From: Halovivax ruber XH-70
GTDB taxonomy: Archaea > Halobacteriota > Halobacteria > Halobacteriales > Natrialbaceae
DNA: 64,000 nt
NCBI RefSeq assembly: GCF_000328525.1
Contig: NC_019964.1
Coordinates: forward strand, 2,728,001 to 2,792,000
Reading direction: 5' to 3'
In this document: in pieces, positions 1 through 64,000 of the stretch
Numbering within the stretch: position 1 is the first letter of the stretch
Layout: every line of letters starts with the position of its first letter
The notes under the pieces: generated by a model
Databases searched by the model: none
The model's input: the letters and a program-made list of their open reading frames with translations, nothing else
Told to the model about the DNA's origin: nothing
Program-made: the position numbers and the translations under genes

Positions 1-512
1 TCGGGCCCGAGCACGAAAAATCGCGTCTCGTTCGACGGACGATCCTGGATCTCGGTCGCGAGCACGCGAAGGGCCTGCTCGGCCGTACTCGGGTGTGCAA
101 TGGCCGCGACGGACGGATCCTCCCGGGCCAGTTCGACGGCCGCCGCCGTACTGGCGACGGATTCGCGCGCAACGTCTGGATACTGGTCGGCGAGAAACGA
201 CCGACACTGGGCGAGCGCCTGGGAGTGGCTCGTGACGGTCTCGAAATCCTCAGCCTGGGCGAGCAACGCGTGTGTGATCGGGGTGACGACCTCGCGAACG
301 ATCGAGACGTCCCGCGCCGCGAGTGCGTCGAGCGTCTCGGTGACGCTTCCCTCGATGCTGTTCTCGATCGGGACGACGCCGCGATCGAACGACCCGTCGG
401 CGACCGCCTCGACGATCGCCGTCACCGACGGCCGGAACGCGACCGAATCGCTCACGGTGCGAGCGGCCCGGTGGGAGTACGTTCCTTCCGGACCGAGCGT
501 GACGGTGTGCAT
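1..512 (-). CDS. pheA: Prephenate dehydratase (C-terminus cut by window edge)
   Basis: Converts prephenate to phenylpyruvate in phenylalanine biosynthesis. Reading the minus strand from the ATG at 512 gives about 170 residues with no stop before the window edge. The start MHTVTLGPEGTYSH is typical of the family. VVPIENSIEGSV (residues about 46-57) is the family signature, SHSQALAQC follows near residue 95, and the dehydratase motif T-R-F (about residues 163-165) is present. Only the C-terminal part, normally an ACT phenylalanine-sensing domain, is missing because it lies outside the window. The gene is divergent from nothing close by; the next gene (MC1) is on the same strand 186 bp upstream. 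Confidence 0.93.
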   Translation of the reverse strand, partial: MHTVTLGPEGTYSHRAARTVSDSVAFRPSVTAIVEAVADGSFDRGVVPIENSIEGSVTETLDALAARDVSIVREVVTPITHALLAQAEDFETVTSHSQALAQCRSFLADQYPDVARESVASTAAAVELAREDPSVAAIAHPSTAEQALRVLATEIQDRPSNETRFFVLGP

Positions 513-698
513 ACCCCTGCTAGGCCGTCCCCCGAGAAAAGACCGCGGATCGACCCATCGGGTATCGCCGAACGGAGGATGGTTGACGGGAGGGAGGAAC
601 TCCAGGCTGCAGCGTCGGCACACAGCGTACACAGTACGAGAAGCGTCGCTCGTCGCGAACTATCGGCGCAGTAGAAGGGGGCTCAGTACGCCGTCCGA

Positions 699-1007
699 TT
701 ACTCCTCAATGTGTTCGATACCCTGCTTCGAGACGTTCGCTTCCGTGATCTCCTGGGGCATCCAGTCGGGCTTGTCGTCGGGAGCGGTCTCCTCCCACGC
801 CCAGCCCTCGTAGATGTGTACCTTGTCGGTTCCCTTCTCCCGGAGTTTGAGTTCGACCCGGTCCGCACTCGATTCGCTCGAGCCCGGTTCGAGCCGGCGG
901 GCCGCCTTCAGGGCGGCCTGTCTCGGCGTATTTCCGGAGAAAACACTCGATTCGTCACCGCTTCCTTCGCGAAGTGCGAAGTTTCGCTTACCATCTTCAC
1001 GTACCAT
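699..1007 (-). CDS. Non-histone chromosomal protein MC1
   Basis: Small archaeal DNA-bending chromatin protein. About 102 residues from the ATG at 1007. The family pattern is clear: KRNFALR near the N-terminus, PRQAALKAARR in the middle, REKGTDKVHIYEGW, then KPDWMPQEITEANVSKQGIEH at the C-terminus. The start is ambiguous. ATG 1007 begins MVREDGKRNFAL like relatives and has GGAGG 8 nt before it. An in-frame ATG at 1022 (five extra residues) lies about 26 nt from a TATA box and could be a leaderless start. I prefer 1007 from family alignment. It is a single gene with its own promoter. Confidence 0.92.
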   Translation of the reverse strand: MVREDGKRNFALREGSGDESSVFSGNTPRQAALKAARRLEPGSSESSADRVELKLREKGTDKVHIYEGWAWEETAPDDKPDWMPQEITEANVSKQGIEHIEE

Positions 1008-1043
1008 GGTTCCAGCCTCCATGCCAACTCAGCGCACAATATG

Positions 1044-1056
1044 ACATAAAGATATC
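1044..1056 (-). promoter_or_regulatory. TATA box of the MC1 gene
   Basis: On the minus strand the sequence reads GATATCTTTATGTC, with the TATA core CTTTATG at 1051-1045. It lies 26 nt from the ATG at 1022 and about 40 nt from the preferred ATG at 1007, so transcription would start near 1022 and carry the GGAGG ribosome site in a very short leader. Confidence 0.5.
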
Positions 1057-1377
1057 CCCGACAATCAGCCGACAGCGGCGGTACGTTTAAGTGACGGGCG
1101 CGACCACCCTCTTGGGTATCACCGGCTTCCCGCCGAAACCGGGCGACGACGTCGGCTGTACACGGTGTTTCAGGTGGATCGATGGACCCTGTTCGAGCCC
1201 GGTCGCCAGCACGGGGCGCCGCCCGATCGGGACACGGCCGGCGTGGACCACCCGTAGTCGATCCGACCACCAATGTGGATCGACCCGACGTCGATTCGCT
1301 CCCAGCGTGTCCCTCCTTGTCGTGAAACCCCTCACCGGCGAAAAAACCGGGACCGCCACGCCGTTGCGTAGAAAACA
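1057..1377. other. Gene-free stretch between divergent MC1 and the AbrB-like gene
   Basis: About 320 bp without a recognisable gene. Open frames exist on both strands but their translations are Arg-rich, have no recognisable family and look like chance GC-rich frames. A TTCGAGCCC string near 1194 resembles a tRNA T-loop but lacks the pairing stem. No repeat or hairpin stands out. Confidence 0.4.
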
Positions 1378-1388
1378 CTTAAGTATAT
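1378..1388 (+). promoter_or_regulatory. TATA box upstream of the AbrB-like small gene
   Basis: CTTAAGTATAT lies in an otherwise GC-rich stretch and would place the transcription start near 1410, about 10 nt before the ATG at 1420. Confidence 0.5.
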
Positions 1389-1419
1389 CCTACGGCGAAC
1401 CTCTCAGTAGAACCCCGCG

Positions 1420-1617
1420 ATGGTCCGGAAAAAGAAGCTGAGTCCGAGTGGTGCCAAAGACGAGGACGGCAACTATCACAACGTACACCTCAACTTGCAC
1501 GAGGACGAACTCGCCGTCGCCGGCATGGACATTGGAGACGACGTGTTCGTGCGCGTCCGCGACGGCAAGATCATCATCCAGAAAGCAGACGAGGACCAGC
1601 TCGACCACGAATTCTAG
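1420..1617 (+). CDS. Conserved haloarchaeal small AbrB-like protein (DUF8053 type)
   Basis: 65 residues. A basic N-terminus (MVRKKKLSPSG) is followed by a segment of alternating hydrophobic and charged residues (VHLNLHEDELAVAGMDIGDDVFVRVRDGKIIIQKAD, described here by its ends only because of length) that matches the swapped-hairpin AbrB/SpoVT fold: Leu-His-Glu-Asp-Glu-Leu, then Gly-Asp-x-Val-x-Val-Arg-x-x-x-Gly-x-Ile. Such proteins bind DNA as dimers, but a regulatory role here is inference. The protein is widely conserved in haloarchaea as a hypothetical protein. It stands alone with its own TATA box. Confidence 0.8.
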   Translation: MVRKKKLSPSGAKDEDGNYHNVHLNLHEDELAVAGMDIGDDVFVRVRDGKIIIQKADEDQLDHEF

Positions 1618-1796
1618 CCGCTCCGAGAGATCCCGTCGCTGGCTCCCCGACCTGACCGGGACGGGCCGACCACTACGAGACCTCGCCGTCAGCGACAGTT
1701 AATCACCCGACGGCTCGCCGGTAGGCTCCTGCTAGGGCCATCGCGCGGCCGGCAGTCGCCGCATAACTACGCCGGGTTGTCGATTTTTGCTCGGTA

Positions 1797-3005
1797 ATGG
1801 AGTCCGACGTGAGCGCCGACGACGAGTCGGCGTCGGTGGTCGTCCCCGCCATCGACGCACCGAGTAGTGTCGCGTGCCTGCGGTCGCTCGGTCGGCGCGG
1901 CGTCCGAACCGTCGTCGTCTCCGAGACGCCGACGGCGCCCGCCGTCCACTCGGCGTACTGCGACGAGGTAGTTCCGGTCCCGGCCCCGCAGGACGACCTG
2001 CTTGGGTATCGGGACGCACTGCTCGATCTGGCCCGTCGCGACGCAGTCCACGCGATCGTCCCCGTCCGGGAGGCCGACGTGTACGTCCTCTCGCGCTATC
2101 GCGAGGAGTTCGCCGCCGAGATCGAACCGCTCTGGCCGGCGCTCGAGACCCTCCGTCGCGTCCAGGATCGGTGTGCGCTCTTCGAGGCGGCCGAGACCGC
2201 TGGAATCGACGCACCGGAGACGCGCCTCGTCGGCGAGATCGACGACCCCGATCGCGAGTGGATCGTCAAGCCGCGCTACTCGATTCTGGCCGACGCCTAC
2301 GTCGACTGCGACCCGGCTGACTGTACGGCACCGCCGACGACGACCTACCTGCCGCCAGGGACCGAGCCAGACGTCGCGGCGCTCACCGCCGAGATGGGCC
2401 ACGAACCCATCTGTCAGGAGTACGTCCACACGCCCCACGAGTACGGTTTCTTCGCGCTCTACGACGAGGGCGAGCCCGTCGCGACCTTCCAGCACCGCCA
2501 GCGCCGCGGCTACAGCTACGCCGGCGGCCCGAGCGCCTTTCGCGAGTCGGTCGACATCCCTGCGCTCGAAACCGCCGGCCTCGCCCTGCTCGACGAACTC
2601 GACTGGCACGGCCTCGCCATGGTGGAGTTCCTGCGCGACGAGGAGACAGGCGAATTCAAACTCATGGAGATCAACCCGCGGTTCTGGTCGTCGCTGCCGT
2701 TCACCGTCCAGGCAGGCGTCGACTTCCCGTACTACTACTGGCAGCTGTGCAACGGCGGCGGCGAGATCGCCGCGGCGTACGACGTCGGCGTCGCCGGCCA
2801 CCTCCTCCGCGGAGAACTGCTCTACCTCCACTCGATCCTCGCCGACGACGTCGACCTGGTCGACCGACCCTCCTTTCCGATCGCGGTCGGCTCAGTCGCC
2901 CGCTCGCTCGTCTCACATCCCCGGTTCGATTACCTGCAAAAAGACGATATCCGACCGTTCGTGCAAGACCTCCGAAACGCGGTCGGCTCGCTGCGAACAC
3001 GATAA
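1797..3005 (+). CDS. ATP-grasp domain protein (carboxylate-amine ligase family)
   Basis: 402 residues. N-terminal Rossmann-like part with VVVPAIDAPSSVACLRSLGR, then an ATP-grasp fold: Lys158 in WIVKPRYS, the purine-clamp region QEYVHTPHEYGFF (about 207-219), Glu277 in MVEF, and the magnesium-binding LMEINPRFW (289-297). This organisation fits the haloarchaeal carboxylate-amine ligases that join an acid to an amine or amino acid with ATP hydrolysis; the substrate cannot be read from sequence. The closest named relatives are carbamoyl-phosphate-synthase-like ATP-grasp proteins found near polysaccharide genes. It is convergent with pheT, 55 bp apart. Confidence 0.82.
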   Translation: MESDVSADDESASVVVPAIDAPSSVACLRSLGRRGVRTVVVSETPTAPAVHSAYCDEVVPVPAPQDDLLGYRDALLDLARRDAVHAIVPVREADVYVLSRYREEFAAEIEPLWPALETLRRVQDRCALFEAAETAGIDAPETRLVGEIDDPDREWIVKPRYSILADAYVDCDPADCTAPPTTTYLPPGTEPDVAALTAEMGHEPICQEYVHTPHEYGFFALYDEGEPVATFQHRQRRGYSYAGGPSAFRESVDIPALETAGLALLDELDWHGLAMVEFLRDEETGEFKLMEINPRFWSSLPFTVQAGVDFPYYYWQLCNGGGEIAAAYDVGVAGHLLRGELLYLHSILADDVDLVDRPSFPIAVGSVARSLVSHPRFDYLQKDDIRPFVQDLRNAVGSLRTR

Positions 3006-3060
3006 CGGCGAGAGATCGACTTGTGCTAGAAACGAAAGCGTCCTGTCTCGAAATCGGCGC

Positions 3061-4929
3061 TCACTCGGCTCCGAATCCGGCCAGATCGAACTCGAACGCG
3101 GCGACGGGAACCTCGAGGTCGTGCTCGACGAGCACCGCGGGGTGCAGTTCCCCGATCACGCCCACCGTGTTGCCGTCGACGACGACGCTCGCGGCCCGGC
3201 CGTCGACGAACGACGGGTGGTCGGTCGGCGGCGTCTCCAGGTCGACGTCGAACGCGCGACAGAGTGCCTGGAGGCGGGACTTCGCGTCCTCGTAGGCGGC
3301 GTCGTGACGAGCGAGGACGCCCGCGACGTGGCGCGACTCGGCGACGCCGGTGGCGGCTGTCTCGTCGACCTCGGCGACGAAGCCGACCTCCGCCAGGTCC
3401 TGCGGGTACGCCCGGTGGGTGTTGTTCTCGAGCACCAGGAGGAGCGAGGGGAGCGCCCAGGGGCGGACGATCCCGAAGTCCTCGCTGTAGGGGTTCTTGA
3501 TCCGGGCGGGTTCGCCGCCGCCGAGGACGTCAGTTCCGGGGTCGACGCCCATGCGGTCGTAGGCGTCGGCCTCGCCGATGAGGTGGAAGTCGAGCATGTC
3601 CTCGAACCCGAGCCCGACGAGCGTCTCGCGGACGGCCTCCTCACGCCGACTCCGCTCGTGACGGCCGCCGACGGTACCGATCTCGGGGTAGTTCGGCGCC
3701 AGTTCGTTGAAGCCGTAGGCCCGGCCGAGGTCGTCGATCACGTCCAGCGGGTGGAGGACGTCCACGCGGTACGGCGGGATCGTCACGTCGTAGGCGAGTC
3801 GACCGGTCGACTCGGCGTCAGTCCCGTTTCCGGTAGTCGATTCGTCGGCCTCGTCCTGGACAGTCGCCTCCAGGCCGGCCCGTTCGGCCAGATCCTGTAC
3901 CTCCTCCGGGTCGAGTTCGATCCCGAGGATGGACTCGATCCGGTCGTGGGTCACGGTCTTGGTCTTCGTCGAGAGCTCCGGTCGGACGAGAACGGGCGAC
4001 CCGGTGTCGGCCTCACTGGCTTCGGCGCGCCCGTTCTCGACTGCCTCGCTGTCGCCGGCCTCGTCGCGGCCGTCGCTCTCCTCGATGGCCGCCGCGGCGA
4101 CCGACGGATCGGCGTACTCGACGGTGACGTCCTCGATAGTGGCGCCACGGGCGTCGAGCGCGTAGCAGATGATCGCACACATCCGGTCGATCGTCCACTG
4201 GTCGGTGCCGGTCAGTTCGACGAACAGGTCGCGCGAGTCCGTGGAGACCTCCGTCCGGCGACCGTTGATCACCGGCGGGAAGGAGAACAGCCCGATGTCG
4301 TCGTAGATCGCGGGCATCGCCTCGTAGTCGTCGACGACGGGGGCGTACTCGCGACCCGTCGGGTGCTCTTCTAAGACCTCGCCGGGCGTCAGTTCCCGAT
4401 CCGAGTCGAGGGGGACGAAGCGCTCGCCATCGGGGGCGACGCCGGTGTAGCGGATCGTCGGGTTACCCTCGGTTGCGGGTGCGCCGCGGAGCATCGTCAG
4501 GTCGTGGATCCCGATCGCGCCCTTCACCCGGTTGCGGCCCATCGTCGCGTGGAGCTTCTCCTGGAGCTGGATGAGCGAGTCCAGCGACTCCTCGTCCAGA
4601 TCGACGCCGCGGATCACCGCGCCGGTGACGTACGGCCGCTCGGCGGGGACGGCCTCGTCGACCCGGATCGTCCAGTCGGCCTCGGTCGTCGTCGGGACGT
4701 AGACGCCGCGGTCCTCGCCGTACTGGTAGCGCAGCGAGCGGGCGATTCCCTCGACGGAGAGCCGATCGAGGCGGTCAGGCGCGAACTCGAGTTCGAAGTC
4801 GCCGTCCTCGGTCTCGCCCTCGTACTCCAGGCCGAGCGCGAAGAGGTCGTCTTTGAGCTCGTCGTCGGCGACGTCCGTCACGTCGGCGAGCGTTCGCAGT
4901 TCGTCGGGATCGATGTCGACGGTTGGCAT
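3061..4929 (-). CDS. pheT: Phenylalanine--tRNA ligase beta subunit
   Basis: 622 residues; archaeal-type PheT. B1/B3-B4 editing core in the N-terminal half (MPTVDIDPDELRTL start; TGAVIRGVDLDEESLDSLI; RNRVKGAIGIHDL), B5 domain near KTKTVTHDRIESILGIELDPEE, and a catalytic-like domain (DVLHPLDVIDDLGRAYGFNEL) at the C-terminal end. It is somewhat long for archaeal PheT because of an acidic Ser/Glu/Asp-rich insert at about residues 265-295 before the B5 domain and a second acidic linker at about 355-370, both typical halophilic insertions. It forms an alpha2-beta2 enzyme with PheS; the PheS stop and PheT start share TGATG, so translation is probably coupled. Confidence 0.97.
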   Translation of the reverse strand: MPTVDIDPDELRTLADVTDVADDELKDDLFALGLEYEGETEDGDFELEFAPDRLDRLSVEGIARSLRYQYGEDRGVYVPTTTEADWTIRVDEAVPAERPYVTGAVIRGVDLDEESLDSLIQLQEKLHATMGRNRVKGAIGIHDLTMLRGAPATEGNPTIRYTGVAPDGERFVPLDSDRELTPGEVLEEHPTGREYAPVVDDYEAMPAIYDDIGLFSFPPVINGRRTEVSTDSRDLFVELTGTDQWTIDRMCAIICYALDARGATIEDVTVEYADPSVAAAAIEESDGRDEAGDSEAVENGRAEASEADTGSPVLVRPELSTKTKTVTHDRIESILGIELDPEEVQDLAERAGLEATVQDEADESTTGNGTDAESTGRLAYDVTIPPYRVDVLHPLDVIDDLGRAYGFNELAPNYPEIGTVGGRHERSRREEAVRETLVGLGFEDMLDFHLIGEADAYDRMGVDPGTDVLGGGEPARIKNPYSEDFGIVRPWALPSLLLVLENNTHRAYPQDLAEVGFVAEVDETAATGVAESRHVAGVLARHDAAYEDAKSRLQALCRAFDVDLETPPTDHPSFVDGRAASVVVDGNTVGVIGELHPAVLVEHDLEVPVAAFEFDLAGFGAE

Positions 4930-6464
4930 CAGTAAATCACCTCCGCGTTCCGCAGGAACTCGAGATCGGCCAGCGAGCCGTGGAGGTCGCGAATGTCCTC
5001 GGCGCCGGTGACCAGCATGGCCAGCCGTTCGAGGGCGAGCCCCCAGGCCATCACGTCGGCCTCGACGCCCAGCGGTTCGAGCATCTCCTCGCGGAAGATG
5101 CCCGAGTTGCCGATCTCGATCAGTTCGCCCGTCGTCGGGTGGGTGCCGAACAGTTCGAAGCTCGGCTCCGTGTAGGGGTTGTAGTGCGGTTTGAACTCGA
5201 TGTCTGTGATCCCGAACTGGGCGTAGAACTCCTCGAACGTCCCCATCAGGTCGCGTACGGAGAGTTCGTCGGCCATCACCCAGCCCTCGATCTGGAAGAA
5301 CTCGAGCAAGTGTGTCGAGTCGAGCGTGTCGTTGCGGTAGGCCTTCTCCACGCTGAAGAAGCGCGCAGGTGGCTCGATCTCACCAATCTGGTGGCCCGAG
5401 AGGTGCCGGGTCGAGAGCGACGTCGTGTGGCCCCGCAGCGCGAGCGCGCGGGCGAAGTCTTCGTCCCAGGGCGAGTGGTAGCCCTCACCGTCTTCACCGA
5501 CACCCTCGCGGTGAGCGCGTTCGACCCGCTCGACGAGGTCGTCGGGCAGGTCGTCGATGTGACTCGGCTTCTCGAGGGCGAAGCGGTCCCAGTGAGTCCG
5601 CGCCGGGTGATCCTGGGGCATGAAGAGGCAATCGTTGATCCAGAAGTCGGCGTCGACGTGCGGCCCGTCCATCTCCTGGAAGCCCATCCCGACGAGGACC
5701 TCCTTGACGCGCTCGGCGGTCCGCCGGAGGACGTGCATCCGGCCGCCGTGTCTCTCCTCGGCGTCGGCTTCGACGTTGTACTCGGCGAACTCGGCGTCGC
5801 GCCAGTCGCCGCTCGTGAGCAGGTCAGGGGTGAGCTGGCCCACGGTCTCGGCCGTCTCGACGCCGGCCATGAGCTCGGTCACGCCGGCGTCGGTGAGCGT
5901 GGCCGACCGCGTCGTCGACTCCTGGCGCTCGAGCAGGTCCCGCCGTTCGAGCTGGTCGACCACCTCGTCGTCCAGCTCGAGGTCGTCAGCGGAGACGCCA
6001 TCGTCCCCCTCCGCTGGGGCGATCGCCAACAGCGCGGCGGCCTCCGGATCGGAATCGGGATCTGCGTCCGAATCGGCGGTAAGTTCGCCGCTGTCGATCG
6101 CGCCATAGCCCTTCCGCGCGTAGTTCGAGAGGGCGATGTCGACCTGCGGACCCTCGAGCCCGGACGCGCCGATGACCTGGCCCATCTGGGCGGGTGTGTC
6201 GTCGGCGCCGGCGTCGAGGGCCGCTTCGTAGAGGCGCACCTCGGGGAGGCCGTCGGCCTCGTACGTTTCTCCCTCCTCGGTGAGGGTGATCGATTCCTCG
6301 ACGTGCTCGGAGACAGCGACCAGGCCCTCCTCCTCGAGGGCGAACAGCGCACCCGTGACCGTCTCGGGCGGCAGGTCGGTCGCCGCCGCGAGGGCGTCGA
6401 CGGACTGTGCATCGTCTGCGCTCGCAGCCTCCAGGACCGCGAGCTGTGCCTGTGGCAATTGCAT
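4929..6464 (-). CDS. pheS: Phenylalanine--tRNA ligase alpha subunit
   Basis: 511 residues. The N-terminal third contains the archaeal/eukaryotic winged-helix repeats (MQLPQAQLAVLEAASADDAQ...; SADDLELDDEVVDQLERRDLL). The class II catalytic core shows motif 1 around MGFQEMDGPHVDADFW, motif 2 in FFSVEKAYRNDTLDSTH, and motif 3 in MAWGLALERLAM. It charges tRNA-Phe with phenylalanine together with PheT. First gene of a two-gene operon. The adjacent upstream gene (RimI) is divergent, leaving a 350-bp gap. Confidence 0.97.
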   Translation of the reverse strand: MQLPQAQLAVLEAASADDAQSVDALAAATDLPPETVTGALFALEEEGLVAVSEHVEESITLTEEGETYEADGLPEVRLYEAALDAGADDTPAQMGQVIGASGLEGPQVDIALSNYARKGYGAIDSGELTADSDADPDSDPEAAALLAIAPAEGDDGVSADDLELDDEVVDQLERRDLLERQESTTRSATLTDAGVTELMAGVETAETVGQLTPDLLTSGDWRDAEFAEYNVEADAEERHGGRMHVLRRTAERVKEVLVGMGFQEMDGPHVDADFWINDCLFMPQDHPARTHWDRFALEKPSHIDDLPDDLVERVERAHREGVGEDGEGYHSPWDEDFARALALRGHTTSLSTRHLSGHQIGEIEPPARFFSVEKAYRNDTLDSTHLLEFFQIEGWVMADELSVRDLMGTFEEFYAQFGITDIEFKPHYNPYTEPSFELFGTHPTTGELIEIGNSGIFREEMLEPLGVEADVMAWGLALERLAMLVTGAEDIRDLHGSLADLEFLRNAEVIY

Positions 6465-6817
6465 TCGCTTGTGTAGTAGCGTGCTCGTCTGTCAGTTAGC
6501 GCTTCCGACTCCCGGCGCGCGCCGTGCGCGCGGTCCGATCGGACGGTTTCGCCCCACGCCGCCGATGTGGCCGCGTGGCGATCCACCGTGCCCGTCACCG
6601 GGCGAAGAAGAACGCGAATCCCGTCCGCGACTGCAGCGGCTTCTGGGCGACACACCGACGGCGGGATTCGCTCGTCATGTCCACGACACCGTCGAGCGCC
6701 GGCAAAAAGTTTGCGAACGGGTCGCGAACAGTTGGGTGGGAACCGGTGGCAAAATGCGGTCCCTCCCCTCACGAGGGAGCAAGGCCTTTCTTGTACTCGA
6801 GGCCCGTATCCCTGACC
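6465..6817. other. Divergent intergenic region between pheS and rimI
   Basis: 353 bp with promoters for both directions presumably inside, but no convincing gene. A short GC-rich hairpin (CTCCC and GAGGGAG arms around 6765-6780) lies before the rimI start. An open frame continues upstream of rimI to 6524 but its translation is Arg-rich and unlike RimI, so it is not counted as coding. Confidence 0.4.
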
Positions 6818-7294
6818 GTGACGGTACCGCGTTCCGAGGCCGACGGTGTGACCATCCGGCGCGCGGAGCGAGCGGACATCCTCGCCGTGGTCCGGATCGA
6901 GTCCGCCTCGTTCCCGCAGCCGTGGCCGACGAACGCGTTCGAGGCCTTTCTCGGCGAACCGGGGTTTCTGGTCGCCGTCGACCCGGAAAACCGCGTCGTC
7001 GGCTACGCCATCGCCGACGTCACCCCGACCCACGGCGGGCTCCTCGGCCACCTGAAGGACATCGCCGTCCATCCGGAGCGACGCGGCAACGGCATCGCGA
7101 CGGCGCTTCTCGGTCGCGTGTTCACGCTGATGTACACGAGCGGGGCGGACAGCCTCAAACTCGAGGTTCGCGAGTCGAACGAGCCGGCGATCGAACTCTA
7201 CCGTTCGGCCGGGTTCGAGCCGCTGCGTCGCGTCGACGGCTACTACGCCGACGGCGAAGACGCCATCGTGATGCTCCACGACCTCGACGGGTGA
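6818..7294 (+). CDS. rimI: Ribosomal-protein-alanine N-acetyltransferase-like GNAT protein
   Basis: About 158 residues from the GTG at 6818. GNAT fold: TIRRAERADILAVVRIESASFPQPW at the N-terminus, acetyl-CoA loop AVHPERRGNGIATALL (V-x-x-x-x-R-G-x-G-x-A), and the C-terminal LEVRESNEPAIELYRSAGFEPLRR signature of RimI. It acetylates protein N-termini; archaeal members are broad N-alpha acetyltransferases. The reading frame is open to 6524, but the extra residues do not resemble RimI, so I chose GTG 6818, four codons after a possible CTG/GTA segment. No Shine-Dalgarno sequence is obvious. Confidence 0.88.
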   Translation: MTVPRSEADGVTIRRAERADILAVVRIESASFPQPWPTNAFEAFLGEPGFLVAVDPENRVVGYAIADVTPTHGGLLGHLKDIAVHPERRGNGIATALLGRVFTLMYTSGADSLKLEVRESNEPAIELYRSAGFEPLRRVDGYYADGEDAIVMLHDLDG

Positions 7295-7395
7295 CCGGCC
7301 GGACGGCGGGCTGACAGCCACGAACGACGAGTGTCAGACGAGAATCGAGACTCGGGAGCGCCGTCGTTTTCTGCCTCGCGCCAGTACGACCAGGT

Positions 7396-7899
7396 ATGGG
7401 ATACGCCTGCCCGGTCTGTGGCGCCGAACAAGCCGACGGTGTCCACCTCGCGAACCACCTCGCCGTGACGGCGTCGCTCGGCCGCTCCGACCACGAGGCG
7501 TGGCTCGCCGAGTACGCACCGGACTGGCGCGACGACTCGCCCGACGAACTCGCCGACAGAGTCACTCCCCACGCCACGGAGATCGAGACGCCCGCGTTCG
7601 AAACCGACGACGGCAGCCGCCCACAGACGGGCTTCGAACACGAGCTGGCCGCCCAGACGCGCGGTTCCGGCCGCGGCAGCCACACGGCTACGACTGCCGG
7701 TCACGGAACGGGAGCGGACCCGCTGACAGACACCACCACTCGATCGGCTGACGTCGAGTCGGTCCTCGCCGAAGCACGCGAACTGACCGAGGAGATCCGC
7801 GCAGGCGCCGACGACGAACGGGACGGCACCGAAGACGGCGACGATCACGAGGAGGCCGCCGACGGTCCCGCACCGACGGACGGAGACGAAAACGCGTAA
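7396..7899 (+). CDS. DUF5810-type haloarchaeal protein with N-terminal zinc finger
   Basis: 167 residues. Starts MGYACPVCGAEQADGVHLANHLAVTAS, a C2H2-like pattern (CxxC...HxxxH) recalling zinc-finger folds. The middle has WLAEYAPDWRDDSPDELADRV. The C-terminal half is a low-complexity Asp/Glu/Thr/Gly tail with a short helix (VESVLAEAREL). It is a conserved uncharacterised haloarchaeal family, almost always next to the DUF5809 gene, which follows here after 25 bp. The pair is probably one transcript; function unknown. Confidence 0.82.
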   Translation: MGYACPVCGAEQADGVHLANHLAVTASLGRSDHEAWLAEYAPDWRDDSPDELADRVTPHATEIETPAFETDDGSRPQTGFEHELAAQTRGSGRGSHTATTAGHGTGADPLTDTTTRSADVESVLAEARELTEEIRAGADDERDGTEDGDDHEEAADGPAPTDGDENA

Positions 7900-7924
7900 C
7901 TACCGTCCAGCCGACCGGACAGGT

Positions 7925-8341
7925 ATGGAACGGAGAGGACTCTTCGCACCGGAGACGATCGAGGAGGCACGCGAGTACTTCGAAGCCGTTGGTCCAGCAG
8001 CCCAGACGAGCGTCCGCGAGGCCGCCCGCGTCATGGGATTCGGCCAGGACGAGTATCGCGATCGCGTGACGAGCGAGGTCGTCACGACCGCCCGCGACGC
8101 CACCTTCGCCAGTTTACTCGAGGTCACCGTCGCCGACCGCGAGGCGTTCGACGACTGGCGAGCAACGTACGATGGCGACGTGCAGGTCAACGGGCACGAG
8201 GCTGTCGACAACGTCGTCTGGCACGCCGGCCCCACCGACCAGGCTGTCGCCGCGACCTTCCAGGACGAGCCCGACGCCGCCGTCGCGACGCTGCGCCGGC
8301 AGGCGTTCGGACGGATTTACCGGGAACTGTTCGAGGAGTGA
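7925..8341 (+). CDS. DUF5809 family protein
   Basis: 138 residues, mainly helical, beginning MERRGLFAPETIEEAREYFEAVGPAAQ and ending with FGRIYRELFEE. It contains no obvious catalytic motif, membrane segment or metal site. The family is conserved only in haloarchaea and pairs with DUF5810 (25 bp upstream, same strand). The next gene, a NUDIX hydrolase, starts 57 bp downstream and may be co-transcribed. Confidence 0.82.
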   Translation: MERRGLFAPETIEEAREYFEAVGPAAQTSVREAARVMGFGQDEYRDRVTSEVVTTARDATFASLLEVTVADREAFDDWRATYDGDVQVNGHEAVDNVVWHAGPTDQAVAATFQDEPDAAVATLRRQAFGRIYRELFEE

Positions 8342-8398
8342 CCGCCGAGACGGTCCCGAACCGCCACCTTCTATCACGTCGCCCGCGTCGGAACGCCC

Positions 8399-8959
8399 AT
8401 GAGCGATTCGGCTCCGTCCGACGACCCCCACGCCCACGACTGGCCGGTGCGCGAGTCGGCGATCGAGTACGAGACCGGCTGGTACGACGGTGGCTACGAC
8501 CTCGTCACCCAGCCCGACGGCAGCGAGAAACGGTACTACTGGGCCGACCTCCCGCCCGCCGTCGTGGTCGTCGCGAACACAGGGGAGGAGATCTGCTTCG
8601 TCGAACAGTACCGGCCGGCGACTCACGAGACCCACCTGGAGTTGCCCGCCGGCATCGTCGAGGACGGCGAGTCCTACACGCAAGCCGCGGCCCGAGAACT
8701 CGAGGAGGAGACCGGCTTCCGGCCGGAGACGACCGTCCTCCTGCAGGAGTACGCCGTGGCGACCGGCGTCCTTCGACACGACCGCGGGATCGTCTACGCC
8801 GACGGCCTCGTCCCCGGCGAGCGCGAACTCGACTCGAACGAGTTCCTAACCGTCACGACGATTCCGATCGACGAAGCACTCGCTCGGGCGCGCGAGCCGC
8901 CGGCCAACGACGCCTCGATCAGCGCCCTGTTGCTGGCGAGCGAAGACGGGTTCCTGTAG
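8399..8959 (+). CDS. NUDIX hydrolase, ADP-ribose pyrophosphatase-like
   Basis: 186 residues. The NUDIX box is complete: G-IVEDG-E, seven residues, then RELEEETGF (about residues 84-106). The preceding LPPAVVVVANTGEEICFVEQYRPATHETHLELPAG matches ADP-ribose pyrophosphatases, where an invariant R-P and E-L-P-A-G precede the box. It hydrolyses nucleoside diphosphates linked to another group, most likely ADP-ribose. It is downstream of the DUF5810/DUF5809 pair on the same strand. Confidence 0.88.
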   Translation: MSDSAPSDDPHAHDWPVRESAIEYETGWYDGGYDLVTQPDGSEKRYYWADLPPAVVVVANTGEEICFVEQYRPATHETHLELPAGIVEDGESYTQAAARELEEETGFRPETTVLLQEYAVATGVLRHDRGIVYADGLVPGERELDSNEFLTVTTIPIDEALARAREPPANDASISALLLASEDGFL

Positions 8960-9022
8960 CCCAGACACCGGCCAACGCCTCGGTTTCCGGTCGGATACTG
9001 ATGCCGATCGGCGCAGCGACGG

Positions 9023-9643
9023 TCAGGAATCGGCGGGTTCGAGGTCACGAGTCAGAATCGTGCGCTCACCGGGAAGCGACGCGCCAGCGAGCGTCAGCTG
9101 CGGCACTGATGGCCGATTCGACCCGCTCCGATCGAGTTCGAGCGCGGACACCTCGCCGAGGACTGCGTCTAGCTCGTCTCGAACTGATTCAGGTTCCGGA
9201 ACCGCGAGGACGATAGACGAGAAGTGCCCGTCCGTCGGCGAGTCGAGTGACGACGCGACGGGGCCGTCGGTCGGCTGGACCTCGATGCGAAAGCCCCACG
9301 GCGTATGGAGGAAGGTCCGGTTGGTACCCACGTTGACGTGCCAGCCGCAATCGCGCGCTCGCTGGAGAACCGTCTCGAAGTCAGGAACGATAACGCCGAA
9401 GTGATCGAATTCGAGCCCCGGCCCGGGCGCGAGCGTCACGTTCGCGGTCCCCAACTGAGCGCCCTGTAGTCGAAGTCGGAACCCATCCGGCTGTGGTTCG
9501 CCGGCCGGAATCGAGCGAGATTCGTCGTCGACGCGTCCATAGCGGCGGTGTGGTTCTACCCCCTGATCGGCCAATGCGGCCGCCGCGTGCGAGACATCCG
9601 GCACCTGAAAGTGAAGGTGAAAGAGCCGCTCCGTGAGAGCCAT
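9023..9643 (-). CDS. VOC (glyoxalase/dioxygenase-fold) family protein
   Basis: About 206 residues from the ATG at 9643 (MALTERLFHLHFQVPDVSHAAA). Two beta-alpha-beta-beta-beta modules: the first with FHLHFQVPDV, the second with EFDHFGVIVPDFETVLQRARDCGW and FLHTPWGFRIEVQP. Candidate metal ligands are the two His at each module start and the Glu in RIEV. The enzyme class (lyase, dioxygenase or resistance protein) cannot be decided. The frame remains open upstream to 9898, but that part overlaps the divergent rhodanese gene and is not family-like, so it is excluded. Confidence 0.8.
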   Translation of the reverse strand: MALTERLFHLHFQVPDVSHAAAALADQGVEPHRRYGRVDDESRSIPAGEPQPDGFRLRLQGAQLGTANVTLAPGPGLEFDHFGVIVPDFETVLQRARDCGWHVNVGTNRTFLHTPWGFRIEVQPTDGPVASSLDSPTDGHFSSIVLAVPEPESVRDELDAVLGEVSALELDRSGSNRPSVPQLTLAGASLPGERTILTRDLEPADS

Positions 9644-9791
9644 ACCGATTCGACACGGGCAAGCGACGTAACCATTTGCTGAAACGGGGTTCAGTTGCCT
9701 CGGTGAGAGATTCTGATCAAACACGAGTGGTCGAGACGAACCGACCGAACCCGTCGGCCTTATTCCCCACTGGCCCCACGTTCCGGCATCG

Positions 9792-10145
9792 ATGGACGGA
9801 GAGACGACACCCGACGAACTCGCCGACGTGCTCGAGACTGACGACGACGTTCGCGTCGTCGACATCCGCAACCCGGTCAGTTTCACCCAGGGGCACATCC
9901 CCGGCAGCGAGAACGTCCCGTTTCAGGAGTTGCCACAACGGGTCCAAACTCTCGCCGACGCCGAGCACATCGTGACGGTCTGTCCGCACGGCAAATCGAG
10001 CGTCCAGGCCGCCAGGCTCATCGGCTCCTACGAGGGCTGCGCCGACGCGACGGTCGAGAGTCTGGCCGGTGGCCTGACCGCCTGGCGCGACCAGTACGAT
10101 CTAGAACAGGCGGACGAAGCCGAGACGACCGAGTCACCGTTTTGA
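9792..10145 (+). CDS. Rhodanese-like sulfurtransferase domain protein
   Basis: 117 residues, a single rhodanese domain: VRVVDIRNPVSFTQGHIPGSENVPFQEL, then the active loop VCPHGKSSVQAARLIG with the catalytic Cys and six-residue loop, and SLAGGLTAW near the end. It carries sulfur as a persulfide; the partner is unknown. It is divergent from the VOC gene by 148 bp and convergent with aIF1. Confidence 0.88.
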   Translation: MDGETTPDELADVLETDDDVRVVDIRNPVSFTQGHIPGSENVPFQELPQRVQTLADAEHIVTVCPHGKSSVQAARLIGSYEGCADATVESLAGGLTAWRDQYDLEQADEAETTESPF

Positions 10146-10217
10146 GAGACAGCCGAGTCACCGTTCTACGACGCTCCAGACCGGCGCACCGCCGAGGTCG
10201 GCCGGCGAGGCTGAGAC

Positions 10218-10257
<40 letters not shown>

Positions 10258-10348
10258 GACCGCACGGTCGGTCGTGCTGACCGGTGGCGCCGCTGGGTCG
10301 ATCACGGCCATCGACAAGCGCGAGAAGAACGAGGTCAGATCATCGGGG

Positions 10349-10642
10349 TCAGGCGACGTTGAAGCCGCGATCGCGGAGGAACTCTTCGATGCGACCGGTG
10401 TGATTGCCCTGGAGTTCGATGTGGGAGTCCTCAACGGTCCCGCCACAGGCGAACTTCGATTTGAGATCCGACGAGAGACTGTCGAGATCGACGTCTTTCG
10501 GATCGAACCCTTCGATGATCGTTACCTCTTTGCCGTACCTGCGCTCGTCAATGCGGATTGTGAGCTGCTGCTGGCCCTTGGCGACGTCCTCACAGACGCA
10601 GAGCTCGTCAGGCAACCCGCACGTCGAGCAGACTTCCGACAT
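10349..10642 (-). CDS. sui1: Translation initiation factor aIF1 (SUI1 family)
   Basis: 97 residues. N-terminal CxxC...CxC segment ([13 protein letters not shown]) then the SUI1 fold: [51 protein letters not shown]. It binds the small ribosomal subunit and controls start-site fidelity. A TATA box lies 28 nt upstream, so the mRNA is probably leaderless. Confidence 0.95.
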
Positions 10643-10665
10643 TACATCAGGGCGTACGAAAGGGG

Positions 10666-10675
10666 CATATTAAAC
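10666..10675 (-). promoter_or_regulatory. TATA box of the aIF1 gene
   Basis: Minus-strand GTTTAATATG, centred 28 nt before the ATG at 10642, the spacing of a leaderless haloarchaeal promoter. Confidence 0.6.
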
Positions 10676-10730
10676 ACTATCGGGACCGAGACGCCGTCAG
10701 GTGGTCTTTTTTCCGTCAGACCCGGTCGAC

Positions 10731-12980
10731 TCACTCGTCACGGCCGCCGATCGGCCCGTACCGACGGACGAGTTCGTCGACGGCCTCCCGCGCGTCGGTG
10801 GCAGCCGCCGAGTCGACGCCCGACCCGTAGGTCGCCCGTTCGCGAGCGAGAGCGACGTCGTACACGCGGTCGTCGAGCGCCGTCTCATGGTCGAGCGCCG
10901 CGAGATAGGCGCGCGGCGATTCGGCCGGTCGTCTGGGCCGATACCGGCGGCCGAGCAGGATCTCGAGGCGTCGGAATGCACGCTCGGCGTCCGTCGCCGG
11001 ATCACCGCTCGGTCGCTGCCAGTAGAGCCTGACCGTCCGTACCAGCGCCCGATCGACGCCCGTCCGGTGGGCGGCGGCCGCCAGTCCGACCGCGATCAGC
11101 CCGCCGAACGCGAGTTGGTCACGAGAGGGAAGCGGAATCGAGCCGCCGGTATCGCCGTCAGATCCGCCGCCTCCGGTCGTCGCCCCGGTGTCGGACGAGT
11201 TAGTGTCGGGCGCTGACGGGGGCGACTCGTTGGTCGGGTCCTGCTCCGGATCTTGCTGGTCCGGGTCGTCCGATCCAGGGTCTTGCTCAGCCGGGTCGTC
11301 CGGTTCGCTCTCGTCGGTGTCGACGGCGGGGTTCCCGTTCTGACGCGCCTGGTCGACCCGGTCCTGATGGACGGCGTCGCGCTCGCCGGCCGGCGTCGGT
11401 TCGAACGGAACCCAGCCGATGTCCGGGAAGTATACTTCGGGCCAGGCGTGGGCGTCGGTGCCGCGGACGACCCACGAGTCCGACCCGGTCTGCTGTCCTT
11501 CGGTGTAGCCCGTCGCGTAGCGGGCGGGAATACCCTCCTCCCGGAGCATCATGACCATCGTCGTGGCGAAATGGACACAGTAGCCTTCGTCCATTTCGAG
11601 GAGGAACGACGAGGCCACGTCGCCGTCGGGGCGGCCGACGGAGAGCGAGTACGACTTCGAGTTGCGAAGGTGGGATTCGATCAGTTGTGCTTTCTCGAAC
11701 GGCGTCTCCGCCCCTTCGACGACAGCGTCGACACGATTCGAGAACACGCCGGACTGACTGTCCGGCTGTTGTCCGTACCGTCGTTCGACCGAAGCCGGAT
11801 AGTCAGTGCCAGCGCGGGCTAGCGAGCGCGACGATGGGTCCACGATCGCGCTCTCGACCGTGTACCGATCGCCCTCCCGCAGGGTGACCGATGGGTACAG
11901 TTGCCCCTGGTCGCTCACCTCCGTGTAGGCCGCCATATCGCCCTCGACAGAGAGGGGTGCGCCAGCCGTGGGCATCACCTCTACCGGACTCTCGACGGTC
12001 ACCGTCTGCGTGATGCGAGACGTCCTGCTCGCCGGTGGTGGGTCGAGCGGTTCGTCGTACGGACGCAACTCGCCGGTCCGAACCCACTCGTCGCCGGTGA
12101 ACCGATCGTAGATGCCCGTCCGCCAGTAGGACGGAGCCTCACTCTCGATCGTAAACCGAACCTCGGGGGAGAGTTCGACGCTCCCGCCGATCGCCGACCG
12201 ATCCGGCGACCCGGCGATGCTCCCTTCGAGGGTTCCGGCACCGGTTCCGTGAATGAGACTCGAATCGCTCGATCCGCCGGGCACGAATGGGACGAACAGC
12301 GAGCAGACGATCATCGTCACCAGCACGACCGTCAACACGTCGACCGACTCGAAGCCGGCATCGCGTCGAGCGAGTTCGCCGAACGCGACGACGCCGGTGC
12401 CGGCGACGGCACCGACGAGCGTGGTGGTCGGCGTCGCGTCCCCGGTGAGTACCAGAAACACGAGGGCCAGGCCAGCCGGCACGACCGCCGCCCCGTACTG
12501 CCCTCGGAGCGCGAGATACCAGGTGAGGAAGGCCGGGGCAGGGGCGTACGCGATCGCCATCGTCTGGGCCTCCATGACTCGCATCAGTTCCATCCCACCC
12601 GCCAGCGTCAGGAAATCAGCGAGGAGGGAGTCTAACATCGACACCAGCATCCCGGGGTCGATGCCAGCTGCACTGAAGTAGAGCAAGAGGCCACCGACGG
12701 CTGCGACGCCTCCGATCGGGACGGCCACCCGTTCGGAGAGGAGCGGCGCCGCGACCAGCCCAGCACCGAGCGCGACGAGGACGATCGTCGTGAGTTGCTC
12801 CGTCCCGCCGACGATCGCCGTGAGTTCCCGGAGGACCGTCACGTACGCCCCGATCAGGACGAGCGCACAGCCGAGTGCGAGGAGGCGAAACAGTGACGAT
12901 CCCGCGAGCCAGTCGGCTTGGATCCGGTCGACAGCCCCAGTCAGGCGGGTCGTCTCACCCGGGCCGGTCGCTGTACTCAT
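10731..12980 (-). CDS. Transglutaminase-like membrane protein (TgpA/DUF3488-DUF4129)
   Basis: 749 residues. About six membrane segments fill the first 245 residues, followed by an extracellular region with the transglutaminase core at about 470-545: GYCVHFATTM (catalytic Cys), GTDAHAWPEVY (His) and a downstream Asp, plus PARYATGYTEG. A Ser/Asp/Pro-rich linker leads to one more membrane span (about 620) and a cytoplasmic DUF4129 tail (RRLEILLGRRYRPRRPAESPRAYLAAL). It is the last gene of a MoxR-DUF58-TgpA operon; ATGA overlap with the DUF58 gene. Such operons act on envelope or secreted proteins; the substrate here is unknown. Confidence 0.88.
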   Translation of the reverse strand: MSTATGPGETTRLTGAVDRIQADWLAGSSLFRLLALGCALVLIGAYVTVLRELTAIVGGTEQLTTIVLVALGAGLVAAPLLSERVAVPIGGVAAVGGLLLYFSAAGIDPGMLVSMLDSLLADFLTLAGGMELMRVMEAQTMAIAYAPAPAFLTWYLALRGQYGAAVVPAGLALVFLVLTGDATPTTTLVGAVAGTGVVAFGELARRDAGFESVDVLTVVLVTMIVCSLFVPFVPGGSSDSSLIHGTGAGTLEGSIAGSPDRSAIGGSVELSPEVRFTIESEAPSYWRTGIYDRFTGDEWVRTGELRPYDEPLDPPPASRTSRITQTVTVESPVEVMPTAGAPLSVEGDMAAYTEVSDQGQLYPSVTLREGDRYTVESAIVDPSSRSLARAGTDYPASVERRYGQQPDSQSGVFSNRVDAVVEGAETPFEKAQLIESHLRNSKSYSLSVGRPDGDVASSFLLEMDEGYCVHFATTMVMMLREEGIPARYATGYTEGQQTGSDSWVVRGTDAHAWPEVYFPDIGWVPFEPTPAGERDAVHQDRVDQARQNGNPAVDTDESEPDDPAEQDPGSDDPDQQDPEQDPTNESPPSAPDTNSSDTGATTGGGGSDGDTGGSIPLPSRDQLAFGGLIAVGLAAAAHRTGVDRALVRTVRLYWQRPSGDPATDAERAFRRLEILLGRRYRPRRPAESPRAYLAALDHETALDDRVYDVALARERATYGSGVDSAAATDAREAVDELVRRYGPIGGRDE

Positions 12981-14041
12981 GCTGTCCCTCCGGTCGCCAG
13001 CTGGGCCTCACTCGGCGAATTCGTTCCGGAGATCGCATCACCAGACCCGGTGTCGGGTGGACTCGTCTCGTACGCACACAGGTCTGCGAAGGAGACGGAT
13101 CGCCCCGAAAGAGACAGGACGACGCCGTCGGCCGCGGCGTCGACGACGATATCGGCGTCCTCGCGATGGTCCGGTGCGACGGAACCCGCCTCGAGTTCGG
13201 CCAGCGCCAGAAAGGCCTCCTCGCGCGTCGCCGGCGTGGCCTCGACTCGCCGGTCGCCGGGGAGCCACAGGACGACGCCGACGTCCATCTCGAACAGGTG
13301 GTCGGCGAGCGTCGCCAGCGCCGCAGCGAGGTCGTCGGCATCGCCTTCAGCGACGGTGCCCGCCATGGTGAGTCGGTCGAGACCGTCGTCCGCGACGAAC
13401 TCCTTGACGACCAGATCCCCGTCGGGTCGTTTGGCCGCCGACTTCCAGTGGACGTCGCGCAAAGAGTCACCACGTTCGTACTCGCGGAGGTGTTCGAAGA
13501 CCGCCCGGTCGAACTCGGTCGCGTCCGAGACGTAGCCTTCCAACTGGGCTCTGGCGTCCGGCCGCAGTTCGTAGACGGGTGGATAGACGACGACCGGTTC
13601 GGTCTCGTCGTATCGATACCGGCGGGTCACCAGCCCGAACGGATCCTGGACGGTCACGGTGAGCGGACCGACCGATCGAACGCCACGCGATCGGAGCGAG
13701 AGGTCGTACGAGAGGTCGGTCGTTCCGGAGAGGACGCGCTCCAGCCGGTTCCCATCGGCCTCGAGGCCTCTTCCGAGCTCGTCGGTCACGGTCACGACGG
13801 TGCCGCGACGAGCCGTGAGTTCGAACGAGACCCGACGCCGCTCCCCGACGTAGCCGGGTGCGACGGGACGACGGCGAAGCGACGGCCGGGAACTGACGCC
13901 GACGATGACGATCGCCGCGACGCCAGCGACGACCAGCGGCGCGATGACGGCGTTTAGCGCCTCGCGACCACCGTTGACAGCGACGAAGCCGCCAGCAGCG
14001 ATCGCCACGAGCACCGTCGCGCCTCGCAGTGTCGGTCTCAT
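12977..14041 (-). CDS. DUF58 domain protein
   Basis: 354 residues. Two N-terminal membrane helices (about 8-25 and 30-55), then a beta-rich region and the DUF58 signature YERGDSLRDVHWKSAAKRPDGDLVVKEF at about 190-215, followed by a von-Willebrand-A-like alpha/beta part. DUF58 proteins work with MoxR ATPases. The stop and start overlap neighbours by ATGA on both sides, so translation is coupled. Confidence 0.88.
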   Translation of the reverse strand: MRPTLRGATVLVAIAAGGFVAVNGGREALNAVIAPLVVAGVAAIVIVGVSSRPSLRRRPVAPGYVGERRRVSFELTARRGTVVTVTDELGRGLEADGNRLERVLSGTTDLSYDLSLRSRGVRSVGPLTVTVQDPFGLVTRRYRYDETEPVVVYPPVYELRPDARAQLEGYVSDATEFDRAVFEHLREYERGDSLRDVHWKSAAKRPDGDLVVKEFVADDGLDRLTMAGTVAEGDADDLAAALATLADHLFEMDVGVVLWLPGDRRVEATPATREEAFLALAELEAGSVAPDHREDADIVVDAAADGVVLSLSGRSVSFADLCAYETSPPDTGSGDAISGTNSPSEAQLATGGTA

Positions 14042-15036
14042 TCGACTGGCACGGTCGAGAGCGCGTCGGCGACGAGTTCGGCACCGGGCGTGTCACGGTG
14101 ACCTCCAGCGCCGGTGGCGATCCGGTGGGCGAGCGTCTCCGGTGCGACCGCCTGCACGTCCTCCGGGGTGACGTAGCCGCGGCCCTCCGCGACGGCGTGG
14201 GCCATCGCGGCGCGAACGAGCGCGATCGTCCCCCGCGGGCTGACCCCGATCTCGGCGTGGTCTCTGGTGTAGGCGGCGAGTCGCGCGGCGTACTCGCGAA
14301 TCGGTTCCCGAACCGTCGTCTCCGCAACCGTCTCGCGCGCCCGGAGGACGTCACGCCGGTCTGCGACCGGTTCCAGTTCCTCGATCGGGTGGTGGGCCGC
14401 CGCTCGATCGAGCAGCGCTGTCTCCTCCTCGGGGTCGGGATATCCGAGCGAGAGTTTCGTCATGAACCGGTCGAGTTCGGCGAGCGGGAGTTCGTAGGTC
14501 TGGTTGGGTTCGACGGCGTTCTGGGTCGCGATGACCGTAAACGGCGTCGGGAGCGGCCGGGTCTCGCCGTCGACGGTCACCTGTGACTCCTCCATCGCCT
14601 CGAGCAACGCGCTCTGGGCCTTCGGCGGGGCCCGGTTGATCTCGTCGGCGAGGACGACGTTGCCGAAGACGGGGCCCGGCTGGAACTCGAAGTCACGCGT
14701 CTGCTGGTTGAACACGTTCACACCGGTGATGTCGGAGGGCAGCAGGTCCGGCGTGAATTGTACGCGAGAGAATTCACAGTCGATCGACCGGGCGATAGCC
14801 CGCGTCAGCATGGTCTTTCCGACGCCAGGGACGTCCTCGATCAGGATGTGTCCGCGGGCCAGCATCGTGGTGACGACGGAACGGATGACGCCTTCGTTCC
14901 CGACGATGACCTCGGCGACGTTTCGTTCGACGGCCGCACACAGGCTCGCGGCGTCATCGACGGGGAGGGCGTCGATCGATCCGGGGCCATGTGTGGGTTC
15001 CTCTTCCTCGAGTCCGGTGCTATCAATTCCAGTCAT
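14038..15036 (-). CDS. MoxR-family AAA+ ATPase
   Basis: About 332 residues from ATG 15036 (MTGIDSTGLEEEEPTHGPGS). Walker A is GVGKT in IEDVPGVGKTMLTRA, Walker B LADEINR, sensor ATQNAVE, with the C-terminal lid including ISPRGTIALVRAA-like GVSPRG. It is the chaperone-like ATPase at the head of the operon. An open frame extends to 15273 but this upstream part is not MoxR-like, and a TATA-like CGTTATATTG (minus strand, near 15115) lies in it. Confidence 0.92.
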   Translation of the reverse strand: MTGIDSTGLEEEEPTHGPGSIDALPVDDAASLCAAVERNVAEVIVGNEGVIRSVVTTMLARGHILIEDVPGVGKTMLTRAIARSIDCEFSRVQFTPDLLPSDITGVNVFNQQTRDFEFQPGPVFGNVVLADEINRAPPKAQSALLEAMEESQVTVDGETRPLPTPFTVIATQNAVEPNQTYELPLAELDRFMTKLSLGYPDPEEETALLDRAAAHHPIEELEPVADRRDVLRARETVAETTVREPIREYAARLAAYTRDHAEIGVSPRGTIALVRAAMAHAVAEGRGYVTPEDVQAVAPETLAHRIATGAGGHRDTPGAELVADALSTVPVE

Positions 15037-15274
15037 GATGGTCTCGGTGGGCGGCAGGCGCGGATTCGTTACTAACGAGTGGGTTCCGGTACAAAATAGG
15101 CTTTGTGTTCCCTCAATATAACGTGCACGCCGAACACACCTATCACGGCCGGCGTGGTCGAGAGCGTGAGTGAGGACGTGGATTGGTGAAAACGTGTCTC
15201 CGCAGGTCAATCTGGGATCGACGGCCGCACCGCTCGTCGGACGTGACGATCGGAAACTATCCGCCGTCTCCACC

Positions 15275-15469
15275 TTACAGGCGTTCGACGTTCTGTGCGC
15301 GCGGGCCTTTGTCGGCCTCGACGATCTCGAACTCCAGTTCTTGCCCCTCCTCTAGGTCGGGACCGCCGATATCCTCCATGTGGAAGAACACGTCCTCGTC
15401 GGCGTCGTCAGTTTCGATGAATCCGTAACCGCCCGTATCGTTGAAGAACGCAACCGTACCTTTCGCCAT
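15275..15469 (-). CDS. cspA: Cold-shock domain protein CspA
   Basis: 64 residues, one cold-shock domain with RNP1 KGTVAFFNDTGGYGFIE and RNP2 VFFHMEDI. It binds single-stranded nucleic acid. A TATA box lies 30 nt upstream of the start. The 5' region contains two imperfect copies of CACGTTGACA/CGTGTTGACA, 14 nt apart, of unknown role. Confidence 0.95.
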   Translation of the reverse strand: MAKGTVAFFNDTGGYGFIETDDADEDVFFHMEDIGGPDLEEGQELEFEIVEADKGPRAQNVERL

Positions 15470-15494
15470 TGCACGTTGACAATGGCGTGTTGAC

Positions 15495-15504
15495 AGCTTA
15501 AAGG
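15495..15504 (-). promoter_or_regulatory. TATA box of cspA
   Basis: Minus-strand CCTTTAAGCT centred 30 nt before the cspA ATG at 15469. Confidence 0.6.
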
Positions 15505-15639
15505 TTCTGGAGGACGGTACCGAGACACACAGTCACGTGCCCAGGATCGTCGGTTCAGTGGATGTGCAGACGGAATAGTGCCATCACCCGACGTCGACAA
15601 GCTGGCCAGACGTCGATACGAGAGTCGTTGGGTCGGGAG

Positions 15640-16044
15640 CTACCACTCGATACACGACGGACAGACGTAACCCCGATCCGTTCGCCAGCGACGGTCGGTC
15701 GAATCACCGCAGGCAGCACACGGGCCCGGCGATCCCGCGGCGAACGTCGTGACTGGTTCCCGTTCGTCCGACTGCGCGTCGCCACTCGGCTGTGCGTTCG
15801 TGTCTGTCTCGGATTCGTCGGCCGGGGAATCGTCGGCCCCCCGTCGCTCGTCGTCTGCCTGTCGCTCGTCGTCCCCCGACTCGTCGCTCCGCGCACCGTC
15901 GGTGGCAGCGCCCTGGTCGGCTTCGACGGGCGAGTCGCTCGGAGCGACGTCACTCCCGTCTGCGGTCGTCTCGGAAGACTCCGCGCCCGTATCGGCGGAC
16001 TCTGCGAACTCGTCGAGCGTCGACCGTTTCACGGGAGTGCACAC
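15640..16044 (-). CDS. Haloarchaeal acidic protein with C-terminal zinc ribbon (DUF7573-like)
   Basis: 134 residues. The N-terminus SSTLDEF-like (KRSTLDEFAESADTG) is followed by a long low-complexity Asp/Glu/Ser/Ala segment, then a single treble-clef zinc site CAACGDSTDRRW...CPSCIEW at the C-terminus. This combination of short N-terminal motif, disordered acidic middle and CxxC-CxxC end is seen in an uncharacterised haloarchaeal family. Assignment to DUF7573 is from memory of the pattern and not tested. Confidence 0.7.
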   Translation of the reverse strand: MCTPVKRSTLDEFAESADTGAESSETTADGSDVAPSDSPVEADQGAATDGARSDESGDDERQADDERRGADDSPADESETDTNAQPSGDAQSDEREPVTTFAAGSPGPCAACGDSTDRRWRTDRGYVCPSCIEW

Positions 16045-16134
16045 GAGCGCGTAGACCGTAAGTCGAACGGCTTCGCCCGCGAACCCGGCACGACAACCGA
16101 TATCACCAAATAGCGCCAGGCAAAATCCGCTCCT

Positions 16135-16329
16135 ATGTCGGACGTTCCGCCACCCACGAACGTCGGCGAACAGCTGTCGAAACTCGTCGAACTCTTCGGC
16201 GACATCGCCACCGGAGAGTTGCTGGCACCGCTGCTCTTCCTCGTCGGCGCGCTCCTCGTCGGCGGTTCCATGGCGTTCGTCGGCTACCTCGCCGCGGGGG
16301 CCGCCGTCGACGCCGTGACACCCAGTTGA
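16135..16329 (+). CDS. Small hypothetical membrane protein
   Basis: 64 residues, MSDVPPPTNVGEQLSKLVELFGDI then one long hydrophobic stretch (about residues 29-60, LLAPLLFLVGALLVGGSMAF and a Gly/Ala-rich end) that could be one or two helices. No family recognised. It is divergent from the zinc-ribbon gene, 90 bp apart, and its codon use matches the surrounding chromosome. Confidence 0.65.
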   Translation: MSDVPPPTNVGEQLSKLVELFGDIATGELLAPLLFLVGALLVGGSMAFVGYLAAGAAVDAVTPS

Positions 16330-16343
16330 GTACGAAGCTGTTC

Positions 16344-17411
16344 TCAGTTCGGTGACGCCGCCGACAGCGCCGTCGCCGCCCGCTCGATCGCGGCGCCGAT
16401 ATCCGGACCGAGCGGCGATCCGACGACGATGCCGTCGACGTGTTCGAGGATGACACGGTACCGGTCGGTGACCGTCTCGACGGTTCCCGCGACGCAGAAG
16501 GCATCGATCATCCCCGGTGTGACGTGTTCGAACGCGTCGGTGAGCGCCCCGCGTTCGAGCGCGTCGCTCACGGCGGCCGCTGCCTCGTGATCGATATCGT
16601 GGCGATCGAGGACCGGCTCCGCGGCACCGCCGGCGATGAACGCGACCGGTGGTCTGGCGGCTTCCCGCGCGGCCGCCTCGGTCTCCGCGACGCTCGTACT
16701 CGCGAACGCGAGCGTGCGAAGCGGGTCGCGATCGGCCGCGCGTTTCTCGCGTCCGCGGTCGAGCTGGTCGCTCGCCCAGGCGAGGTCGCGCGGGTGGGCG
16801 GCGTTGATCAACACGCCGTCGCCGTGGGCGGCGCTCATCCCGAGCATCCCAGGTCCCTGCGCGCCGACGAAGACGGGGACGTCGACAGGGTCGACGTTGA
16901 GCGACGCGTCCTCGACGGTGACCGCGCCATCGTGGGTGACCGTCTCGCCGGCCCAGAGGTCCCGAGCCACCTGCATCGTCTCGAGGACGCGTCGCAGGGG
17001 CCTGTCGCGGTCGATTCCGAGGGCAGCGAGCGTCGACCGGTCACCCGCGCCCAGGCCACAGACCGCCCGGCCGCCGCTCACCTCGTCGAGCGTTGCCACG
17101 GCGGACGCAAGCGTGGCCGGATGAGTCTCGTAGGGGTTGACGACGCCGGGCCCGAGGGCGATCTCGTCGGTCGCGTCGGCCATCCGGGAGAGGGTGATCC
17201 ACGGGTCCCGATTGAAGTAGTGCGAGCTGGTGAACGCGGCGTCGAATCCGGCATCTTCCGCCCGTTTGGCCAGCGAAGCGAGCCGATCGACCGGATGCTC
17301 GGGCGTAAGTTCGATCCCCCACGAGATGTCGGCAGGATCGACGGACCCGAGCGTCGACGCACCGGACGACGAACCCCCGTCTTCGGCGGAGCCGGAGGAG
17401 TCTTCAGTCAT
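16344..17411 (-). CDS. mer: 5,10-methylenetetrahydromethanopterin reductase-like F420 enzyme
   Basis: About 355 residues from ATG 17411 (MTEDSSGSAEDGGSSSG is an acidic tail before the conserved core). F420-dependent luciferase-like TIM barrel: WGIELTPEHPVDRLASLAKRAEDAGFDAAFTSSHYFNRDPW, IALGPGVVNPYETHPA, GGRAVCGLGAGD, and VFVGAQGPGMLGMSAAHGDGVLINAAHP. Close to archaeal Mer, which reduces methylene-H4MPT with F420H2; haloarchaeal homologues may act on tetrahydrofolate. The gene overlaps cofE by ATGA, so F420 making and using are linked. Confidence 0.85.
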   Translation of the reverse strand: MTEDSSGSAEDGGSSSGASTLGSVDPADISWGIELTPEHPVDRLASLAKRAEDAGFDAAFTSSHYFNRDPWITLSRMADATDEIALGPGVVNPYETHPATLASAVATLDEVSGGRAVCGLGAGDRSTLAALGIDRDRPLRRVLETMQVARDLWAGETVTHDGAVTVEDASLNVDPVDVPVFVGAQGPGMLGMSAAHGDGVLINAAHPRDLAWASDQLDRGREKRAADRDPLRTLAFASTSVAETEAAAREAARPPVAFIAGGAAEPVLDRHDIDHEAAAAVSDALERGALTDAFEHVTPGMIDAFCVAGTVETVTDRYRVILEHVDGIVVGSPLGPDIGAAIERAATALSAASPN

Positions 17412-18244
17412 TCGTACGACCACTCCCGGAGCGCCTGTCGCACCTGATCCTTCTCGACCGAGCGGAAGAGGGAGGCGCCACCGGCGTGATCGCCAAAGTC
17501 GAAGTCGCGCACGACCACCGCAGGGGTGCCGTCGTCGCCCTCGCCGGTGACGAGGTTGGCCGCCGAGGCGAGTTCGTCGACGATGGCCTGGACGGTGACG
17601 CCGAGTTCGCGCCCGTCGCGATCCGTCTCGCCGCGCCAGTCCCGACTGGCCGGCATGCCCGCCCAGCCGAGGGCGACGCCGCGCTGGCCGTGGCGGAACG
17701 GCCGGCCGCAGGTGTCGGTGACGACGACGCCGACTTCGTCGATGCCGTCGGGGACGTCCCCGTCGCTGCCCGCAGTTTCGATTCGGTCGGCCGCTTCGGC
17801 GTCGAGTCCGTCGGCGCGTTCGAGCAAGCCGGCCCGGAGCCCCGCGGCGCGGTCGGCCGGTCGCTTCGGGAGCAAGAGCAGATCGTGTTCCGGGACGTTC
17901 GAGCGGTCGATCCCCGCGTTGACGCAGGTGTGCCCGAAGCACGTCTCCGTGAGCATGAACGGGGTCTCGACGATGATCTCGGTACTCTCTTCGAGGACGG
18001 CCTGGGCAAATCGCGGATCCTTCGCCTCGCCCGTCAGCGCCTCGAACCGCTCGGCGAGTTCGACGGCCCGCGGTCCCGCCGGAAAGTCTGCGAGGTCCGC
18101 CGTCCGGCCCTGTGCCTTCGAGACGACCGTACTCGCGACGGTGACCACGTCGCCCGGCTCGATCGCGGCGCGCTCGGCGATCATCGCGGCGAGGTCGTCC
18201 CCCGGTTCGATTTCGGGCAGGTCCGGGACCGGGTGTAGTTCCAT
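17408..18244 (-). CDS. cofE: Coenzyme F420-0:L-glutamate ligase
   Basis: About 278 residues from ATG 18244 (MELHPVPDLPEIEPGDDLA). Adds glutamates to F420-0 in the last step of F420 synthesis. Family features: GDVVTVASTVVSKAQGR, ETCFGHTCVNAGIDRSN, and GVVVTDTCGRPFRHGQRGVALGWAG. A TATA box lies 27 nt upstream, indicating a leaderless transcript. The frame extends to 18382, but the extra part is not cofE-like and runs into the divergent vapB promoter. Confidence 0.95.
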   Translation of the reverse strand: MELHPVPDLPEIEPGDDLAAMIAERAAIEPGDVVTVASTVVSKAQGRTADLADFPAGPRAVELAERFEALTGEAKDPRFAQAVLEESTEIIVETPFMLTETCFGHTCVNAGIDRSNVPEHDLLLLPKRPADRAAGLRAGLLERADGLDAEAADRIETAGSDGDVPDGIDEVGVVVTDTCGRPFRHGQRGVALGWAGMPASRDWRGETDRDGRELGVTVQAIVDELASAANLVTGEGDDGTPAVVVRDFDFGDHAGGASLFRSVEKDQVRQALREWSYE

Positions 18245-18266
18245 GCCCGATTCGAGGGCCAGCCGC

Positions 18267-18275
18267 GTAAAAAGC
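18267..18275 (-). promoter_or_regulatory. TATA box of the cofE-mer operon
   Basis: Minus-strand GCTTTTTAC centred 27 nt before the cofE ATG at 18244, consistent with a leaderless mRNA. Confidence 0.55.
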
Positions 18276-18349
18276 CCACCGTCACCGGCGATGGCGGCCG
18301 GTCGCACGCGAGTTGCGTGTCGGGGACAGCTGTCGTGACCCAGCACAAC

Positions 18350-18357
18350 AGTTAAGC
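18350..18357 (+). promoter_or_regulatory. TATA box of vapBC
   Basis: AGTTAAGC centred 28 nt before the vapB ATG at 18381, in a divergent arrangement with cofE. Confidence 0.5.
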
Positions 18358-18368
18358 GCTCGCTGCAC

Positions 18369-18376
18369 ACACGTGT
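18369..18376. promoter_or_regulatory. Palindrome between vapB TATA box and start codon
   Basis: ACACGTGT, a perfect 8-bp palindrome placed between the TATA box and the vapB ATG, where a repressor would block the transcription start. Autoregulation by the VapBC complex is usual for the family; binding here is inference. Confidence 0.35.
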
Positions 18377-18380
18377 ATGC

Positions 18381-18626
18381 ATGGGCGAAACGGAGTACCG
18401 GAACGTCAGGCTTACCGCAGACGCCTACCAGCGGCTCAAAGATCGGAAACAGCCTGGCGAGTCGTTCTCGGATACGGTCGAGCGCATCGCCGGCGAACGG
18501 TCACTCCTCGAGCTGGCGGGCCTCGTCTCGGACGAGGAAGCGGCGGAGATGCGAGACGCCATTCGAACACGAGAGGAACGCTCACGGGACCAACTCGATC
18601 GCTACGTCGAGGAACTCGACTCGTGA
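18381..18626 (+). CDS. vapB: VapB-type antitoxin
   Basis: 81 residues. Short N-terminal DNA-binding part (ETEYRNVRLTADAYQRLKDRKQPGESFSDTVERIAG), the ribbon-helix-helix pattern with R-L-T at the strand, then a toxin-binding helical tail. Same pattern as the haloarchaeal DUF7557/VapB family. It overlaps vapC by GTGA (vapC start GTG 18623, vapB stop TGA 18624), typical of tight toxin-antitoxin coupling. Confidence 0.88.
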   Translation: MGETEYRNVRLTADAYQRLKDRKQPGESFSDTVERIAGERSLLELAGLVSDEEAAEMRDAIRTREERSRDQLDRYVEELDS

Positions 18627-19015
18627 TCGTCGATACGAACATCCTCATTCGAATTCTACAGAACGACCAGCAGGCGATCGCGAAAGTCGCCGACATCGAA
18701 GCACAGGTCGGGCAGGTGCGGCTCTCGGCCATGTCGGAGTTCGAACTGTATCACAGCATCGAACGAGTCGACAACGCGACGGAACGCCGTCAGGCAATCG
18801 AGGCTGTGCTCGACACGAAAACGACGTACCCGGCCGATTCGACCGTCATGAAAAAAGCCGGTCGAATCGATGGACAGCTGACGGCCGCCGGCCGCGAGAT
18901 CGGACTGGCTGATACGGTGATCGCCGCGACCGCACTGGTGCACGAGGAACCGCTCCTCACGGAGAACGTACGCCATTTCGATCGAATCGATGAATTACGT
19001 GTCGAATCCTACTGA
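18623..19015 (+). CDS. vapC: VapC toxin, PIN-domain ribonuclease
   Basis: About 130 residues from GTG 18623 (MIVDTNILIRIL). PIN-domain acidic residues: Asp4 in VDTNI, Glu in SEFELYHSIE, Asp in GLADTVIAATALVHEEPLLTENVRHF. These hold Mg2+ for RNA cleavage. VapB binds and blocks the site. Overlapping gene pair, so a functional module with vapB. Confidence 0.9.
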   Translation: MIVDTNILIRILQNDQQAIAKVADIEAQVGQVRLSAMSEFELYHSIERVDNATERRQAIEAVLDTKTTYPADSTVMKKAGRIDGQLTAAGREIGLADTVIAATALVHEEPLLTENVRHFDRIDELRVESY

Positions 19016-19045
19016 GGAGTACGACCCGACGCCCCCAGACCGAAT

Positions 19046-20437
19046 ATGACTACAGCGCGAGACACAGCCGACGCGACGAACGACGAACCGGACCACGTCG
19101 TCACGGCGTTCCTCCGGAATCGCGGGGAGATCCTCGTCTGCAAACGGAGCGACGCCGTGGGAACCTACCCCGGCGCCTGGGGCGGCGTCTCCGGGTTCGC
19201 CGAGGACGAGCCGGACGAGCAGGTGTGGCGCGAAATCGACGAGGAGACTGGACTGACCGCCGACGAGATGTCACTGGTCCGCGCCGGGCGACCGGTGTCG
19301 GTCTCGGATCCAGAGATCGATCGCGAGTGGGTCGTCCACCCGTACCTCTTCGACGCAGCGTCGCGCGAGATCGACCTGAGCGAGGAACACACCGAGGCGG
19401 CGTGGATCCCGCCGACGGCGCTCGCGGGCGACGACGCGGCGGGCGCGTCAGGAACGACCGAGCGCGAGACCGTGCCGAAGCTCTGGGCGACCTACGAACG
19501 AGTCGCACCGACGGTTCGCTCGATCGCGGCGGACGACGACCACGGGGCCGCCTGGCTCTCCATCCGCGCGATGGAAGTGCTCAGGGACCGGGCCGGTCTC
19601 CTGCTCAGAGAGCGGGCAGCGACTGCGGACGCCGAACCTGACTCGGAATCGGCTGTGGACCCGGACGGCGAATGGGACGAACTCGCGGCGGTGGGCAACC
19701 GACTGCTCGAAAGTCGCCCCAGCATGGCCGTCCTCCGTAACCGCGTCAACCAGGTGATGGCCGAAGCGTCGACTGATGGCGAAGCCAGTGCGGAAACTGA
19801 CACGCCAGACGCGGGTTCGGTACTCGAAGCCGCCGTCGACGGGATCGAACGAGCGGTCGCCGCGGATGCAGACGCGGCCGGCCGCGCGACCGAGGTTGTG
19901 ACTGGGCGACTCCTGACACTCTCGTGGTCCGGAACCGTCCACGACGCTATCCTCGCGGGCGAACCCGATCGGGTCTTCGTCGCGGCGTCCCAACCCGGGA
20001 GGGAAGGTGTCGCGACGGCAGAGACGCTGGCGGACGCAACCGCCGTCACGCTCTGTCCCGACGCCGCGGTGGCGCACGTCCTCGCCGAGGAAGGGATCGA
20101 CGCCGTCCTCGTCGGTGCCGACACGATCCTCCCGGACGGCCGCGTGGTGAACAAGACGGGAACGCGCGCCGCCACGCTCGCCGCCGCCCGCGAGGACGTT
20201 CCAGTCTACGCCGTCGCCGCGAGCGACAAGATCTCGACGCGTGAGACGGTCAACCTGGAGTCCGGCGATCGGACGGACGTCTACGACGGCGACGCACGGA
20301 TCGACGTGACGAATCCCACGTTCGACGTGACACCCGCCGACTGCGTCACCGGCATCGTCACCGACCGGGGCATCCTCGAACCGGCCGACACCGAGCGTAT
20401 CGCGGCCGAATTCCGCGAGAACGAAACCTGGAGCTGA
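19046..20437 (+). CDS. NUDIX hydrolase fused to eIF2B-like sugar-phosphate isomerase domain
   Basis: 463 residues with two domains. Residues about 15-145: NUDIX (RNRGEILVCKRSDAVGTYPGAWGGVSGFAEDEPDEQVWREIDEETGL, box G-x5-E-x7-REIDEETGL). Residues about 205-463: eIF2B-alpha/ribose-1,5-bisphosphate isomerase fold (TEVVTGRLLTLSWSGTVHDAI, VLVGADTILPDGRVVNKTGT, AASDKIS, NPTFDVTPADCVTGIVT), with the family Asp in GADTI and the NKTGT motif. Relatives take part in nucleotide salvage or act as regulatory paralogues of R15P isomerase. The fusion suggests a NUDIX product is fed to the isomerase, but neither substrate is known. Confidence 0.85.
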   Translation: MTTARDTADATNDEPDHVVTAFLRNRGEILVCKRSDAVGTYPGAWGGVSGFAEDEPDEQVWREIDEETGLTADEMSLVRAGRPVSVSDPEIDREWVVHPYLFDAASREIDLSEEHTEAAWIPPTALAGDDAAGASGTTERETVPKLWATYERVAPTVRSIAADDDHGAAWLSIRAMEVLRDRAGLLLRERAATADAEPDSESAVDPDGEWDELAAVGNRLLESRPSMAVLRNRVNQVMAEASTDGEASAETDTPDAGSVLEAAVDGIERAVAADADAAGRATEVVTGRLLTLSWSGTVHDAILAGEPDRVFVAASQPGREGVATAETLADATAVTLCPDAAVAHVLAEEGIDAVLVGADTILPDGRVVNKTGTRAATLAAAREDVPVYAVAASDKISTRETVNLESGDRTDVYDGDARIDVTNPTFDVTPADCVTGIVTDRGILEPADTERIAAEFRENETWS

Positions 20438-20653
20438 CGACTCTCGGTCTCGGACCGATCGCGTCATCCCTCCTGGGGCGGAAGCGACACACCGAAACCG
20501 GTCGGCCGCGAACGGGCCCACGGGCGGCCGTGACGAGCAGTTACCCCCACCGAGCCCCGTGTGACGAGGGATTTTCCCGAGCCGCCCGTTCCCAGACCCG
20601 CGAGCGACGGCCGTCTTCGCAGCCGGCTCCGGGCGAGCTAACGGTGGGCAACC

Positions 20654-21571
20654 TTACGACCGAGCGCGCGACACCTCGGCCCGGAGCGCCCGGTGTTTGA
20701 CCAGGGCGAAACCGACGAGGATGACCCCGAAGCCGACGATCGTCCGGAACGTGACCGCTTCGTCGAGCAGTAGCCATCCACCGATCGCCGCGGCGACCGG
20801 CGCCGCGTACCCGACGAGGTTGACCTCGACGGGGCCGACCCGGTCCAGCAGTGCGAAGTAAATCAGGTAGCCGACGCCGGCCGCGACCACGGCGAGGTAG
20901 GCGAGACCGACGAGCGCCGACTGGGTCCAGACGGCAGCGGAAAAATCCTGACCGGGAATGGCGACCGCGACGACGTGTAGAATCGCCGCGCCGACGAGCA
21001 TCATCCAGGCCTGCATGCTCTGGACGGGCAGCGTCGTCCGTGTGCGACGCGTGAGGACGGCCCCCAGGGCGAACGCGGCGGCTGCGAGAAAGACCAGGAA
21101 GCCGCCGACGCTGCGCGCCGCCGTAAGCGAGCCCGGATCGGGGTCGGCGACGACGATCGCCCCGACGAGCCCGACGACGAGTCCCGCTGCACCGAGGCGA
21201 GAGATGGCTTCCTCGGGGAGAGCGAGACGAGCGAACGCCGCGGCGAGAATCGGGTCGAGACTGACGATGACGGCCGCGACTGCGCTGGTCACGTACTGCT
21301 GGCCGGCGAAGAGGAACGCGTGATGCGCGGCGACGAACAGCAACCCGCCGAGTCCGACGTTGAGCCAGTCCGCGCGTGAGTTCGGGACCCAGTGGCGGGT
21401 CGACCACGCCGCATACCCGAGCAGGAGTAGTCCCGCCACGTCGAAGCGCAGCGCCGCCAGGAGAACCGGCGGCACGTCGGCGACCGCCGCTCTCGTCGCG
21501 ACGAACGAGAGTCCCCACAGCGTCGCGAGGAGGACGAAGAGTCCGGCCGTGGCGTAGCGATCGCGGGACAC
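20654..21571 (-). CDS. EamA/DMT-superfamily drug/metabolite transporter
   Basis: 305 residues with about ten hydrophobic helices in two EamA halves (each about 140 residues), the second around AWMMLVGAAILHVVAVAIPG and GVGYLIYFALLDRVGPVEVNLVGYAAPVAAAIGGWLLLDEAVTF. The motif LGLSFVATRAAVADVPPVLLAALRFDVAGLLLL opens the first half. Inner-membrane transporter, substrate unknown. It is divergent from a hypothetical gene across an array of 22-bp repeats. Confidence 0.9.
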   Translation of the reverse strand: MSRDRYATAGLFVLLATLWGLSFVATRAAVADVPPVLLAALRFDVAGLLLLGYAAWSTRHWVPNSRADWLNVGLGGLLFVAAHHAFLFAGQQYVTSAVAAVIVSLDPILAAAFARLALPEEAISRLGAAGLVVGLVGAIVVADPDPGSLTAARSVGGFLVFLAAAAFALGAVLTRRTRTTLPVQSMQAWMMLVGAAILHVVAVAIPGQDFSAAVWTQSALVGLAYLAVVAAGVGYLIYFALLDRVGPVEVNLVGYAAPVAAAIGGWLLLDEAVTFRTIVGFGVILVGFALVKHRALRAEVSRARS

Positions 21572-21604
21572 GATTTCGAGTCACGCCGAATTATCAAAAA
21601 TATT

Positions 21605-21718
21605 ACCATCGTGTTGAGACGCCTCACCATACCACAGTCGAGGCGACGTGCGACCACAGTTGGAACGACGTGTGACCACAGTCGAGACGGCGTGCGACCG
21701 CAGCCCGGACAGCCCATG
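21605..21718. repeat. Degenerate 22-bp tandem repeat array
   Basis: Three good consecutive 22-bp units start at 21631, 21653 and 21675 (each begins ACCACAGT and ends G-C-G or G-T-G), a fourth degenerate unit starts at 21697, and a looser one with a 4-bp shift precedes at 21605. It occupies the gap between the divergent transporter and hypothetical genes. The unit length is not a multiple of three and no frame is maintained, so it is not coding. Confidence 0.8.
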
Positions 21719-21804
21719 AGACGGCACACGGGTCACCAGAGGTCGGACCGTTCGACAGCGCCGGTCCACCCACAGTTACGTACTCAGGAAACGGAGGCGG
21801 GCAC

Positions 21805-22659
21805 ATGCACGCCGTCCTGACCGGCGACGCCGATCTCGCTCGTGAGTCACCGACGGAGTCCGTCTCGTATTTCGTCGACCAGGTCGATGGAACGCGATCG
21901 GAACCGCTCCCCGGAACCACCGCAGTCGTCGCCTGCTGGGGCGACACCGCTGCAGTCGAACGAGACCCCACACGGGCCGCCGTCAGCGTTGACGGCACCC
22001 GGGCGACACCGGACGCCGAGGGCCACCACTGGGGGACCGTCTGTCCGACCGACGAGGCCTACCGCGGGCAGTTGCTCGACCGAATCGCGACCGTAGGCGC
22101 GAACGGCGATGTCCGCCTGACGACGGTCGGCTTCCCCGGACACGAGTTCTGCCACTGCGAGCGCTGTGACGACCAGTTCGCGGCAAGCGACCATCACGAT
22201 CGGGCGGGCTGGCGAGCGAGCGTACTCACGGACTTCGTCGCCGATACCGCCGACCGGGTCGGCGGTGACCTGTCCGTCACGCTGTACCCGGATCCCTACC
22301 CCGGGGCGAGCCGTGCACGGACCGGGCTCGACCCCGCGGCGCTCGAACCCCACGTCGACGAATTCGTCGTACCGCTCTGTGGAAACTACGAGACACCGTA
22401 CTGGGTCGAAACGCTGGCCCGCGGGTTCGGCACGGAGCTAAGCGGGCTGGACACCAGCATCTCTGTCCAGCTTTCCGTCGACGGGACCGACGTCGACCGA
22501 CTTCACGACGTAACGCGGATGGTCGAGCCCCACTGCGATCGAATCGTCTACGGAACGTTCCCCGAGGACGTCGACACCGTGGAAGCCGTGCTGGACAGAC
22601 AACGTGCGAACGATGCGGTGGTACAGGCGTACGGACGGATGAGGGCGAGGAACCCGTAA
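21805..22659 (+). CDS. Hypothetical TIM-barrel-like protein
   Basis: 284 residues, no family certain. Notable features: HHWGTVCPTDEAYRGQLLDRIA, FPGHEFCHCERCDDQFAASDHH (a CxCxxC cluster typical of some uncharacterised glycosidase-like TIM-barrel families), SVTLYPDPYPG and DRIVYGTFPEDVDT. Weak resemblance to glycoside-hydrolase-like uncharacterised proteins; catalytic carboxylates cannot be chosen. It is followed by a HAD gene about 50 bp away on the same strand, probably one transcript. Confidence 0.65.
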   Translation: MHAVLTGDADLARESPTESVSYFVDQVDGTRSEPLPGTTAVVACWGDTAAVERDPTRAAVSVDGTRATPDAEGHHWGTVCPTDEAYRGQLLDRIATVGANGDVRLTTVGFPGHEFCHCERCDDQFAASDHHDRAGWRASVLTDFVADTADRVGGDLSVTLYPDPYPGASRARTGLDPAALEPHVDEFVVPLCGNYETPYWVETLARGFGTELSGLDTSISVQLSVDGTDVDRLHDVTRMVEPHCDRIVYGTFPEDVDTVEAVLDRQRANDAVVQAYGRMRARNP

Positions 22660-22711
22660 CGAGGTGGACCGGATCGAAACGATCACGGCGACTGACTGTG
22701 CACTCGGATTC

Positions 22712-23377
22712 GTGTCTGTCTACGACGCGATCCTGTTCGACAACGACGGGGTGCTCGTCGACCCCCCGGGAATCGAAACCAAAACCGCGGCGACGAAGGC
22801 GGCGTTCGCCGCGGTCGGCGTGACGGAGCCGGATCCGGCCGACGTCGACGCGATCCTCTCGGGACCAACCGAGGCCGAACTCGAGGCCTGCTGTGCCCGC
22901 TACGGCCTCGACCCGGAATCGTTCTGGCGGGCTCGGGAACGCCACGACGAAGACTCGCAACTCGAGGCGTTTCGCGCCGGGGAACGATCGGTGTACGACG
23001 ATATTGGCGCTCTTCGGGACGTACGGCGCCCGCGCGGCGTCGTCAGCAACAACCACCACTCGACGATCGAATTCGTCCTCTCGCACTTCGAGCTGGAACC
23101 GCTGTTCGACTGTTACTACGGTCGCCCGATGACGATCGAGAGTCTCTCGCGGAAGAAACCGAATCCACATTACGTCGAACGCGCCGTGGCTGACCTCGGG
23201 GTGACGTCCGCGCTGTACGTCGGTGACAGCGAGAGCGACGTGGTCGCCGCCGATCGTGCCGGCCTGGACTCGGCGTTCGTCCGCCGATCACACAACCGAC
23301 GCGCGGCGCTCTCCGTCGAGCCCGACTACGAGATCGAGTCGCTCCGGGCCGTGCCCGCCATCGTCTCTGGGTCGTGA
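22712..23377 (+). CDS. HAD-superfamily hydrolase (phosphoglycolate phosphatase-like)
   Basis: About 221 residues from GTG 22712 (MSVYDAILFDNDGVLVD). HAD motif I FDNDG (DxD), motif II SNN, motif III KKPNPHYV, motif IV GDSESDVVAADRAG. Cap domain lies between residues about 15 and 90. A GTG at 22664 would add 16 residues unlike HAD family members, so I chose 22712. It dephosphorylates small metabolites; substrate not known. Confidence 0.85.
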   Translation: MSVYDAILFDNDGVLVDPPGIETKTAATKAAFAAVGVTEPDPADVDAILSGPTEAELEACCARYGLDPESFWRARERHDEDSQLEAFRAGERSVYDDIGALRDVRRPRGVVSNNHHSTIEFVLSHFELEPLFDCYYGRPMTIESLSRKKPNPHYVERAVADLGVTSALYVGDSESDVVAADRAGLDSAFVRRSHNRRAALSVEPDYEIESLRAVPAIVSGS

Positions 23378-23562
23378 TCGTCGGCGTGGCGAATCATCTT
23401 CGACGCCGACGCCGCGGATGGCGGCGAAATCGGTCGGGAGTAGCAGACTATTGCAATCTCGAGCGAGAAACGAGGGGCCCGGCGAGCGGTGTGGCAGTTA
23501 GCGGTTCGATGTAGTGGGGTACTGAGTAGTGGGCTGCGCCTACGGCGGTTCGCCCGTCGCGT

Positions 23563-23976
23563 CTAGAGCCCGATGTTCAGTGCATAGGGCCAGGTCGCAG
23601 AGGCGACAGCGAGGAAGGCCAGCGCCGCACCGGCGCCGTAGACGTTCTTGAGGAAGGCCGTCATCTCGTTCTGGGCCTCCTCACCCTCCATGCGCCAGAA
23701 GTCGTGCATCGTCACGGCGGCGACGAGCAAGAACGCGGCGAGTGCGCCGGCACCGAGCGTCGGGAAGACACCCGCGATGAGCGAGAGGCCGCCGAGGACG
23801 AGCAGGGCGCCGCTGCCGAGCACCGAGAGTTTCGGCGCCGGGAGGCCCTTGAATTCGGCGTAGCCGGCCATTCCTTCGACATCCATGAAGTGGTTCAGGC
23901 CCATGAACGCGAGCGTCCCGCCGAAGAGGACACGAGCGAGGAGGAAGGCGACCTCCATCGGTGTGGATTCGAACAT
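23563..23976 (-). CDS. DoxX-family membrane protein
   Basis: 137 residues, four membrane helices (for example LLARVLFGGTLAFMGLNHF, LSVLGSGALLVLGGLSLI, and ALAAFLLVAAVTMHDFW), typical of DoxX, a membrane protein linked to thiosulfate:quinone reduction or oxidative stress in relatives. Its ATG overlaps the stop of a 35-residue ORF (TGATG), so translation may depend on it. Confidence 0.9.
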   Translation of the reverse strand: MFESTPMEVAFLLARVLFGGTLAFMGLNHFMDVEGMAGYAEFKGLPAPKLSVLGSGALLVLGGLSLIAGVFPTLGAGALAAFLLVAAVTMHDFWRMEGEEAQNEMTAFLKNVYGAGAALAFLAVASATWPYALNIGL

Positions 23977-24083
23977 CAGTCGGCCACCTCCAGCGTGGGC
24001 GTGCTGGTTCCGTCATGGGCAGCCGATCGAGACAGGTCGAGACGATCCGCCGAGTGCGACGGACGCGTCGTGGGAACGGTCAT
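23976..24083 (-). CDS. Putative leaderless 35-residue protein upstream of doxX
   Basis: ATG at 24083, stop TGA whose last base is the A of the doxX ATG (TGATG), about 35 residues: a Thr/Ser/Asp-rich peptide beginning MTVPTTRPSHS and ending TPTLEVAD. A TATA box (GTATATAC, minus strand 24116-24109) lies about 28 nt before the ATG, giving a leaderless mRNA that begins at this start codon. The location and coupling support translation; family not recognised. Confidence 0.5.
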   Translation of the reverse strand: MTVPTTRPSHSADRLDLSRSAAHDGTSTPTLEVAD

Positions 24084-24108
24084 GCAACTACTGAGAGGGG
24101 CCACGAGA

Positions 24109-24116
24109 GTATATAC
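24109..24116 (-). promoter_or_regulatory. TATA box of the small-ORF/doxX transcript
   Basis: GTATATAC (a palindrome) about 28 nt upstream of the ATG at 24083, the spacing of a leaderless haloarchaeal promoter. Confidence 0.6.
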
Positions 24117-24247
24117 GTTCTCGGACATTTGTGAAATGAAGTAACACCGGTGTAACCGCAGGATCGACTGGAGCGATTACCGCGGGACGGGGCACCACCA
24201 CCGGACGAACCGAGAAGAACGGAGGACGACCCGGGAGGAACGAAGCG

Positions 24248-24865
24248 CTAGAAGAATTTGAACAGGTCGTCGCGTGCCGCCTCGTGAAGGTGCGTCCGGA
24301 CGGCCTCGGTGAGCGGATCGATCGACCCGCGTTTGGCACAGATGGGCGCGATCGTGTCCTGCCACTGTTTCCAGGGCGGGTGCAGGCCGAGTCGGTCGCA
24401 GAGGTCGTCGAGGCGCTCGTCGCGGTCGTCGACCTTGTCCATCTTGTTGACGGCGACGACGGTCGGAATCCCGAGGTCCCGGAGGAAGTGAAACATCTCG
24501 ACGTCGTAGGGGATCGAGTCCGGCCCGGAGTGACGGTCGATGATGTCGATCACGCTCTTGCCGTCGACGACGAGCACGCCGACGAGAATGTGTTCGGCGT
24601 ACTCCTCGACGTAGCGCACCACGTCGGTCTTGATCTGTTCGCGTCGCTCCTCCTCGACGCCGCTCATGAAGCCGAACCCGGGGAGGTCGGTGAGGACGAA
24701 GTCCTCCGCGGCCCAGTCGTAGTGATTGGGCTGGCGCGTCACGCCCGGTTTGCCGCCCGTTGCAACCGCGTGGCCGGTGAGTTCGCGCATGAGCGTCGAC
24801 TTCCCGACGTTCGACCGCCCGACGAGAACGACCTCGGCGTCGCGATCCGGCCGACCTTCGAACAT
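24248..24865 (-). CDS. engB: Ribosome-biogenesis GTPase EngB
   Basis: About 205 residues from ATG 24865 ([23 protein letters not shown]). G1 GRSNVGKS, G3 DLPGFGFM, G4 NKMD ([10 protein letters not shown]). Assembles the large ribosomal subunit. A start nine codons upstream (24892) is possible but gives an unlikely MPRPCLSSG leader. Divergent from the DUF389 gene. Confidence 0.92.
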
Positions 24866-25035
24866 ACCGGAAGACAGGCAGGGGCGAGGCATAAGTGACG
24901 CGACCGATCATCGACGCCGGTGGGCGGGCCGAACCGATCGGTTGGATGGCTGGTCCGGAACGGAACGCTCGTCATCCGGGTACCCCGGCTGGGGACCCCA
25001 ACTTATGTGGGTCCCCTTCGTCTGTCCGGACGATC

Positions 25036-26457
25036 GTGCGACTCGTCCAGTTGACCGTGCCGACGGGCTCTCGCGAGGCCATCACTGGCGTCCTCGACGA
25101 CCGTGAGATCGACTACGTCGTGACCGAGGAGACGAGCAGTCGACGCTACACCGCCGTGATCTACTTCCCGCTCCCGAAGGCGGCCGTCGAGCCGGTGCTC
25201 GACGAACTCGGCGAGCAGGGCGTTCCCGAGGACGCGTACACCGTCGTCCTCGAGGCCGAGACCGTCATATCGAGGCGGTTCGACCGACTCAAGGAGGCCT
25301 ACGAGAGTGACGACGTCGACGAAGACCGCATCGCGCGCCAGGAGTTGCTGAGCGAGGCACAGTCCCTGACGCCGACGCGGTCGATCTACGTCGCGATGAC
25401 GATCATCAGCGCCGTCGTCGCCACCGCCGGCCTCTTCCTCGACTCGCCGGCCGTCGTCGTCGGCTCGATGGTCATCGCGCCGCTTATCGGCCCCGCCCTC
25501 GGGGCCAGCGTCGGCTCGGTCCTGAACGACGAGACGCTCTTCCGGAAGAGTCTCGTGTACCAGGCGCTTGGCGTCGGCCTCGCGATCGCCGCTGCCACGT
25601 TCTTCGCGCTCCTCGTCAACGTAACCAACATCGTCCCATCCAGCCTCGAACTCACCGAAGTCGGGGAGATCAACGAGCGGCTCGCGCCGGACCTGCTCGC
25701 GCTGGCCATCGCGCTCGGCGCCGGCATCGCCGGGATGGTGAGTATCTCGACGGGGCTGGCGACGGCGCTGGTCGGCGTCATGATCGCCGCAGCCCTCATC
25801 CCGCCCGCCGCGGCCGCCGGCATCGCGATCGCCTGGGGCGAGCCAGCAGCGGCCCTTGGGGCGACGACGCTTGTCTTCGTGAACGTCCTCTCGGTCAACC
25901 TCGCCGGGCTCGTGACGCTGTGGTACGCCGGCTATCGGCCGGAGGGGCTGTGGAACCTGGGGCCAACCGAGAGCCGGGTCCGCCGTCGGGTGATCGGGCT
26001 CGTCGTCATCGTCGGAATCTTCGCGCTCTTCCTCGGCGGCATCACCTACGCTTCCTACCAGGTCTCGACGTTCGAACAGGATGCGAGGGAGGAGGTGGAG
26101 GCCGTCCTCGCCGAGGACGACGCCGCCCAGTTGTTAGACCTCAGCGTCGAACTCGACGAGAGCCTTCCCGTCCGCGAGCCCTCGAGGGTAATCGTCACCG
26201 TCGGCGCGCCACCTGGGGAGGTCGATCCGACGCTCGCCGCGGCGATTCGCGAACGCGTCGCCGAACAGGCGGCCAGCGACGTCTCCGTCCAGGTCCGCTA
26301 CATCGCCATCGCCGAGGCCGATCCACCGGCGACAGGAGCAGACAACGAGACGAACGAGACGGCCGAATCCGTCGAACCGCCGGTTCCCAGAGCGCCGACG
26401 GGGCCGCCTCGGATCGGAGTGAGCGGTGCTCGCCCGGTCCTCGGTCCGGGCCGGTAG
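25036..26457 (+). CDS. TIGR00341/DUF389 membrane protein
   Basis: About 473 residues from GTG 25036 (MRLVQLTVPTGSREAITGVLD). N-terminal ACT-like cytoplasmic part (about 80 residues), then a set of hydrophobic helices (SIYVAMTIISAVVATAGLFLDSPAVVVGSMVIAPLIGPALGASVGSVL, GAGIAGMVSISTGLATALVGVMIAAALIPPAAAAGIAIAWGEPAAALGATTLVFVNVLSVN) and a C-terminal soluble tail. The family is conserved, with unknown function. The frame is open to 24895 but the N-terminal extra is unlike the family. Confidence 0.85.
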   Translation: MRLVQLTVPTGSREAITGVLDDREIDYVVTEETSSRRYTAVIYFPLPKAAVEPVLDELGEQGVPEDAYTVVLEAETVISRRFDRLKEAYESDDVDEDRIARQELLSEAQSLTPTRSIYVAMTIISAVVATAGLFLDSPAVVVGSMVIAPLIGPALGASVGSVLNDETLFRKSLVYQALGVGLAIAAATFFALLVNVTNIVPSSLELTEVGEINERLAPDLLALAIALGAGIAGMVSISTGLATALVGVMIAAALIPPAAAAGIAIAWGEPAAALGATTLVFVNVLSVNLAGLVTLWYAGYRPEGLWNLGPTESRVRRRVIGLVVIVGIFALFLGGITYASYQVSTFEQDAREEVEAVLAEDDAAQLLDLSVELDESLPVREPSRVIVTVGAPPGEVDPTLAAAIRERVAEQAASDVSVQVRYIAIAEADPPATGADNETNETAESVEPPVPRAPTGPPRIGVSGARPVLGPGR

Positions 26458-26502
26458 GCCTATACTCGTTCCCCGGCGAATCGGGACCGACGAGGCATAC
26501 CC

Positions 26503-26952
26503 GTGCGTGAATCGATCGTCCAGTTGATACTGTTCGTCGCGATCGTCTCGGTGACCGCCGTCGCCGTGGGGACGATCGTCACACAGTCCGGCCACCTCGC
26601 GGATTCGATCGGTGGAGAGAGCGACCGGCGCGTCGCCTCGCTCGAGACGGACGTGGACATCGTCAACGACCCGGCGACGGACGCGTACGATCCCGACGCG
26701 GCCGGCGGCGACGGGGGTGTCGTCGTCTACGTCAAGAACGTCGGTGACGAGAGCCTAGAGCCCGCCTCGCTCGACGTGCTACTCGACGGCGAGTACCAGC
26801 CCGCGACGAACACGTCGGTTCCCAACGGCGATGGCTGGCGCCCCGGGACGACACTTCGCATGACGATTCCGGGCGACCCGGGTGCCGGTTCTCACCGCGT
26901 GCTCGTGCGGATTCACGACGCCGACGCGCGGCTCACGTTCGAACGTGCCTGA
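26503..26952 (+). CDS. Orphan ArlG/FlaG-like archaellar protein
   Basis: 149 residues from GTG 26503. One N-terminal membrane helix (residues about 5-28, IVQLILFVAIVSVTAVAVGTIV) then a beta-sandwich-like domain: VVVYVKNVGDESLEPASLDVLLDGEY and RMTIPGDPGAGSHRVLVRIHD. This is the pattern of ArlG (FlaG), which builds the pseudo-periplasmic filament stator of the archaellum. No archaellum or chemotaxis gene is near; it is convergent with a GMP reductase-family gene. It may be an ArlG paralogue or another pilin-like protein. Confidence 0.6.
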   Translation: MRESIVQLILFVAIVSVTAVAVGTIVTQSGHLADSIGGESDRRVASLETDVDIVNDPATDAYDPDAAGGDGGVVVYVKNVGDESLEPASLDVLLDGEYQPATNTSVPNGDGWRPGTTLRMTIPGDPGAGSHRVLVRIHDADARLTFERA

Positions 26953-27016
26953 GTGACCCCCTAACCCCTGTCGATGTCCTGGCGGATGCCGAGACGGGTG
27001 TGTCGACCGCGACGGC

Positions 27017-28069
27017 TCACTCCACGACGACGTTCTCCCAATCGTGGTCGCCGTGAGCACCCTCCCGTTCGCGGGCGCTCTGGGCGACGCGGATGAACTC
27101 GGCGGACTCGCGTGCGTCCACGATGGTGTGGCCGCCCGCGTAGCTCAGTCCGGAGCGGATGCCGGCGGCGAACTCGGCCGCTACGTCGACCAGCGGACCC
27201 CTGTACTCCGTGAGCCCCTCGACGCCTTCGTCCGCGTCGGGGAGCTCGTCGGTGTCCGTCCGGGCCTCGTTCGCCGCGGTCGTCGCCATGCCGCGCGAGC
27301 GCTTGTACCGGGTGCCGTCGATCTCGACGGTCGCCGGCGGCGCTTCGGCGGTGCCGGCGAAGAGGCTCCCCATCATCACGGCGTCGGCCCCCGCGAGCAG
27401 CGCCTTCACGGCGTCGCCAGAACAGCGGATGCCCCCGTCGGCGATGGTCCGCACACCGTACTCGTCGGCTGCCTCGGCGCAGTCACTGACGGCGGTGAGC
27501 TGGGGAACGCCCGCACCGGCGACGCGACGTGTGGTGCAGTGCGAGCCGGGGCCGATCCCGACCTTGACGCAGTCGGCACCCGCCTCGGCCAGATCGGCGA
27601 CGCCGGCGGGCGTCGCGACGTTACCGGCGATCAGGTCGACATCGGGGAACGCGTCGCGGATGGCGGCCACCGCGTCGAGACAGCGCTCCAGGTGTCCGTG
27701 TGCGACGTCGACCATCACACAGTCCACGCCGGCGTCGACGACCGCGTCCGTTCGCTCGATCGGGTCGCCGGCGATACCGACCGCGGCACCCACGGTGGCC
27801 TCGGCCGCGACCGCCTCGCGCACCTCGGCGGCCTGCTCCTCGATCGTCAGGAAGCGGTGGATCGTCCCCATGCCGCCGGCCTCGTCCATCGCGATCGCCG
27901 TCTCGGCCTCGGTGACGGTATCCATCGGCGCTGACAGGAGCGGCGTCGCGAGTTCGATCCCGTCGGTCAGGCGCGTCGAGAGGTCGACGTTCGAACGACT
28001 GTCCACGTCGGATCGCTGGGGGACCACCAGCACGTCGCCGTAGGACAGACCGGTCCGTAGCTCGTCCAT
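27017..28069 (-). CDS. IMP dehydrogenase/GMP reductase family enzyme without CBS domains
   Basis: 350 residues. TIM barrel start [55 protein letters not shown] directly followed by the catalytic half (no CBS pair inserted), active-site loop [20 protein letters not shown] with the catalytic Cys in CTTR, IADGGIR, and C-terminal [23 protein letters not shown]. Length and lack of CBS recall GMP reductase; the loop sequence [13 protein letters not shown] and EYRGPL flap resemble IMP dehydrogenase. I call it family level only. Confidence 0.82.
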
Positions 28070-28302
28070 ACCGCCCCTAGTGACGGTGCTGAGCGGTAAA
28101 AGGGTGACGACGCCTATCGGCTAGCAGGATGGCTCCCGCCATCGGCCAGCGGTGGCAATACCTCGCCGACCACCCGATACAGCCCTTCCCTGACCACCGG
28201 TACGACAGCTCGCCCGATCAGCGTTGGTGACACCTGCCCCGATCACGGCCATCCCCGGAACGAATCCAATCTAACTTTCACTAATACAATTTAGAAGGAA
28301 TT

Positions 28303-28329
28303 ATTGTCGTGCTGGGTCGATGTCGACGT

Positions 28330-28345
<16 letters not shown>
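28303..28345. promoter_or_regulatory. Perfect 13-bp inverted repeat around the thioesterase start codon
   Basis: Arms ATTGTCGTGCTGG (28303-28315) and its exact reverse complement (28333-28345), separated by 17 bp containing a second small palindrome GTCGA-TG-TCGAC. The ATG (28330-28332) sits directly before the second arm. On DNA it can be a repressor operator at the transcription start; in RNA it would bury the start codon in a hairpin. Confidence 0.85.
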
Positions 28346-28860
<515 letters not shown>

Positions 28861-28896
28861 CGGCAACGCGACGATCGAGGCAAGTCGGGTCAGTCG

Positions 28897-29889
28897 CTAC
28901 CAGTCGAGGCTGCCGCCGCTCTGGTACTCGGTCACCTGCGTCTCGAAGAAGTTCTTCTCCTTGTTCAGGTCGACCTGTTCGGACAGCCACGGGAACGGAT
29001 TCTCCGTCCCGTACTGTTCGTCCATGTCGAGTTGCGTGAGTCGCCGATCCGCGACGTACTCGACGTACTCGGCGAACTGTGGCGCGCTCATGCCGAGGAC
29101 GTCGGCGGGGCACGCCTCGGTCGCGTAGATCTGCTCCAGATCGACGGCCTCGGCGATCAGGTCGGCGACCTCCGCTTCGAACTCGGGGGTCCAGACGTCC
29201 GGGTTCTCGACGCGAATCTGATTGATGAGGTCGACGCCGAACCCGACGTGGAGTGACTCGTCGCGCAAGATGTACTCGAACTGCTGGCCGATCCCGACCA
29301 TCCTGTTCCGGCGTTTGAGCCCGAGCATCATGGCGAAGCCGGCGTAGAAGAAGATGCCCTCCATGATGACGTAGAAGCCGATCAGGTCGCGGAGGAACGC
29401 GCGCACGTCGTCCGCCGTCTCGATCGTGAAGTCGGCGTCGTCGATGGACTGGGTAAGGTCCACGACGAACGCGTCCTTCTCCGCGATGGACGGGACGCGT
29501 TCGTACATCCCATAGAGGTACTCGGGATCGAACCCGAGGCTGTCACAGCAGTAGATGAACGTGTCCGTGTGGATGGCCTCCTCGTAGGCCTGTCGAAGCA
29601 GATACTGGCGGCACTCGGGTGCGGTGACGTACTCGTACAGCGCGAGGACGATGTTGTTCGCGGTGAGCGACTCGGCCGTCGAGAAGAACCCCAGGTTCCA
29701 CTCGACGAGCTGGCGTTCCGCGTCGGACAGCGTGTCGTCGTTCCACTGCGAAACGTCGTCCTGCATCGGGATCTCTTCCGGGACCCAGTTGTTGTTCACC
29801 CCGGCGACGTAGTACTCTCTGGCCCAGTCGTAGTCGATGGGCAGGATCTTGTTCGGATCGTGCTGGTCGTCGTTGTTGATGAGTGGCAT
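28897..29889 (-). CDS. nrdB: Ribonucleotide reductase class I beta subunit (class Ic-like)
   Basis: 330 residues, ferritin-like four-helix bundle. Metal ligands can be mapped: Glu73 (FFSTAES), Glu104 and His107 (EEAIH), Glu177 (VIMEG), Glu211 and His214 (RDESLH). The Tyr that carries the radical in class Ia (four residues after the first His) is Phe111 here (EEAIHTDTF). Glu73 is 31 residues before Glu104, as Asp84/Glu115 in E. coli and Glu89/Glu120 in Chlamydia. It makes the radical/metal site for NrdA; Mn/Fe class Ic chemistry is inference. Second gene after nrdA, 48 bp gap. Confidence 0.95.
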   Translation of the reverse strand: MPLINNDDQHDPNKILPIDYDWAREYYVAGVNNNWVPEEIPMQDDVSQWNDDTLSDAERQLVEWNLGFFSTAESLTANNIVLALYEYVTAPECRQYLLRQAYEEAIHTDTFIYCCDSLGFDPEYLYGMYERVPSIAEKDAFVVDLTQSIDDADFTIETADDVRAFLRDLIGFYVIMEGIFFYAGFAMMLGLKRRNRMVGIGQQFEYILRDESLHVGFGVDLINQIRVENPDVWTPEFEAEVADLIAEAVDLEQIYATEACPADVLGMSAPQFAEYVEYVADRRLTQLDMDEQYGTENPFPWLSEQVDLNKEKNFFETQVTEYQSGGSLDW

Positions 29890-29937
29890 GTGTTGGCAAG
29901 TATGTCGGGTGGTGGGTGATGCGGTGATGTCGGTTCG

Positions 29938-32454
29938 TCACTGGCAGGCGTCGCACGTCGGATCCTCGACGGTACACAGGTCGGTGTCACCGTCGGTCGT
30001 TCCGCCGTCCGGGTCGCCATCGATCGTTCCGCCGTCCGGGTCATCGTCCGTCGTTCCACCGTCTACGTCGTCGGCGTCCGTTTCACCCACCGTCCGCCCG
30101 TCACTGCCGGGTGCGCTACGGTGCTGGGTGTTCCCGTACTCGTCCATGTCCAGCGTGGACTTCTCGATCTGCGAGGCGCCGAGCGTCCGGAGGTAGTACG
30201 TCGTTTTCAGACCGAGTTCCCACGCCGTCCGGTAGACGTCGTCGAGCAGTGTCCCGTCAGTGCTCGGGAAGAAGACAGTGTGCGAGACCGACTGGTCGAT
30301 CCACGTCTGACGGTGGGCAGTGAGCCGGAGTTGATGGCGTGGGTCGATCTCGAACGCGTTGCGATACCGTTCTCTGAGGGAGGACGGAATCGCGTCGATT
30401 TCCTGGACGGAGCCGTCGTGGTACTTGATCCGATCGATCATCTCTGCGTCCCACAGGTCGCGATCTTTCAGGTCGGAGACGAGGTGCTCGTTGACGACCG
30501 TGAAGTCACCGCTCATGTTCGATTTGACGTAGAGGTTCGAGTAGATCGGCTGGATGGAGGGTGTCGTCCCGTTGATCGTGGAGATGGTCGCGGTCGGGGC
30601 GACGGCCATCACGTTGGAGTTGCGCATCCCGTGTTCGGCCACGTGCTCGCGCACGATCGACCAATCGAGCGTCTCCTCGCGATCGGTCGGAATCGGCCGC
30701 CCTCGTTCCGCTTCGAGTCGGTCGACGGTGTCCTGCGGGAGGAGTCCGCGATCCCACTTCGAGCCCTCGTAGGACTCGTACGTGTCACGTTCCGCGGCGA
30801 GGCGTGCGGAATTGAAGATCGCGTGGTAGGAGACGAACTCCTGCCAGCGGTTGGCTTTCTCGACGGCCGCTTCGGCGTTCATCGGCACCTCGAGTTCCAT
30901 GAGGGCGTCGTGAAAGCCCATGACGCCGAGTCCAACCGGCCGGTGTCGCGAGTTCGCCCGTGCCGCCTGGTCGGTCGGGTAGAAACACAGATCCACCACG
31001 TTATCGAGCATCCGCATCGCAGTTTCGATGGTGGCTGCCAGGTGCTCGCGGTCCAGTTCGCCGTCCGCGATATGCGTGGCGAGGTTGACGCTGCCGAGGT
31101 TACAGACGGCGTGCTCGTCCGCGCTCGTGTTCAGCGTCACCTCCGTACAGAGATTCGAGGAGTGAATCGTCCCCACGTGATCCTGGGGCGACCGGAGGTT
31201 GCACGGGTCTTTGAACGTGATCCAGGGGTGACCGGTCTCGAACAGCCGGGTGAGCAAGTCGCGCCAGAGCTCCTCGGCGTCGACGCGTTCGTACTGTCTG
31301 AGCTGGCCGTTCTCGGCCCGGCGTTCGTACTCGCGGTAGCGCTCTTCGAACGCCGCACCGGAGAGATCGTGTAACTCTGGCGTTTCGTCGGGGCTGAACA
31401 GCGTCCACGACTCGCCGTTCTCGACGCGCTCTACGAACAGGTCGGGGATCCAGGCGGCCGTGTTCATGTCCGGCGTGCGCCGACGCTCGTCGCCGGTATT
31501 TCGCTTCAGGTCGAGGAATGCAGGGAAGTCGAGGTGCCAGCACGCGAGGTACGCACAGGCCGCGCCGCGTCGCTTGCCCGAGCGGTTGATGGCGGCGGTG
31601 ACGTCGTTGCCGATGCGGAGAAACGGAACGATACCGGTGGACTCGACGCCAGTGCTCTCGATGAGTGCGCCCGACGCTCGGAGGTTGGTCCAGTCGGTGC
31701 CGAGACCACCGGACCACTTCGAGAGCTGGGCCTGGTGCTTGTACGACTCGAAGATGTGTTCGAGGTCGTCCTGAACGGTCGTCAAGTAACACGACGACAG
31801 CTGGGGGTGGGTCGTCCCGCTGTGAAAGAGTGTGGGCGTCGACGGGGTGAACTCGAGGTTCGAGAGGACGTCGTAGAATTCCATCGCCCGGGCCTGCGGG
31901 TCGTCCTCTTCGAGGGCAAGCCCCATGGCGACGCGCATCCAGAACGCCTGGGGCAGTTCCAGGTGGTCGCCGTCCGAGGCCGTCTTCAAGAAATAGCGCT
32001 GGGAGAGCGTCTCCATCGCCATGTACGAGAAGTGTTCGTCGCGCTCGATCGCCAGATAGTCGGCCAGCGCCCGGAGGTCGAATCGGTCGGTCATGCGGTC
32101 GTCGAGCAGCTCCGCCTCGACGGCGCGCTCGACGTTCGCGACGAACGTCGCGCGGTACGCCTCGTCGAGCTCGAACCCGGTGAGGCGCTCGCCGATGACC
32201 TCCCAGTAGTACCGCTGTCGGAACACGTCGGCAGCGATGTGTCCGAACGCGGGGTCTCGTTCGATTCTGGCCGTCAGTGCCTGCGTGGTCGCGCGGTAGA
32301 TCTCTTCGAGCGATGCGCCATCGTACAGGTTCCGCTCGATCGCTGCGACGAGTTCGTCACGAACGTCGTCCGGCAGCGTGGCCTCGTGACCGGTTCGCGC
32401 ACGGTCGAGGATCGAACGGATCGTCTCGGCTGCAGTGGTCGTCTGTGTGGTCAT
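29938..32454 (-). CDS. nrdA: Ribonucleotide reductase class I alpha subunit
   Basis: 838 residues. Ten-stranded barrel with Cys222 (LSSCYLTTVQDD), the active-site N434-C436-E438 (SSNLCTEVTL), Cys451 (HAVCNLGSVNL) and C-terminal CTVEDPTCDACQ (Cys827, 834, 837) for thioredoxin-type re-reduction. The N-terminal 90 residues look like a remnant of an ATP-cone: its helical second half is present but the glycine-rich RDG nucleotide loop is absent. A DGG-T-D-D-P repeat precedes the C-terminal cysteines. It converts ribonucleotides to deoxyribonucleotides with NrdB. Confidence 0.95.
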   Translation of the reverse strand: MTTQTTTAAETIRSILDRARTGHEATLPDDVRDELVAAIERNLYDGASLEEIYRATTQALTARIERDPAFGHIAADVFRQRYYWEVIGERLTGFELDEAYRATFVANVERAVEAELLDDRMTDRFDLRALADYLAIERDEHFSYMAMETLSQRYFLKTASDGDHLELPQAFWMRVAMGLALEEDDPQARAMEFYDVLSNLEFTPSTPTLFHSGTTHPQLSSCYLTTVQDDLEHIFESYKHQAQLSKWSGGLGTDWTNLRASGALIESTGVESTGIVPFLRIGNDVTAAINRSGKRRGAACAYLACWHLDFPAFLDLKRNTGDERRRTPDMNTAAWIPDLFVERVENGESWTLFSPDETPELHDLSGAAFEERYREYERRAENGQLRQYERVDAEELWRDLLTRLFETGHPWITFKDPCNLRSPQDHVGTIHSSNLCTEVTLNTSADEHAVCNLGSVNLATHIADGELDREHLAATIETAMRMLDNVVDLCFYPTDQAARANSRHRPVGLGVMGFHDALMELEVPMNAEAAVEKANRWQEFVSYHAIFNSARLAAERDTYESYEGSKWDRGLLPQDTVDRLEAERGRPIPTDREETLDWSIVREHVAEHGMRNSNVMAVAPTATISTINGTTPSIQPIYSNLYVKSNMSGDFTVVNEHLVSDLKDRDLWDAEMIDRIKYHDGSVQEIDAIPSSLRERYRNAFEIDPRHQLRLTAHRQTWIDQSVSHTVFFPSTDGTLLDDVYRTAWELGLKTTYYLRTLGASQIEKSTLDMDEYGNTQHRSAPGSDGRTVGETDADDVDGGTTDDDPDGGTIDGDPDGGTTDGDTDLCTVEDPTCDACQ
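29978..30067 (-). repeat. Asp/Gly/Thr tandem repeats in the NrdA C-terminal linker
   Basis: In-frame repeats of a nine-residue unit like D-P-D-G-G-T-I/T-D-G/D (about three copies) between the last structured region and the Cys-containing C-terminal tail. The DNA repeat unit is 27 bp with synonymous differences. It forms a flexible acidic linker. Confidence 0.7.
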
Positions 32455-32485
32455 GGTGGGTGTATTCGACTGTCGGGGCCGCTCG

Positions 32486-32506
32486 GCAGTGCATAGTTGG
32501 CACTGC
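32486..32506. promoter_or_regulatory. Inverted repeat GCAGTGC upstream of nrdA
   Basis: GCAGTGC and GCACTGC separated by 7 bp, 32 nt upstream of the nrdA ATG. It is close to the expected transcript start or leader; could be an operator or a leader hairpin. Confidence 0.45.
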
Positions 32507-32600
32507 TGGTGCTCTCGTCCCCTGAATGCGGAGAGTCCGTCCTCTCTGCACTATCGGGTACCGAGTGATCGACCATAAATGTGTCCAATATACTTTCAAT

Positions 32601-32620
32601 AGTACAAGTGTATTTGTACT
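32601..32620. promoter_or_regulatory. Inverted repeat AGTACAA-N6-TTGTACT upstream of nrdA
   Basis: Perfect 7-bp arms AGTACAA and TTGTACT with a 6-bp spacer, immediately upstream (on the minus strand) of an AT-rich TATA-like AAAGTATATT for nrdA. Position is right for an activator or repressor site. It does not match the NrdR-box I know. Confidence 0.5.
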
Positions 32621-32874
32621 CCGCGAAGAGCCGCTGCAGCGCGTTCTGACGCACTGGGTGGAAGACGGTGAGAGCAGCGACAGCTACGAGGCGAAGGCCG
32701 TTCGAGATGGTCGGTCAGATAACTTCGAAGGAGTGGGCAGAGGGCTTCGGCTGGACAGGATGGAGTGCGTCGAAGCATCCGAACAAGTGTGTCAAAGTCT
32801 GTGCGGAAGCGGTCCGGATCAGGACAGGCGGTCCGAAGGGACGGACTCGACCGCGACCCGACGGCCGGAGACGG

Positions 32875-33921
32875 TCACCCCTCGAACGGTAACTCCGGTT
32901 CGTAGTCGATCGCGTCGATGGCGGCCTCGAGCACGGTCTCGACGTTCTCGCCGGTTTCGACGCTCATCAGGAAGTCCGCGTCGAGGGCGGGGAGCGACTC
33001 GTCGTCGGGATCGAACCGATCGACCTTGTTCGCGACGGTGATGACGGGTACCTCGATCGATTCGAACTGTGCGGCGATAGCGTCACGGAGTTCGAGCTGA
33101 GCCTCGATCGGGTAGCCGGCACCCCCACTGGGATCGAGGAAGACGAGCACGCAGTCGGCGAGGTGCTCGATGGCGCTCGCCGCCTGGGATTCGATCTCGT
33201 TTCGCTCCTCCGGTGGCCGGTCGAGCAGTCCAGGCGTGTCGACGAGCTGGTACCGGATGTGATCGCGTTCGAGGTGACCCAGTCCGACACCCTTGGTGGT
33301 GAAGGGGTAACTCGCCGTCTCGCCGCGGGCGCGCGTCACGGTGTTGACGAACGAGGATTTGCCGACGTTGGGGTAGCCCGCCACGACGATCGTCGGTTCG
33401 TCGGGGTTGATCTCGGGCAGGTCCCGCAGCGCGTTTCGCGCGTCGTTGATCGCCCGGAGGTCGACGTCGACCTGCTCGACGACGTCGGCCAGGCGAGCGA
33501 ACGCCTGTTTTCGGTGCTTGCGCGCGGTGTCGACGTCGGTCTTGCGCAGCTTCGACTGGTACTCACGCTGGATCTCCTCCGTCTGCCTGGCCGCCCACGA
33601 GACTCGCGAGAGCGCCTGGCGCAGGCCATCAACACCGTTCCGATCGTCCTCGTCGTCAGCCACGGACTCCGGACCGAGCGTCACCTCCGCCAGGATCGCC
33701 TCCGCGAGTTCCATGTAGAACGGTGAGACGTCGTACTCGAAGTCCGGCCACGCCGTGACCACGTTCTCCAGATTGTCTGAGACGATGTTGCCCGCCGTCT
33801 GCAGCATCGACTGCTGGGCCTCCAGGCCCTGCTGGGCCCGCCCGGCCCGTGACGCGCGCGAAAACGCTTTGTCGATCAGCTCTTCCGACGTCGGCGTCGT
33901 CGGAAGGTCCTCGAAAATCAT
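32875..33921 (-). CDS. NOG1-type ribosome-biogenesis GTPase
   Basis: About 348 residues from ATG 33921 (MIFEDLPTTPTSEELIDKAF). N-terminal helical NOG1 domain, then a G domain: G1 AGYPNVGKSSFVN, G2 YPFTTKGV, G3 DTPGLLDR, G4 NKVD (VANKVDRFD). It works in 50S assembly. An open frame to 34095 exists but the additional residues are low-complexity and overlap the divergent DUF5518 gene start, so I chose the family start. Confidence 0.93.
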   Translation of the reverse strand: MIFEDLPTTPTSEELIDKAFSRASRAGRAQQGLEAQQSMLQTAGNIVSDNLENVVTAWPDFEYDVSPFYMELAEAILAEVTLGPESVADDEDDRNGVDGLRQALSRVSWAARQTEEIQREYQSKLRKTDVDTARKHRKQAFARLADVVEQVDVDLRAINDARNALRDLPEINPDEPTIVVAGYPNVGKSSFVNTVTRARGETASYPFTTKGVGLGHLERDHIRYQLVDTPGLLDRPPEERNEIESQAASAIEHLADCVLVFLDPSGGAGYPIEAQLELRDAIAAQFESIEVPVITVANKVDRFDPDDESLPALDADFLMSVETGENVETVLEAAIDAIDYEPELPFEG

Positions 33922-34054
33922 GCCCGTCGCTACGGGCGGCGTTCTTAAAAGCGCGTCCGTTGGCCGGCGCGAGTCCTGTCGAGTGTGTACGTGCTGCACG
34001 CCAAGCTGTCCCGGTGGCGACGCGCTTTTGCCGCCACACTCCCTTCGATCGGGT

Positions 34055-34423
34055 ATGACAGACTGGCACGCCGTGATCGTCGGCTTCCTGGTCATGACCG
34101 TCGCGTCGATCGTCGGCCTCGCAGTGCCGGTCTTCGGCCAGCTAACCGCCGGGCTCCTCGGCGGCTTCGTCGCGGGCTACATGGCCGGGGGCGGTCTCTG
34201 GAGCGGTGCCTGGCACGGCACGCTCGCGGGCGGCCTCGGCGCTATCATCGCAGGGGTCGTGCTCGCTCTCGCCGTCGGAATCGGCGGGCTGGCACTCGGC
34301 CCAGTCGGCGCGGCCGTCGGCGGGGTCGCGGGACTGGCGATCGTCTTCCTCGCCATCGTGATCGGATTCGTGATGGCGATCGAGAGCGCCATCGCAGGGG
34401 CCATCGGTGCTGCGATCGCCTAG
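34055..34423 (+). CDS. DUF5518-type small membrane protein
   Basis: About 122 residues from ATG 34055 (MTDWHAVIVGFLVMTVASIVGLAVPVFGQLTAG). Four hydrophobic, Gly/Ala-rich helices, as in DUF5518 proteins of haloarchaea. Function unknown. Divergent from NOG1, followed by a SHOCT protein 53 bp later. Confidence 0.75.
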   Translation: MTDWHAVIVGFLVMTVASIVGLAVPVFGQLTAGLLGGFVAGYMAGGGLWSGAWHGTLAGGLGAIIAGVVLALAVGIGGLALGPVGAAVGGVAGLAIVFLAIVIGFVMAIESAIAGAIGAAIA

Positions 34424-34476
34424 TCGACCCCCGTCCGGGCGAAGCGACTACGTAGCTGGCCTGTCAATACGACTGC

Positions 34477-34824
34477 ATGGATAGCGACGATCTCCTGAAA
34501 GTCGGCCTCGTCCTGCTCGCCGTATTCGTGCTCTTTCCGCTCTTCTTCGGCGCGGTGTTCCTCCCGTCGCTGGCCGGGTTCGGCCACGTCGGGATGGGGA
34601 TCGGTGGTGTCGGATTGTTGTTCTGGCTCGCTGCCAGCCTCCTCCCGCTACTCGTCCTGCTCGGCGTCGGGTACCTGTTGTACACCGTGGTGACCGGCGA
34701 CGACGAGGATCGGGCCATCGAAGAACTGCGGGCCGCCTACGCACGTGGCGAACTCACGGACGAGGAGTTCGAAAACCGGTACGACCGACTCACTCGGACG
34801 GACGGCGCTGACGACGACTGGTAA
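34477..34824 (+). CDS. SHOCT-domain membrane protein
   Basis: 115 residues. Two or three hydrophobic segments (VGLVLLAVFVLFPLFFGAVFL and LLFWLAASLLPLLVLLGVGYLLYTVV), then a C-terminal SHOCT motif: AIEELRAAYARGELTDEEFENRYDRL. SHOCT is a short oligomerisation motif. The stop is 77 bp from the convergent glycosyltransferase end. Confidence 0.85.
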   Translation: MDSDDLLKVGLVLLAVFVLFPLFFGAVFLPSLAGFGHVGMGIGGVGLLFWLAASLLPLLVLLGVGYLLYTVVTGDDEDRAIEELRAAYARGELTDEEFENRYDRLTRTDGADDDW

Positions 34825-34901
34825 GTGGCGGACGTGCCCGGGACGTGACGAACAGGCGCCGCACGCTGTCGATTCTGGCTGTAGCGACCAGGTGTCTCGA
34901 C

Positions 34902-36005
34902 TCAGTCGAGTGAACGCTGCGAGTCGTCGGGGAACCAGCGATCGGTGGCCGTCGTCGGGAGTTCGGCGGTCGCCGACCCGGCACTCTCGTAGAGGTGTTC
35001 GAGGTGGGAGAGCGTGTGATCGATGGCGTAGCGCTCGACGGCCCCACGCGTGTCGCGGTCGGCCGCCAGACAGGACTCGATGGCCGTGACCATCGAGTCC
35101 AGGTCGCGGAGTTCGAAACGCTCGCCGTTGCCCGTCCCGATCGTCTGATCGAAGGGAGCGACGTCCGCCGCTGCGACCGGCGTCCCGCAGGCGTTCGCCT
35201 CGAGCGTCGAGAGGCCGAGCGTGTCGCCGGTCGAGGAGGTGACGAACGCGTCGAGCGACGACAGGAAGGTCGGCAGGTCCTCGCGGGGCAGGAAGTCCCG
35301 CAGTTCGACGTTGTCGGGCGCCTCACGTTCGAGCGGGCCGCGACGGGGCCCCTCGCCGACGACGACGAAGTCGTACTCGGGCAGTTCGCGGGCCGCCCGG
35401 AGGAGTTCCTCGACGTTCTTCTCCATGCTGAGGCGGCCGCTGTAGCCGATCACCGTCCGATCGGGGTACCAGTCCTCGTCGGTCGGCTGGAAGAAGTCCA
35501 TATCGATGCCGACGGGGAGCGGGACGTGTTCGACGTTGCGATCGATCCGCTTGGTCGAGGCGGTGACGAGGTCGAACCCGCGCAGGAAGGCGTTCTCGAT
35601 CGGAACGTACAGTTTCGCGAGGGCGGTCGCGAGCGGGCCGACCTTGATGCTCTGGTGGAAGTACTCCTCCAGTGGCGTGTGGTGGGTGTAGATCGACGGC
35701 ACGTCGTGTTTCTTGGCGTACCGACGGCCGAGCCGACCCACCGGGGCCGGGCCGTGACAGTGGACGATGTCCAGCTCCGGCAGCGTCGAGAGGCGCCGGT
35801 AGAGCGGGACGCGATACCCGGAGTAGAAGGGGTTGGGCAGCGACCGGACGGGGTGTTCGCGCTCGCCCGGTTCGTAGTCGCCGTCCGGGTAGATCACGTG
35901 GACCTCGTGGCCCGCCCGCTCCAGTTCCTCGCGCCAGAGCTTGATCGTGTACGTTACGCCGTCGATCTCGGGGAAGTAACTGTCCGTAAAGAAGCCGATC
36001 TTCAT
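34902..36005 (-). CDS. GT4-family glycosyltransferase
   Basis: 367 residues, GT-B fold. N-terminal IGFFTDSYFPEIDGVTYTIKLWREELERAGHEVHV, sugar-nucleotide part with VVGEGPRRGPLE and E-x7-E in STLEANACGTPVAA. Transfers sugars to lipid or glycan acceptors; position in the envelope cluster fits surface glycan. Overlaps the next glycosyltransferase by ATGA. Confidence 0.9.
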   Translation of the reverse strand: MKIGFFTDSYFPEIDGVTYTIKLWREELERAGHEVHVIYPDGDYEPGEREHPVRSLPNPFYSGYRVPLYRRLSTLPELDIVHCHGPAPVGRLGRRYAKKHDVPSIYTHHTPLEEYFHQSIKVGPLATALAKLYVPIENAFLRGFDLVTASTKRIDRNVEHVPLPVGIDMDFFQPTDEDWYPDRTVIGYSGRLSMEKNVEELLRAARELPEYDFVVVGEGPRRGPLEREAPDNVELRDFLPREDLPTFLSSLDAFVTSSTGDTLGLSTLEANACGTPVAAADVAPFDQTIGTGNGERFELRDLDSMVTAIESCLAADRDTRGAVERYAIDHTLSHLEHLYESAGSATAELPTTATDRWFPDDSQRSLD

Positions 36006-37003
36006 TCAGCGGTCACCTCGTCGTAGAGTGCGCGATAGCTGTCCGCGACCGGCGCGAGCGAGAACGGCTCGACGCGCGCTGCGGCGGCCTCGCCGAGCGT
36101 CTCTCGGCGGGAGGCGTCCGTGAGGTCGTCGATCGCCGCAGCGAACGCCTCGACGTCCGGCTCGCCGGGGTCGGGCGAGACCTTCAGGCTGTCCTCGCCG
36201 TCGGCCAGCCAGGAGAAGGTCTCGATGTCGCGGACGACGACCGGTTTGCCGGCGGCCATCGCCTCCAGCAGGGCGATCCCCTCGTTCTCCTCGTGGGTGG
36301 GGAAACAGAAGACGTCGCCCGCCGCGAACGCCCCGCGGATGTCGTCGACGAAACCGGTGAACGTGCAGTTTTCGGGTGCGTTCTCGATCAGGGCCGTCGT
36401 CTCCCGCCCCTTCAACGAGAGGTCCAGCGGACCGAACCACGCGAAGTCGATCTCCGGACGTGCCCGGGCCAGTTCGACGAACGTCTCCAGGCCCTTGCGC
36501 TTGATAACGTGGCCCACGAGGAAGACGGTCGGTTCCGAGAGGTCGTAGCGCTCGCGGTACTCGGCCTCGAGCGACTCGAATCCCTCGAGTTTCTCGGTGT
36601 CGACGCCGTTCGAGACGACGGTCGTCGGCACGTCCGTGTACGTGTCGATCAGGTCCTGGTTGTACGCCGACGGACAGACGAGCGCGTCCGCGTGCCCGTA
36701 CGCCCAGCGGAGATACGGCTTCAGCGGCCTGGCGAGCGCGTTCGTAAAACGGAAGCTGTCGCCGAAGTCCTCCGCGGTGACGTGCGTGTTCGCGACGACC
36801 GGGATCCCCTTCGACCGGGCGCGTTTGGCGTACCACACCGACCGCGGCCCCATGAGGTTGAAGTGCATGACGTCGGCGTCGAGCGTCGGCCGGGTCGTGT
36901 AGGAGACGTCCAGGCGATCGAGCATCTTGCGCTGGTGGGCGACCGACTCGCTGATCCCGCCGGTGACGTGCTCGGCGAGTTCGAAATAGTGGCTGACCAG
37001 CAT
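36002..37003 (-). CDS. GT4-family glycosyltransferase
   Basis: 333 residues, GT-B fold. N-terminal MLVSHYFELAEHVTGGISESVAHQRKML, middle PVVANTHVTAEDFGDSF, nucleotide part LVGHVIKRKGLETFVELARARPEIDF and E-x7-E in ENEGIALLEAMAAGKPVVVRD. Co-transcribed and translation-coupled with the next glycosyltransferase. Confidence 0.9.
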   Translation of the reverse strand: MLVSHYFELAEHVTGGISESVAHQRKMLDRLDVSYTTRPTLDADVMHFNLMGPRSVWYAKRARSKGIPVVANTHVTAEDFGDSFRFTNALARPLKPYLRWAYGHADALVCPSAYNQDLIDTYTDVPTTVVSNGVDTEKLEGFESLEAEYRERYDLSEPTVFLVGHVIKRKGLETFVELARARPEIDFAWFGPLDLSLKGRETTALIENAPENCTFTGFVDDIRGAFAAGDVFCFPTHEENEGIALLEAMAAGKPVVVRDIETFSWLADGEDSLKVSPDPGEPDVEAFAAAIDDLTDASRRETLGEAAAARVEPFSLAPVADSYRALYDEVTAE

Positions 37004-37100
37004 GACTACGGTGTGTATCGATCATCTCGTGAGCGCCTCCAGGTGGCCGGTGTCGAGTCGGGTTCGCGAGTCGCCGTGGTCGATCGACCACGACCCTCGC

Positions 37101-37964
37101 TCACTCGACTTCGAGCCACGGCACCTCCATGAGCGCCGGGATGTGCGTCTCGATGTGGTGCTCCCAGACGCCCTCTTCGCCGAATGCTTCGCCGTGATCG
37201 GCGGTCACGATCACGCGACCGTCGAGTTCGGTGACGAGGTCGGCGATACTCTCCAGCACGATCCGGAGGTTCTCCTCGTAGAGCGCGAGTGCGGCGTCGC
37301 GTGTGCCGTTCTTGACGAGATCGCCCTTGTCGAGTTCGAGCCAGAGGCCCGCCTTCTGGGCGAGTTCGCTTCCTTCGAGTTTCTGTTCGACCTTTGGCCG
37401 GATCGATCCCGTGAGCGAGGAGAGCGCGCCGTCGCTCCCACCGTCGGCTGCGGCCTCGGCTTCCTCCTGTTTCTTGATCCCCTTCTGGATCTGTTTGAGC
37501 TTCGCCCCCTTCCCCCGTGAGAGATACGGTGCGTGCGGTTGCATGTAGTGCAATACCGTCCGCTCTGCGCGGTCGACGGCCGCTTGATTCTCGCGGAACG
37601 CGTCCTCGATACCCGCCGGCGGAACCGTCCCGAGGTCGTCGTCCCACCCGGTCTTCCAGACGTCGAAGAGGTCGCTGATGTGGTCGGTCGCGGTCCACTC
37701 GTAGTCACAGCTCGCCCCCCACTTCAGTTCGTTCAGCGGGATGCCGAGATCGTTGATGAACGGATTCCCGGAGAAGTACGCGAGGTCGTGGTCCCCCGTG
37801 AACGTTCGGTAGGCCCACTCGGGTGTCGACGACCCGACGCTGCGGCGCTTCTCGAGCGAGCCGTCCAGATACTCGTCGTAGACGTCCGCGAAGACGTCGT
37901 ATCGACACGCGTCGAGTACCAGACAGTAGTCCCACTCCGATTCGAGAAACCGCTGGTCTTCCAT
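37101..37964 (-). CDS. Alkaline-phosphatase-superfamily (sulfatase-like) protein
   Basis: About 287 residues from ATG 37964 (MEDQRFLESEWDYCLVLDACRYDVF). Metal-site pieces: Asp in LVLDACRYD, candidate Thr/Ser nucleophile in GSSTPEW, Asp-His in VTADHGEAFGEEG and His in WEHHIETH. No CxPxR sulfatase motif for formylglycine, so the activity is more likely phosphoester or phosphotransferase. It sits between the glycosyltransferases and a larger relative; common in haloarchaeal glycan clusters. The open frame to 38102 has an unrelated N-terminal part. Confidence 0.8.
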   Translation of the reverse strand: MEDQRFLESEWDYCLVLDACRYDVFADVYDEYLDGSLEKRRSVGSSTPEWAYRTFTGDHDLAYFSGNPFINDLGIPLNELKWGASCDYEWTATDHISDLFDVWKTGWDDDLGTVPPAGIEDAFRENQAAVDRAERTVLHYMQPHAPYLSRGKGAKLKQIQKGIKKQEEAEAAADGGSDGALSSLTGSIRPKVEQKLEGSELAQKAGLWLELDKGDLVKNGTRDAALALYEENLRIVLESIADLVTELDGRVIVTADHGEAFGEEGVWEHHIETHIPALMEVPWLEVE

Positions 37965-38102
37965 TATCGGAGGCTTTCGAGTGGACCTACGTAATTGTAT
38001 TGGGATCGGACAATCACGGCATCGGACCACCCGCGCCCGGCGAATCGCCAGCAGACGTCCACATGCGCCGGAACGGTCAGCCCCATGCTGCCGACGTGCC
38101 AC

Positions 38103-39731
38103 TCACTCTAGATATCCGAGCTCGCGCAACCGGTCGCGGGTTCGGTCGTCCACGTCCGAGAGGATGTCGTCCGGGTCGGTCGGTCCGGACGCGTCGTCCC
38201 AGGTGCCGCCGACCGCAGGTTCGAACCAGGCGAGCGCGCGTTCGGCCGCGGCGACCACCTCGTCCGTCTCCGGATCGACCGGCGTCGTTTCCGCCGGGTC
38301 GAGATCGAGTCGGTACCCCTCGTCAGGGATTCGATCGGCGCGAACGTACTTGGCGACGGTACTGCGCGCCGCCCGCTGGCGCGCGCCCGATCGATGGTCC
38401 TCGGGGAGGGAGATACCAGCCTCGGACGCCTTCGCCTCGAGGTGGTGGCGCTCGATGAGTGGTCTGGCGTACTCGACGAAGGCGTAGTCGTCGGGAGCGT
38501 CGCGAACGGCTCGCTGACCGGGGTCAGGGCGAGACACGTCGTCGAACGAGCGGTACTCGTCGGCGAGCAGGGATCTGGTCGTGTCGCGGGCGACGAGAGC
38601 GGGTGGCGACGAGCCGGAAGCGGATTCACCGCCCGATTCACCAGCACCCGGTTCCAGCCCGTCCCATACCGTCGCCGGGTCGACGTCCAGCACGTCGAGG
38701 ATCGTGTGGTACAGATCGAGCAGTTCGACGAGGTCGTCCCGTCGGCCCTGGTCGAGCTCGGGGTGTTTCACCAGGAGCGGGACGTTCACGAGTTCGTCGT
38801 AGAGGGCGAACTCGTGGCCGTAGAGGTCGTGTTCGCCGTGTAGTTCGCCGTGATCGGCCGCGACGACGACCGTCGTCTCCGCCCACCGACCGGTCTCGCG
38901 GAGCCACGCGAAGAGCCGGCCGAGTTCGGCGTCCATGTGGGCGATCTCGGCGTCGTAGAGGGCGCCGATTTCGTCCCACTCCTCGGCGTCGATCTCGCGC
39001 ACCCCGGCGTTGTACGTCTTGGAACTCTGGCAGACGGCGTCGGGGTCGACGCCCGGCGCGAACCGGTCGCGGTACTCGGCCGGTGGGTAGTACGGCAGAT
39101 GGGCGTCCATCAGGTTGACGAACGCGAACCAGCCGGGGTCGCTCGCCGTCCGCTCTCGCTCGGCTGTCCTGACGAACGAACGGGTCCGGTCAATCACAGC
39201 CGGCGTCTTCGAGTCCGCGCCGTCACCGCTCGCCAGGTAGTCGTGGGCCGTCGCCCCGGCCCTGACGAGGCGCGAGGCGACGCCGCGGAGGGGCTCCGAC
39301 TCGACGATCGTTCGCCACGTCCGAGCGAGCGGCCCCGAGAGGACGTCGCTCGGGAGCACCTCGAAGAACGACCGCTGTGCGTCGAACCCGTCAGTAAGTC
39401 CCGTATAGGGCGAGATCCAGGCGTTCGACGTGAAACAGCCCGTCTCGTAGCCGGCCGCCGAGAGCGTCGCGGCCAGCGTCGTCGCGTCGTCGAGGTACGG
39501 CCGCTCCTGCGTGGCGCCGTGCTGACTCGGGTACAGGCCGGTGAACAGCGACGCGTGGACCGGAAGCGTCCACGGTGCGGGCGCGACGGCCGACTCGAAG
39601 ACGGTTGCGTCCTCGGCGAACCGGGTGAGTGTGGGAGTCGTCTGGCTGTCGGCGCCGTACGGGCCCAGGTGATCCTTCCTGACCGTATCCAGGATCACGA
39701 AGAGGACGTTCCGCTGGGGACTGGCGACCAT
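38103..39731 (-). CDS. Sulfatase-like alkaline-phosphatase-superfamily protein with Thr nucleophile
   Basis: 542 residues. Metal-binding Asp in VLFVILDTVRKDHLGPYG, the nucleophile region APAPWTLPVHASLFTGLYPSQHG, then AADHGELHGEHDLYGHE with Asp-His near residue 250. In true sulfatases the nucleophile loop is CxPxRxxLxTG with Cys modified to formylglycine; here the Cys is Thr (TLPVHASLFTG). Thr is the nucleophile in phosphoglycerol- and phosphoethanolamine transferases. I therefore expect phosphoryl transfer or hydrolysis rather than sulfate release. Confidence 0.82.
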   Translation of the reverse strand: MVASPQRNVLFVILDTVRKDHLGPYGADSQTTPTLTRFAEDATVFESAVAPAPWTLPVHASLFTGLYPSQHGATQERPYLDDATTLAATLSAAGYETGCFTSNAWISPYTGLTDGFDAQRSFFEVLPSDVLSGPLARTWRTIVESEPLRGVASRLVRAGATAHDYLASGDGADSKTPAVIDRTRSFVRTAERERTASDPGWFAFVNLMDAHLPYYPPAEYRDRFAPGVDPDAVCQSSKTYNAGVREIDAEEWDEIGALYDAEIAHMDAELGRLFAWLRETGRWAETTVVVAADHGELHGEHDLYGHEFALYDELVNVPLLVKHPELDQGRRDDLVELLDLYHTILDVLDVDPATVWDGLEPGAGESGGESASGSSPPALVARDTTRSLLADEYRSFDDVSRPDPGQRAVRDAPDDYAFVEYARPLIERHHLEAKASEAGISLPEDHRSGARQRAARSTVAKYVRADRIPDEGYRLDLDPAETTPVDPETDEVVAAAERALAWFEPAVGGTWDDASGPTDPDDILSDVDDRTRDRLRELGYLE

Positions 39732-40034
39732 CCGTCGCTTCCACCACAGCCAGCCCCTTAAATCGGCGCTGGGTACGGATCACGAAGGCGATGGCATCTG
39801 TCGGTCTGGAACCCGTCACTGCTCGTCATCTGCCAGCGGTCGGTACCTCTCGACACCCGGCGCCTGTCGGTGTTCAGTACCTCCCGCCACCCGGAACCTG
39901 TCGGTGTTCGGCACATTCCGGCGCTTGGACCCCGCCGGCGTTCGGTGACGATCGACGCTCGCGACGCACTCGTCGTCCCGCTCTACGGCGACGATAATCG
40001 GACGCTTCAAGTCGGGGAACGAACGAGTAGGCGT
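39732..40034. other. Divergent intergenic region with 34-bp repeats
   Basis: 303 bp between the divergent sulfatase-like and flippase-like genes. Contains the 34-bp tandem array. Open frames here are unlike known proteins. Confidence 0.5.
39843..39944. repeat. Degenerate 34-bp tandem repeat array (three units)
   Basis: Units start at 39843, 39877 and 39911. The first two share G-T-A-C-C-T-C and CCTGTCGGTGTTC, the third is more diverged (GCACATTCC..., CCGGCGTTCG). A weaker fourth unit may precede. Non-coding by frame (34 is not a multiple of three). Confidence 0.75.
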
Positions 40035-41054
40035 ATGAACGGTCGGACCCGAGCGACGTTTCTCCTCGCGGGGCTCGGGGCGATTGCGCTCATCACGATT
40101 TTGCTGTTCGTCGTCGGCACCGGCCGCGTCGTCGACGCCCTCCGTACCGCCAGGCCGGCCTACGTCGCCCTGACGTTCGGGCTCGCGCTGTGCTGGCTCG
40201 CCGCCTGGGGCCTGATGCTCCGGACGGTTCTCGGCGTGTTAGACGTCCGAATCCCGGTCGTGACCGCGCTGTTCGTCTACGCCGGCGCCGTCTTCGCCAA
40301 CAACGTGACGCCGTTCGGCCAGGCCGGCGGTGAACCCGTCGCCGCGCTGATCATCTCGAAGATCACCGAGTCGCGCTACGAGACCGGACTCGTCGGCATT
40401 GCGAGCGTCGACGTCCTGAACGTCGTGCCGTCGATCTCGCTCATCTTCGTCGGCATCAGCTACTACGCGACGACCGCCGCCATCGGCCAGCGCCTCGAGA
40501 CGGCGGTCACCTCCGCAGTGGTGCTCATCGGTGGCGTTATCCTCGTCATCGGCGTCGTCTGGCGCTACCGGGAACGGATCGGCGAGCGACTCCCCGCCGT
40601 CCTCTCGTCGATCGCCGGCCGACTCGGCCGCTCGCGCGTCGACGCCGAGGCCTTCGAGGCGGAACTGAACGATCGACTCGATCACTTCTTCGAGAATATC
40701 GAACGCATCGCGACGAGTCGCTGGCGCCTCGGCGCCGTCGTCGGCCTCTCGCTCACCGGCTGGCTCTTCCAGACGGCCGCGCTCGTCGTCGCGTTCGCCG
40801 CCCTCGGCCACAGCATCCCGGCCTACGTCGCGCTGTTCGTCATCCCGCTCGCCAACGTCGCCGGCGCGGCGCCCCTCCCCGGCGGCCTCGGCGGGATCGA
40901 CCTCGCCTTCGTCGCCCTGCTCGTCCCGACGACCGGCATCGCGGCCTCGACCGTGACCGCCGCCGTGCTCATCTTCCGGGGCGCCGTCTACTGGATGCCC
41001 ATCGTCGTCGGCGGGATTTCGGTCTCGGCGTTCGGCGTCCGCTCACTCAGTTGA
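40035..41054 (+). CDS. Flippase-like integral membrane protein (UPF0104/LPG-synthase TM family)
   Basis: About 339 residues from ATG 40035 (MNGRTRATFLLAGLGAIALITILLF). Eight or so membrane helices, with family motifs ANNVTPFGQAGGEPVAALIISKI, SVDVLNVVPSISL and GAAPLPGGLGGIDLAFVALLV. The same membrane domain is the C-terminal part of the haloarchaeal mannosyltransferase AglD. Role in lipid-linked glycan movement or synthesis is inference. A longer frame to 39870 crosses the 34-bp repeats. Confidence 0.85.
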   Translation: MNGRTRATFLLAGLGAIALITILLFVVGTGRVVDALRTARPAYVALTFGLALCWLAAWGLMLRTVLGVLDVRIPVVTALFVYAGAVFANNVTPFGQAGGEPVAALIISKITESRYETGLVGIASVDVLNVVPSISLIFVGISYYATTAAIGQRLETAVTSAVVLIGGVILVIGVVWRYRERIGERLPAVLSSIAGRLGRSRVDAEAFEAELNDRLDHFFENIERIATSRWRLGAVVGLSLTGWLFQTAALVVAFAALGHSIPAYVALFVIPLANVAGAAPLPGGLGGIDLAFVALLVPTTGIAASTVTAAVLIFRGAVYWMPIVVGGISVSAFGVRSLS

Positions 41055-41098
41055 GGACTCGACAACGCCGGCCGAGACGGCTCACATCGACGATTCGG

Positions 41099-41212
41099 CG
41101 ACCAGATCGTTCAAACACCGCCACGTCGGAAAGACGGTACCATATCGGTCAGACGGCACCACGTCGGTCAGACGCAACCACGTCGGTCTGACGACACTGC
41201 GTCGTTCAGGCA
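41099..41212. repeat. Degenerate 19-bp tandem repeat array (about six units)
   Basis: Six 19-bp units start at 41099, 41118, 41137, 41156, 41175 and 41194. The core units read like C-A-C-C-A-C-G-T-C-G-G-T-C-A-G-A-C-G; outer ones are weaker. It lies between two same-strand genes, 45 bp after the flippase stop and 35 bp before the next start. Confidence 0.8.
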
Positions 41213-41246
41213 ACAGCGTAATGCGTGCTCATATCCCACCTCCTGC

Positions 41247-41723
41247 GTGTATCGCGACGGGCACGCCGGGTTGAACGCCCTGCTGTACGCGCCAGTCCTT
41301 CCCGTGGTCGCCAGCCAGTACTCGCGCTGGCTCGCGCTCGTCGGCGCCGTCGTCGCCATCGGCGTCGCAACCCTCCCCGACTTCGACGATCCGCTCCCGT
41401 TCGTCGCCCACCGCGGCCCGACCCACACCGTCTGGTTCGCCGCCCTCGTCGGGCTGGCCGCCGGTGTCGGGACGGCACTCGTCGCTCCGAGCGTCCCAGT
41501 GGCGTTCGAGTTCGGCTTCCTCGTCGGATTCACGGGCATCCTCGCACACCTCGCCGGCGACGTGGTGACGCCGATGGGGATCAGCCCGTTCGCGCCGCTC
41601 TGGCGCGCCCACGTCACGCTCGAGTGGTTCGCCTCGAAGAATCCGCGAGTCAATCGGGCGTTCCTGCTCGCCGGATCGGGCGCGTTCGCCGGCGCGCTCG
41701 TCGTCACGTACGCTGGGGGGTGA
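41247..41723 (+). CDS. DUF457/metal-dependent membrane hydrolase-like protein
   Basis: 158 residues from GTG 41247 (MYRDGHAGLNALLYAP). Four membrane helices with the motif LPFVAHRGPTHTVWF and LAHLAGDVVTPMG, characteristic of the YdjM-like inner-membrane metal-dependent hydrolase family (H-R-G-x-T-H and H-x-x-x-D). Function unknown. Convergent with a relative at 41799. Confidence 0.85.
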   Translation: MYRDGHAGLNALLYAPVLPVVASQYSRWLALVGAVVAIGVATLPDFDDPLPFVAHRGPTHTVWFAALVGLAAGVGTALVAPSVPVAFEFGFLVGFTGILAHLAGDVVTPMGISPFAPLWRAHVTLEWFASKNPRVNRAFLLAGSGAFAGALVVTYAGG

Positions 41724-41798
41724 CGGAAGTCGATCGGCGAGCCGGTGAAGCAAGCGCTGTGCAACTGCAGCGATCATTTCTCCGCCAAAAGTGTCGCA

Positions 41799-42260
41799 TC
41801 AGGGCAGCCGCTCGACGAGCTGGTCGAGCACGTCGGTTCGAACGACCAGCAGGCCGAGACAACCGGCCCAGAGTACCACCGTGGCGATCGGACTGTGGAT
41901 CGAGAGTCCGGGGCTCCAGTCCGTGCGCAGCGGAAACAGCCACTGGATGCCCGCCGGCGAGAGCGAGTCGACGAGCAGGTGCGAGCCGTACGCGAGCCCG
42001 ACCGCGAGTCCGGCTGTCCGATCGCGAACGGCGAGTGCAGCCGCGACGAACGCCAGCCAGGCGAACGGGGAGTGACTGATCCCGCGATGGACGAACGGCC
42101 ACTCGAGCGCGGCCGGAAACAGAAAGTCCGCATCCGGGAGGACGCCGAACAGTAAACCAAGTCGGGGGTCGGCCGTCGTGAACGCTCGAACCAGCGTGTA
42201 GCCGACGAACGCGTGGGTCGCGAACACGATGGCGAGGAAGACCGCCCGCGCCGGATCCAT
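41799..42260 (-). CDS. DUF457/metal-dependent membrane hydrolase-like protein
   Basis: 153 residues. Same family as the neighbour: helices, VLPDADFLFP, HRGISHSPFAW, GLAYGSHLLVDSLSPAGIQW. The two are convergent, 75 bp apart, and divergent in sequence, so they are old paralogues and not a recent duplication. Confidence 0.82.
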   Translation of the reverse strand: MDPARAVFLAIVFATHAFVGYTLVRAFTTADPRLGLLFGVLPDADFLFPAALEWPFVHRGISHSPFAWLAFVAAALAVRDRTAGLAVGLAYGSHLLVDSLSPAGIQWLFPLRTDWSPGLSIHSPIATVVLWAGCLGLLVVRTDVLDQLVERLP

Positions 42261-42423
42261 ACGTGACCAGTTGGAACGCAGCGCCTAACAACGTTCGGGA
42301 GACGACCGGCTGCACAGAGCTCCGCTCGTAGGCGTGTCGATCGACGGACGGTAGCAATCACACGATGGCGTCCGACAGGCACCGGTTACCGACCAACGCT
42401 TACGTTCGATGGTGGTGTGAACT

Positions 42424-42966
42424 GTGTCGATGGCGACGCCCACCACGATCGTCCTCGCAGCCGACCGGACGCCCCAGTGGCTGGAGTCGATTCTCACGTC
42501 CGACGGGGCGCTGGTCGTGCTCTTCTGTCTCTGCGTCATGGAGGGGGCGATGTTACTCCGGTTCATGCCCTCGGAACTCGTCGTGCCGGCCGCACTCGCG
42601 CTGATCGGGTCGACGATCCACGACGCGGTGACGATCGTCGCGATCGCGGTCGTCGGGACGACGATCGGACAGACGACGCTCTTCGTCGTCGCCCGTCGCG
42701 CGGGCCGCGAGTACGTCCTGCGAAAGCGGTGGGTCCCGCTCACCGAATCCCGCCTCGAGCGCTTCGACGGGTGGTTCGATCGGTGGGGACGGCTCGCGAT
42801 TCCGGTGAGTAACACGCTCCTGTTCGTGCGCGGCCTGCTGACCGTCCCGGCCGGGCTGTCCCGGATCGACTGGCGAACCTTCGTCACCCTCTCGGCGCTC
42901 GGGTCGCTCACGTTCCAGTCCGTGCTCGCCGGCCTCTACCTGCTCGGCGGCTACCTGCTCGTGTGA
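42424..42966 (+). CDS. DedA/SNARE-associated (VTT) membrane protein
   Basis: 180 residues. Membrane helices with the VTT-domain signature: EGAMLLRFMPSELVVPAALALIG, IAVVGTTIGQTTLFVVARRAGREYVLRKR, IPVSNTLLFVRGLLTVPAGLSRIDWRTFVTLSALGS. DedA proteins flip or move lipids and keep membrane potential. GTG 42424 (or ATG 42430) start. Confidence 0.88.
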   Translation: MSMATPTTIVLAADRTPQWLESILTSDGALVVLFCLCVMEGAMLLRFMPSELVVPAALALIGSTIHDAVTIVAIAVVGTTIGQTTLFVVARRAGREYVLRKRWVPLTESRLERFDGWFDRWGRLAIPVSNTLLFVRGLLTVPAGLSRIDWRTFVTLSALGSLTFQSVLAGLYLLGGYLLV

Positions 42967-43046
42967 GGTACCGGACTGTCAGAGATGGATCACCAGGACC
43001 GGAGCGCTCACTCCCTCCTGACTCCGCAGAACCGGCGCGCTCACTT

Positions 43047-44462
43047 TCACTCTCGTCGGTAGATTGGCGAACGGAACCGCACGCCTGCGTCGTGAAGTTT
43101 CCACTTGACCTCCGCGCCGATCCAGCCCACCGCGACGAGCAGGGCAACCGCCACGACCGCGAACTCGGCCCCGCCCATCCAGGCCGGCGTCGCGAAGAGC
43201 AGCCCGTTGTAGACCCGATGAGGCAGGAGCCACTCGACGACGTCTTCGGCCATCCGTGCCGGCCTGGAGAGGACGTGATCGCTATCCGTCGAGGACTCCG
43301 CCGTCCGTGAATCCAGCCCGAGCGCCGCCGCGCTCTGCCCGCCCGCGCTCTCCGGCCCGGTTTCCAGGCGTTCGGCCTCGTAGGGGAGTGTCGAGGGGAC
43401 CTCCCAGACGATCTCGCCCGACGGGTTCACCTCGATCACCCGCTGGCCGTGCGAGTCGGCGACGAGGGTGTTCCCGTTCGGGAGTCGGTCGGCGTCTCTG
43501 GGCCACTGGATCACCCGGTCCGCCCACTCCCAGGAGCGGACCCACTCGCCGTCTTCGCGCTGGAACTCCTGGACACGACCGTTCTCGGAGTCGGCGACGA
43601 CGAGCGCCGGCCCGCCGCGCGATTCGGGAATGTAATCCGGGTTGTGCTGCTCGTACTGGAGGGCGTAGTCGTCCTCCGCGCCGAGCGTCCAGTCGTCGAC
43701 GAGACCCTCCTCCGGGTCGATGAAGACGACCTGATCCTGATTGCGCAGGCTCACGACGAGTCGCCCATCGTTCGGATCGCCAGGCGCGTCGACGTACTCG
43801 ACGTCGTTGATGTGCGCCCAGTCGCCCGGGTACGGACCGCCCCCGTCTAGGGGGAAGTCGGCCTGGGCGTCCCAGAGCCACTCGACCAGTTCCGTCTCGG
43901 TGTTCACCACGAACACCTGGTCGGCGACGATGTCGGCGATCGCGACGTGGGTGTCGTTGATGCGGGCCGCATCGTGCCACTCGCCGGCGTTCTCCTTGTA
44001 GTCGTAGCGCTCGTAGATCGTCTCGACCGCGCCGGTCTCGAGATCCACGCGTTCGAAGACGTTCCGGGTGCAGGGAGGGTCCCGGCAGGTCGGACCCGCG
44101 GTGTGGATGGTGTCCGACGCCGTGTACTCGATGGTCATCGGATCGCCCGGGACCGGGTCGGCGTCGAAGTACTTGGTCCGCTCGTTGTCGTAGTACAGCA
44201 CGTCGCCGTTCGGTTCGTAGACCGTGATCGTCCCGGCACGACCGGATTCGGTGACGACCGTGTGATTCTCCGTCGGCGGCGCGCGGGGGACGTCCGTCTG
44301 CGTCGCCGTCGAGAGGTTCCCGGCCGACGCGACGACGAGGGACGCGGCTGCGACGAGGAGGACGAGCGCGAACAGGAGTCGCAACCGGTTCCGCGTGACG
44401 AGCGGACGGAGTGAGAAGCCGGAGTGGTCACTCCAGTCGGCCAGGGGCCATCGATCATCCAC
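43047..44462 (-). CDS. Arylsulfotransferase-like beta-propeller protein
   Basis: 471 residues. N-terminal membrane helix (about 26-46) and a C-terminal one (about 430-450) enclose a large outside domain of beta-propeller type: NGDVLYYDNERTKYF, GAGEWHDAARINDTHVAIADI, AHINDVEYVDAPGDPNDGRLVVSLRNQDQVVFID, RDADRLPNGNTLVADSHGQRVIEVNPSGEIVWE. The repeated LPNGNTLVAD...INPxGEIVWE pattern is typical of ASST-like (Arylsulfotran) proteins. Acts at the cell surface; sulfated glycan role is inference from its neighbours. Confidence 0.82.
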   Translation of the reverse strand: MDDRWPLADWSDHSGFSLRPLVTRNRLRLLFALVLLVAAASLVVASAGNLSTATQTDVPRAPPTENHTVVTESGRAGTITVYEPNGDVLYYDNERTKYFDADPVPGDPMTIEYTASDTIHTAGPTCRDPPCTRNVFERVDLETGAVETIYERYDYKENAGEWHDAARINDTHVAIADIVADQVFVVNTETELVEWLWDAQADFPLDGGGPYPGDWAHINDVEYVDAPGDPNDGRLVVSLRNQDQVVFIDPEEGLVDDWTLGAEDDYALQYEQHNPDYIPESRGGPALVVADSENGRVQEFQREDGEWVRSWEWADRVIQWPRDADRLPNGNTLVADSHGQRVIEVNPSGEIVWEVPSTLPYEAERLETGPESAGGQSAAALGLDSRTAESSTDSDHVLSRPARMAEDVVEWLLPHRVYNGLLFATPAWMGGAEFAVVAVALLVAVGWIGAEVKWKLHDAGVRFRSPIYRRE

Positions 44463-44621
44463 GTCGCATCACCCGTCGAGTCCACGGCGTGACGCACCCA
44501 CCATCGAGGACGGGGCGCCCCAGTGTCGTTGCGTCGCGCCTCATATCGGTGGCGTCCAACGACCGCCCTGATGAGTGTTCGCCTCGTAACGTGTAAAAGA
44601 CCCACAGTCGAAGGAGACGGT

Positions 44622-45542
44622 ATGCAGGACGCTCGCATTCTCGTCACCGGCGGCGCGGGATTCATCGGGTCGAACCTCGCGAATACGCTCGCGGCGGACA
44701 ACGAGGTCGTCGCGCTCGACAACGGCTATCTGGGAACTGCGGACAATCTCGACGACGGCGTCGAATACGTCGAGCGAGACGTCCTGGAAGACGACCTGCC
44801 GACCGACGTGGACGTCGTCTTCCACCTCGCTGCCCGCTCGAGTCGCCAGATGTTAGAGGACGAACCGCGCCAGGGCGCCCGGGTCAACGTCGAAGGGTTC
44901 GTCAACGTCGTCGAACAGGCACTCGACGACGGCTGTGACACGTTCGTCTACGCCTCGACATCATCGATCTACGGCTCCCGACGCGACCCGTCGCCCGAAG
45001 ATCTAGACATCGAGGCCGCGACGGGCTACGACGCCTCGATGCTCGGACGCGAACGCTACGCCGAGTACTACAGCAACTTCCACGACGACGTCACGCTCGC
45101 CGGGATGCGCTTCTTCTCGGTCTATCAGGGCTACGGTGGTGCCGAGGAACACAAAGGTGAGTACGCCAACACGGTCTCGCAGTTTACGGACGAGATCGCG
45201 AACGGACGCGCCCCGGTTCTCTGGGCCGACGGCAGTCAGACGCGGGACTTCACCCACGTCTCGGATATCGTCGACGGACTCGAACTCGCCGCCGATCACG
45301 AGGCGGACGGCGTGTACAACCTCGGGACAGGCGAGGCCTACTCGTTCAACGAGATGGTAGACATGATCAACGAGGTGCTCGGCACCGACGTCGACCCCGA
45401 GTACGAGCCGGTCCCGATCGACAATTACGTCTTTCACACCTGCGCCGACAGCTCGAAGTTCCGGGCGGAGACCGGCTGGGAACCCGCGATCGACTTCGAA
45501 GACGGCGTCGAGCGCGTCTGCGAACCTTATCTGAACGAGTGA
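44622..45542 (+). CDS. NAD-dependent sugar epimerase/dehydratase (SDR), Lys-to-Met in YxxxK
   Basis: 306 residues from ATG 44622, with GGAG 6 nt upstream. Extended SDR: ILVTGGAGFIGSNLA (NAD), FHLAARSSRQM, YASTSSIYG, DGSQTRDFTHVSDIVDGLELA and EYEPVP. The catalytic YxxxK should read YDASK; the sequence gives YDASM (Tyr-Asp-Ala-Ser-Met, codon ATG). Without Lys the classical mechanism is weakened. Family otherwise clearly UDP-glucose 4-epimerase-like; last gene of the envelope block. Confidence 0.88.
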   Translation: MQDARILVTGGAGFIGSNLANTLAADNEVVALDNGYLGTADNLDDGVEYVERDVLEDDLPTDVDVVFHLAARSSRQMLEDEPRQGARVNVEGFVNVVEQALDDGCDTFVYASTSSIYGSRRDPSPEDLDIEAATGYDASMLGRERYAEYYSNFHDDVTLAGMRFFSVYQGYGGAEEHKGEYANTVSQFTDEIANGRAPVLWADGSQTRDFTHVSDIVDGLELAADHEADGVYNLGTGEAYSFNEMVDMINEVLGTDVDPEYEPVPIDNYVFHTCADSSKFRAETGWEPAIDFEDGVERVCEPYLNE

Positions 45543-45662
45543 GGCTGAACGAGTGAGCGTTCGTGAACGGAGCGGGTTTCGAGAACCGTGACCGGTCGGC
45601 GTCCGTGGCCATGCGACACGAGGCGTCGACCGGCGCGTGTGATCCCTGAACGTCCTTCGTCC

Positions 45663-46004
45663 CTACCGCCGCGATTCGAGGGCCGAAAGCAAGTCCGTGA
45701 GGTCCATCTCCTTCATCGAGAGCAAGACGAGCAAGTGATAGACGAGGTCGGCGGATTCGGCGGCCAGTTCGTCCGAGTCGTCGTCCTTCGCGGCGAGGAC
45801 GACCTCCGTCGATTCCTCGCCGATCTTCTCGAGGACGGCGTTCTCGCCCTTTTCGTGGTCGAACAGCGACGCCGTGTACGACCCCTCCGGTCGGGTCGCT
45901 TTCCGATCCTCGATGACGGCGAAGAGGTCCGCGAGGACCTGCGGATCCGGTTCCGACGCATCCGGCTCCGTCCCATCCGTCGATACCGGGGCGTCGTCAC
46001 TCAT
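45663..46004 (-). CDS. hisE: Phosphoribosyl-ATP pyrophosphatase
   Basis: About 113 residues from ATG 46004 (MSDDAPVSTDGTEPD acidic start). Core: LADLFAVIEDRKATRPEGSYTASLFDHEKGENAVLEKIGEESTEVVLAAKDDDSDELAAESADLVYHLLVLL, with E-E-x-x-E and D-x-x-x-H metal sites. Second step of histidine synthesis. Monofunctional. Followed on the same strand by DUF151 and pdxT upstream, 40 bp apart. Confidence 0.95.
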   Translation of the reverse strand: MSDDAPVSTDGTEPDASEPDPQVLADLFAVIEDRKATRPEGSYTASLFDHEKGENAVLEKIGEESTEVVLAAKDDDSDELAAESADLVYHLLVLLSMKEMDLTDLLSALESRR

Positions 46005-46044
46005 GGCAACGCACCCTCCACTGTGCGCCCGCCGGTGGCGACAC

Positions 46045-46512
46045 TCACGCCGCCTCACCCCCGAGCTCACGGATGTCCGTGAGTTCGTCGTACTGCGCTG
46101 GATCCTCGCTGCTCCGTTCGAACACCGACTCCGAGATTTCGATCGGCACGTTCGTCCGCGCGGCGAGCGCGAGCGAGTCGCTGGGGCGGGCGTCGATCAC
46201 GACGCTCTCGCGCGGCGTGGTCAGGTGGAGATCGGCGATGAACGTGCCGCCGTCCTCGCCGCGTTCCTCGAGATCGCTCACGACGACGCGTTCGACGCGA
46301 CCGCCCAGTTCCTCCATCACGTCGAGCAAGAGATCGTGCGTGAGCGGGCGCCCGATGTCCGTCGCCTCGAGCCCGCGAGCGATGCTGGTCGCCTCCTCGG
46401 CCCCCACGAAGATAGGGAGCACCTCGGTCTCGCCCGCCACGCCGAGGACGACCACCGGAACCGGTCCCGATGGCGTCCCGGCGAGGCGAACACCGTCGAT
46501 ACTCGCGTCCAT
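46045..46512 (-). CDS. DUF151 bifunctional nuclease-like protein
   Basis: About 155 residues from ATG 46512 (MDASIDGVRLAGTPSGPVPVVVL). Motifs VLPIFVGAEEATSIARGLEATDIGRPLTHDLLLDVMEELGG and VVIDARPSDSLALAARTNVPIEIS (RPSDSLALA is the family signature). Some plant members have DNase/RNase activity; archaeal role is unknown. Confidence 0.9.
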   Translation of the reverse strand: MDASIDGVRLAGTPSGPVPVVVLGVAGETEVLPIFVGAEEATSIARGLEATDIGRPLTHDLLLDVMEELGGRVERVVVSDLEERGEDGGTFIADLHLTTPRESVVIDARPSDSLALAARTNVPIEISESVFERSSEDPAQYDELTDIRELGGEAA

Positions 46513-46677
46513 ACGGATGCGACGGGACCGACCGGGAAAAACCCCTGCGACACCGGTGAGCGACGCGAGGTCACTCGGATAGCGACGAGCGCCACGGACC
46601 GGCTCGAGCGGGCACGGCCCCCGCGATACCACTCGGGCGATCGGTCGGCCGGCTCCAGTTGCCGCGGCCCCGCGGGG

Positions 46678-47283
46678 TCACTCGGGCGAGCTGGCGGCCG
46701 GCTCGGGCTCGAAGAATGCGAGTTCGTGCAACCGATCGTCGGGCGTCAGTTCCGGGTGGAACGCGGTCGCCAGGATCGGTCCCTGCCTGACCGCGACGGG
46801 GCGGTCATCGACGGTCGCGAGGATCGTGGCGTCACCGACGGTGTCGATCGCCGGGGCGCGGATGAAGACGGCCGGAAACGGCTCGTCGAGTCCGGCGACA
46901 TCGAGCCTGGCCTCGAAACTGTCGCGCTGGCGGCCGAAGGCGTTGCGTTCGACTGTCACGTCGAGGAGGTCGAGTTCGTCGATGCGGTCGTCCCCGGCAT
47001 CGGCCGAGACGACGATCAGGCCCGCACACGTCGCGAAGAGTGGCCGCCCGGACGCGACGTGTTCCCGGATTTCGGGGGCGATCCCCGCCCGGTGGAGCGT
47101 CCGCGAGATAGTCGTCGACTCGCCGCCAGGGAGCGCGAGCACGTCACACTCGGGGATTACCCCCGGTTCGCGCACCTCGTGGACCGACACGGACCGACCA
47201 CGGCGATCGCACACCCGTTCGATGGCCCGCACGTGCTCCTCGACGTCGCCCTGTACGGCGACGACGCCAGCGGTCAGTGACAT
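46678..47283 (-). CDS. pdxT: Pyridoxal 5'-phosphate synthase glutaminase subunit
   Basis: 201 residues, class I glutaminase: AVQGDVEEHVRAIER, LPGGESTTISRTL, catalytic Cys in LFATCAGLIVVS, and His-x-Glu in AFHPEL. Supplies ammonia to PdxS for vitamin B6 synthesis; pdxS is not in this window. Confidence 0.95.
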   Translation of the reverse strand: MSLTAGVVAVQGDVEEHVRAIERVCDRRGRSVSVHEVREPGVIPECDVLALPGGESTTISRTLHRAGIAPEIREHVASGRPLFATCAGLIVVSADAGDDRIDELDLLDVTVERNAFGRQRDSFEARLDVAGLDEPFPAVFIRAPAIDTVGDATILATVDDRPVAVRQGPILATAFHPELTPDDRLHELAFFEPEPAASSPE

Positions 47284-47430
47284 GGCTGGACTTCGGATGG
47301 GGTGGATAAAAACGCCGCGTCAGCGAGCGATCGACCGCACAGGCAATCGGAGTGGACACTGCAGGTGGGAGCCGAACACGCTGCAGGTGCTACAGATCCA
47401 CAGAAGGCGTCTCTCGATTCCGTTCGCCGA

Positions 47431-47592
47431 TCAGGAAATGAACGACAGCACCTGAATGACGACGCCGAGCAGGAGCCCGAACACGATGATGGTCTTCGGG
47501 TCGATACGGATGGCCTTGTCGTCCTCCGAGTCGAAGTACCGGACCAGTCCGGCACTGGACATCAGCCCGCCCGTGTTCTGTCCTTTGTCCAT
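47431..47592 (-). CDS. secG: Preprotein translocase subunit SecG (Sec61 beta)
   Basis: 53 residues from ATG 47592: MDKGQNTGGLMSSAGLVRYF at the start, then D-S-E-D-D-K-A-I-R-I-D-P and one membrane helix (about residues 35-52, TIIVFGLLLGVVIQVLSFIS). The pattern SSAGLVRYFDxE...IDP is the archaeal Sec61-beta signature. Too short for ordinary gene finding. Part of the SecYEG channel. Confidence 0.93.
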   Translation of the reverse strand: MDKGQNTGGLMSSAGLVRYFDSEDDKAIRIDPKTIIVFGLLLGVVIQVLSFIS

Positions 47593-47875
47593 GTCCCCCG
47601 TTCAGCGGTCGGCGAAACTAAACCTTTCGACCGATCGTGAACCGATTGAGCGGCTCCAGTATCACCCCAAAGTGGGACTAAACGCGGAGCGAGCGCGTCG
47701 AACGCGCTAGCAGGTGTGAGCCTGGGGCAGTCGGTCTGAGCCGGCCCGGCGATGGAGTCGCGCCGACAGAAGGTGTCTGTAATACGCCATAGTCGGCATA
47801 AATTTAGCAGTAGATATAAAATAGCATTGGTAATAAACCGGTGTGTTTTTGACGGTTACCCGTGTGCATCCGGGT

Positions 47876-48733
47876 ATGAGCACGGCCCTCGTCAGGCTGG
47901 TCGATCGCGTTCGTCAGCCCGAGTACACCGGTGCGAATCGCTGCATTCCCTGTACGATCGTAAACGTCGTCCTGGCCCTCGCGTTTGCCATCGCCGTCGG
48001 CGGCGTCGTGGGAATCGTCGGCAGGGCGGCGACGGGCGCACTCGCGGCCAGCGTGGTCCTCGTCGTGTCGCTGCTGGCCATCTACGTCCGTGGCTATCTC
48101 GTCCCGGGCACACCAACGTTCACCAAGCGGTACTTCCCGGATCGCGTCCTGGCGTGGTTCGACAAGGAACCCGCACTGGCGTCCCAGAACGACGGGCAGA
48201 CGCAGGGCGACGAAGGGAGCGGGAAGTTCGACCCCGAACGCATCCTCGTCGACGGTGGCGTCACCGTCCCCTGTGAAGACGAAGAAGACCTCTGTCTCGC
48301 CGACGGCCTGCGCGAACGCTGGCGGAGCCACGTCGTCGACGTGCGCCAGGGTGACCGGGTCGAACAGGTCGCCGCCTTCGTCGAACGCGACCCCGAGACG
48401 ATCACGCTGGACGACGACCCGTCCGAAGACCGCATCGTCGCCGTCGGGACGGAGGGCGGCGCCGTCGCCCACTGGGAGTCGGAAGCCGCGCTTGTGGCCG
48501 ATCTGGCCGGCGCTCGGCTCCTGAACGAGCAACTCCCAACCTGGGCTGACCGACCGCTGCACGAACGCGGGCAGATCGTCGGTGGCCTCAGAGCGTTCCT
48601 CGAGACCTGTCCGGCCTGCGACGGGCAGATTTCGATCGACGAGGAGACCGTCGAATCGTGCTGTCGATCCTACGAAGTCTACGCCGTCACCTGTGACGAC
48701 TGCGGGGCCCGACTCCTCGAAGTCTCGGCGTGA
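47876..48733 (+). CDS. Haloarchaeal membrane protein with C-terminal zinc site
   Basis: About 285 residues from ATG 47876 (MSTALVRLVDRVRQPEYTGANRC). CIPC near residue 26-29, two membrane helices (about 30-50, 55-75), a long soluble region with FDPERILVDGGVTVPCEDEEDLCL, and a C-terminal zinc ribbon: CPACDGQIS, CCRSYEVYAVTCDDCGARLL. No named family recognised. Directly upstream of sufS, 127 bp apart, same strand. An extension to 47843 is not supported. Confidence 0.75.
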   Translation: MSTALVRLVDRVRQPEYTGANRCIPCTIVNVVLALAFAIAVGGVVGIVGRAATGALAASVVLVVSLLAIYVRGYLVPGTPTFTKRYFPDRVLAWFDKEPALASQNDGQTQGDEGSGKFDPERILVDGGVTVPCEDEEDLCLADGLRERWRSHVVDVRQGDRVEQVAAFVERDPETITLDDDPSEDRIVAVGTEGGAVAHWESEAALVADLAGARLLNEQLPTWADRPLHERGQIVGGLRAFLETCPACDGQISIDEETVESCCRSYEVYAVTCDDCGARLLEVSA

Positions 48734-48860
48734 GTTAACCACACGCCGGCATAGAAGGGACCAGCGAGGCCACGCGAGGACGGTTGGTCACCGTCATCGA
48801 CGCCGTCGAATCGCGCCGCGACCGAAGGAGTGTTTTCCCTGCAGCCCCAACCTGCGAGTA

Positions 48861-50108
48861 ATGAGTCACCAGCGCGTCGAGCCGCTCGACGTCGAAGCGA
48901 TCCGGGCCGAGTACCCGATCTTGGACCAGTCGGTCGACGGCACGCCGCTCGTCTACCTCGATAGCGCGGCAACGGCCCAGACCCCAGATCCGGTCGTCGA
49001 CGCCATGTCCGACTACTACCGGGAGACGAACGCAAACGTCCACCGCGGCATCCACCACCTGAGCCAGCAGGCGTCGGCCGCCTACGAGGAGGCCCACGAC
49101 CGCGTCGCCGAGTTCGTCGGCGCCAGCGGCGGCCGGAAGGAGCTCGTTTTCACGAAGAACACCACCGAGAGCGAGAATCTGATCGCCCACGCGTGGGGGC
49201 TTCGCGAACTGGGCCCCGGCGACGAGGTCGTCCTCACGCAGATGGAACACCACGCCTCGCTGGTCACCTGGCAGCAGGTCGCGATGCGCACCGGCGCCGA
49301 CGTGAAGTACATCGAGGTCACCGAGGACGGCCGCCTCGACATGGACCACGCCCGCGAGTGCATCACGGACGACACCGCGATGCTCTCGGCGGTCCACGTC
49401 TCGAACACGCTGGGAACGGTCAACCCCGTGAACGAGCTGGTCGACCTCGCCCACGAGCACGACGCGCTGACATTCATCGACGGCGCACAGGCGGTGCCGA
49501 CCCGCCCCGTCGACGTCGAGGCCATCGACGCCGACTTCTACGCCTTCTCCGGGCACAAGATGGCCGGCCCGACGGGGATCGGCTGTCTCTACGGGAAGGA
49601 GGCACTCCTCGCGGAACTCGACCCCTACCTCTACGGCGGCGGCATGATCCGGAAGGTCACCTACGACGACTCGACCTGGGGTGAGGTCCCCTGGAAGTTC
49701 GAACCCGGCACGCCGCCGATCGCCGAGGCCGTCGGGCTCCACGCCGCGGTCGACTACCTGGAGGAGATCGGGATGGAGCGTGTCCAGGCCCACGAGGAGC
49801 ACCTCGCCGAAGCGGCCTACGACGCCCTCTCCGACATCGACGGGCTGACCATCTACGGCCCCGAACCCGGGCCGGATCGGGCTGGCCTCGTGAGCTTCAC
49901 ACTGGAGAACGTCCACGCCCACGACCTGGCGTCGATCTGTAACGACCACGCCGTCGCTATCCGCGCGGGCGACCACTGCACCCAGCCGCTGCACGACACC
50001 CTCGGCGTCGCGGCGACGGCCCGTGCCTCGTTCTACGTCTACAACACCGTCGACGAGATCGAGCCGCTCGTCGAGGCGATCGAAGACGCCCAGTCGCTGT
50101 TCGCCTGA
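48861..50108 (+). CDS. sufS: Cysteine desulfurase SufS
   Basis: About 415 residues from ATG 48861 (MSHQRVEPLDVEAIRAEYPILDQ). PLP-fold type I: IRAEYPILDQ, NANVHRGIHHLSQQA, PLP lysine in FYAFSGHKMAGPTGIG, and the active Cys in RAGDHCTQPLHD. Takes sulfur from cysteine for iron-sulfur cluster assembly. Its partner SufU is 3.3 kb away on the same strand instead of next to it. Confidence 0.96.
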   Translation: MSHQRVEPLDVEAIRAEYPILDQSVDGTPLVYLDSAATAQTPDPVVDAMSDYYRETNANVHRGIHHLSQQASAAYEEAHDRVAEFVGASGGRKELVFTKNTTESENLIAHAWGLRELGPGDEVVLTQMEHHASLVTWQQVAMRTGADVKYIEVTEDGRLDMDHARECITDDTAMLSAVHVSNTLGTVNPVNELVDLAHEHDALTFIDGAQAVPTRPVDVEAIDADFYAFSGHKMAGPTGIGCLYGKEALLAELDPYLYGGGMIRKVTYDDSTWGEVPWKFEPGTPPIAEAVGLHAAVDYLEEIGMERVQAHEEHLAEAAYDALSDIDGLTIYGPEPGPDRAGLVSFTLENVHAHDLASICNDHAVAIRAGDHCTQPLHDTLGVAATARASFYVYNTVDEIEPLVEAIEDAQSLFA

Positions 50109-50496
50109 GCGGGTTCGTGTGCTTCTGCCGGTTGTCGGCCGTGAGCCAGTGGCGAGTATATCCAGTCACCGCACATCCTGGCGAGTGCCAACCGACCCAA
50201 ATCACGAGCGGGCGGATCCGCTGTTCGCCACCGGCCCCGGTCCTGTATAATTCAATATCTTATTATATAGCACAAATATTATTAGGGAGGCGGTCGTATC
50301 GAGTGTCGAGGCGGCATTCCACTACATCGTCGGAATTCGGGCGTCACCCCCGATCGAGTCCAGCCGCCTATCCGGCCTCCCGATCGATGTCGTTCGAGCG
50401 ACGGCGTCACGTCGGTCCCCGTGTACGACGTTCGACGAACGAGTGCGAGGACACGCTGCGGCCCGACGAGCGGAGAGAAATTGGATCGAGCGGCGG
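50109..50496. other. Gene-free stretch after sufS with an AT-rich island
   Basis: 388 bp. At 50244-50286 there is a run of about 43 bp that is almost all A/T (TATAATTCAATATC..., ATATTATTAGG), very unlike the flanks. No ORF, tRNA or IS end was recognised around it. It could be a promoter cluster or a transfer scar. Confidence 0.5.
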
Positions 50497-50769
50497 CTAC
50501 GAAGACGACGAGCCAGAGAGCTCGTTGACGTCTTCCACGGCGAGCGGACAGCCACACGGGGCGGCCCGCGCGTCCATCGGCCCGCGGATCGTGAACGACA
50601 CGACTGGCGTGCCACACTGCGGACACCGCGACAGGCTCGAAGCTCCCGCGTCGCCCTCCCGGCCGTCGCGAGGCCGGTCCTCACGATCGTCGCGACCACG
50701 GTCGTCGTGAGGCGGTGCCTCACCGTCGCCACGATTACCAGCGTCGCGACTCGGCGTTCGATCAGTCAC
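50497..50769 (-). CDS. Small haloarchaeal zinc-ribbon protein
   Basis: About 90 residues from GTG 50769. Arg/Asp-rich disordered N-terminus, then CPQCGTPVVSFTIRGPMDARAAPCGCPLAVEDVNEL, a Cys-rich ribbon with CxxC and CxC. The pattern (R-C-P-x-C-G-T-x-V...RGPxDxxAxPCG) recurs in haloarchaeal hypothetical proteins. Start codon uncertain; the frame is open upstream to 50895. Role unknown. Confidence 0.6.
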   Translation of the reverse strand: MTDRTPSRDAGNRGDGEAPPHDDRGRDDREDRPRDGREGDAGASSLSRCPQCGTPVVSFTIRGPMDARAAPCGCPLAVEDVNELSGSSSS

Positions 50770-50869
50770 GCCACCCACCCCGCGTGACCCCCACCACCGA
50801 TGCGTGGAGTGACACCGAACACAGACGCGAGGCTGGTGAAAACGGGCGATTCGACGGTCGTGCGAGAGG

Positions 50870-50877
50870 TTTATATC
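50870..50877 (+). promoter_or_regulatory. TATA box of the putative structured RNA
   Basis: TTTATATC flanked by GC-rich sequence, centred about 25 nt before 50898 where folded sequence begins. Confidence 0.55.
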
Positions 50878-50896
50878 TCGCGGGTGGGTACGCAAT

Positions 50897-51015
50897 CATG
50901 GCTTCGGCCTATGCGGCTGGAAGCCACAGTCTCGGGTGCTTTGGACACCCGGGACGTTTTCGTGCCCGTCCCCCAGGCGAGTGGAGACTGTTCGGCTTCC
51001 AGCCATCAGTATGGG
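50897..51015 (+). ncRNA. Candidate structured RNA of unknown family
   Basis: About 110 nt that folds extensively. A UUCG-capped hairpin begins it (CATGGC TTCG GCC-T-ATG, near 50897-50913). A 19-bp helix joins 50915-50933 to 50984-51004 (GGCTGGAAGCCACAGTCTC with its complement, interrupted only by a 2-nt bulge TC). Inside are hairpins GGGTG/CACCC (50934-50938 with 50946-50950) and GGGACG/CGTCCC (50951-50956 with 50967-50972). A 45-codon frame (ATG 50898, stop near 51035) is present, but its codon use is poor in G/C at third positions unlike the neighbours, so RNA is favoured. It does not match tRNA, RNase P or SRP RNA as I know them; H/ACA guide RNA is possible. Confidence 0.5.
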
Positions 51016-51434
51016 TTATTGTTACTTATATCTAACTAGTAACCATGTAATTAAGCATCTAAATTGAGACGGCGACGCTGTCTACGACGGGGTAAGACTG
51101 GGACGAGATTATTAGAGAGAAAGAGGATAAAGAAGGTAGATCAGTTGGTTTCATGAAATCGGCGAGATGCACACAACGACATCGTGACAGACAGCGTCCT
51201 CAGCCCCTAGGGGTCACCCCAGACAGAAGTACCCCTGGCGTCGAGGTCGATCTCGACAACTTCAGAAGGATCCTTTGGAGGTGAAAATCGGCAAAATATG
51301 GCCGAGTACGGCCGCATCTACTACCGTTTTAGACAGTTCCTTGAAGAGATACTCACAAATCCTCACGGAACGAGAGCGATAAAATGGTTTCCCGGCCAGA
51401 ACCTTCATCGTAGCTTACTCTCAACCCAGATGGT
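51016..51434. other. AT-richer, palindrome-rich stretch before the lipoprotein gene
   Basis: About 420 bp with clearly lower GC than the surroundings. It contains several short palindromes: CCCCTAGGGG near 51205, GTCGAG-N6-CTCGAC at 51240-51257, AAGGATCCTT near 51267 and GGCCG-N4-CGGCC near 51301. No convincing gene. It may hold further RNA or be remnant DNA of transfer. Confidence 0.5.
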
Positions 51435-51833
51435 ATGAAACGTCGAACCTTCCTGGCTTTGGCAGGAGCATCGATCCCAGCGACACTCGCCGGGTGTACT
51501 GAGAGCGAGTCCAGCGACCGACAGTCGGGCGACGATGGCGGGTCAGGAGACGGTGACGGCCCAGTCCAGTTCATCGATCACGAGTGGTACAACAACGGCG
51601 CCTACGACGCAGGCGTTACCGGCCAACTCGAAAATGTCTCCGGGGATACGCTCAGTTACGTCGAAGTGAGTGTCTACTTCCTCGACGAAGATGGGACCCA
51701 GTTCGAGGAGAGTCTCGACAACACGAACGAACTTGCCGATGGTCGAACCTGGGAATTCGACGCGATGTTCCTGAGTGACGATCCTAGCCGCGTCGACGAC
51801 TACGAAATCGAGTGGGACGTCACCGACTTCTGA
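51435..51833 (+). CDS. Tat-exported lipoprotein with FxLYD-like domain
   Basis: 132 residues. MKRRTFLALAGASIPATLAGCTE: twin-arginine signal and lipobox LAGC (Cys21). After a Ser/Asp/Gly linker, the C-terminal domain reads VQFIDHEWYNNGAYDAGVTGQLENVSGDTLSYVEVSVYFLDEDGTQF, the FxLYD/DUF3426-type beta-sandwich pattern common in haloarchaeal lipoproteins. Surface-anchored; function unknown. Confidence 0.85.
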   Translation: MKRRTFLALAGASIPATLAGCTESESSDRQSGDDGGSGDGDGPVQFIDHEWYNNGAYDAGVTGQLENVSGDTLSYVEVSVYFLDEDGTQFEESLDNTNELADGRTWEFDAMFLSDDPSRVDDYEIEWDVTDF

Positions 51834-51959
51834 GCGAATCGGGAGTACCGGCCGCGCGATTGGCACGTCGATCCTGTTGATTCTGAGAAAGCGCAACTAG
51901 TGAGACACCTCGTAGACGGCGGACGACTGGTGCAGGCAGACACCGAGAGCGACTCGCAC

Positions 51960-53252
51960 TCACTCCAATAGATACGTCCCCGGCGTGTACCAGTCCCGTT
52001 CGATCGTCGCCCAGTCGTCGTGGTCCAGCGGGCCGTTCGAGCCGTCGGAGAAGCCGTAGTGATCGAGCGGCGCGTTGTAGTTCATGACGCTCGGGTACTC
52101 GGCGAAGGAGTACGTTTCGCTGTCGACGCCGCCGAAGTCACGGTTCGTCAGGCCGAGCGAGTGGCCGAGTTCGTGCATGACGGTCGAGCCAGTGGCGTCA
52201 CTCCGCGAGTCGTCGGCGACGAGCATAGTGCCGGATCGGGCCAGCCCGAGGACGACGGTGCCGTAGCCACCCTGGTCCGAGTCGATCGAGTCGGCGATCA
52301 GGAGGTAGTGGTAGCCGTAGCCCTCGTTGTCGAAGTACGTCGACTTGATCGACGGGAGGTCGTCCTCGAAGCTGGTCGACGACGCGTGGGGGATCGAGTC
52401 GTCGCTCCGCACGAAGTGGAGGTCGACGCCCGTCGACCCGTCCGGGTTCTCGATCGGCGCATCGGCGAACTCGTTCGTCACGCGCCCGGCTTCGAGCCAG
52501 CCGAGTGACTGCCCGCTCATCTCGTCGACCTCGACGTAGACGTCGTACCGGAGCGGATCGGCGTCGGGGAGTCGATCGGAGGCGTGGACCTCCATGCCAT
52601 CCCAGAGGCCGTCGCCATCGGTATCCCGGCGCTGGGGATCCGTCCCGTGCTCGACCTCCGCCCCGTCCTCCAGCCCGTCGTCGTCCGTATCGGCGACGGT
52701 CGGGTCGGTCCCGTACTCGTCGATCTCGGCTTCGTCCGTGAGGCCATCGTCGTCGGTGTCGACAGCGAGCGGGTCCGTGCCGTACTCGTCGACCTCCTCG
52801 CCGTCGTCGAGGCCGTCACCGTCCGTGTCGGCGGCGAGCGGGTCCGTCCCGTGCGTGGTCACCTCCGCCCCATCACGGAGGCCGTCGTCGTCCGAATCGG
52901 AATCCGTCGGCGCCGTCCCGTATTCGTCGACCTCCGCACCGTCAGTAAGCCCATCACGGTCCGTGTCGGCGACGAGCGGATCCGTTCCGTGCGTGGTCAC
53001 CTCCACCCCGTCGGCCAGTCCGTCACCATCCGTATCGGCAACGAGCGGGTCAGTCCCGTACTCGTCGACCTCCTCGCCGTCGTCCAGCCCGTCGCCGTCC
53101 GTGTCCGCGGAGAACGGGTCAGTCCCCTGGTCGAGTTCCGCGACGATCGGCGTTGCGTCCCCGTCGACGTCGACGACGTTGGTCGTCGCCACGACGCCAC
53201 TGGTGAGGAGGCCGAGCAAGAAGAGGCCGACCAGCACGCCGCGCGTATTCAT
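51960..53252 (-). CDS. Secreted metalloprotease-like protein with thrombospondin type 3 repeats
   Basis: About 430 residues from ATG 53252 (MNTRGVLVGLFLLGLLTSGVVATT, signal peptide or anchor). Residues 43-226: eight copies of a 23-residue calcium-binding unit G-T-D-P-x-x-x-D-T-D-x-D-G-L-x-D-G-x-E-V-x-x-Y/H. The C-terminal half has YVEVDEMSGQ, and MHELGHSLGLTN. The metzincin zinc motif is HExxHxxGxxH/D; here the eleventh position is Asn, with Asp two residues later. Probably calcium-stabilised in high salt. Activity uncertain. Confidence 0.82.
   Translation of the reverse strand: MNTRGVLVGLFLLGLLTSGVVATTNVVDVDGDATPIVAELDQGTDPFSADTDGDGLDDGEEVDEYGTDPLVADTDGDGLADGVEVTTHGTDPLVADTDRDGLTDGAEVDEYGTAPTDSDSDDDGLRDGAEVTTHGTDPLAADTDGDGLDDGEEVDEYGTDPLAVDTDDDGLTDEAEIDEYGTDPTVADTDDDGLEDGAEVEHGTDPQRRDTDGDGLWDGMEVHASDRLPDADPLRYDVYVEVDEMSGQSLGWLEAGRVTNEFADAPIENPDGSTGVDLHFVRSDDSIPHASSTSFEDDLPSIKSTYFDNEGYGYHYLLIADSIDSDQGGYGTVVLGLARSGTMLVADDSRSDATGSTVMHELGHSLGLTNRDFGGVDSETYSFAEYPSVMNYNAPLDHYGFSDGSNGPLDHDDWATIERDWYTPGTYLLE
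52575..53126 (-). repeat. Eight 69-bp tandem repeats inside the metalloprotease-like gene
   Basis: Each repeat codes for the 23-residue thrombospondin type 3 unit. Copies alternate D-E-Y and T-T-H ends and differ at synonymous positions, so they have diverged since duplication. The array is a candidate for length variation by recombination. Confidence 0.9.
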
Positions 53253-53436
53253 CAGTACCCAACCCTGAGTGTCCTCGACGGTAAGAATTCTGGCCGACTG
53301 ACCTGTAGTCGCCAGCAGATAACTCACCCCCGCCGCCGGGATCGATCCCCGCCAGCGTAACGGAGTCAAACGCCACCGACGGCGACGGTCGCCGACGGCG
53401 CAATCCTTTTTGCCGGACCGGCCGAACGGCTATCAA

Positions 53437-53877
53437 ATGGGAACTGGCTCGGATATGTACCGACAGCAGATCCTCGATCACTACAAGAACCCCCGTAACT
53501 ACGGGGAACTCGAGGATCCAACGTTCAGTCACGTCGGCGAGAACCCGATGTGTGGCGACGAGATCCGAATGGACGTCGTCCTCGACGAATCCGACGACGG
53601 GGCCACGATCGAACAGGTCGCGTTCAGCGGCGACGGCTGTGCGATCAGCCAGGCCTCGGCAAGCATGCTCACGAGCACGCTCCAGGGGAAAACCGTCGAC
53701 GAACTCCTCGCGATGGAACGCGACGACGTCACCGACATGCTCGGCGTCGACATCTCACCGATGCGCATCAAGTGTGCGGTCTTAGCCGAGAAGGTCGCCC
53801 AGGACGGCGCGGAGATCTACCGCGGCGACGCGGACGACGAGAAGACGACGATCGAAGACGGCGACGGCGACGACTAA
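53437..53877 (+). CDS. sufU: Iron-sulfur cluster assembly scaffold SufU
   Basis: About 146 residues from ATG 53437 (MGTGSDMYRQQILDHYKNPRNYG). Cluster/zinc ligands Cys39 with Asp41 (PMCGDE), Cys68 (GDGCAISQASAS) and Cys113 (RIKCAVLAEK). Accepts sulfur from SufS. C-terminal acidic tail. Usually directly next to sufS in haloarchaea, here separated by the 50.1-53.4 kb accessory stretch. Confidence 0.95.
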   Translation: MGTGSDMYRQQILDHYKNPRNYGELEDPTFSHVGENPMCGDEIRMDVVLDESDDGATIEQVAFSGDGCAISQASASMLTSTLQGKTVDELLAMERDDVTDMLGVDISPMRIKCAVLAEKVAQDGAEIYRGDADDEKTTIEDGDGDD

Positions 53878-53880
53878 CAA

Positions 53881-53966
53881 CGAACTTTTTCCGGTTCGGG
53901 TTCGCCTTCGGCGAACCACTCACCGCAAAAACTTCGATGAAAAAGGCCGGCGGCGGAGCCGCCGGT
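53881..53966 (+). terminator. Double-hairpin element after sufU (copy 1)
   Basis: Starts three bases after the sufU stop: CGAACTTTTT, hairpin GGTTCGC/GCGAACC (53899-53917), CAAAAACTTCGATGAAAAAGG, hairpin CCGGCGGC/GCCGCCGG (53947-53965). Reads as terminator-like but is more complex. A near copy follows radA in the opposite orientation. Confidence 0.7.
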
Positions 53967-53995
53967 GAACCGCGCTCACTCCGTTCGCGCGGATG

Positions 53996-54391
53996 CTAGC
54001 GTTCTACCGCAGTGAGCGCCGCCTGTCTGTGCTCGACAACAAGTTCGATTTCTGCCTTCTTGTCTTCGGGATCTTCCAGACCGTCGAGCCACCGGCAATC
54101 AGCGTAGAAGGTGACAAGCGCGGTGACCTCGTCGTCGGAGAGCCGACCGAGGTTGCCCCCGATCGAGGCGTAGACGGTCGGCGGTTCGACGCGTTCCGTA
54201 ACCGCTTCGTACTGTCCATCACTGATCATCTCGTCCAGATAATCGTACGAGCGTAATTCAGCGGCCAACGCTCCACGAAGGCGGTCGGTTCGATCGCGCT
54301 CGCGCTTCCAGTACAGAATTCCGGACCCGACTGCGGTCGTGATCGAGCCGATGAGCGCCCCGAGCACGAAGCCGGTCGCGGTCCCGAGCAT
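53996..54391 (-). CDS. Orphan small membrane protein between sufU and radA
   Basis: About 131 residues from ATG 54391 (MLGTATGFVLGALIGSITTAVGSGILYWKRERDRTD). One N-terminal membrane helix (5-27) then a charged helical region (ELRSYDYLDEM, VEPPTVYASIGGNLGRLSDDEVTALVTFYADCRWLDGL). No family recognised. It lies between the two inverted double-hairpin elements. Confidence 0.7.
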   Translation of the reverse strand: MLGTATGFVLGALIGSITTAVGSGILYWKRERDRTDRLRGALAAELRSYDYLDEMISDGQYEAVTERVEPPTVYASIGGNLGRLSDDEVTALVTFYADCRWLDGLEDPEDKKAEIELVVEHRQAALTAVER

Positions 54392-54474
54392 GTGGCGTCT
54401 GAGGGTGGATCGGCGGGTAGGTTTGTGGCTTGCAGCTAGACTGCTGTGCCGAGCGGTGCGGGAGACGTAGGTTC

Positions 54475-54571
54475 GCACCCGCGAGCGCCGTGGCGCTCGC
54501 GGCCTTTTTCATCGAAGTTTTTCAAGGAGTGGTTCGCGCGGAGCGCGAACCCGACGCAGAAAAAGTTCGGT
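54475..54571 (-). terminator. Double-hairpin element after radA (copy 2, opposite orientation)
   Basis: Begins at the radA stop on the minus strand: CCGAACTTTTT, hairpin GGTTCGCG/CGCGAACC (54531-54551), GAAAAACTTCGATGAAAAAGG and hairpin GCGAGCGC/GCGCTCGC (54481-54500). It shares the backbone GAACTTTTT ... AAAAACTTCGATGAAAAAGGCCG with copy 1 while the hairpin stems differ in sequence. Identical order in both, so it is a dispersed element. Confidence 0.7.
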
Positions 54572-54572
54572 T

Positions 54573-55607
54573 CTATTCCGGAACGAGACCTTCGTCCTCG
54601 ACGCGCATGACGGCTTCGCCGTCGGCGAGGTTGGGTGCGTCGACGAGGCGGACGATCCGCTTGGTGCCTTTGGACTTGCGGAGGTACATGCGGAAGGTAG
54701 ACTTGTGGCCGAGGATGTTGCCACCGATTGGCTGGGTCGGGTCGCCGAAGAACGAGTCGGGGTTCGAGGCGACCTGGTTCGTGACGATGACGGCGCAGTT
54801 GTAGAGGTTGCCGACCTTGTCGATGTCGTGGAGGTGCTTGTTGAGTTTCTGCTGGCGGCCGGCGAGTTCGCCACGGCCGACGTACTCGGCGCGGAAGTGA
54901 GCGGTCAACGAGTCGACACAGAGGAGTCGGACGGGGTAGTCGGAGTCTTCGTGTTCGCTGGCGAGTTCCTTCGCCTTCTCGGCCAGCAGCATCTGGTGGT
55001 TGGAGTTGAAGGCCTTCGCGACGTGGATCTTCTCGAGGACGGCATCGACGAGTTCCTCGATCGCCGCTTCGTCGTCGGCCGAACCCTCGATCTCGCGGTC
55101 CTCGAGGGCCGCCTCGATGGCCTCTTCGGGGAGGCCCCGAACCATGTCATCGATTCGCTCCGGGCGGAAGGTGTCCTCGGAGTCGACGAAGATGCACGAG
55201 CCGTGGAGGCCACCAACTTCCTTGGGGAGCTGGACGTTGACAGCCATCTGGTGGGTGACCTGGGACTTCCCGGCACCGAACTCGCCGTAGACTTCGGTGA
55301 TCGACTGGGTCTCGATCCCGCCGCCGAGGAGGTCGTCGACCTCGTCGATGTGCCAGGAGAGTTTGCCGATCTTGTTGCGCCGTTCGAGGACGGTGGAGCC
55401 GGTCTCGAAGCCACCGACGTCGGCCGCATCACGGGCGGCCGAGACGATGTCTGCGGCCGTCGACTCGCCGACGTCCGCCGTGTTCGACAGTTCCGACGGG
55501 GAGGCGACCGCCAAACTCTGGAAGGAGTCGAAACCTGCATCTGAGAGCTTATCCGCCGTGGCCGGGCCGACGCCCGGTAGCGTTTCGAGGTCTACGTCTG
55601 TTGCCAT
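54573..55607 (-). CDS. radA: DNA repair and recombination recombinase RadA
   Basis: 344 residues. N-terminal helix-hairpin-helix ([20 protein letters not shown]), Walker [10 protein letters not shown], Walker [14 protein letters not shown]1/L2 loops and C-terminal [26 protein letters not shown]. Forms the recombination filament. No intein. A TATA box lies about 27 nt upstream of the ATG at 55607. Confidence 0.97.
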
Positions 55608-55629
55608 ACATCTCGCTTGCGCCGGATGG

Positions 55630-55638
55630 GGTATAAAC
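55630..55638 (-). promoter_or_regulatory. TATA box of radA
   Basis: Minus-strand GGTTTATACC centred about 27 nt before the radA ATG, so the mRNA is likely leaderless. Confidence 0.55.
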
Positions 55639-55812
55639 CCTCGTTAACAGGAGGGTGAAAGTGAAAGTGCCCGGAGGCGGGGTGCTGGAGACACAGCCGA
55701 CAGCGAGGGACGAGACCGCTCCAGAGAGGGAGAGCTGGGAGGAAGGGTTCGTGGAGAGGCGCGGATCGCTAGGTTGAGCTGAGAGTTGCGACACCGAGCG
55801 CACCGGCGAGGG

Positions 55813-56445
55813 TCACTCCCAGGGATGGATCCCGTTCTCGCTCGGCCAGAGCGGGTACCAGTACTCCTTGTCGTCCTCCACGTCGAGTTCGCCGTCGAGG
55901 ACGGATTCGAGTTTGAACTCGACGCTGTGGGCACGGTCACGGTCGCCCGCGGGCGCGAAGGGGTAGAACGAGCCACGTCGGAAGGAGTAGATCCAGTAGG
56001 CCCGCTGCGACGAGGTACTGTCGCCGGCCCGCGCCTCGTTGACCTCGTAGCCGAAGACGGCGGCGAGCAGGCGTGAGCCGTAGCCCTGTTCGACGAAGGT
56101 GTCCGCGGCGAAGTGCATGCTCGTCACCAGATCTTCGGGGTCGTCGTCGGCGAGAACTACCCACTCGTAGCCGTGGCCATCGGCCGTGACGGTGAACTCG
56201 GTGCCGGTCTCTTCCTGGCCGGCTTCGAGGATCGCCTCGACGTCGTCGACGGTCTCGTGGAAACTGCTCGCGTCGACCCCAGAGAAACACAGCGCCGCTT
56301 CGCCAACCGACTCGTATCCCAGATCGGCCTGCATCGTCATGTAAGCGGTGCTCATGCCGAAGAGGTCCTCCGGGTCGGCCTCGCGACGGGCGTCCGCTTC
56401 GGCGCGAAGCCCCAGTGCCGCTCGCAAACCGTCGAGTACTCCCAT
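55813..56445 (-). CDS. pspAB: PspA-associated protein PspAB
   Basis: About 210 residues from ATG 56445 (MGVLDGLRAALGLRAEADARREAD). Haloarchaeal PspAB pattern: DPEDLFGMSTAYMTMQADLGYESVGEAALCFSGVDASSFHETVDDVEAILEAGQEETGTEF and YWIYSFRRGSFYPFAP, ending WYPLWPSENGIHPWE. Works with PspA in membrane-stress response. In haloarchaea it is commonly next to htpX; here a glycosyltransferase gene lies between. Confidence 0.88.
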   Translation of the reverse strand: MGVLDGLRAALGLRAEADARREADPEDLFGMSTAYMTMQADLGYESVGEAALCFSGVDASSFHETVDDVEAILEAGQEETGTEFTVTADGHGYEWVVLADDDPEDLVTSMHFAADTFVEQGYGSRLLAAVFGYEVNEARAGDSTSSQRAYWIYSFRRGSFYPFAPAGDRDRAHSVEFKLESVLDGELDVEDDKEYWYPLWPSENGIHPWE

Positions 56446-56574
56446 ACGCCAACTGGGGGATGGACATCCAAAAGGGTACGCGGATCTGTCCACCCGTCCC
56501 GTCGCTCCCACCGGCCAGCCCGCTCACGCAACAAAGGGGCCGACTCAGACAGACGTACAGAGACAGCCCGCCCA

Positions 56575-56599
56575 TTTCCAGCCGTTCTGCGGCTGGAAA
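56575..56599. promoter_or_regulatory. Perfect 10-bp inverted repeat upstream of the GT2 gene
   Basis: TTTCCAGCCG and CGGCTGGAAA around a 5-nt loop (TTCTG), with outer CC/GG pairing beyond one mismatch. It is in the divergent gap between pspAB and the GT2 gene. Could be an operator or a terminator boundary. Confidence 0.65.
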
Positions 56600-56660
56600 C
56601 GGCGATCAGTTATAAACCAGATCGTTGATATGAAAAAATCCCTCGTGAGTAAACGGATGG

Positions 56661-56669
56661 ATTTATACC
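56661..56669 (+). promoter_or_regulatory. TATA box of the GT2 gene
   Basis: ATTTATACC centred 28 nt before the ATG at 56693, as for a leaderless mRNA. Confidence 0.6.
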
Positions 56670-56692
56670 GAAAGAGTTAGTCAGACATCACA

Positions 56693-57982
56693 ATGACCGT
56701 GGACGTACGCCGACTTGCTGGGCTCAGCGGGTCGTTCTTCGGCACTGGGCTCTGTCTCGCATTCGGCCTCTACAACGGCGTCCAACAGTTGACGCTGATC
56801 ACGACGCTCCCCTGGCTCGTCGTCGAGATCGTGACCGTCAGTGCCGTCCCAGCAGTACTCGTGTTCACCGTACTGGCAACGCTCTCGGGACTCATGCTCA
56901 CGCGCGAGGTGTTCTCCAGTCCCGATCCGAACGAACGACTGTCCGAAGGGCCGCCGATCACGGCGATCGTCCCCGTCTACGGAGACGGCGACGTGCTCCC
57001 TACGAGTGTCGAGTCGCTCCTCGAATCGAACTACAGCGACGTCTCCGTCGCGATCGTTACGGAACCCGGTGACGACGAGACCATCGCCGTCGCCGAGGAA
57101 CTCGCGTCACACCCGGACGTCCAGGTCCTGACCAATCGGCAGCCGGGATCGAAAGCGCGTGCGATCAACGATACCGTTGCCCGCCTCGACGCCGAATACT
57201 TCTGTGCGTTCGACGCCGACGAGTGGGTCGATCCGGACTTCGTCCCGACGGCGATGTACGCTCTCGTCGAGGAGGATCGAGACGTCTTCCAGGCACGACG
57301 GGTCCCACGAGCGAACGGGCCGGTCGAGACCCTCGCTTACTGTGAACGGCTGCTGTTTCACGCGAGTTACAAACTCGTCGAGCCGCTCGGCTTCACCTAC
57401 TGCCGGAGTTCGTCGTCGGCGTTCACCCGCGAGGCCTTCGACGCCGTCGGCGGGCTCAACGACGTCGTCACCGAAGACATCGACTTCGCTCACACCTGCT
57501 TCCGGCAGGGGCTCGACGTCCGCCAGGCACGGAACCTGACGAACGAGATGGAGGCACCGCACACGATGCGTGACCTCTGGGGCCAGCGAAAGCGCTGGCG
57601 ACTCGGCCACATCGAGGTCTTCCAGAAGGCGCTGACCGGCGGGTTCGAACCGACCGGACTGCGCGGGGCGGCCTCGACGCTCAGACTCGCGACGAGTCTC
57701 ACCGCGAGCGTCTTTATGGTCGCGCTGGTCTCGAAGGTGGCCGTCCTCGCGTACTACGGCTACACCGAGTACGCCCTGCTCCCGCTGGTGGCCGTGGCGG
57801 CGACGGTCCTTCCCGTCCTGTATCACGATAGCCGGAAGGGCCACATCCCCGACCTCTCCTGGAGTGTGTTCCTCGCGCCGCTGGTCTATCCCGGATTCGG
57901 GATCGTGACCATCCGGTGTGCGTTCGAGTACGTCTTCAGCTGGGACGGCGAGTGGTATCAGGTCGAGAAGACCGGGGCGTAG
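56693..57982 (+). CDS. Processive GT2-family glycosyltransferase (membrane)
   Basis: 429 residues. Two N-terminal helices, then GT-A domain: ITAIVPVYGDGDVLPTSVESLLESNY, DAEYFCAFDADEWVDPDF (DAD), VTEDIDFAHTCFRQG (TED), and QRKRW (QxxRW) before C-terminal helices (FMVALVSKVAVLAYYGY, LLPLVAVAATVLPVL). The D, DxD, TED, QxxRW set marks processive polysaccharide synthases such as cellulose/hyaluronan-synthase-like enzymes. Interrupts the usual pspAB-htpX pair. Confidence 0.88.
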   Translation: MTVDVRRLAGLSGSFFGTGLCLAFGLYNGVQQLTLITTLPWLVVEIVTVSAVPAVLVFTVLATLSGLMLTREVFSSPDPNERLSEGPPITAIVPVYGDGDVLPTSVESLLESNYSDVSVAIVTEPGDDETIAVAEELASHPDVQVLTNRQPGSKARAINDTVARLDAEYFCAFDADEWVDPDFVPTAMYALVEEDRDVFQARRVPRANGPVETLAYCERLLFHASYKLVEPLGFTYCRSSSSAFTREAFDAVGGLNDVVTEDIDFAHTCFRQGLDVRQARNLTNEMEAPHTMRDLWGQRKRWRLGHIEVFQKALTGGFEPTGLRGAASTLRLATSLTASVFMVALVSKVAVLAYYGYTEYALLPLVAVAATVLPVLYHDSRKGHIPDLSWSVFLAPLVYPGFGIVTIRCAFEYVFSWDGEWYQVEKTGA

Positions 57983-58051
57983 TGAACGCGGGATTCAATT
58001 GGGGAAGCCGGTCAGCACGCATCCTTCGAACGTCGGAGCCAGTCGGGCGAT

Positions 58052-58102
58052 CGGTTGCGAACCGCCGCCCACGCGGCGGTAATCCACCCATCGTGGGCGG
58101 TT
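58052..58102. terminator. Nested inverted repeats between convergent GT2 and htpX
   Basis: Three overlapping inverted repeats: CGGTT/AACCG (58052-58064), CCGCCG/CGGCGG (58062-58079 region) and CCGCCCACG (58065-58073) with CGTGGGCGG (58092-58100). They can form alternative hairpins; serves both convergent genes as terminator or is a mobile-element remnant. Confidence 0.6.
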
Positions 58103-58105
58103 GGC

Positions 58106-58990
58106 TCAGAAACTCTCCATCTCGCGTTCGAGTGATCGGAGCTGTTCGATTCGCTTCTCGGTTGGCGGGTGCGTCGCGAACAGCCGCCCGACGATGCCGG
58201 ACTTGAGCGGGATGATGAAGAAGGCGTTCATCTCGGCCTCGTCGCGAAGATCGCTGTCCGGAATGTCCGCGACGCCGTCTGAGATGGAGACGAGCGCGGA
58301 GGCGAGGGCCGATGGCTTGCCCGTGATCGCCGCCGCACCACGGTCGGCCGAGTACTCGCGGTAGCGCGAGAGCGCACGCATGAGGAAGTAGCTGATGATC
58401 CAGACGACCAGCGAGATGAGGATGGCGACGATGATGCCACCGCCACCACGATTACCGCCGCGGCGACCGCCCCCGAAGAAGGCACCCCAGCGGACGAACA
58501 TGAACGCGATCGTCCCCAGGAGGGAGGCGAAGGTCATCACCATCATGTCGCGGTTCTTCACGTGTGCGAGTTCGTGTGCGAGCACGCCCTCCAGTTCGTC
58601 CTGATCGAGTGTGCGAAGCAAGTCGGTCGTCACGGCGACGGCCGCGTTCTTCTGGTTGCGACCCGTCGCGAACGCGTTCGGCACGTTTTCGTCGACGACG
58701 GCCACTTTCGGTTTGGGCAGGTCTGCCTGCTGGGAGAGGCGCTCGATCGTCCGGTGGAGGTCCGGATACTCCTCGGCGGAGACCGTCTTCGCACCCATGC
58801 TCTTCAGCGTGAGCGTGTCGCTGAAGTAGTACTGGACGATCGAAAAGCCGCCGAAGAGGACGATGAAGATGAACGGGCCGCCGCTTGTGTACAGTGTGAT
58901 CCCGCCGGCGAAGACGATATACAGGCCAAACAGCAGAAACATCGTGACCCCCATTCGCGCCCGAAGTCCCCAGTCCGGTTTCCATTGCAT
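58106..58990 (-). CDS. htpX: Zinc metalloprotease HtpX
   Basis: About 294 residues from ATG 58990 (MQWKPDWGLRARMGVTMFL). Two N-terminal helices, PNAFATGRNQKNAAVAVTTDLL, HELAH zinc motif (VLAHELAHVKNRD), two further helices, and EYSADRGAA supplying the third ligand Glu. Degrades misfolded membrane proteins. Its open frame continues upstream, but that part is not HtpX. Confidence 0.95.
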   Translation of the reverse strand: MQWKPDWGLRARMGVTMFLLFGLYIVFAGGITLYTSGGPFIFIVLFGGFSIVQYYFSDTLTLKSMGAKTVSAEEYPDLHRTIERLSQQADLPKPKVAVVDENVPNAFATGRNQKNAAVAVTTDLLRTLDQDELEGVLAHELAHVKNRDMMVMTFASLLGTIAFMFVRWGAFFGGGRRGGNRGGGGIIVAILISLVVWIISYFLMRALSRYREYSADRGAAAITGKPSALASALVSISDGVADIPDSDLRDEAEMNAFFIIPLKSGIVGRLFATHPPTEKRIEQLRSLEREMESF

Positions 58991-59383
58991 ACGAACACGT
59001 ACGTAGCGTGACGGGATAAACGCCGTGTTGGGCGACGACCCTGCCGCCTGCCTCGGAAGCGTCCACTCGTCCGCACAGCCCAGCCAGTGTGAATATAACC
59101 ATCGGATGGAGCCGGTAGTGAACCCCTTCGTTTCGCGTGGAAACCACTCGACTCGGTGACGTCTGACGCGCCGGGGGAAACGCAGGCTGCTGGTTTCGAT
59201 CCCTCGGATGGGCGCGAGATGTGCCGGGGACGTGGACGGGCACTTCCAGGCGGTGTGGCGGGAACAGAGACGGGCGTTCCCCGGCGGCTCGGTCTTCGTA
59301 GCCAATGCCGGAGACGAATCGCCCAGATGGCGATCCACCGGTCGAACGCGCCGCTTATCCGAATCCGGTCCCAATTCCGGTCC

Positions 59384-60532
59384 ATGAGCGAGTCACGCGC
59401 GTTCTGTCCCCGATGTGGGGGGCAGGTCCCGGAACGACCACCCGACGACGAGGCGACGGAGTCACTCCGGCCGTCTGCGTCCGTCGACCTCTGCCGGTCG
59501 TGTTACTTCGACGACTTCGAGTTCGTCGACGCACCCGACGAACTCACCGTCCCCGTCTGTGCCCGCTGTGGTGCAGTTCGAAAGGGTGAACGCTGGGTCG
59601 ACGTCGACGCCGTCGATTACACCGACGTCGCGATCGACGCGGTGAGCGAGGCACTCGGCGTCCACGTCGACGTCGAGGATGTCGCCTGGCAGGTCGAACC
59701 CGAACACGTCGACCAGAACACGATCCGGATGCACTGTCACTTCACCGGGGTCGTCCGCGACGAGCCCGTCTCCGAGGAGGTCGTCGTGCCGGTGACGATC
59801 GCCCGCGGAACCTGCACCCGGTGTGGGCGGATCGCCGGCGACTACTACGCCAGTCTCGTCCAGCTCCGTGCGACAGAGCGCACGCCGAGCACCGAAGAGC
59901 TAGCGCGCACGAAGGAGATCGCGAACGAGGTCGTGGCAGACATGGAGGCCACGGGCGATCGAAACGCCTTCGTCACCGAGATGGGCGAGGTCGACGCTGG
60001 CCTCGACGTGAAGGTGTCGACGACCAAGATCGGCAAGAAGATCGCCTACAAGGTGGTCGAGGAGTTCGGCGGTACCGTCACCGACTCGGAGACGCTCGTC
60101 ACCGAAGACGAGGACGGCAACGAGGTCTACCGCGTCACGTTCGCCATCAGGCTCCCGCCGTACACGCCCGGTGACGTCGTCGACCTCGCGGACGACGATG
60201 ACGGCCCGGTCCTCGTCCGCAGCGCCCGGGGTAATCTGAAAGGCGTCCGGCTGACGAGCGGGGAACGCTACGAAGCGGCCCACGAAGACGGCGTGAGTCC
60301 GGACGCACGGAAGCTCGGGACACAGGAAGACGGCGTCGAGACGACGCTGGTCACCGTCGAGGACGAGCACGCGATCCAGGTGCTCGACCCGGAGACCTAC
60401 GAGGCGAAGACGATCGCGCGCCCGGACTACGTCGACCCCGACGCGGAGACGGTTCGCGTTCTCAAGAGCCGAGCCGGCCTGCACGTCCTGCCGGACCAAC
60501 AGACCGACGAGCGAGCGAGTGACGGCGGATGA
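59384..60532 (+). CDS. nmd3: NMD3-family protein
   Basis: About 382 residues from ATG 59384 (MSESRAFCPRCGGQVPE). Zinc pairs CPRCG, CRSCY, CARCG, and CTRCG, then the NMD3 body: HVDQNTIRMHCHFTGVVR, LDVKVSTTKIGKKIAYKVVEEFGGTVTDSETLVTEDEDG. Eukaryotic NMD3 adapts 60S subunits for export; archaeal role in 50S biogenesis is inferred. Followed by a Taw2-like gene 62 bp later. Confidence 0.93.
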   Translation: MSESRAFCPRCGGQVPERPPDDEATESLRPSASVDLCRSCYFDDFEFVDAPDELTVPVCARCGAVRKGERWVDVDAVDYTDVAIDAVSEALGVHVDVEDVAWQVEPEHVDQNTIRMHCHFTGVVRDEPVSEEVVVPVTIARGTCTRCGRIAGDYYASLVQLRATERTPSTEELARTKEIANEVVADMEATGDRNAFVTEMGEVDAGLDVKVSTTKIGKKIAYKVVEEFGGTVTDSETLVTEDEDGNEVYRVTFAIRLPPYTPGDVVDLADDDDGPVLVRSARGNLKGVRLTSGERYEAAHEDGVSPDARKLGTQEDGVETTLVTVEDEHAIQVLDPETYEAKTIARPDYVDPDAETVRVLKSRAGLHVLPDQQTDERASDGG

Positions 60533-60585
60533 TGGAGCGGGGAAAGCGGATGATTGAGCAGCTGACAGCGGATGATCGGGGCGAG
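60525..60585. repeat. Imperfect 21-22-bp repeats at the nmd3 stop codon
   Basis: Three units beginning GCGGATGAT at 60525, 60546 and 60568. The first overlaps the nmd3 stop TGA. Short expansion in the gap before the next gene. Confidence 0.65.
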
Positions 60586-60594
60586 TGAGAACCG

Positions 60595-61788
60595 ATGAGT
60601 GACGAGCGTACTTCGAACGACGACAACCACGACCGTGCGTCGAGCGACGAGGTCCCCAGTCGAGTCACCGACGACGTCCTCGATCAGGTCGCCGAGAACG
60701 GCCCGCTCGCCGTCCTCGTCTCGGAACCGCGAACGGAGATCGCGATCGAATCCCTCCGCACCGAGGGCGTCTACGACGACGAGCGCGCCGTCAGCCCGTC
60801 CACTGATGGGAAGATCACACTCCCAGTGACCCGGCCGCCCACGGAGACACAGGTCGTCGACATCGTTCGACAGGTGGATCCGACGTATCGGACGACCGAT
60901 CTCGACGACGTGCTCGAAGCGCGGGGCTGGACCGAAGCGGACCTCGAAAACGCCCCCGGCTCCTGGGCCGTCGTCGGGGACGTCGTCCTCGTGACGATCC
61001 CGCCAGCGTGTCCCGACGAGGAAGCCGTCGCAGACGCACTGCTCGACCTCCACGGCGGCGCGGCGACCGTCCTCGCAGACGAGGGCGTCGACGGCGTCGG
61101 ACGCGAACCGCAGACCCGTCACCTCGCTGGCGAGCGGGACACGGAGACGGTCCACGTCGAACACGGCACGCACTATGCGCTCGATCCGAGCGAGGTCATG
61201 TTCTCTCCCGGCAATCAGGCCGAACGGGTCCGGATGGGCGACGTCGTCGAGACCGACGAACAAGTCCTCGACATGTTCGCCGGGATCGGCTACTTCACGC
61301 TCCCGATGGCCCGCGCCGGCGCCAGCGTGACGGCGACGGAACTGAACCCGACCGCGTTTCGATACCTGCTCGAGAACGCCGTCGCAAACGGCGTCGCCGA
61401 CAGGATCGACGCGTACAACGCCGACTGTCGCGACGTCGCGCCAGGCGTGCGAGTGGACAGAGTGGTCATGGGCTACTACGGGACGAGCGCCGCCGATAGC
61501 GATCCGCACCACTCCGGAGCCGACACCTCCCGATCGAGCGAGGAACCCGAGTCGCGGGCAAACGCCGGCCACGAGTTCCTCCCGGTCGCGCTCGACGCGC
61601 TCGAGTCGGGCGGCACCCTCCACTATCACGAGGCCTGTCCGGAAAGTCGCCTCCCTGACCGACCGCGATCGCGACTCGAACGCGCGGTTGCAGACGCCGG
61701 CCGTGAACTCGTGGACGTCGAGCAACGCCGCGTCAAGACCCACAGCGCGGGCGTCGTCCACGTCGTCCTGGACGCGACGGTCGAGTGA
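60595..61788 (+). CDS. taw2: Taw2-like SAM-dependent tRNA wyosine-pathway enzyme
   Basis: 397 residues. SAM fold: DMFAGIGYFTLPMARAGASVTATELNPTAFRYLLENAVANGVADRI and the VVMGYYG motif (MGY, as in Taw2/TYW2; Trm5 has NLP). Preceded by GVGREPQTRHLAG and EHGTHYALDPSEVMFSPGNQAER. Transfers the aminocarboxypropyl group from SAM onto the modified G37 of tRNA-Phe; Trm5-type methylation is the alternative. Confidence 0.78.
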   Translation: MSDERTSNDDNHDRASSDEVPSRVTDDVLDQVAENGPLAVLVSEPRTEIAIESLRTEGVYDDERAVSPSTDGKITLPVTRPPTETQVVDIVRQVDPTYRTTDLDDVLEARGWTEADLENAPGSWAVVGDVVLVTIPPACPDEEAVADALLDLHGGAATVLADEGVDGVGREPQTRHLAGERDTETVHVEHGTHYALDPSEVMFSPGNQAERVRMGDVVETDEQVLDMFAGIGYFTLPMARAGASVTATELNPTAFRYLLENAVANGVADRIDAYNADCRDVAPGVRVDRVVMGYYGTSAADSDPHHSGADTSRSSEEPESRANAGHEFLPVALDALESGGTLHYHEACPESRLPDRPRSRLERAVADAGRELVDVEQRRVKTHSAGVVHVVLDATVE

Positions 61789-61987
61789 AAATCTGGACGG
61801 CCGGTCGAACGTGACGGAGTCGTCGACACACGCCAAACGGCGGACGACGGTGCAGCCATCGGCGGCGTCACCGACAGCCAGGGGACACGGCTCGGCGGAC
61901 GCGACGGGCAGGCGAGAGTCGACGCGACGCCAACGAGCGCCGCGGGCCGGTCGTGACTTTCATGAGAGTTCACCGTGTGGGCCGACC

Positions 61988-62074
61988 ATGGACAAGAATC
62001 AGCTCATCGCGATCCTGTTCGCGTTCCTCATGGTCTCGTCCGTGGTCGCGTACAGCGCCTCGGCGCTTCTCTGA
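61988..62074 (+). CDS. Conserved 28-residue haloarchaeal miniprotein
   Basis: MDKNQLIAILFAFLMVSSVV then Ala-Tyr-Ser-Ala-Ser-Ala-Leu-Leu, stop at 62074. Only a single hydrophobic helix after a short charged start. The sequence pattern (MDKNQLIA-LFAFLM-SSVVAYSA) is typical of an uncharacterised conserved haloarchaeal membrane miniprotein. Convergent with the helicase gene, 20 bp apart. Confidence 0.6.
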   Translation: MDKNQLIAILFAFLMVSSVVAYSASALL

Positions 62075-62094
62075 AGACGGCTCGACCGCACCGA

Positions 62095-63948
62095 TCACCC
62101 GTCGGTGTCCCAGACGTCCGCCAGCGGGCTCGACTGTTCTCGGCGGGAGCGTCGTGTCGGGGAGTCAGTCGAATCGCTCTCGGTGCCGGGCGGCGAGCGG
62201 TCGGGTGTCGGCGCGGGGGTCGCACTCGCGTCGCCGACTGCGGCCGATGGCTCGAACGCCGGGAGGTCCGGCGTCGACATGCGATCGACCTGTTCGGCGA
62301 ACCAGTCGGGCATGTCGGATCGAGCGCGGTCGAAACAATCGAGCAGGCTCTCGTCGGCGAGGTAGGTCGCCCCGTAGTCGTCGGGGGCACGGACGACGCG
62401 ACCGCAGGCCTGCATGACCGTTCGGAGCGTCGCCCGGTAGTACCAGGCCCACTGTCCCTCGGCGAGGCGGTGGGCCACCCGGGAGTCACTGGTGTTCTGG
62501 AACGGGGCCTTGCAGAGGACCTGCCAGCGCGCGAGGTCGCCCTTCAGATCGAGCGCTTCCTCCATCTTCACCGAGAGGAAGACGTCGGACTCGTCCGAGG
62601 CTTTCCAGGCGTTCAGGGCGGCGTCGCGGCCGTCGCGATCGTGCGTTCGGACCCGGGCACCGACGCCGAAATCGGAGAGTGTGTCCGCGAGTTGCTCCTG
62701 GATGTCGTAGGAGTGGGCGTGAACGATCCCCTTCTCGTCGGGATGGGCCGCCATGATCCGGACGATGGCGCGGGCGATCTTCGGGAGCGTCTCGTCGCGG
62801 TGCTCGTAGGTCATCTTCCCCTGCGTGACGTCGTATAGCGGCCGGTTCTCGACGGGGAAGGTGTGGCCGACATCGACAAGCGCGACGTCGTCGGGGTCGA
62901 GGCCGACCTGTCGACAGAACGCGTCCTTGTTGAGAATCGTCGCCGAGAGCAAGGCGAACTTGTTCCCCCGATCCCAGACCGTGTGCGCGAGGTAGCGCTC
63001 GGGGTCCATCGGCTTGATCGTCACCGGCCCGCCTGCGGGTTCGTCGCCCGCGCCGTCCGACGGCCCGACAGCCTCGTCGCTCGTCGACGCGTCGGCCGGC
63101 GGGGTAGTCTGGTCGACCAGCCACGTGGTCGGACTCTGGGGATCGCGATAGTCGGAGACGAACCAGTCGAGTTCGCCGATGAGTTCCTGCAGGCGGTCGC
63201 GCTCGCGGACCCCTGCGGGCGTGAGTTGTTCCTGGGCGAGCAACTCGTCCTTGCGGCGGGTACAGACCTCGGCGAGGTTCTCGGCGTAGGTGGCCGCGCG
63301 CTCGATCGGATCGGTGTCGGCGGCGTCCAGATCTGGCACCCGAAGGTCGTCCCAGAACGGGATCGTCCGCGGGCCGAGGTGGATCGTCGCGTACATCTCG
63401 GCCCACTCGGCGAGGCCGTGGGCTTCGTCGATGACGACGACGTCGCGCTTGCGAAAGACCTCGCTGCCCGCGGTCTGCATGAAGTACGCGAGCGTCATCG
63501 CCGCGATCTCGCGATTGGAGGCGATGGCGCGGTCGGAGAAGTACGGACAGCGGTGCTTGACGTCGCAGTCGTAGCCGCGCTCGCGCACACAGGGCGCCTG
63601 GTTCACCGGCGTACCCTCTTCGCCGGGGAGGATACAGCTGTAGTTGCCCTTCCCGCGGATGATGTTGAGGTCGGCCAGCAGGTCGTCCTCGGCGACGTCG
63701 TCTAACTGAGAGACCTGCGGCGTGGTGTAGTAGGCGCCGCTGGCCTCGCTCGGCTCGGCCTCCTCGACGGTGCGCGCACAGCCGGCTATCGCGCGAGCGA
63801 GCAGGGACTTGCCGCTGCCCGTCGGTGCGCGCACGAAGACCACGTCGTTGTCGGCCGCGAACGCGTCGCGAATGTCCTGGAGGGCTCGTTCCTGATTCCC
63901 GCGGTAACTCGGGGCGGGAAAGGCGTCGAAGATCCGCGCTGGTTGCAC
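62095..63948 (-). CDS. DinG/XPD-type ATP-dependent DNA helicase
   Basis: 617 residues from GTG 63948. SF2 helicase: Walker A RAPTGSGKSLLARA, four Cys of a possible 4Fe-4S site (SCILPGEEGTPVNQAPC, YDCDVKHRC), DEAH in VVIDEAHGLAEW, and motif VI MQACGRVVRAPDDYG. Resembles archaeal Rad3/DinG helicases in excision repair or recombination. Ser/Pro-rich C-terminal tail. Only 52 bp of window remain beyond the start. Confidence 0.88.
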   Translation of the reverse strand: MQPARIFDAFPAPSYRGNQERALQDIRDAFAADNDVVFVRAPTGSGKSLLARAIAGCARTVEEAEPSEASGAYYTTPQVSQLDDVAEDDLLADLNIIRGKGNYSCILPGEEGTPVNQAPCVRERGYDCDVKHRCPYFSDRAIASNREIAAMTLAYFMQTAGSEVFRKRDVVVIDEAHGLAEWAEMYATIHLGPRTIPFWDDLRVPDLDAADTDPIERAATYAENLAEVCTRRKDELLAQEQLTPAGVRERDRLQELIGELDWFVSDYRDPQSPTTWLVDQTTPPADASTSDEAVGPSDGAGDEPAGGPVTIKPMDPERYLAHTVWDRGNKFALLSATILNKDAFCRQVGLDPDDVALVDVGHTFPVENRPLYDVTQGKMTYEHRDETLPKIARAIVRIMAAHPDEKGIVHAHSYDIQEQLADTLSDFGVGARVRTHDRDGRDAALNAWKASDESDVFLSVKMEEALDLKGDLARWQVLCKAPFQNTSDSRVAHRLAEGQWAWYYRATLRTVMQACGRVVRAPDDYGATYLADESLLDCFDRARSDMPDWFAEQVDRMSTPDLPAFEPSAAVGDASATPAPTPDRSPPGTESDSTDSPTRRSRREQSSPLADVWDTDG

Positions 63949-64000
63949 TGTCAGAGAGGGAGGCCGGGGTCGTCCTAAAACTGACGACTGTCCACGAACG

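Follow-up and report, generated by a model that had tools for sequence, protein, structure and literature searches.

Within the window, by which we mean the whole 64,000-nt stretch of Halovivax ruber XH-70 DNA analyzed here, a segment between sufS/sufU accessory genes folds unusually well and was proposed in a first-pass annotation to be a possible new structured RNA. The locus thus raises the questions of whether such an RNA is likely to exist, which strand carries it, and what it may do for the genes around it.

Strand and promoter of the structured segment

Recomputation on the sequence reproduced the 19-bp helix described earlier, in which 50915-50933 pairs with 50984-51004 with a single 2-nt bulge. 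The plus strand folds unusually well (-59.9 kcal/mol, z = -4.41), and none of 200 shuffled sequences folded equally well. The minus strand gave an equally unusual fold (-54.9, z = -4.77), so that folding of a single sequence does not discriminate between the two strands. Comparison of related copies does. When 83 copies were read on the minus strand, the ratio of G-U/U-G to A-C/C-A combinations was 20:1 in P1a and 18:2 in P2, with P3 and P5 being uninformative as to strand (1:1 and 3:3). In a second alignment, of 68 distinct copies on the minus strand, 97.5% of cells are paired, and 87 of these pairs are wobbles. The large excess of G-U over A-C across copies places the RNA on the minus strand.

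The promoter points the same way. In 149 copies, a minus-strand TATA box lies at a fixed distance of 26-30 nt upstream of the first stem, with 96-99% conservation per base and A as the fifth base in 73%, and position -11 is A or T in 97%. This arrangement agrees with the haloarchaeal promoter layout of a TATA box and a -10 WW element (PMC4983044). A clear CGAAA-type BRE was not seen upstream of the 149 copies. The plus-strand TATA promoter suggested previously, GTTTATATC, forms the loop of the P5 hairpin (50862-50881), which lies within the minus-strand ORF1. The motif [TC]ATAAA is absent at this site in 34 of the 149 copies, as compared with the minus-strand TATA box retained in 149 of 149, and a plus-strand promoter was rejected on this comparison. 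Taken together, the fold itself is real, but its placement on the plus strand could not be maintained in view of the wobble asymmetry, the promoter, the conserved AUG and the downstream genes; in place of a 110-nt plus-strand unit, we see the minus-strand 5' leader of a longer message. The RNA is most likely the minus strand from about 51003 to 50900, leading a two-gene operon whose transcription is predicted to start at 51001-51003, judging from the distance to the TATA box (Table 1).

Table 1. Features assigned to the window copy of the leader and its operon (positions within the window)
Feature	Position	Strand	Remark
TATA box TATAA, leader promoter	51026..51030	-	-30 to -26 from first G of P1
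Leader RNA	50900..51003	-	covariance-model match, 125.3 bits, E 1.1e-31
P1 5' strand GGAAGCC	50994..51000	-	extended outward by GGCU in window copy
GGCUUCC, P1 3' strand common to P4	50919..50925	-	three-strand changes
P1b 5' strand ACAGUCUC	50984..50991	-	pairs with 50926-50933
P2 hairpin	50951..50972	-	loop ends GAAA
P3 hairpin GGGUG-UCCAAAG-CACCC	50934..50950	-	stem nearly invariant
Hypervariable P3 tip	50939..50945	-	paralogue and orthologue comparison
P4 hairpin GGCUUC/GAAGCC	50900..50925	-	ends at AUG; incompatible with lower part of P1
P5 hairpin GCGAGA-UAUAAACC-UCUCGC within ORF1	50862..50881	-	A-U swapped for G-C in 31/68 copies
ORF1, 45 codons, MIAYPPARYKPLARPSNR...	50762..50899	-	AUG and frame kept in paralogues; stop overlaps ORF2 start
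ORF2, 90-aa CPxCG..GPxxA..PCGC zinc-ribbon protein, GTG start	50497..50769	-	third-position bias, synonymous excess across family, family search

Distribution and conserved fold of the leader family

The segment has relatives in its own genome, and plain DNA comparison detected it in 22 of the 61 genomes searched. A covariance model built from 30 copies found 24 full-length copies in the H. ruber XH-70 genome and 25-35 in each of four congeners. Within the family Natrialbaceae, the matches listed cover 26 of 29 genera and 89 of 125 genomes; 70 of 195 genomes of the order Halobacteriales were matched. Matches beyond the family were weaker (E about 1e-3 to 1e-13), and most of those inspected are laid out alike, with an A/T-rich promoter followed by P1, which stands at the start, and then by P3, P4 and the AUG. 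Leader copies are present on Natrialbaceae plasmids. No leader match was found in phage records and no PHROGs match for ORF2, and an origin from phages was set aside. About a dozen divergent leaders occur within some 170 kb of one contig, possibly a plasmid (G233 C7; L197, L204, L211 and others), where they precede MGCRKCGC zinc proteins and PadR-like regulators. Elsewhere, a divergent leader of another family (L205, G162) adjoins sufS/sufU homologues, which recalls window positions 48582-50108 and may reflect either chance or an ancient linkage, and another (L230, G017) lies upstream of an ORF resembling, by eye, a tyrosine recombinase.

The first-pass annotation had called for a search of Rfam and for covariation among relatives. 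No Rfam 15 family matched the window at its curated gathering score, and a local search at E <= 10 returned chance matches only, the best being mir-1990 with 17.9 bits against the 63 required. The sole match over seven relatives was an unrelated tRNA, and neither hammerhead nor other self-cleaving ribozyme families were matched in the window, the locus or the seven relatives. We found no literature report of such a haloarchaeal leader in a search that covered mainly open-access journals. Compensatory changes, in turn, are present among the relatives' copies; together with the multicopy family and the lack of an Rfam family, they bear out the suggestion of a possible new structured RNA.

The elements follow in the order P1 (GGAAGCC..GUCUC / GAGAC..GGCUUCC), P2, whose sequence is variable and whose loop usually ends in GAAA, P3 (GGGUG / CACCC), P4 and AUG. 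Across 68 distinct copies, two-sided changes occur at 11 pairs, as compared with 5.7 in shuffles (0 of 500 reaching 11), and fill 87 cells against 21.5 in shuffles, while pairing halves when the partners are slid by one column. The alignment was fitted to the model, which biases these counts towards it; a separate parse, with a free search for P2 in each copy, gave the same picture. In P5, G-C replaces A-U in 31 of 68 copies, and each change alters an amino acid, for which reason P5 is probably retained as a hairpin and not as a peptide. Two additional hairpins are inserted in the P2 region of two copies, L002/L057 in the own genome and L029 in G004. A pseudoknot of J1/2 with the P2 loop appeared convincing by eye in single copies and was abandoned because permutation revealed no excess (3.22 observed, 3.29 shuffled).

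Downstream genes and the proposed translational switch

The AUG directly 3' of P4 opens ORF1, which is mostly 28-55 codons long and often M(I/F)...GYKRPAR-like. Behind ORF1, 119 of 149 copies have ORF2, which encodes a small two-Cys-pair protein and whose start, in most of these copies, overlaps the stop of ORF1, as ATGA or GTGA in 88. A zinc ORF2 was not found in 26 of the 149. Substitutions in ORF2 number 572, 384 and 1272 at codon positions 1, 2 and 3, and the protein is, on this comparison, under purifying selection. The corresponding figures for ORF1 after codon 15 are 401, 552 and 437, which does not support a conserved ORF1 peptide beyond that codon.

Four types of copy were distinguished in the own genome: A (the window copy), B (MKSVER..CYRCDRDV..CCPDC), C (MGRYDYDEP..) and D. 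In type D, represented by the two copies L058 and L059, the zinc-ribbon protein is an in-frame extension of ORF1, resembling a fusion of ORF1 and ORF2, and in another haloarchaeal family (f17) the P4-adjacent AUG is itself the first codon of a SWIM-like protein, which marks this AUG as a real start. The latter protein scored 17.0 bits (E 0.0044) against the PF04434 gathering score of 19.6, and is thus called SWIM-like only. Behind leaders of other families lie SWIM-like proteins (directly), MGCRKCGC zinc proteins, PadR regulators (PF03551) and others. No downstream protein of types A-D reached a Pfam or NCBIfam cut-off, and in a PADLOC defence search ORF2 matched no model and the SWIM-like protein matched one, PDC-S62, weakly.

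Four RNA-bearing genomes also carry type A ORF2, which was not found in three RNA-lacking genomes; one genome (G005) had an ORF2 match without an RNA match. Cys49, Cys52, Cys72 and Cys74 are invariant in 15 ORF2 sequences. ORF2 qualifies as a small C(P)XCG protein with two Cys pairs, the second being CGC and not CxxC, and is predicted to bind zinc. In size and in its two Cys pairs it resembles the small C(P)XCG zinc-finger micro-proteins of Haloferax volcanii (PMC11241148, PMC10716476, PMC6562870), for which we found no literature report of a shared structured leader. Termination-reinitiation at overlapping gene pairs is known experimentally in H. volcanii (PMC6728339), and the leader operon resembles such coupled pairs in that the stop of ORF1 and the start of ORF2 overlap as ATGA/GTGA. 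It differs from them in that ORF1 keeps its frame but not its peptide after codon 15, as if for coupling. Two ORF2 relatives (G066:C1:3188383-3188532 and 3182039-3182170) contain in-frame stop codons, as if decaying. A minus-strand ORF of 469 aa (51960-53369), located between the leader and sufU, carries DxDxDG-type repeats and, after them, a HELGHSLG metalloprotease-like motif.

GGCUUCC doubles as the 3' strand of P1 and the 5' strand of P4, so that P1 and P4 are mutually exclusive. Changes in all three strands occur (GGAAACC or AGAAACC / GGUUUC / GAAACC), with both partners altered where the shared strand reads GGUUUC; independent cases are few and mostly from one genus. In 96 of 141 copies, the lower stem of P4 consists of 5-6 bp; it contains mismatches in types B and C. 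The P1 state is more stable than the P4 state, with a median difference of 3.0 kcal/mol and one of 8.7 kcal/mol in the window copy.

The strand, the promoter position, the conserved fold, the shared strand, the ORF1/ORF2 overlap and the selection on ORF2 emerge from the sequence comparison itself. We consider it probable, at roughly 0.6, that the minus-strand leader, as a member of a dispersed haloarchaeal family, controls translation of the small zinc-ribbon operon as a two-state switch. Transcription would start at the base of P1, and the RNA would fold into the P1-P2-P3 junction, whose P1 3' strand could alternatively pair with the bases just upstream of the AUG to form P4. With P1 closed, the AUG of ORF1 would be free for ribosomes to initiate, and those reaching the ORF1 stop would begin again at the ORF2 start that overlaps it; once P4 has formed, its helix would abut the AUG and hinder initiation. 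We infer the switching in cells, which state is ON, and a signal choosing between the states, which might be a metabolite, a metal, a protein or an RNA.

Because P1 and the AUG-ending P4 exclude each other, a riboswitch-like translational switch is the best mechanism for the leader, and switching is predicted. Like translational riboswitches, it is a conserved structured 5' leader upstream of a gene, with two exclusive stems of which the second touches the start codon, a likeness that is weaker in types B and C. The conserved junction and the strand common to two stems are shared with switching leader RNAs generally, and this architecture is, as read from the alignments, the anatomy of a switch. 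Unlike known switching leaders, however, it has neither a known ligand nor an Rfam family, and no ligand is implied by the downstream genes; it also departs from them in its dozens of copies per genome, the added coupling ORF and a hypervariable hairpin tip.

A leader of the same operon without two states, acting either as a structured, constitutive 5' UTR with a protective role for the message or as a protein-binding site, is the most serious competitor, although we regard it as clearly less probable than switching. The protein bound could possibly be the zinc-ribbon product, as feedback. The fold, promoter and gene linkage fit such a leader equally, the switching being the inferred part, P1 dominates in the window copy, and the proteins it accompanies may be able to bind nucleic acid; a static leader, however, has no need of the shared strand and its three-strand changes. 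We think it unlikely that the segment is mainly a DNA-level element, namely a dispersed repeat spread by duplication or mobility, with palindromes acting as DNA and RNA structure as a by-product. The numerous copies on chromosomes and plasmids, the restriction of type B similarity in the own genome to a unit of about 520 bp, and the unusually variable hairpin tips are in its favour. On the other hand, the wobble asymmetry and the fixed-distance promoter indicate a transcribed RNA, ORF2 is under purifying selection, and the window copy retains its position beside sufS in two congeners. Moreover, unit ends differ from pair to pair in a comparison not aimed specifically at terminal repeats.

The free-standing plus-strand RNA of about 110 nt originally proposed is very improbable. 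The plus strand does fold strongly and has a TATA-like sequence about 26 nt upstream of ATGG, but most G-U pairs would become A-C mismatches on it, types B and C carry CAAAAAGG where the TATA box is expected, and the minus-strand promoter is much better conserved. We therefore prefer the two-state leader. To our knowledge, structured leaders have hitherto been thought untypical of haloarchaea, for which reason the family would represent a substantial new RNA class. Its leader RNAs, on the minus strand in the window, most likely act, through a coupling ORF, as translational switches of small zinc-finger genes. The class occurs in most genomes of the window's family, in up to 35 copies per genome, upstream of zinc-finger and regulator genes. 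If confirmed, it would amount to a large RNA-controlled regulon for haloarchaea, offer access to dozens of zinc-finger micro-proteins that are as yet uncharacterised, and serve as a clear test case for the question why a single hairpin tip is scrambled in all copies of an otherwise frozen RNA.

Variability of the P3 tip

The tip of P3 consists of 6-7 nt between the nearly invariant GGGUG and CACCC. Among eight near-identical copies in one Natrinema genome, the tip differs at 59.5% of sites per pair, as compared with 13.6% for third codon positions of ORF2, 14.0% for the tail of ORF1 and 0-4.5% for bases flanking the tip, and none of 490 other 6-nt alignment windows was as variable. The tip likewise approaches saturation, at 49-59% per column and with conserved stems, in four further paralogue sets and among orthologues of the window copy, where just 1 to 12 other windows equalled it; most of these fall in the P4 tip, in sequence preceding the promoter or in downstream sequence. 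All 22 P3 tips scored in the own genome are distinct, and tips are scrambled between copies (e.g., L127-L133 and L137-L145) with some 70 identical flanking bases. Nor are the tips random: of 70 distinct 6-nt tips, 44 have C..A or U..G as their end bases, and end bases that could form a Watson-Crick pair hardly ever occur. We found that 5 of 10 tips of SWIM-type copies recur exactly among window-family tips, against 1.5 expected from base composition (P 0.007).

This pattern could reflect either hypermutation of the hairpin tip or selection acting on the identity of the tip. One hypothesis, which we hold as speculative and rather unlikely, is that the copies are copy-specific switches in which the P3 tip serves as an identity tag under diversifying selection, paired with or read by a trans partner; a single genome would then hold two dozen separately addressable leaders on one scaffold. 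Within its own transcript, the P3 tip has no excess of complements in any of seven regions. Inversion of the tip found no support as an explanation: reverse-complement pairs occur in the whole set, but none among the eight near-identical Natrinema copies. The 7-nt tips look like anticodon loops, a resemblance only. The P4 tip (window 50906-50919) is the next most variable element in several paralogue sets, and the P4 stem keeps its pairing.
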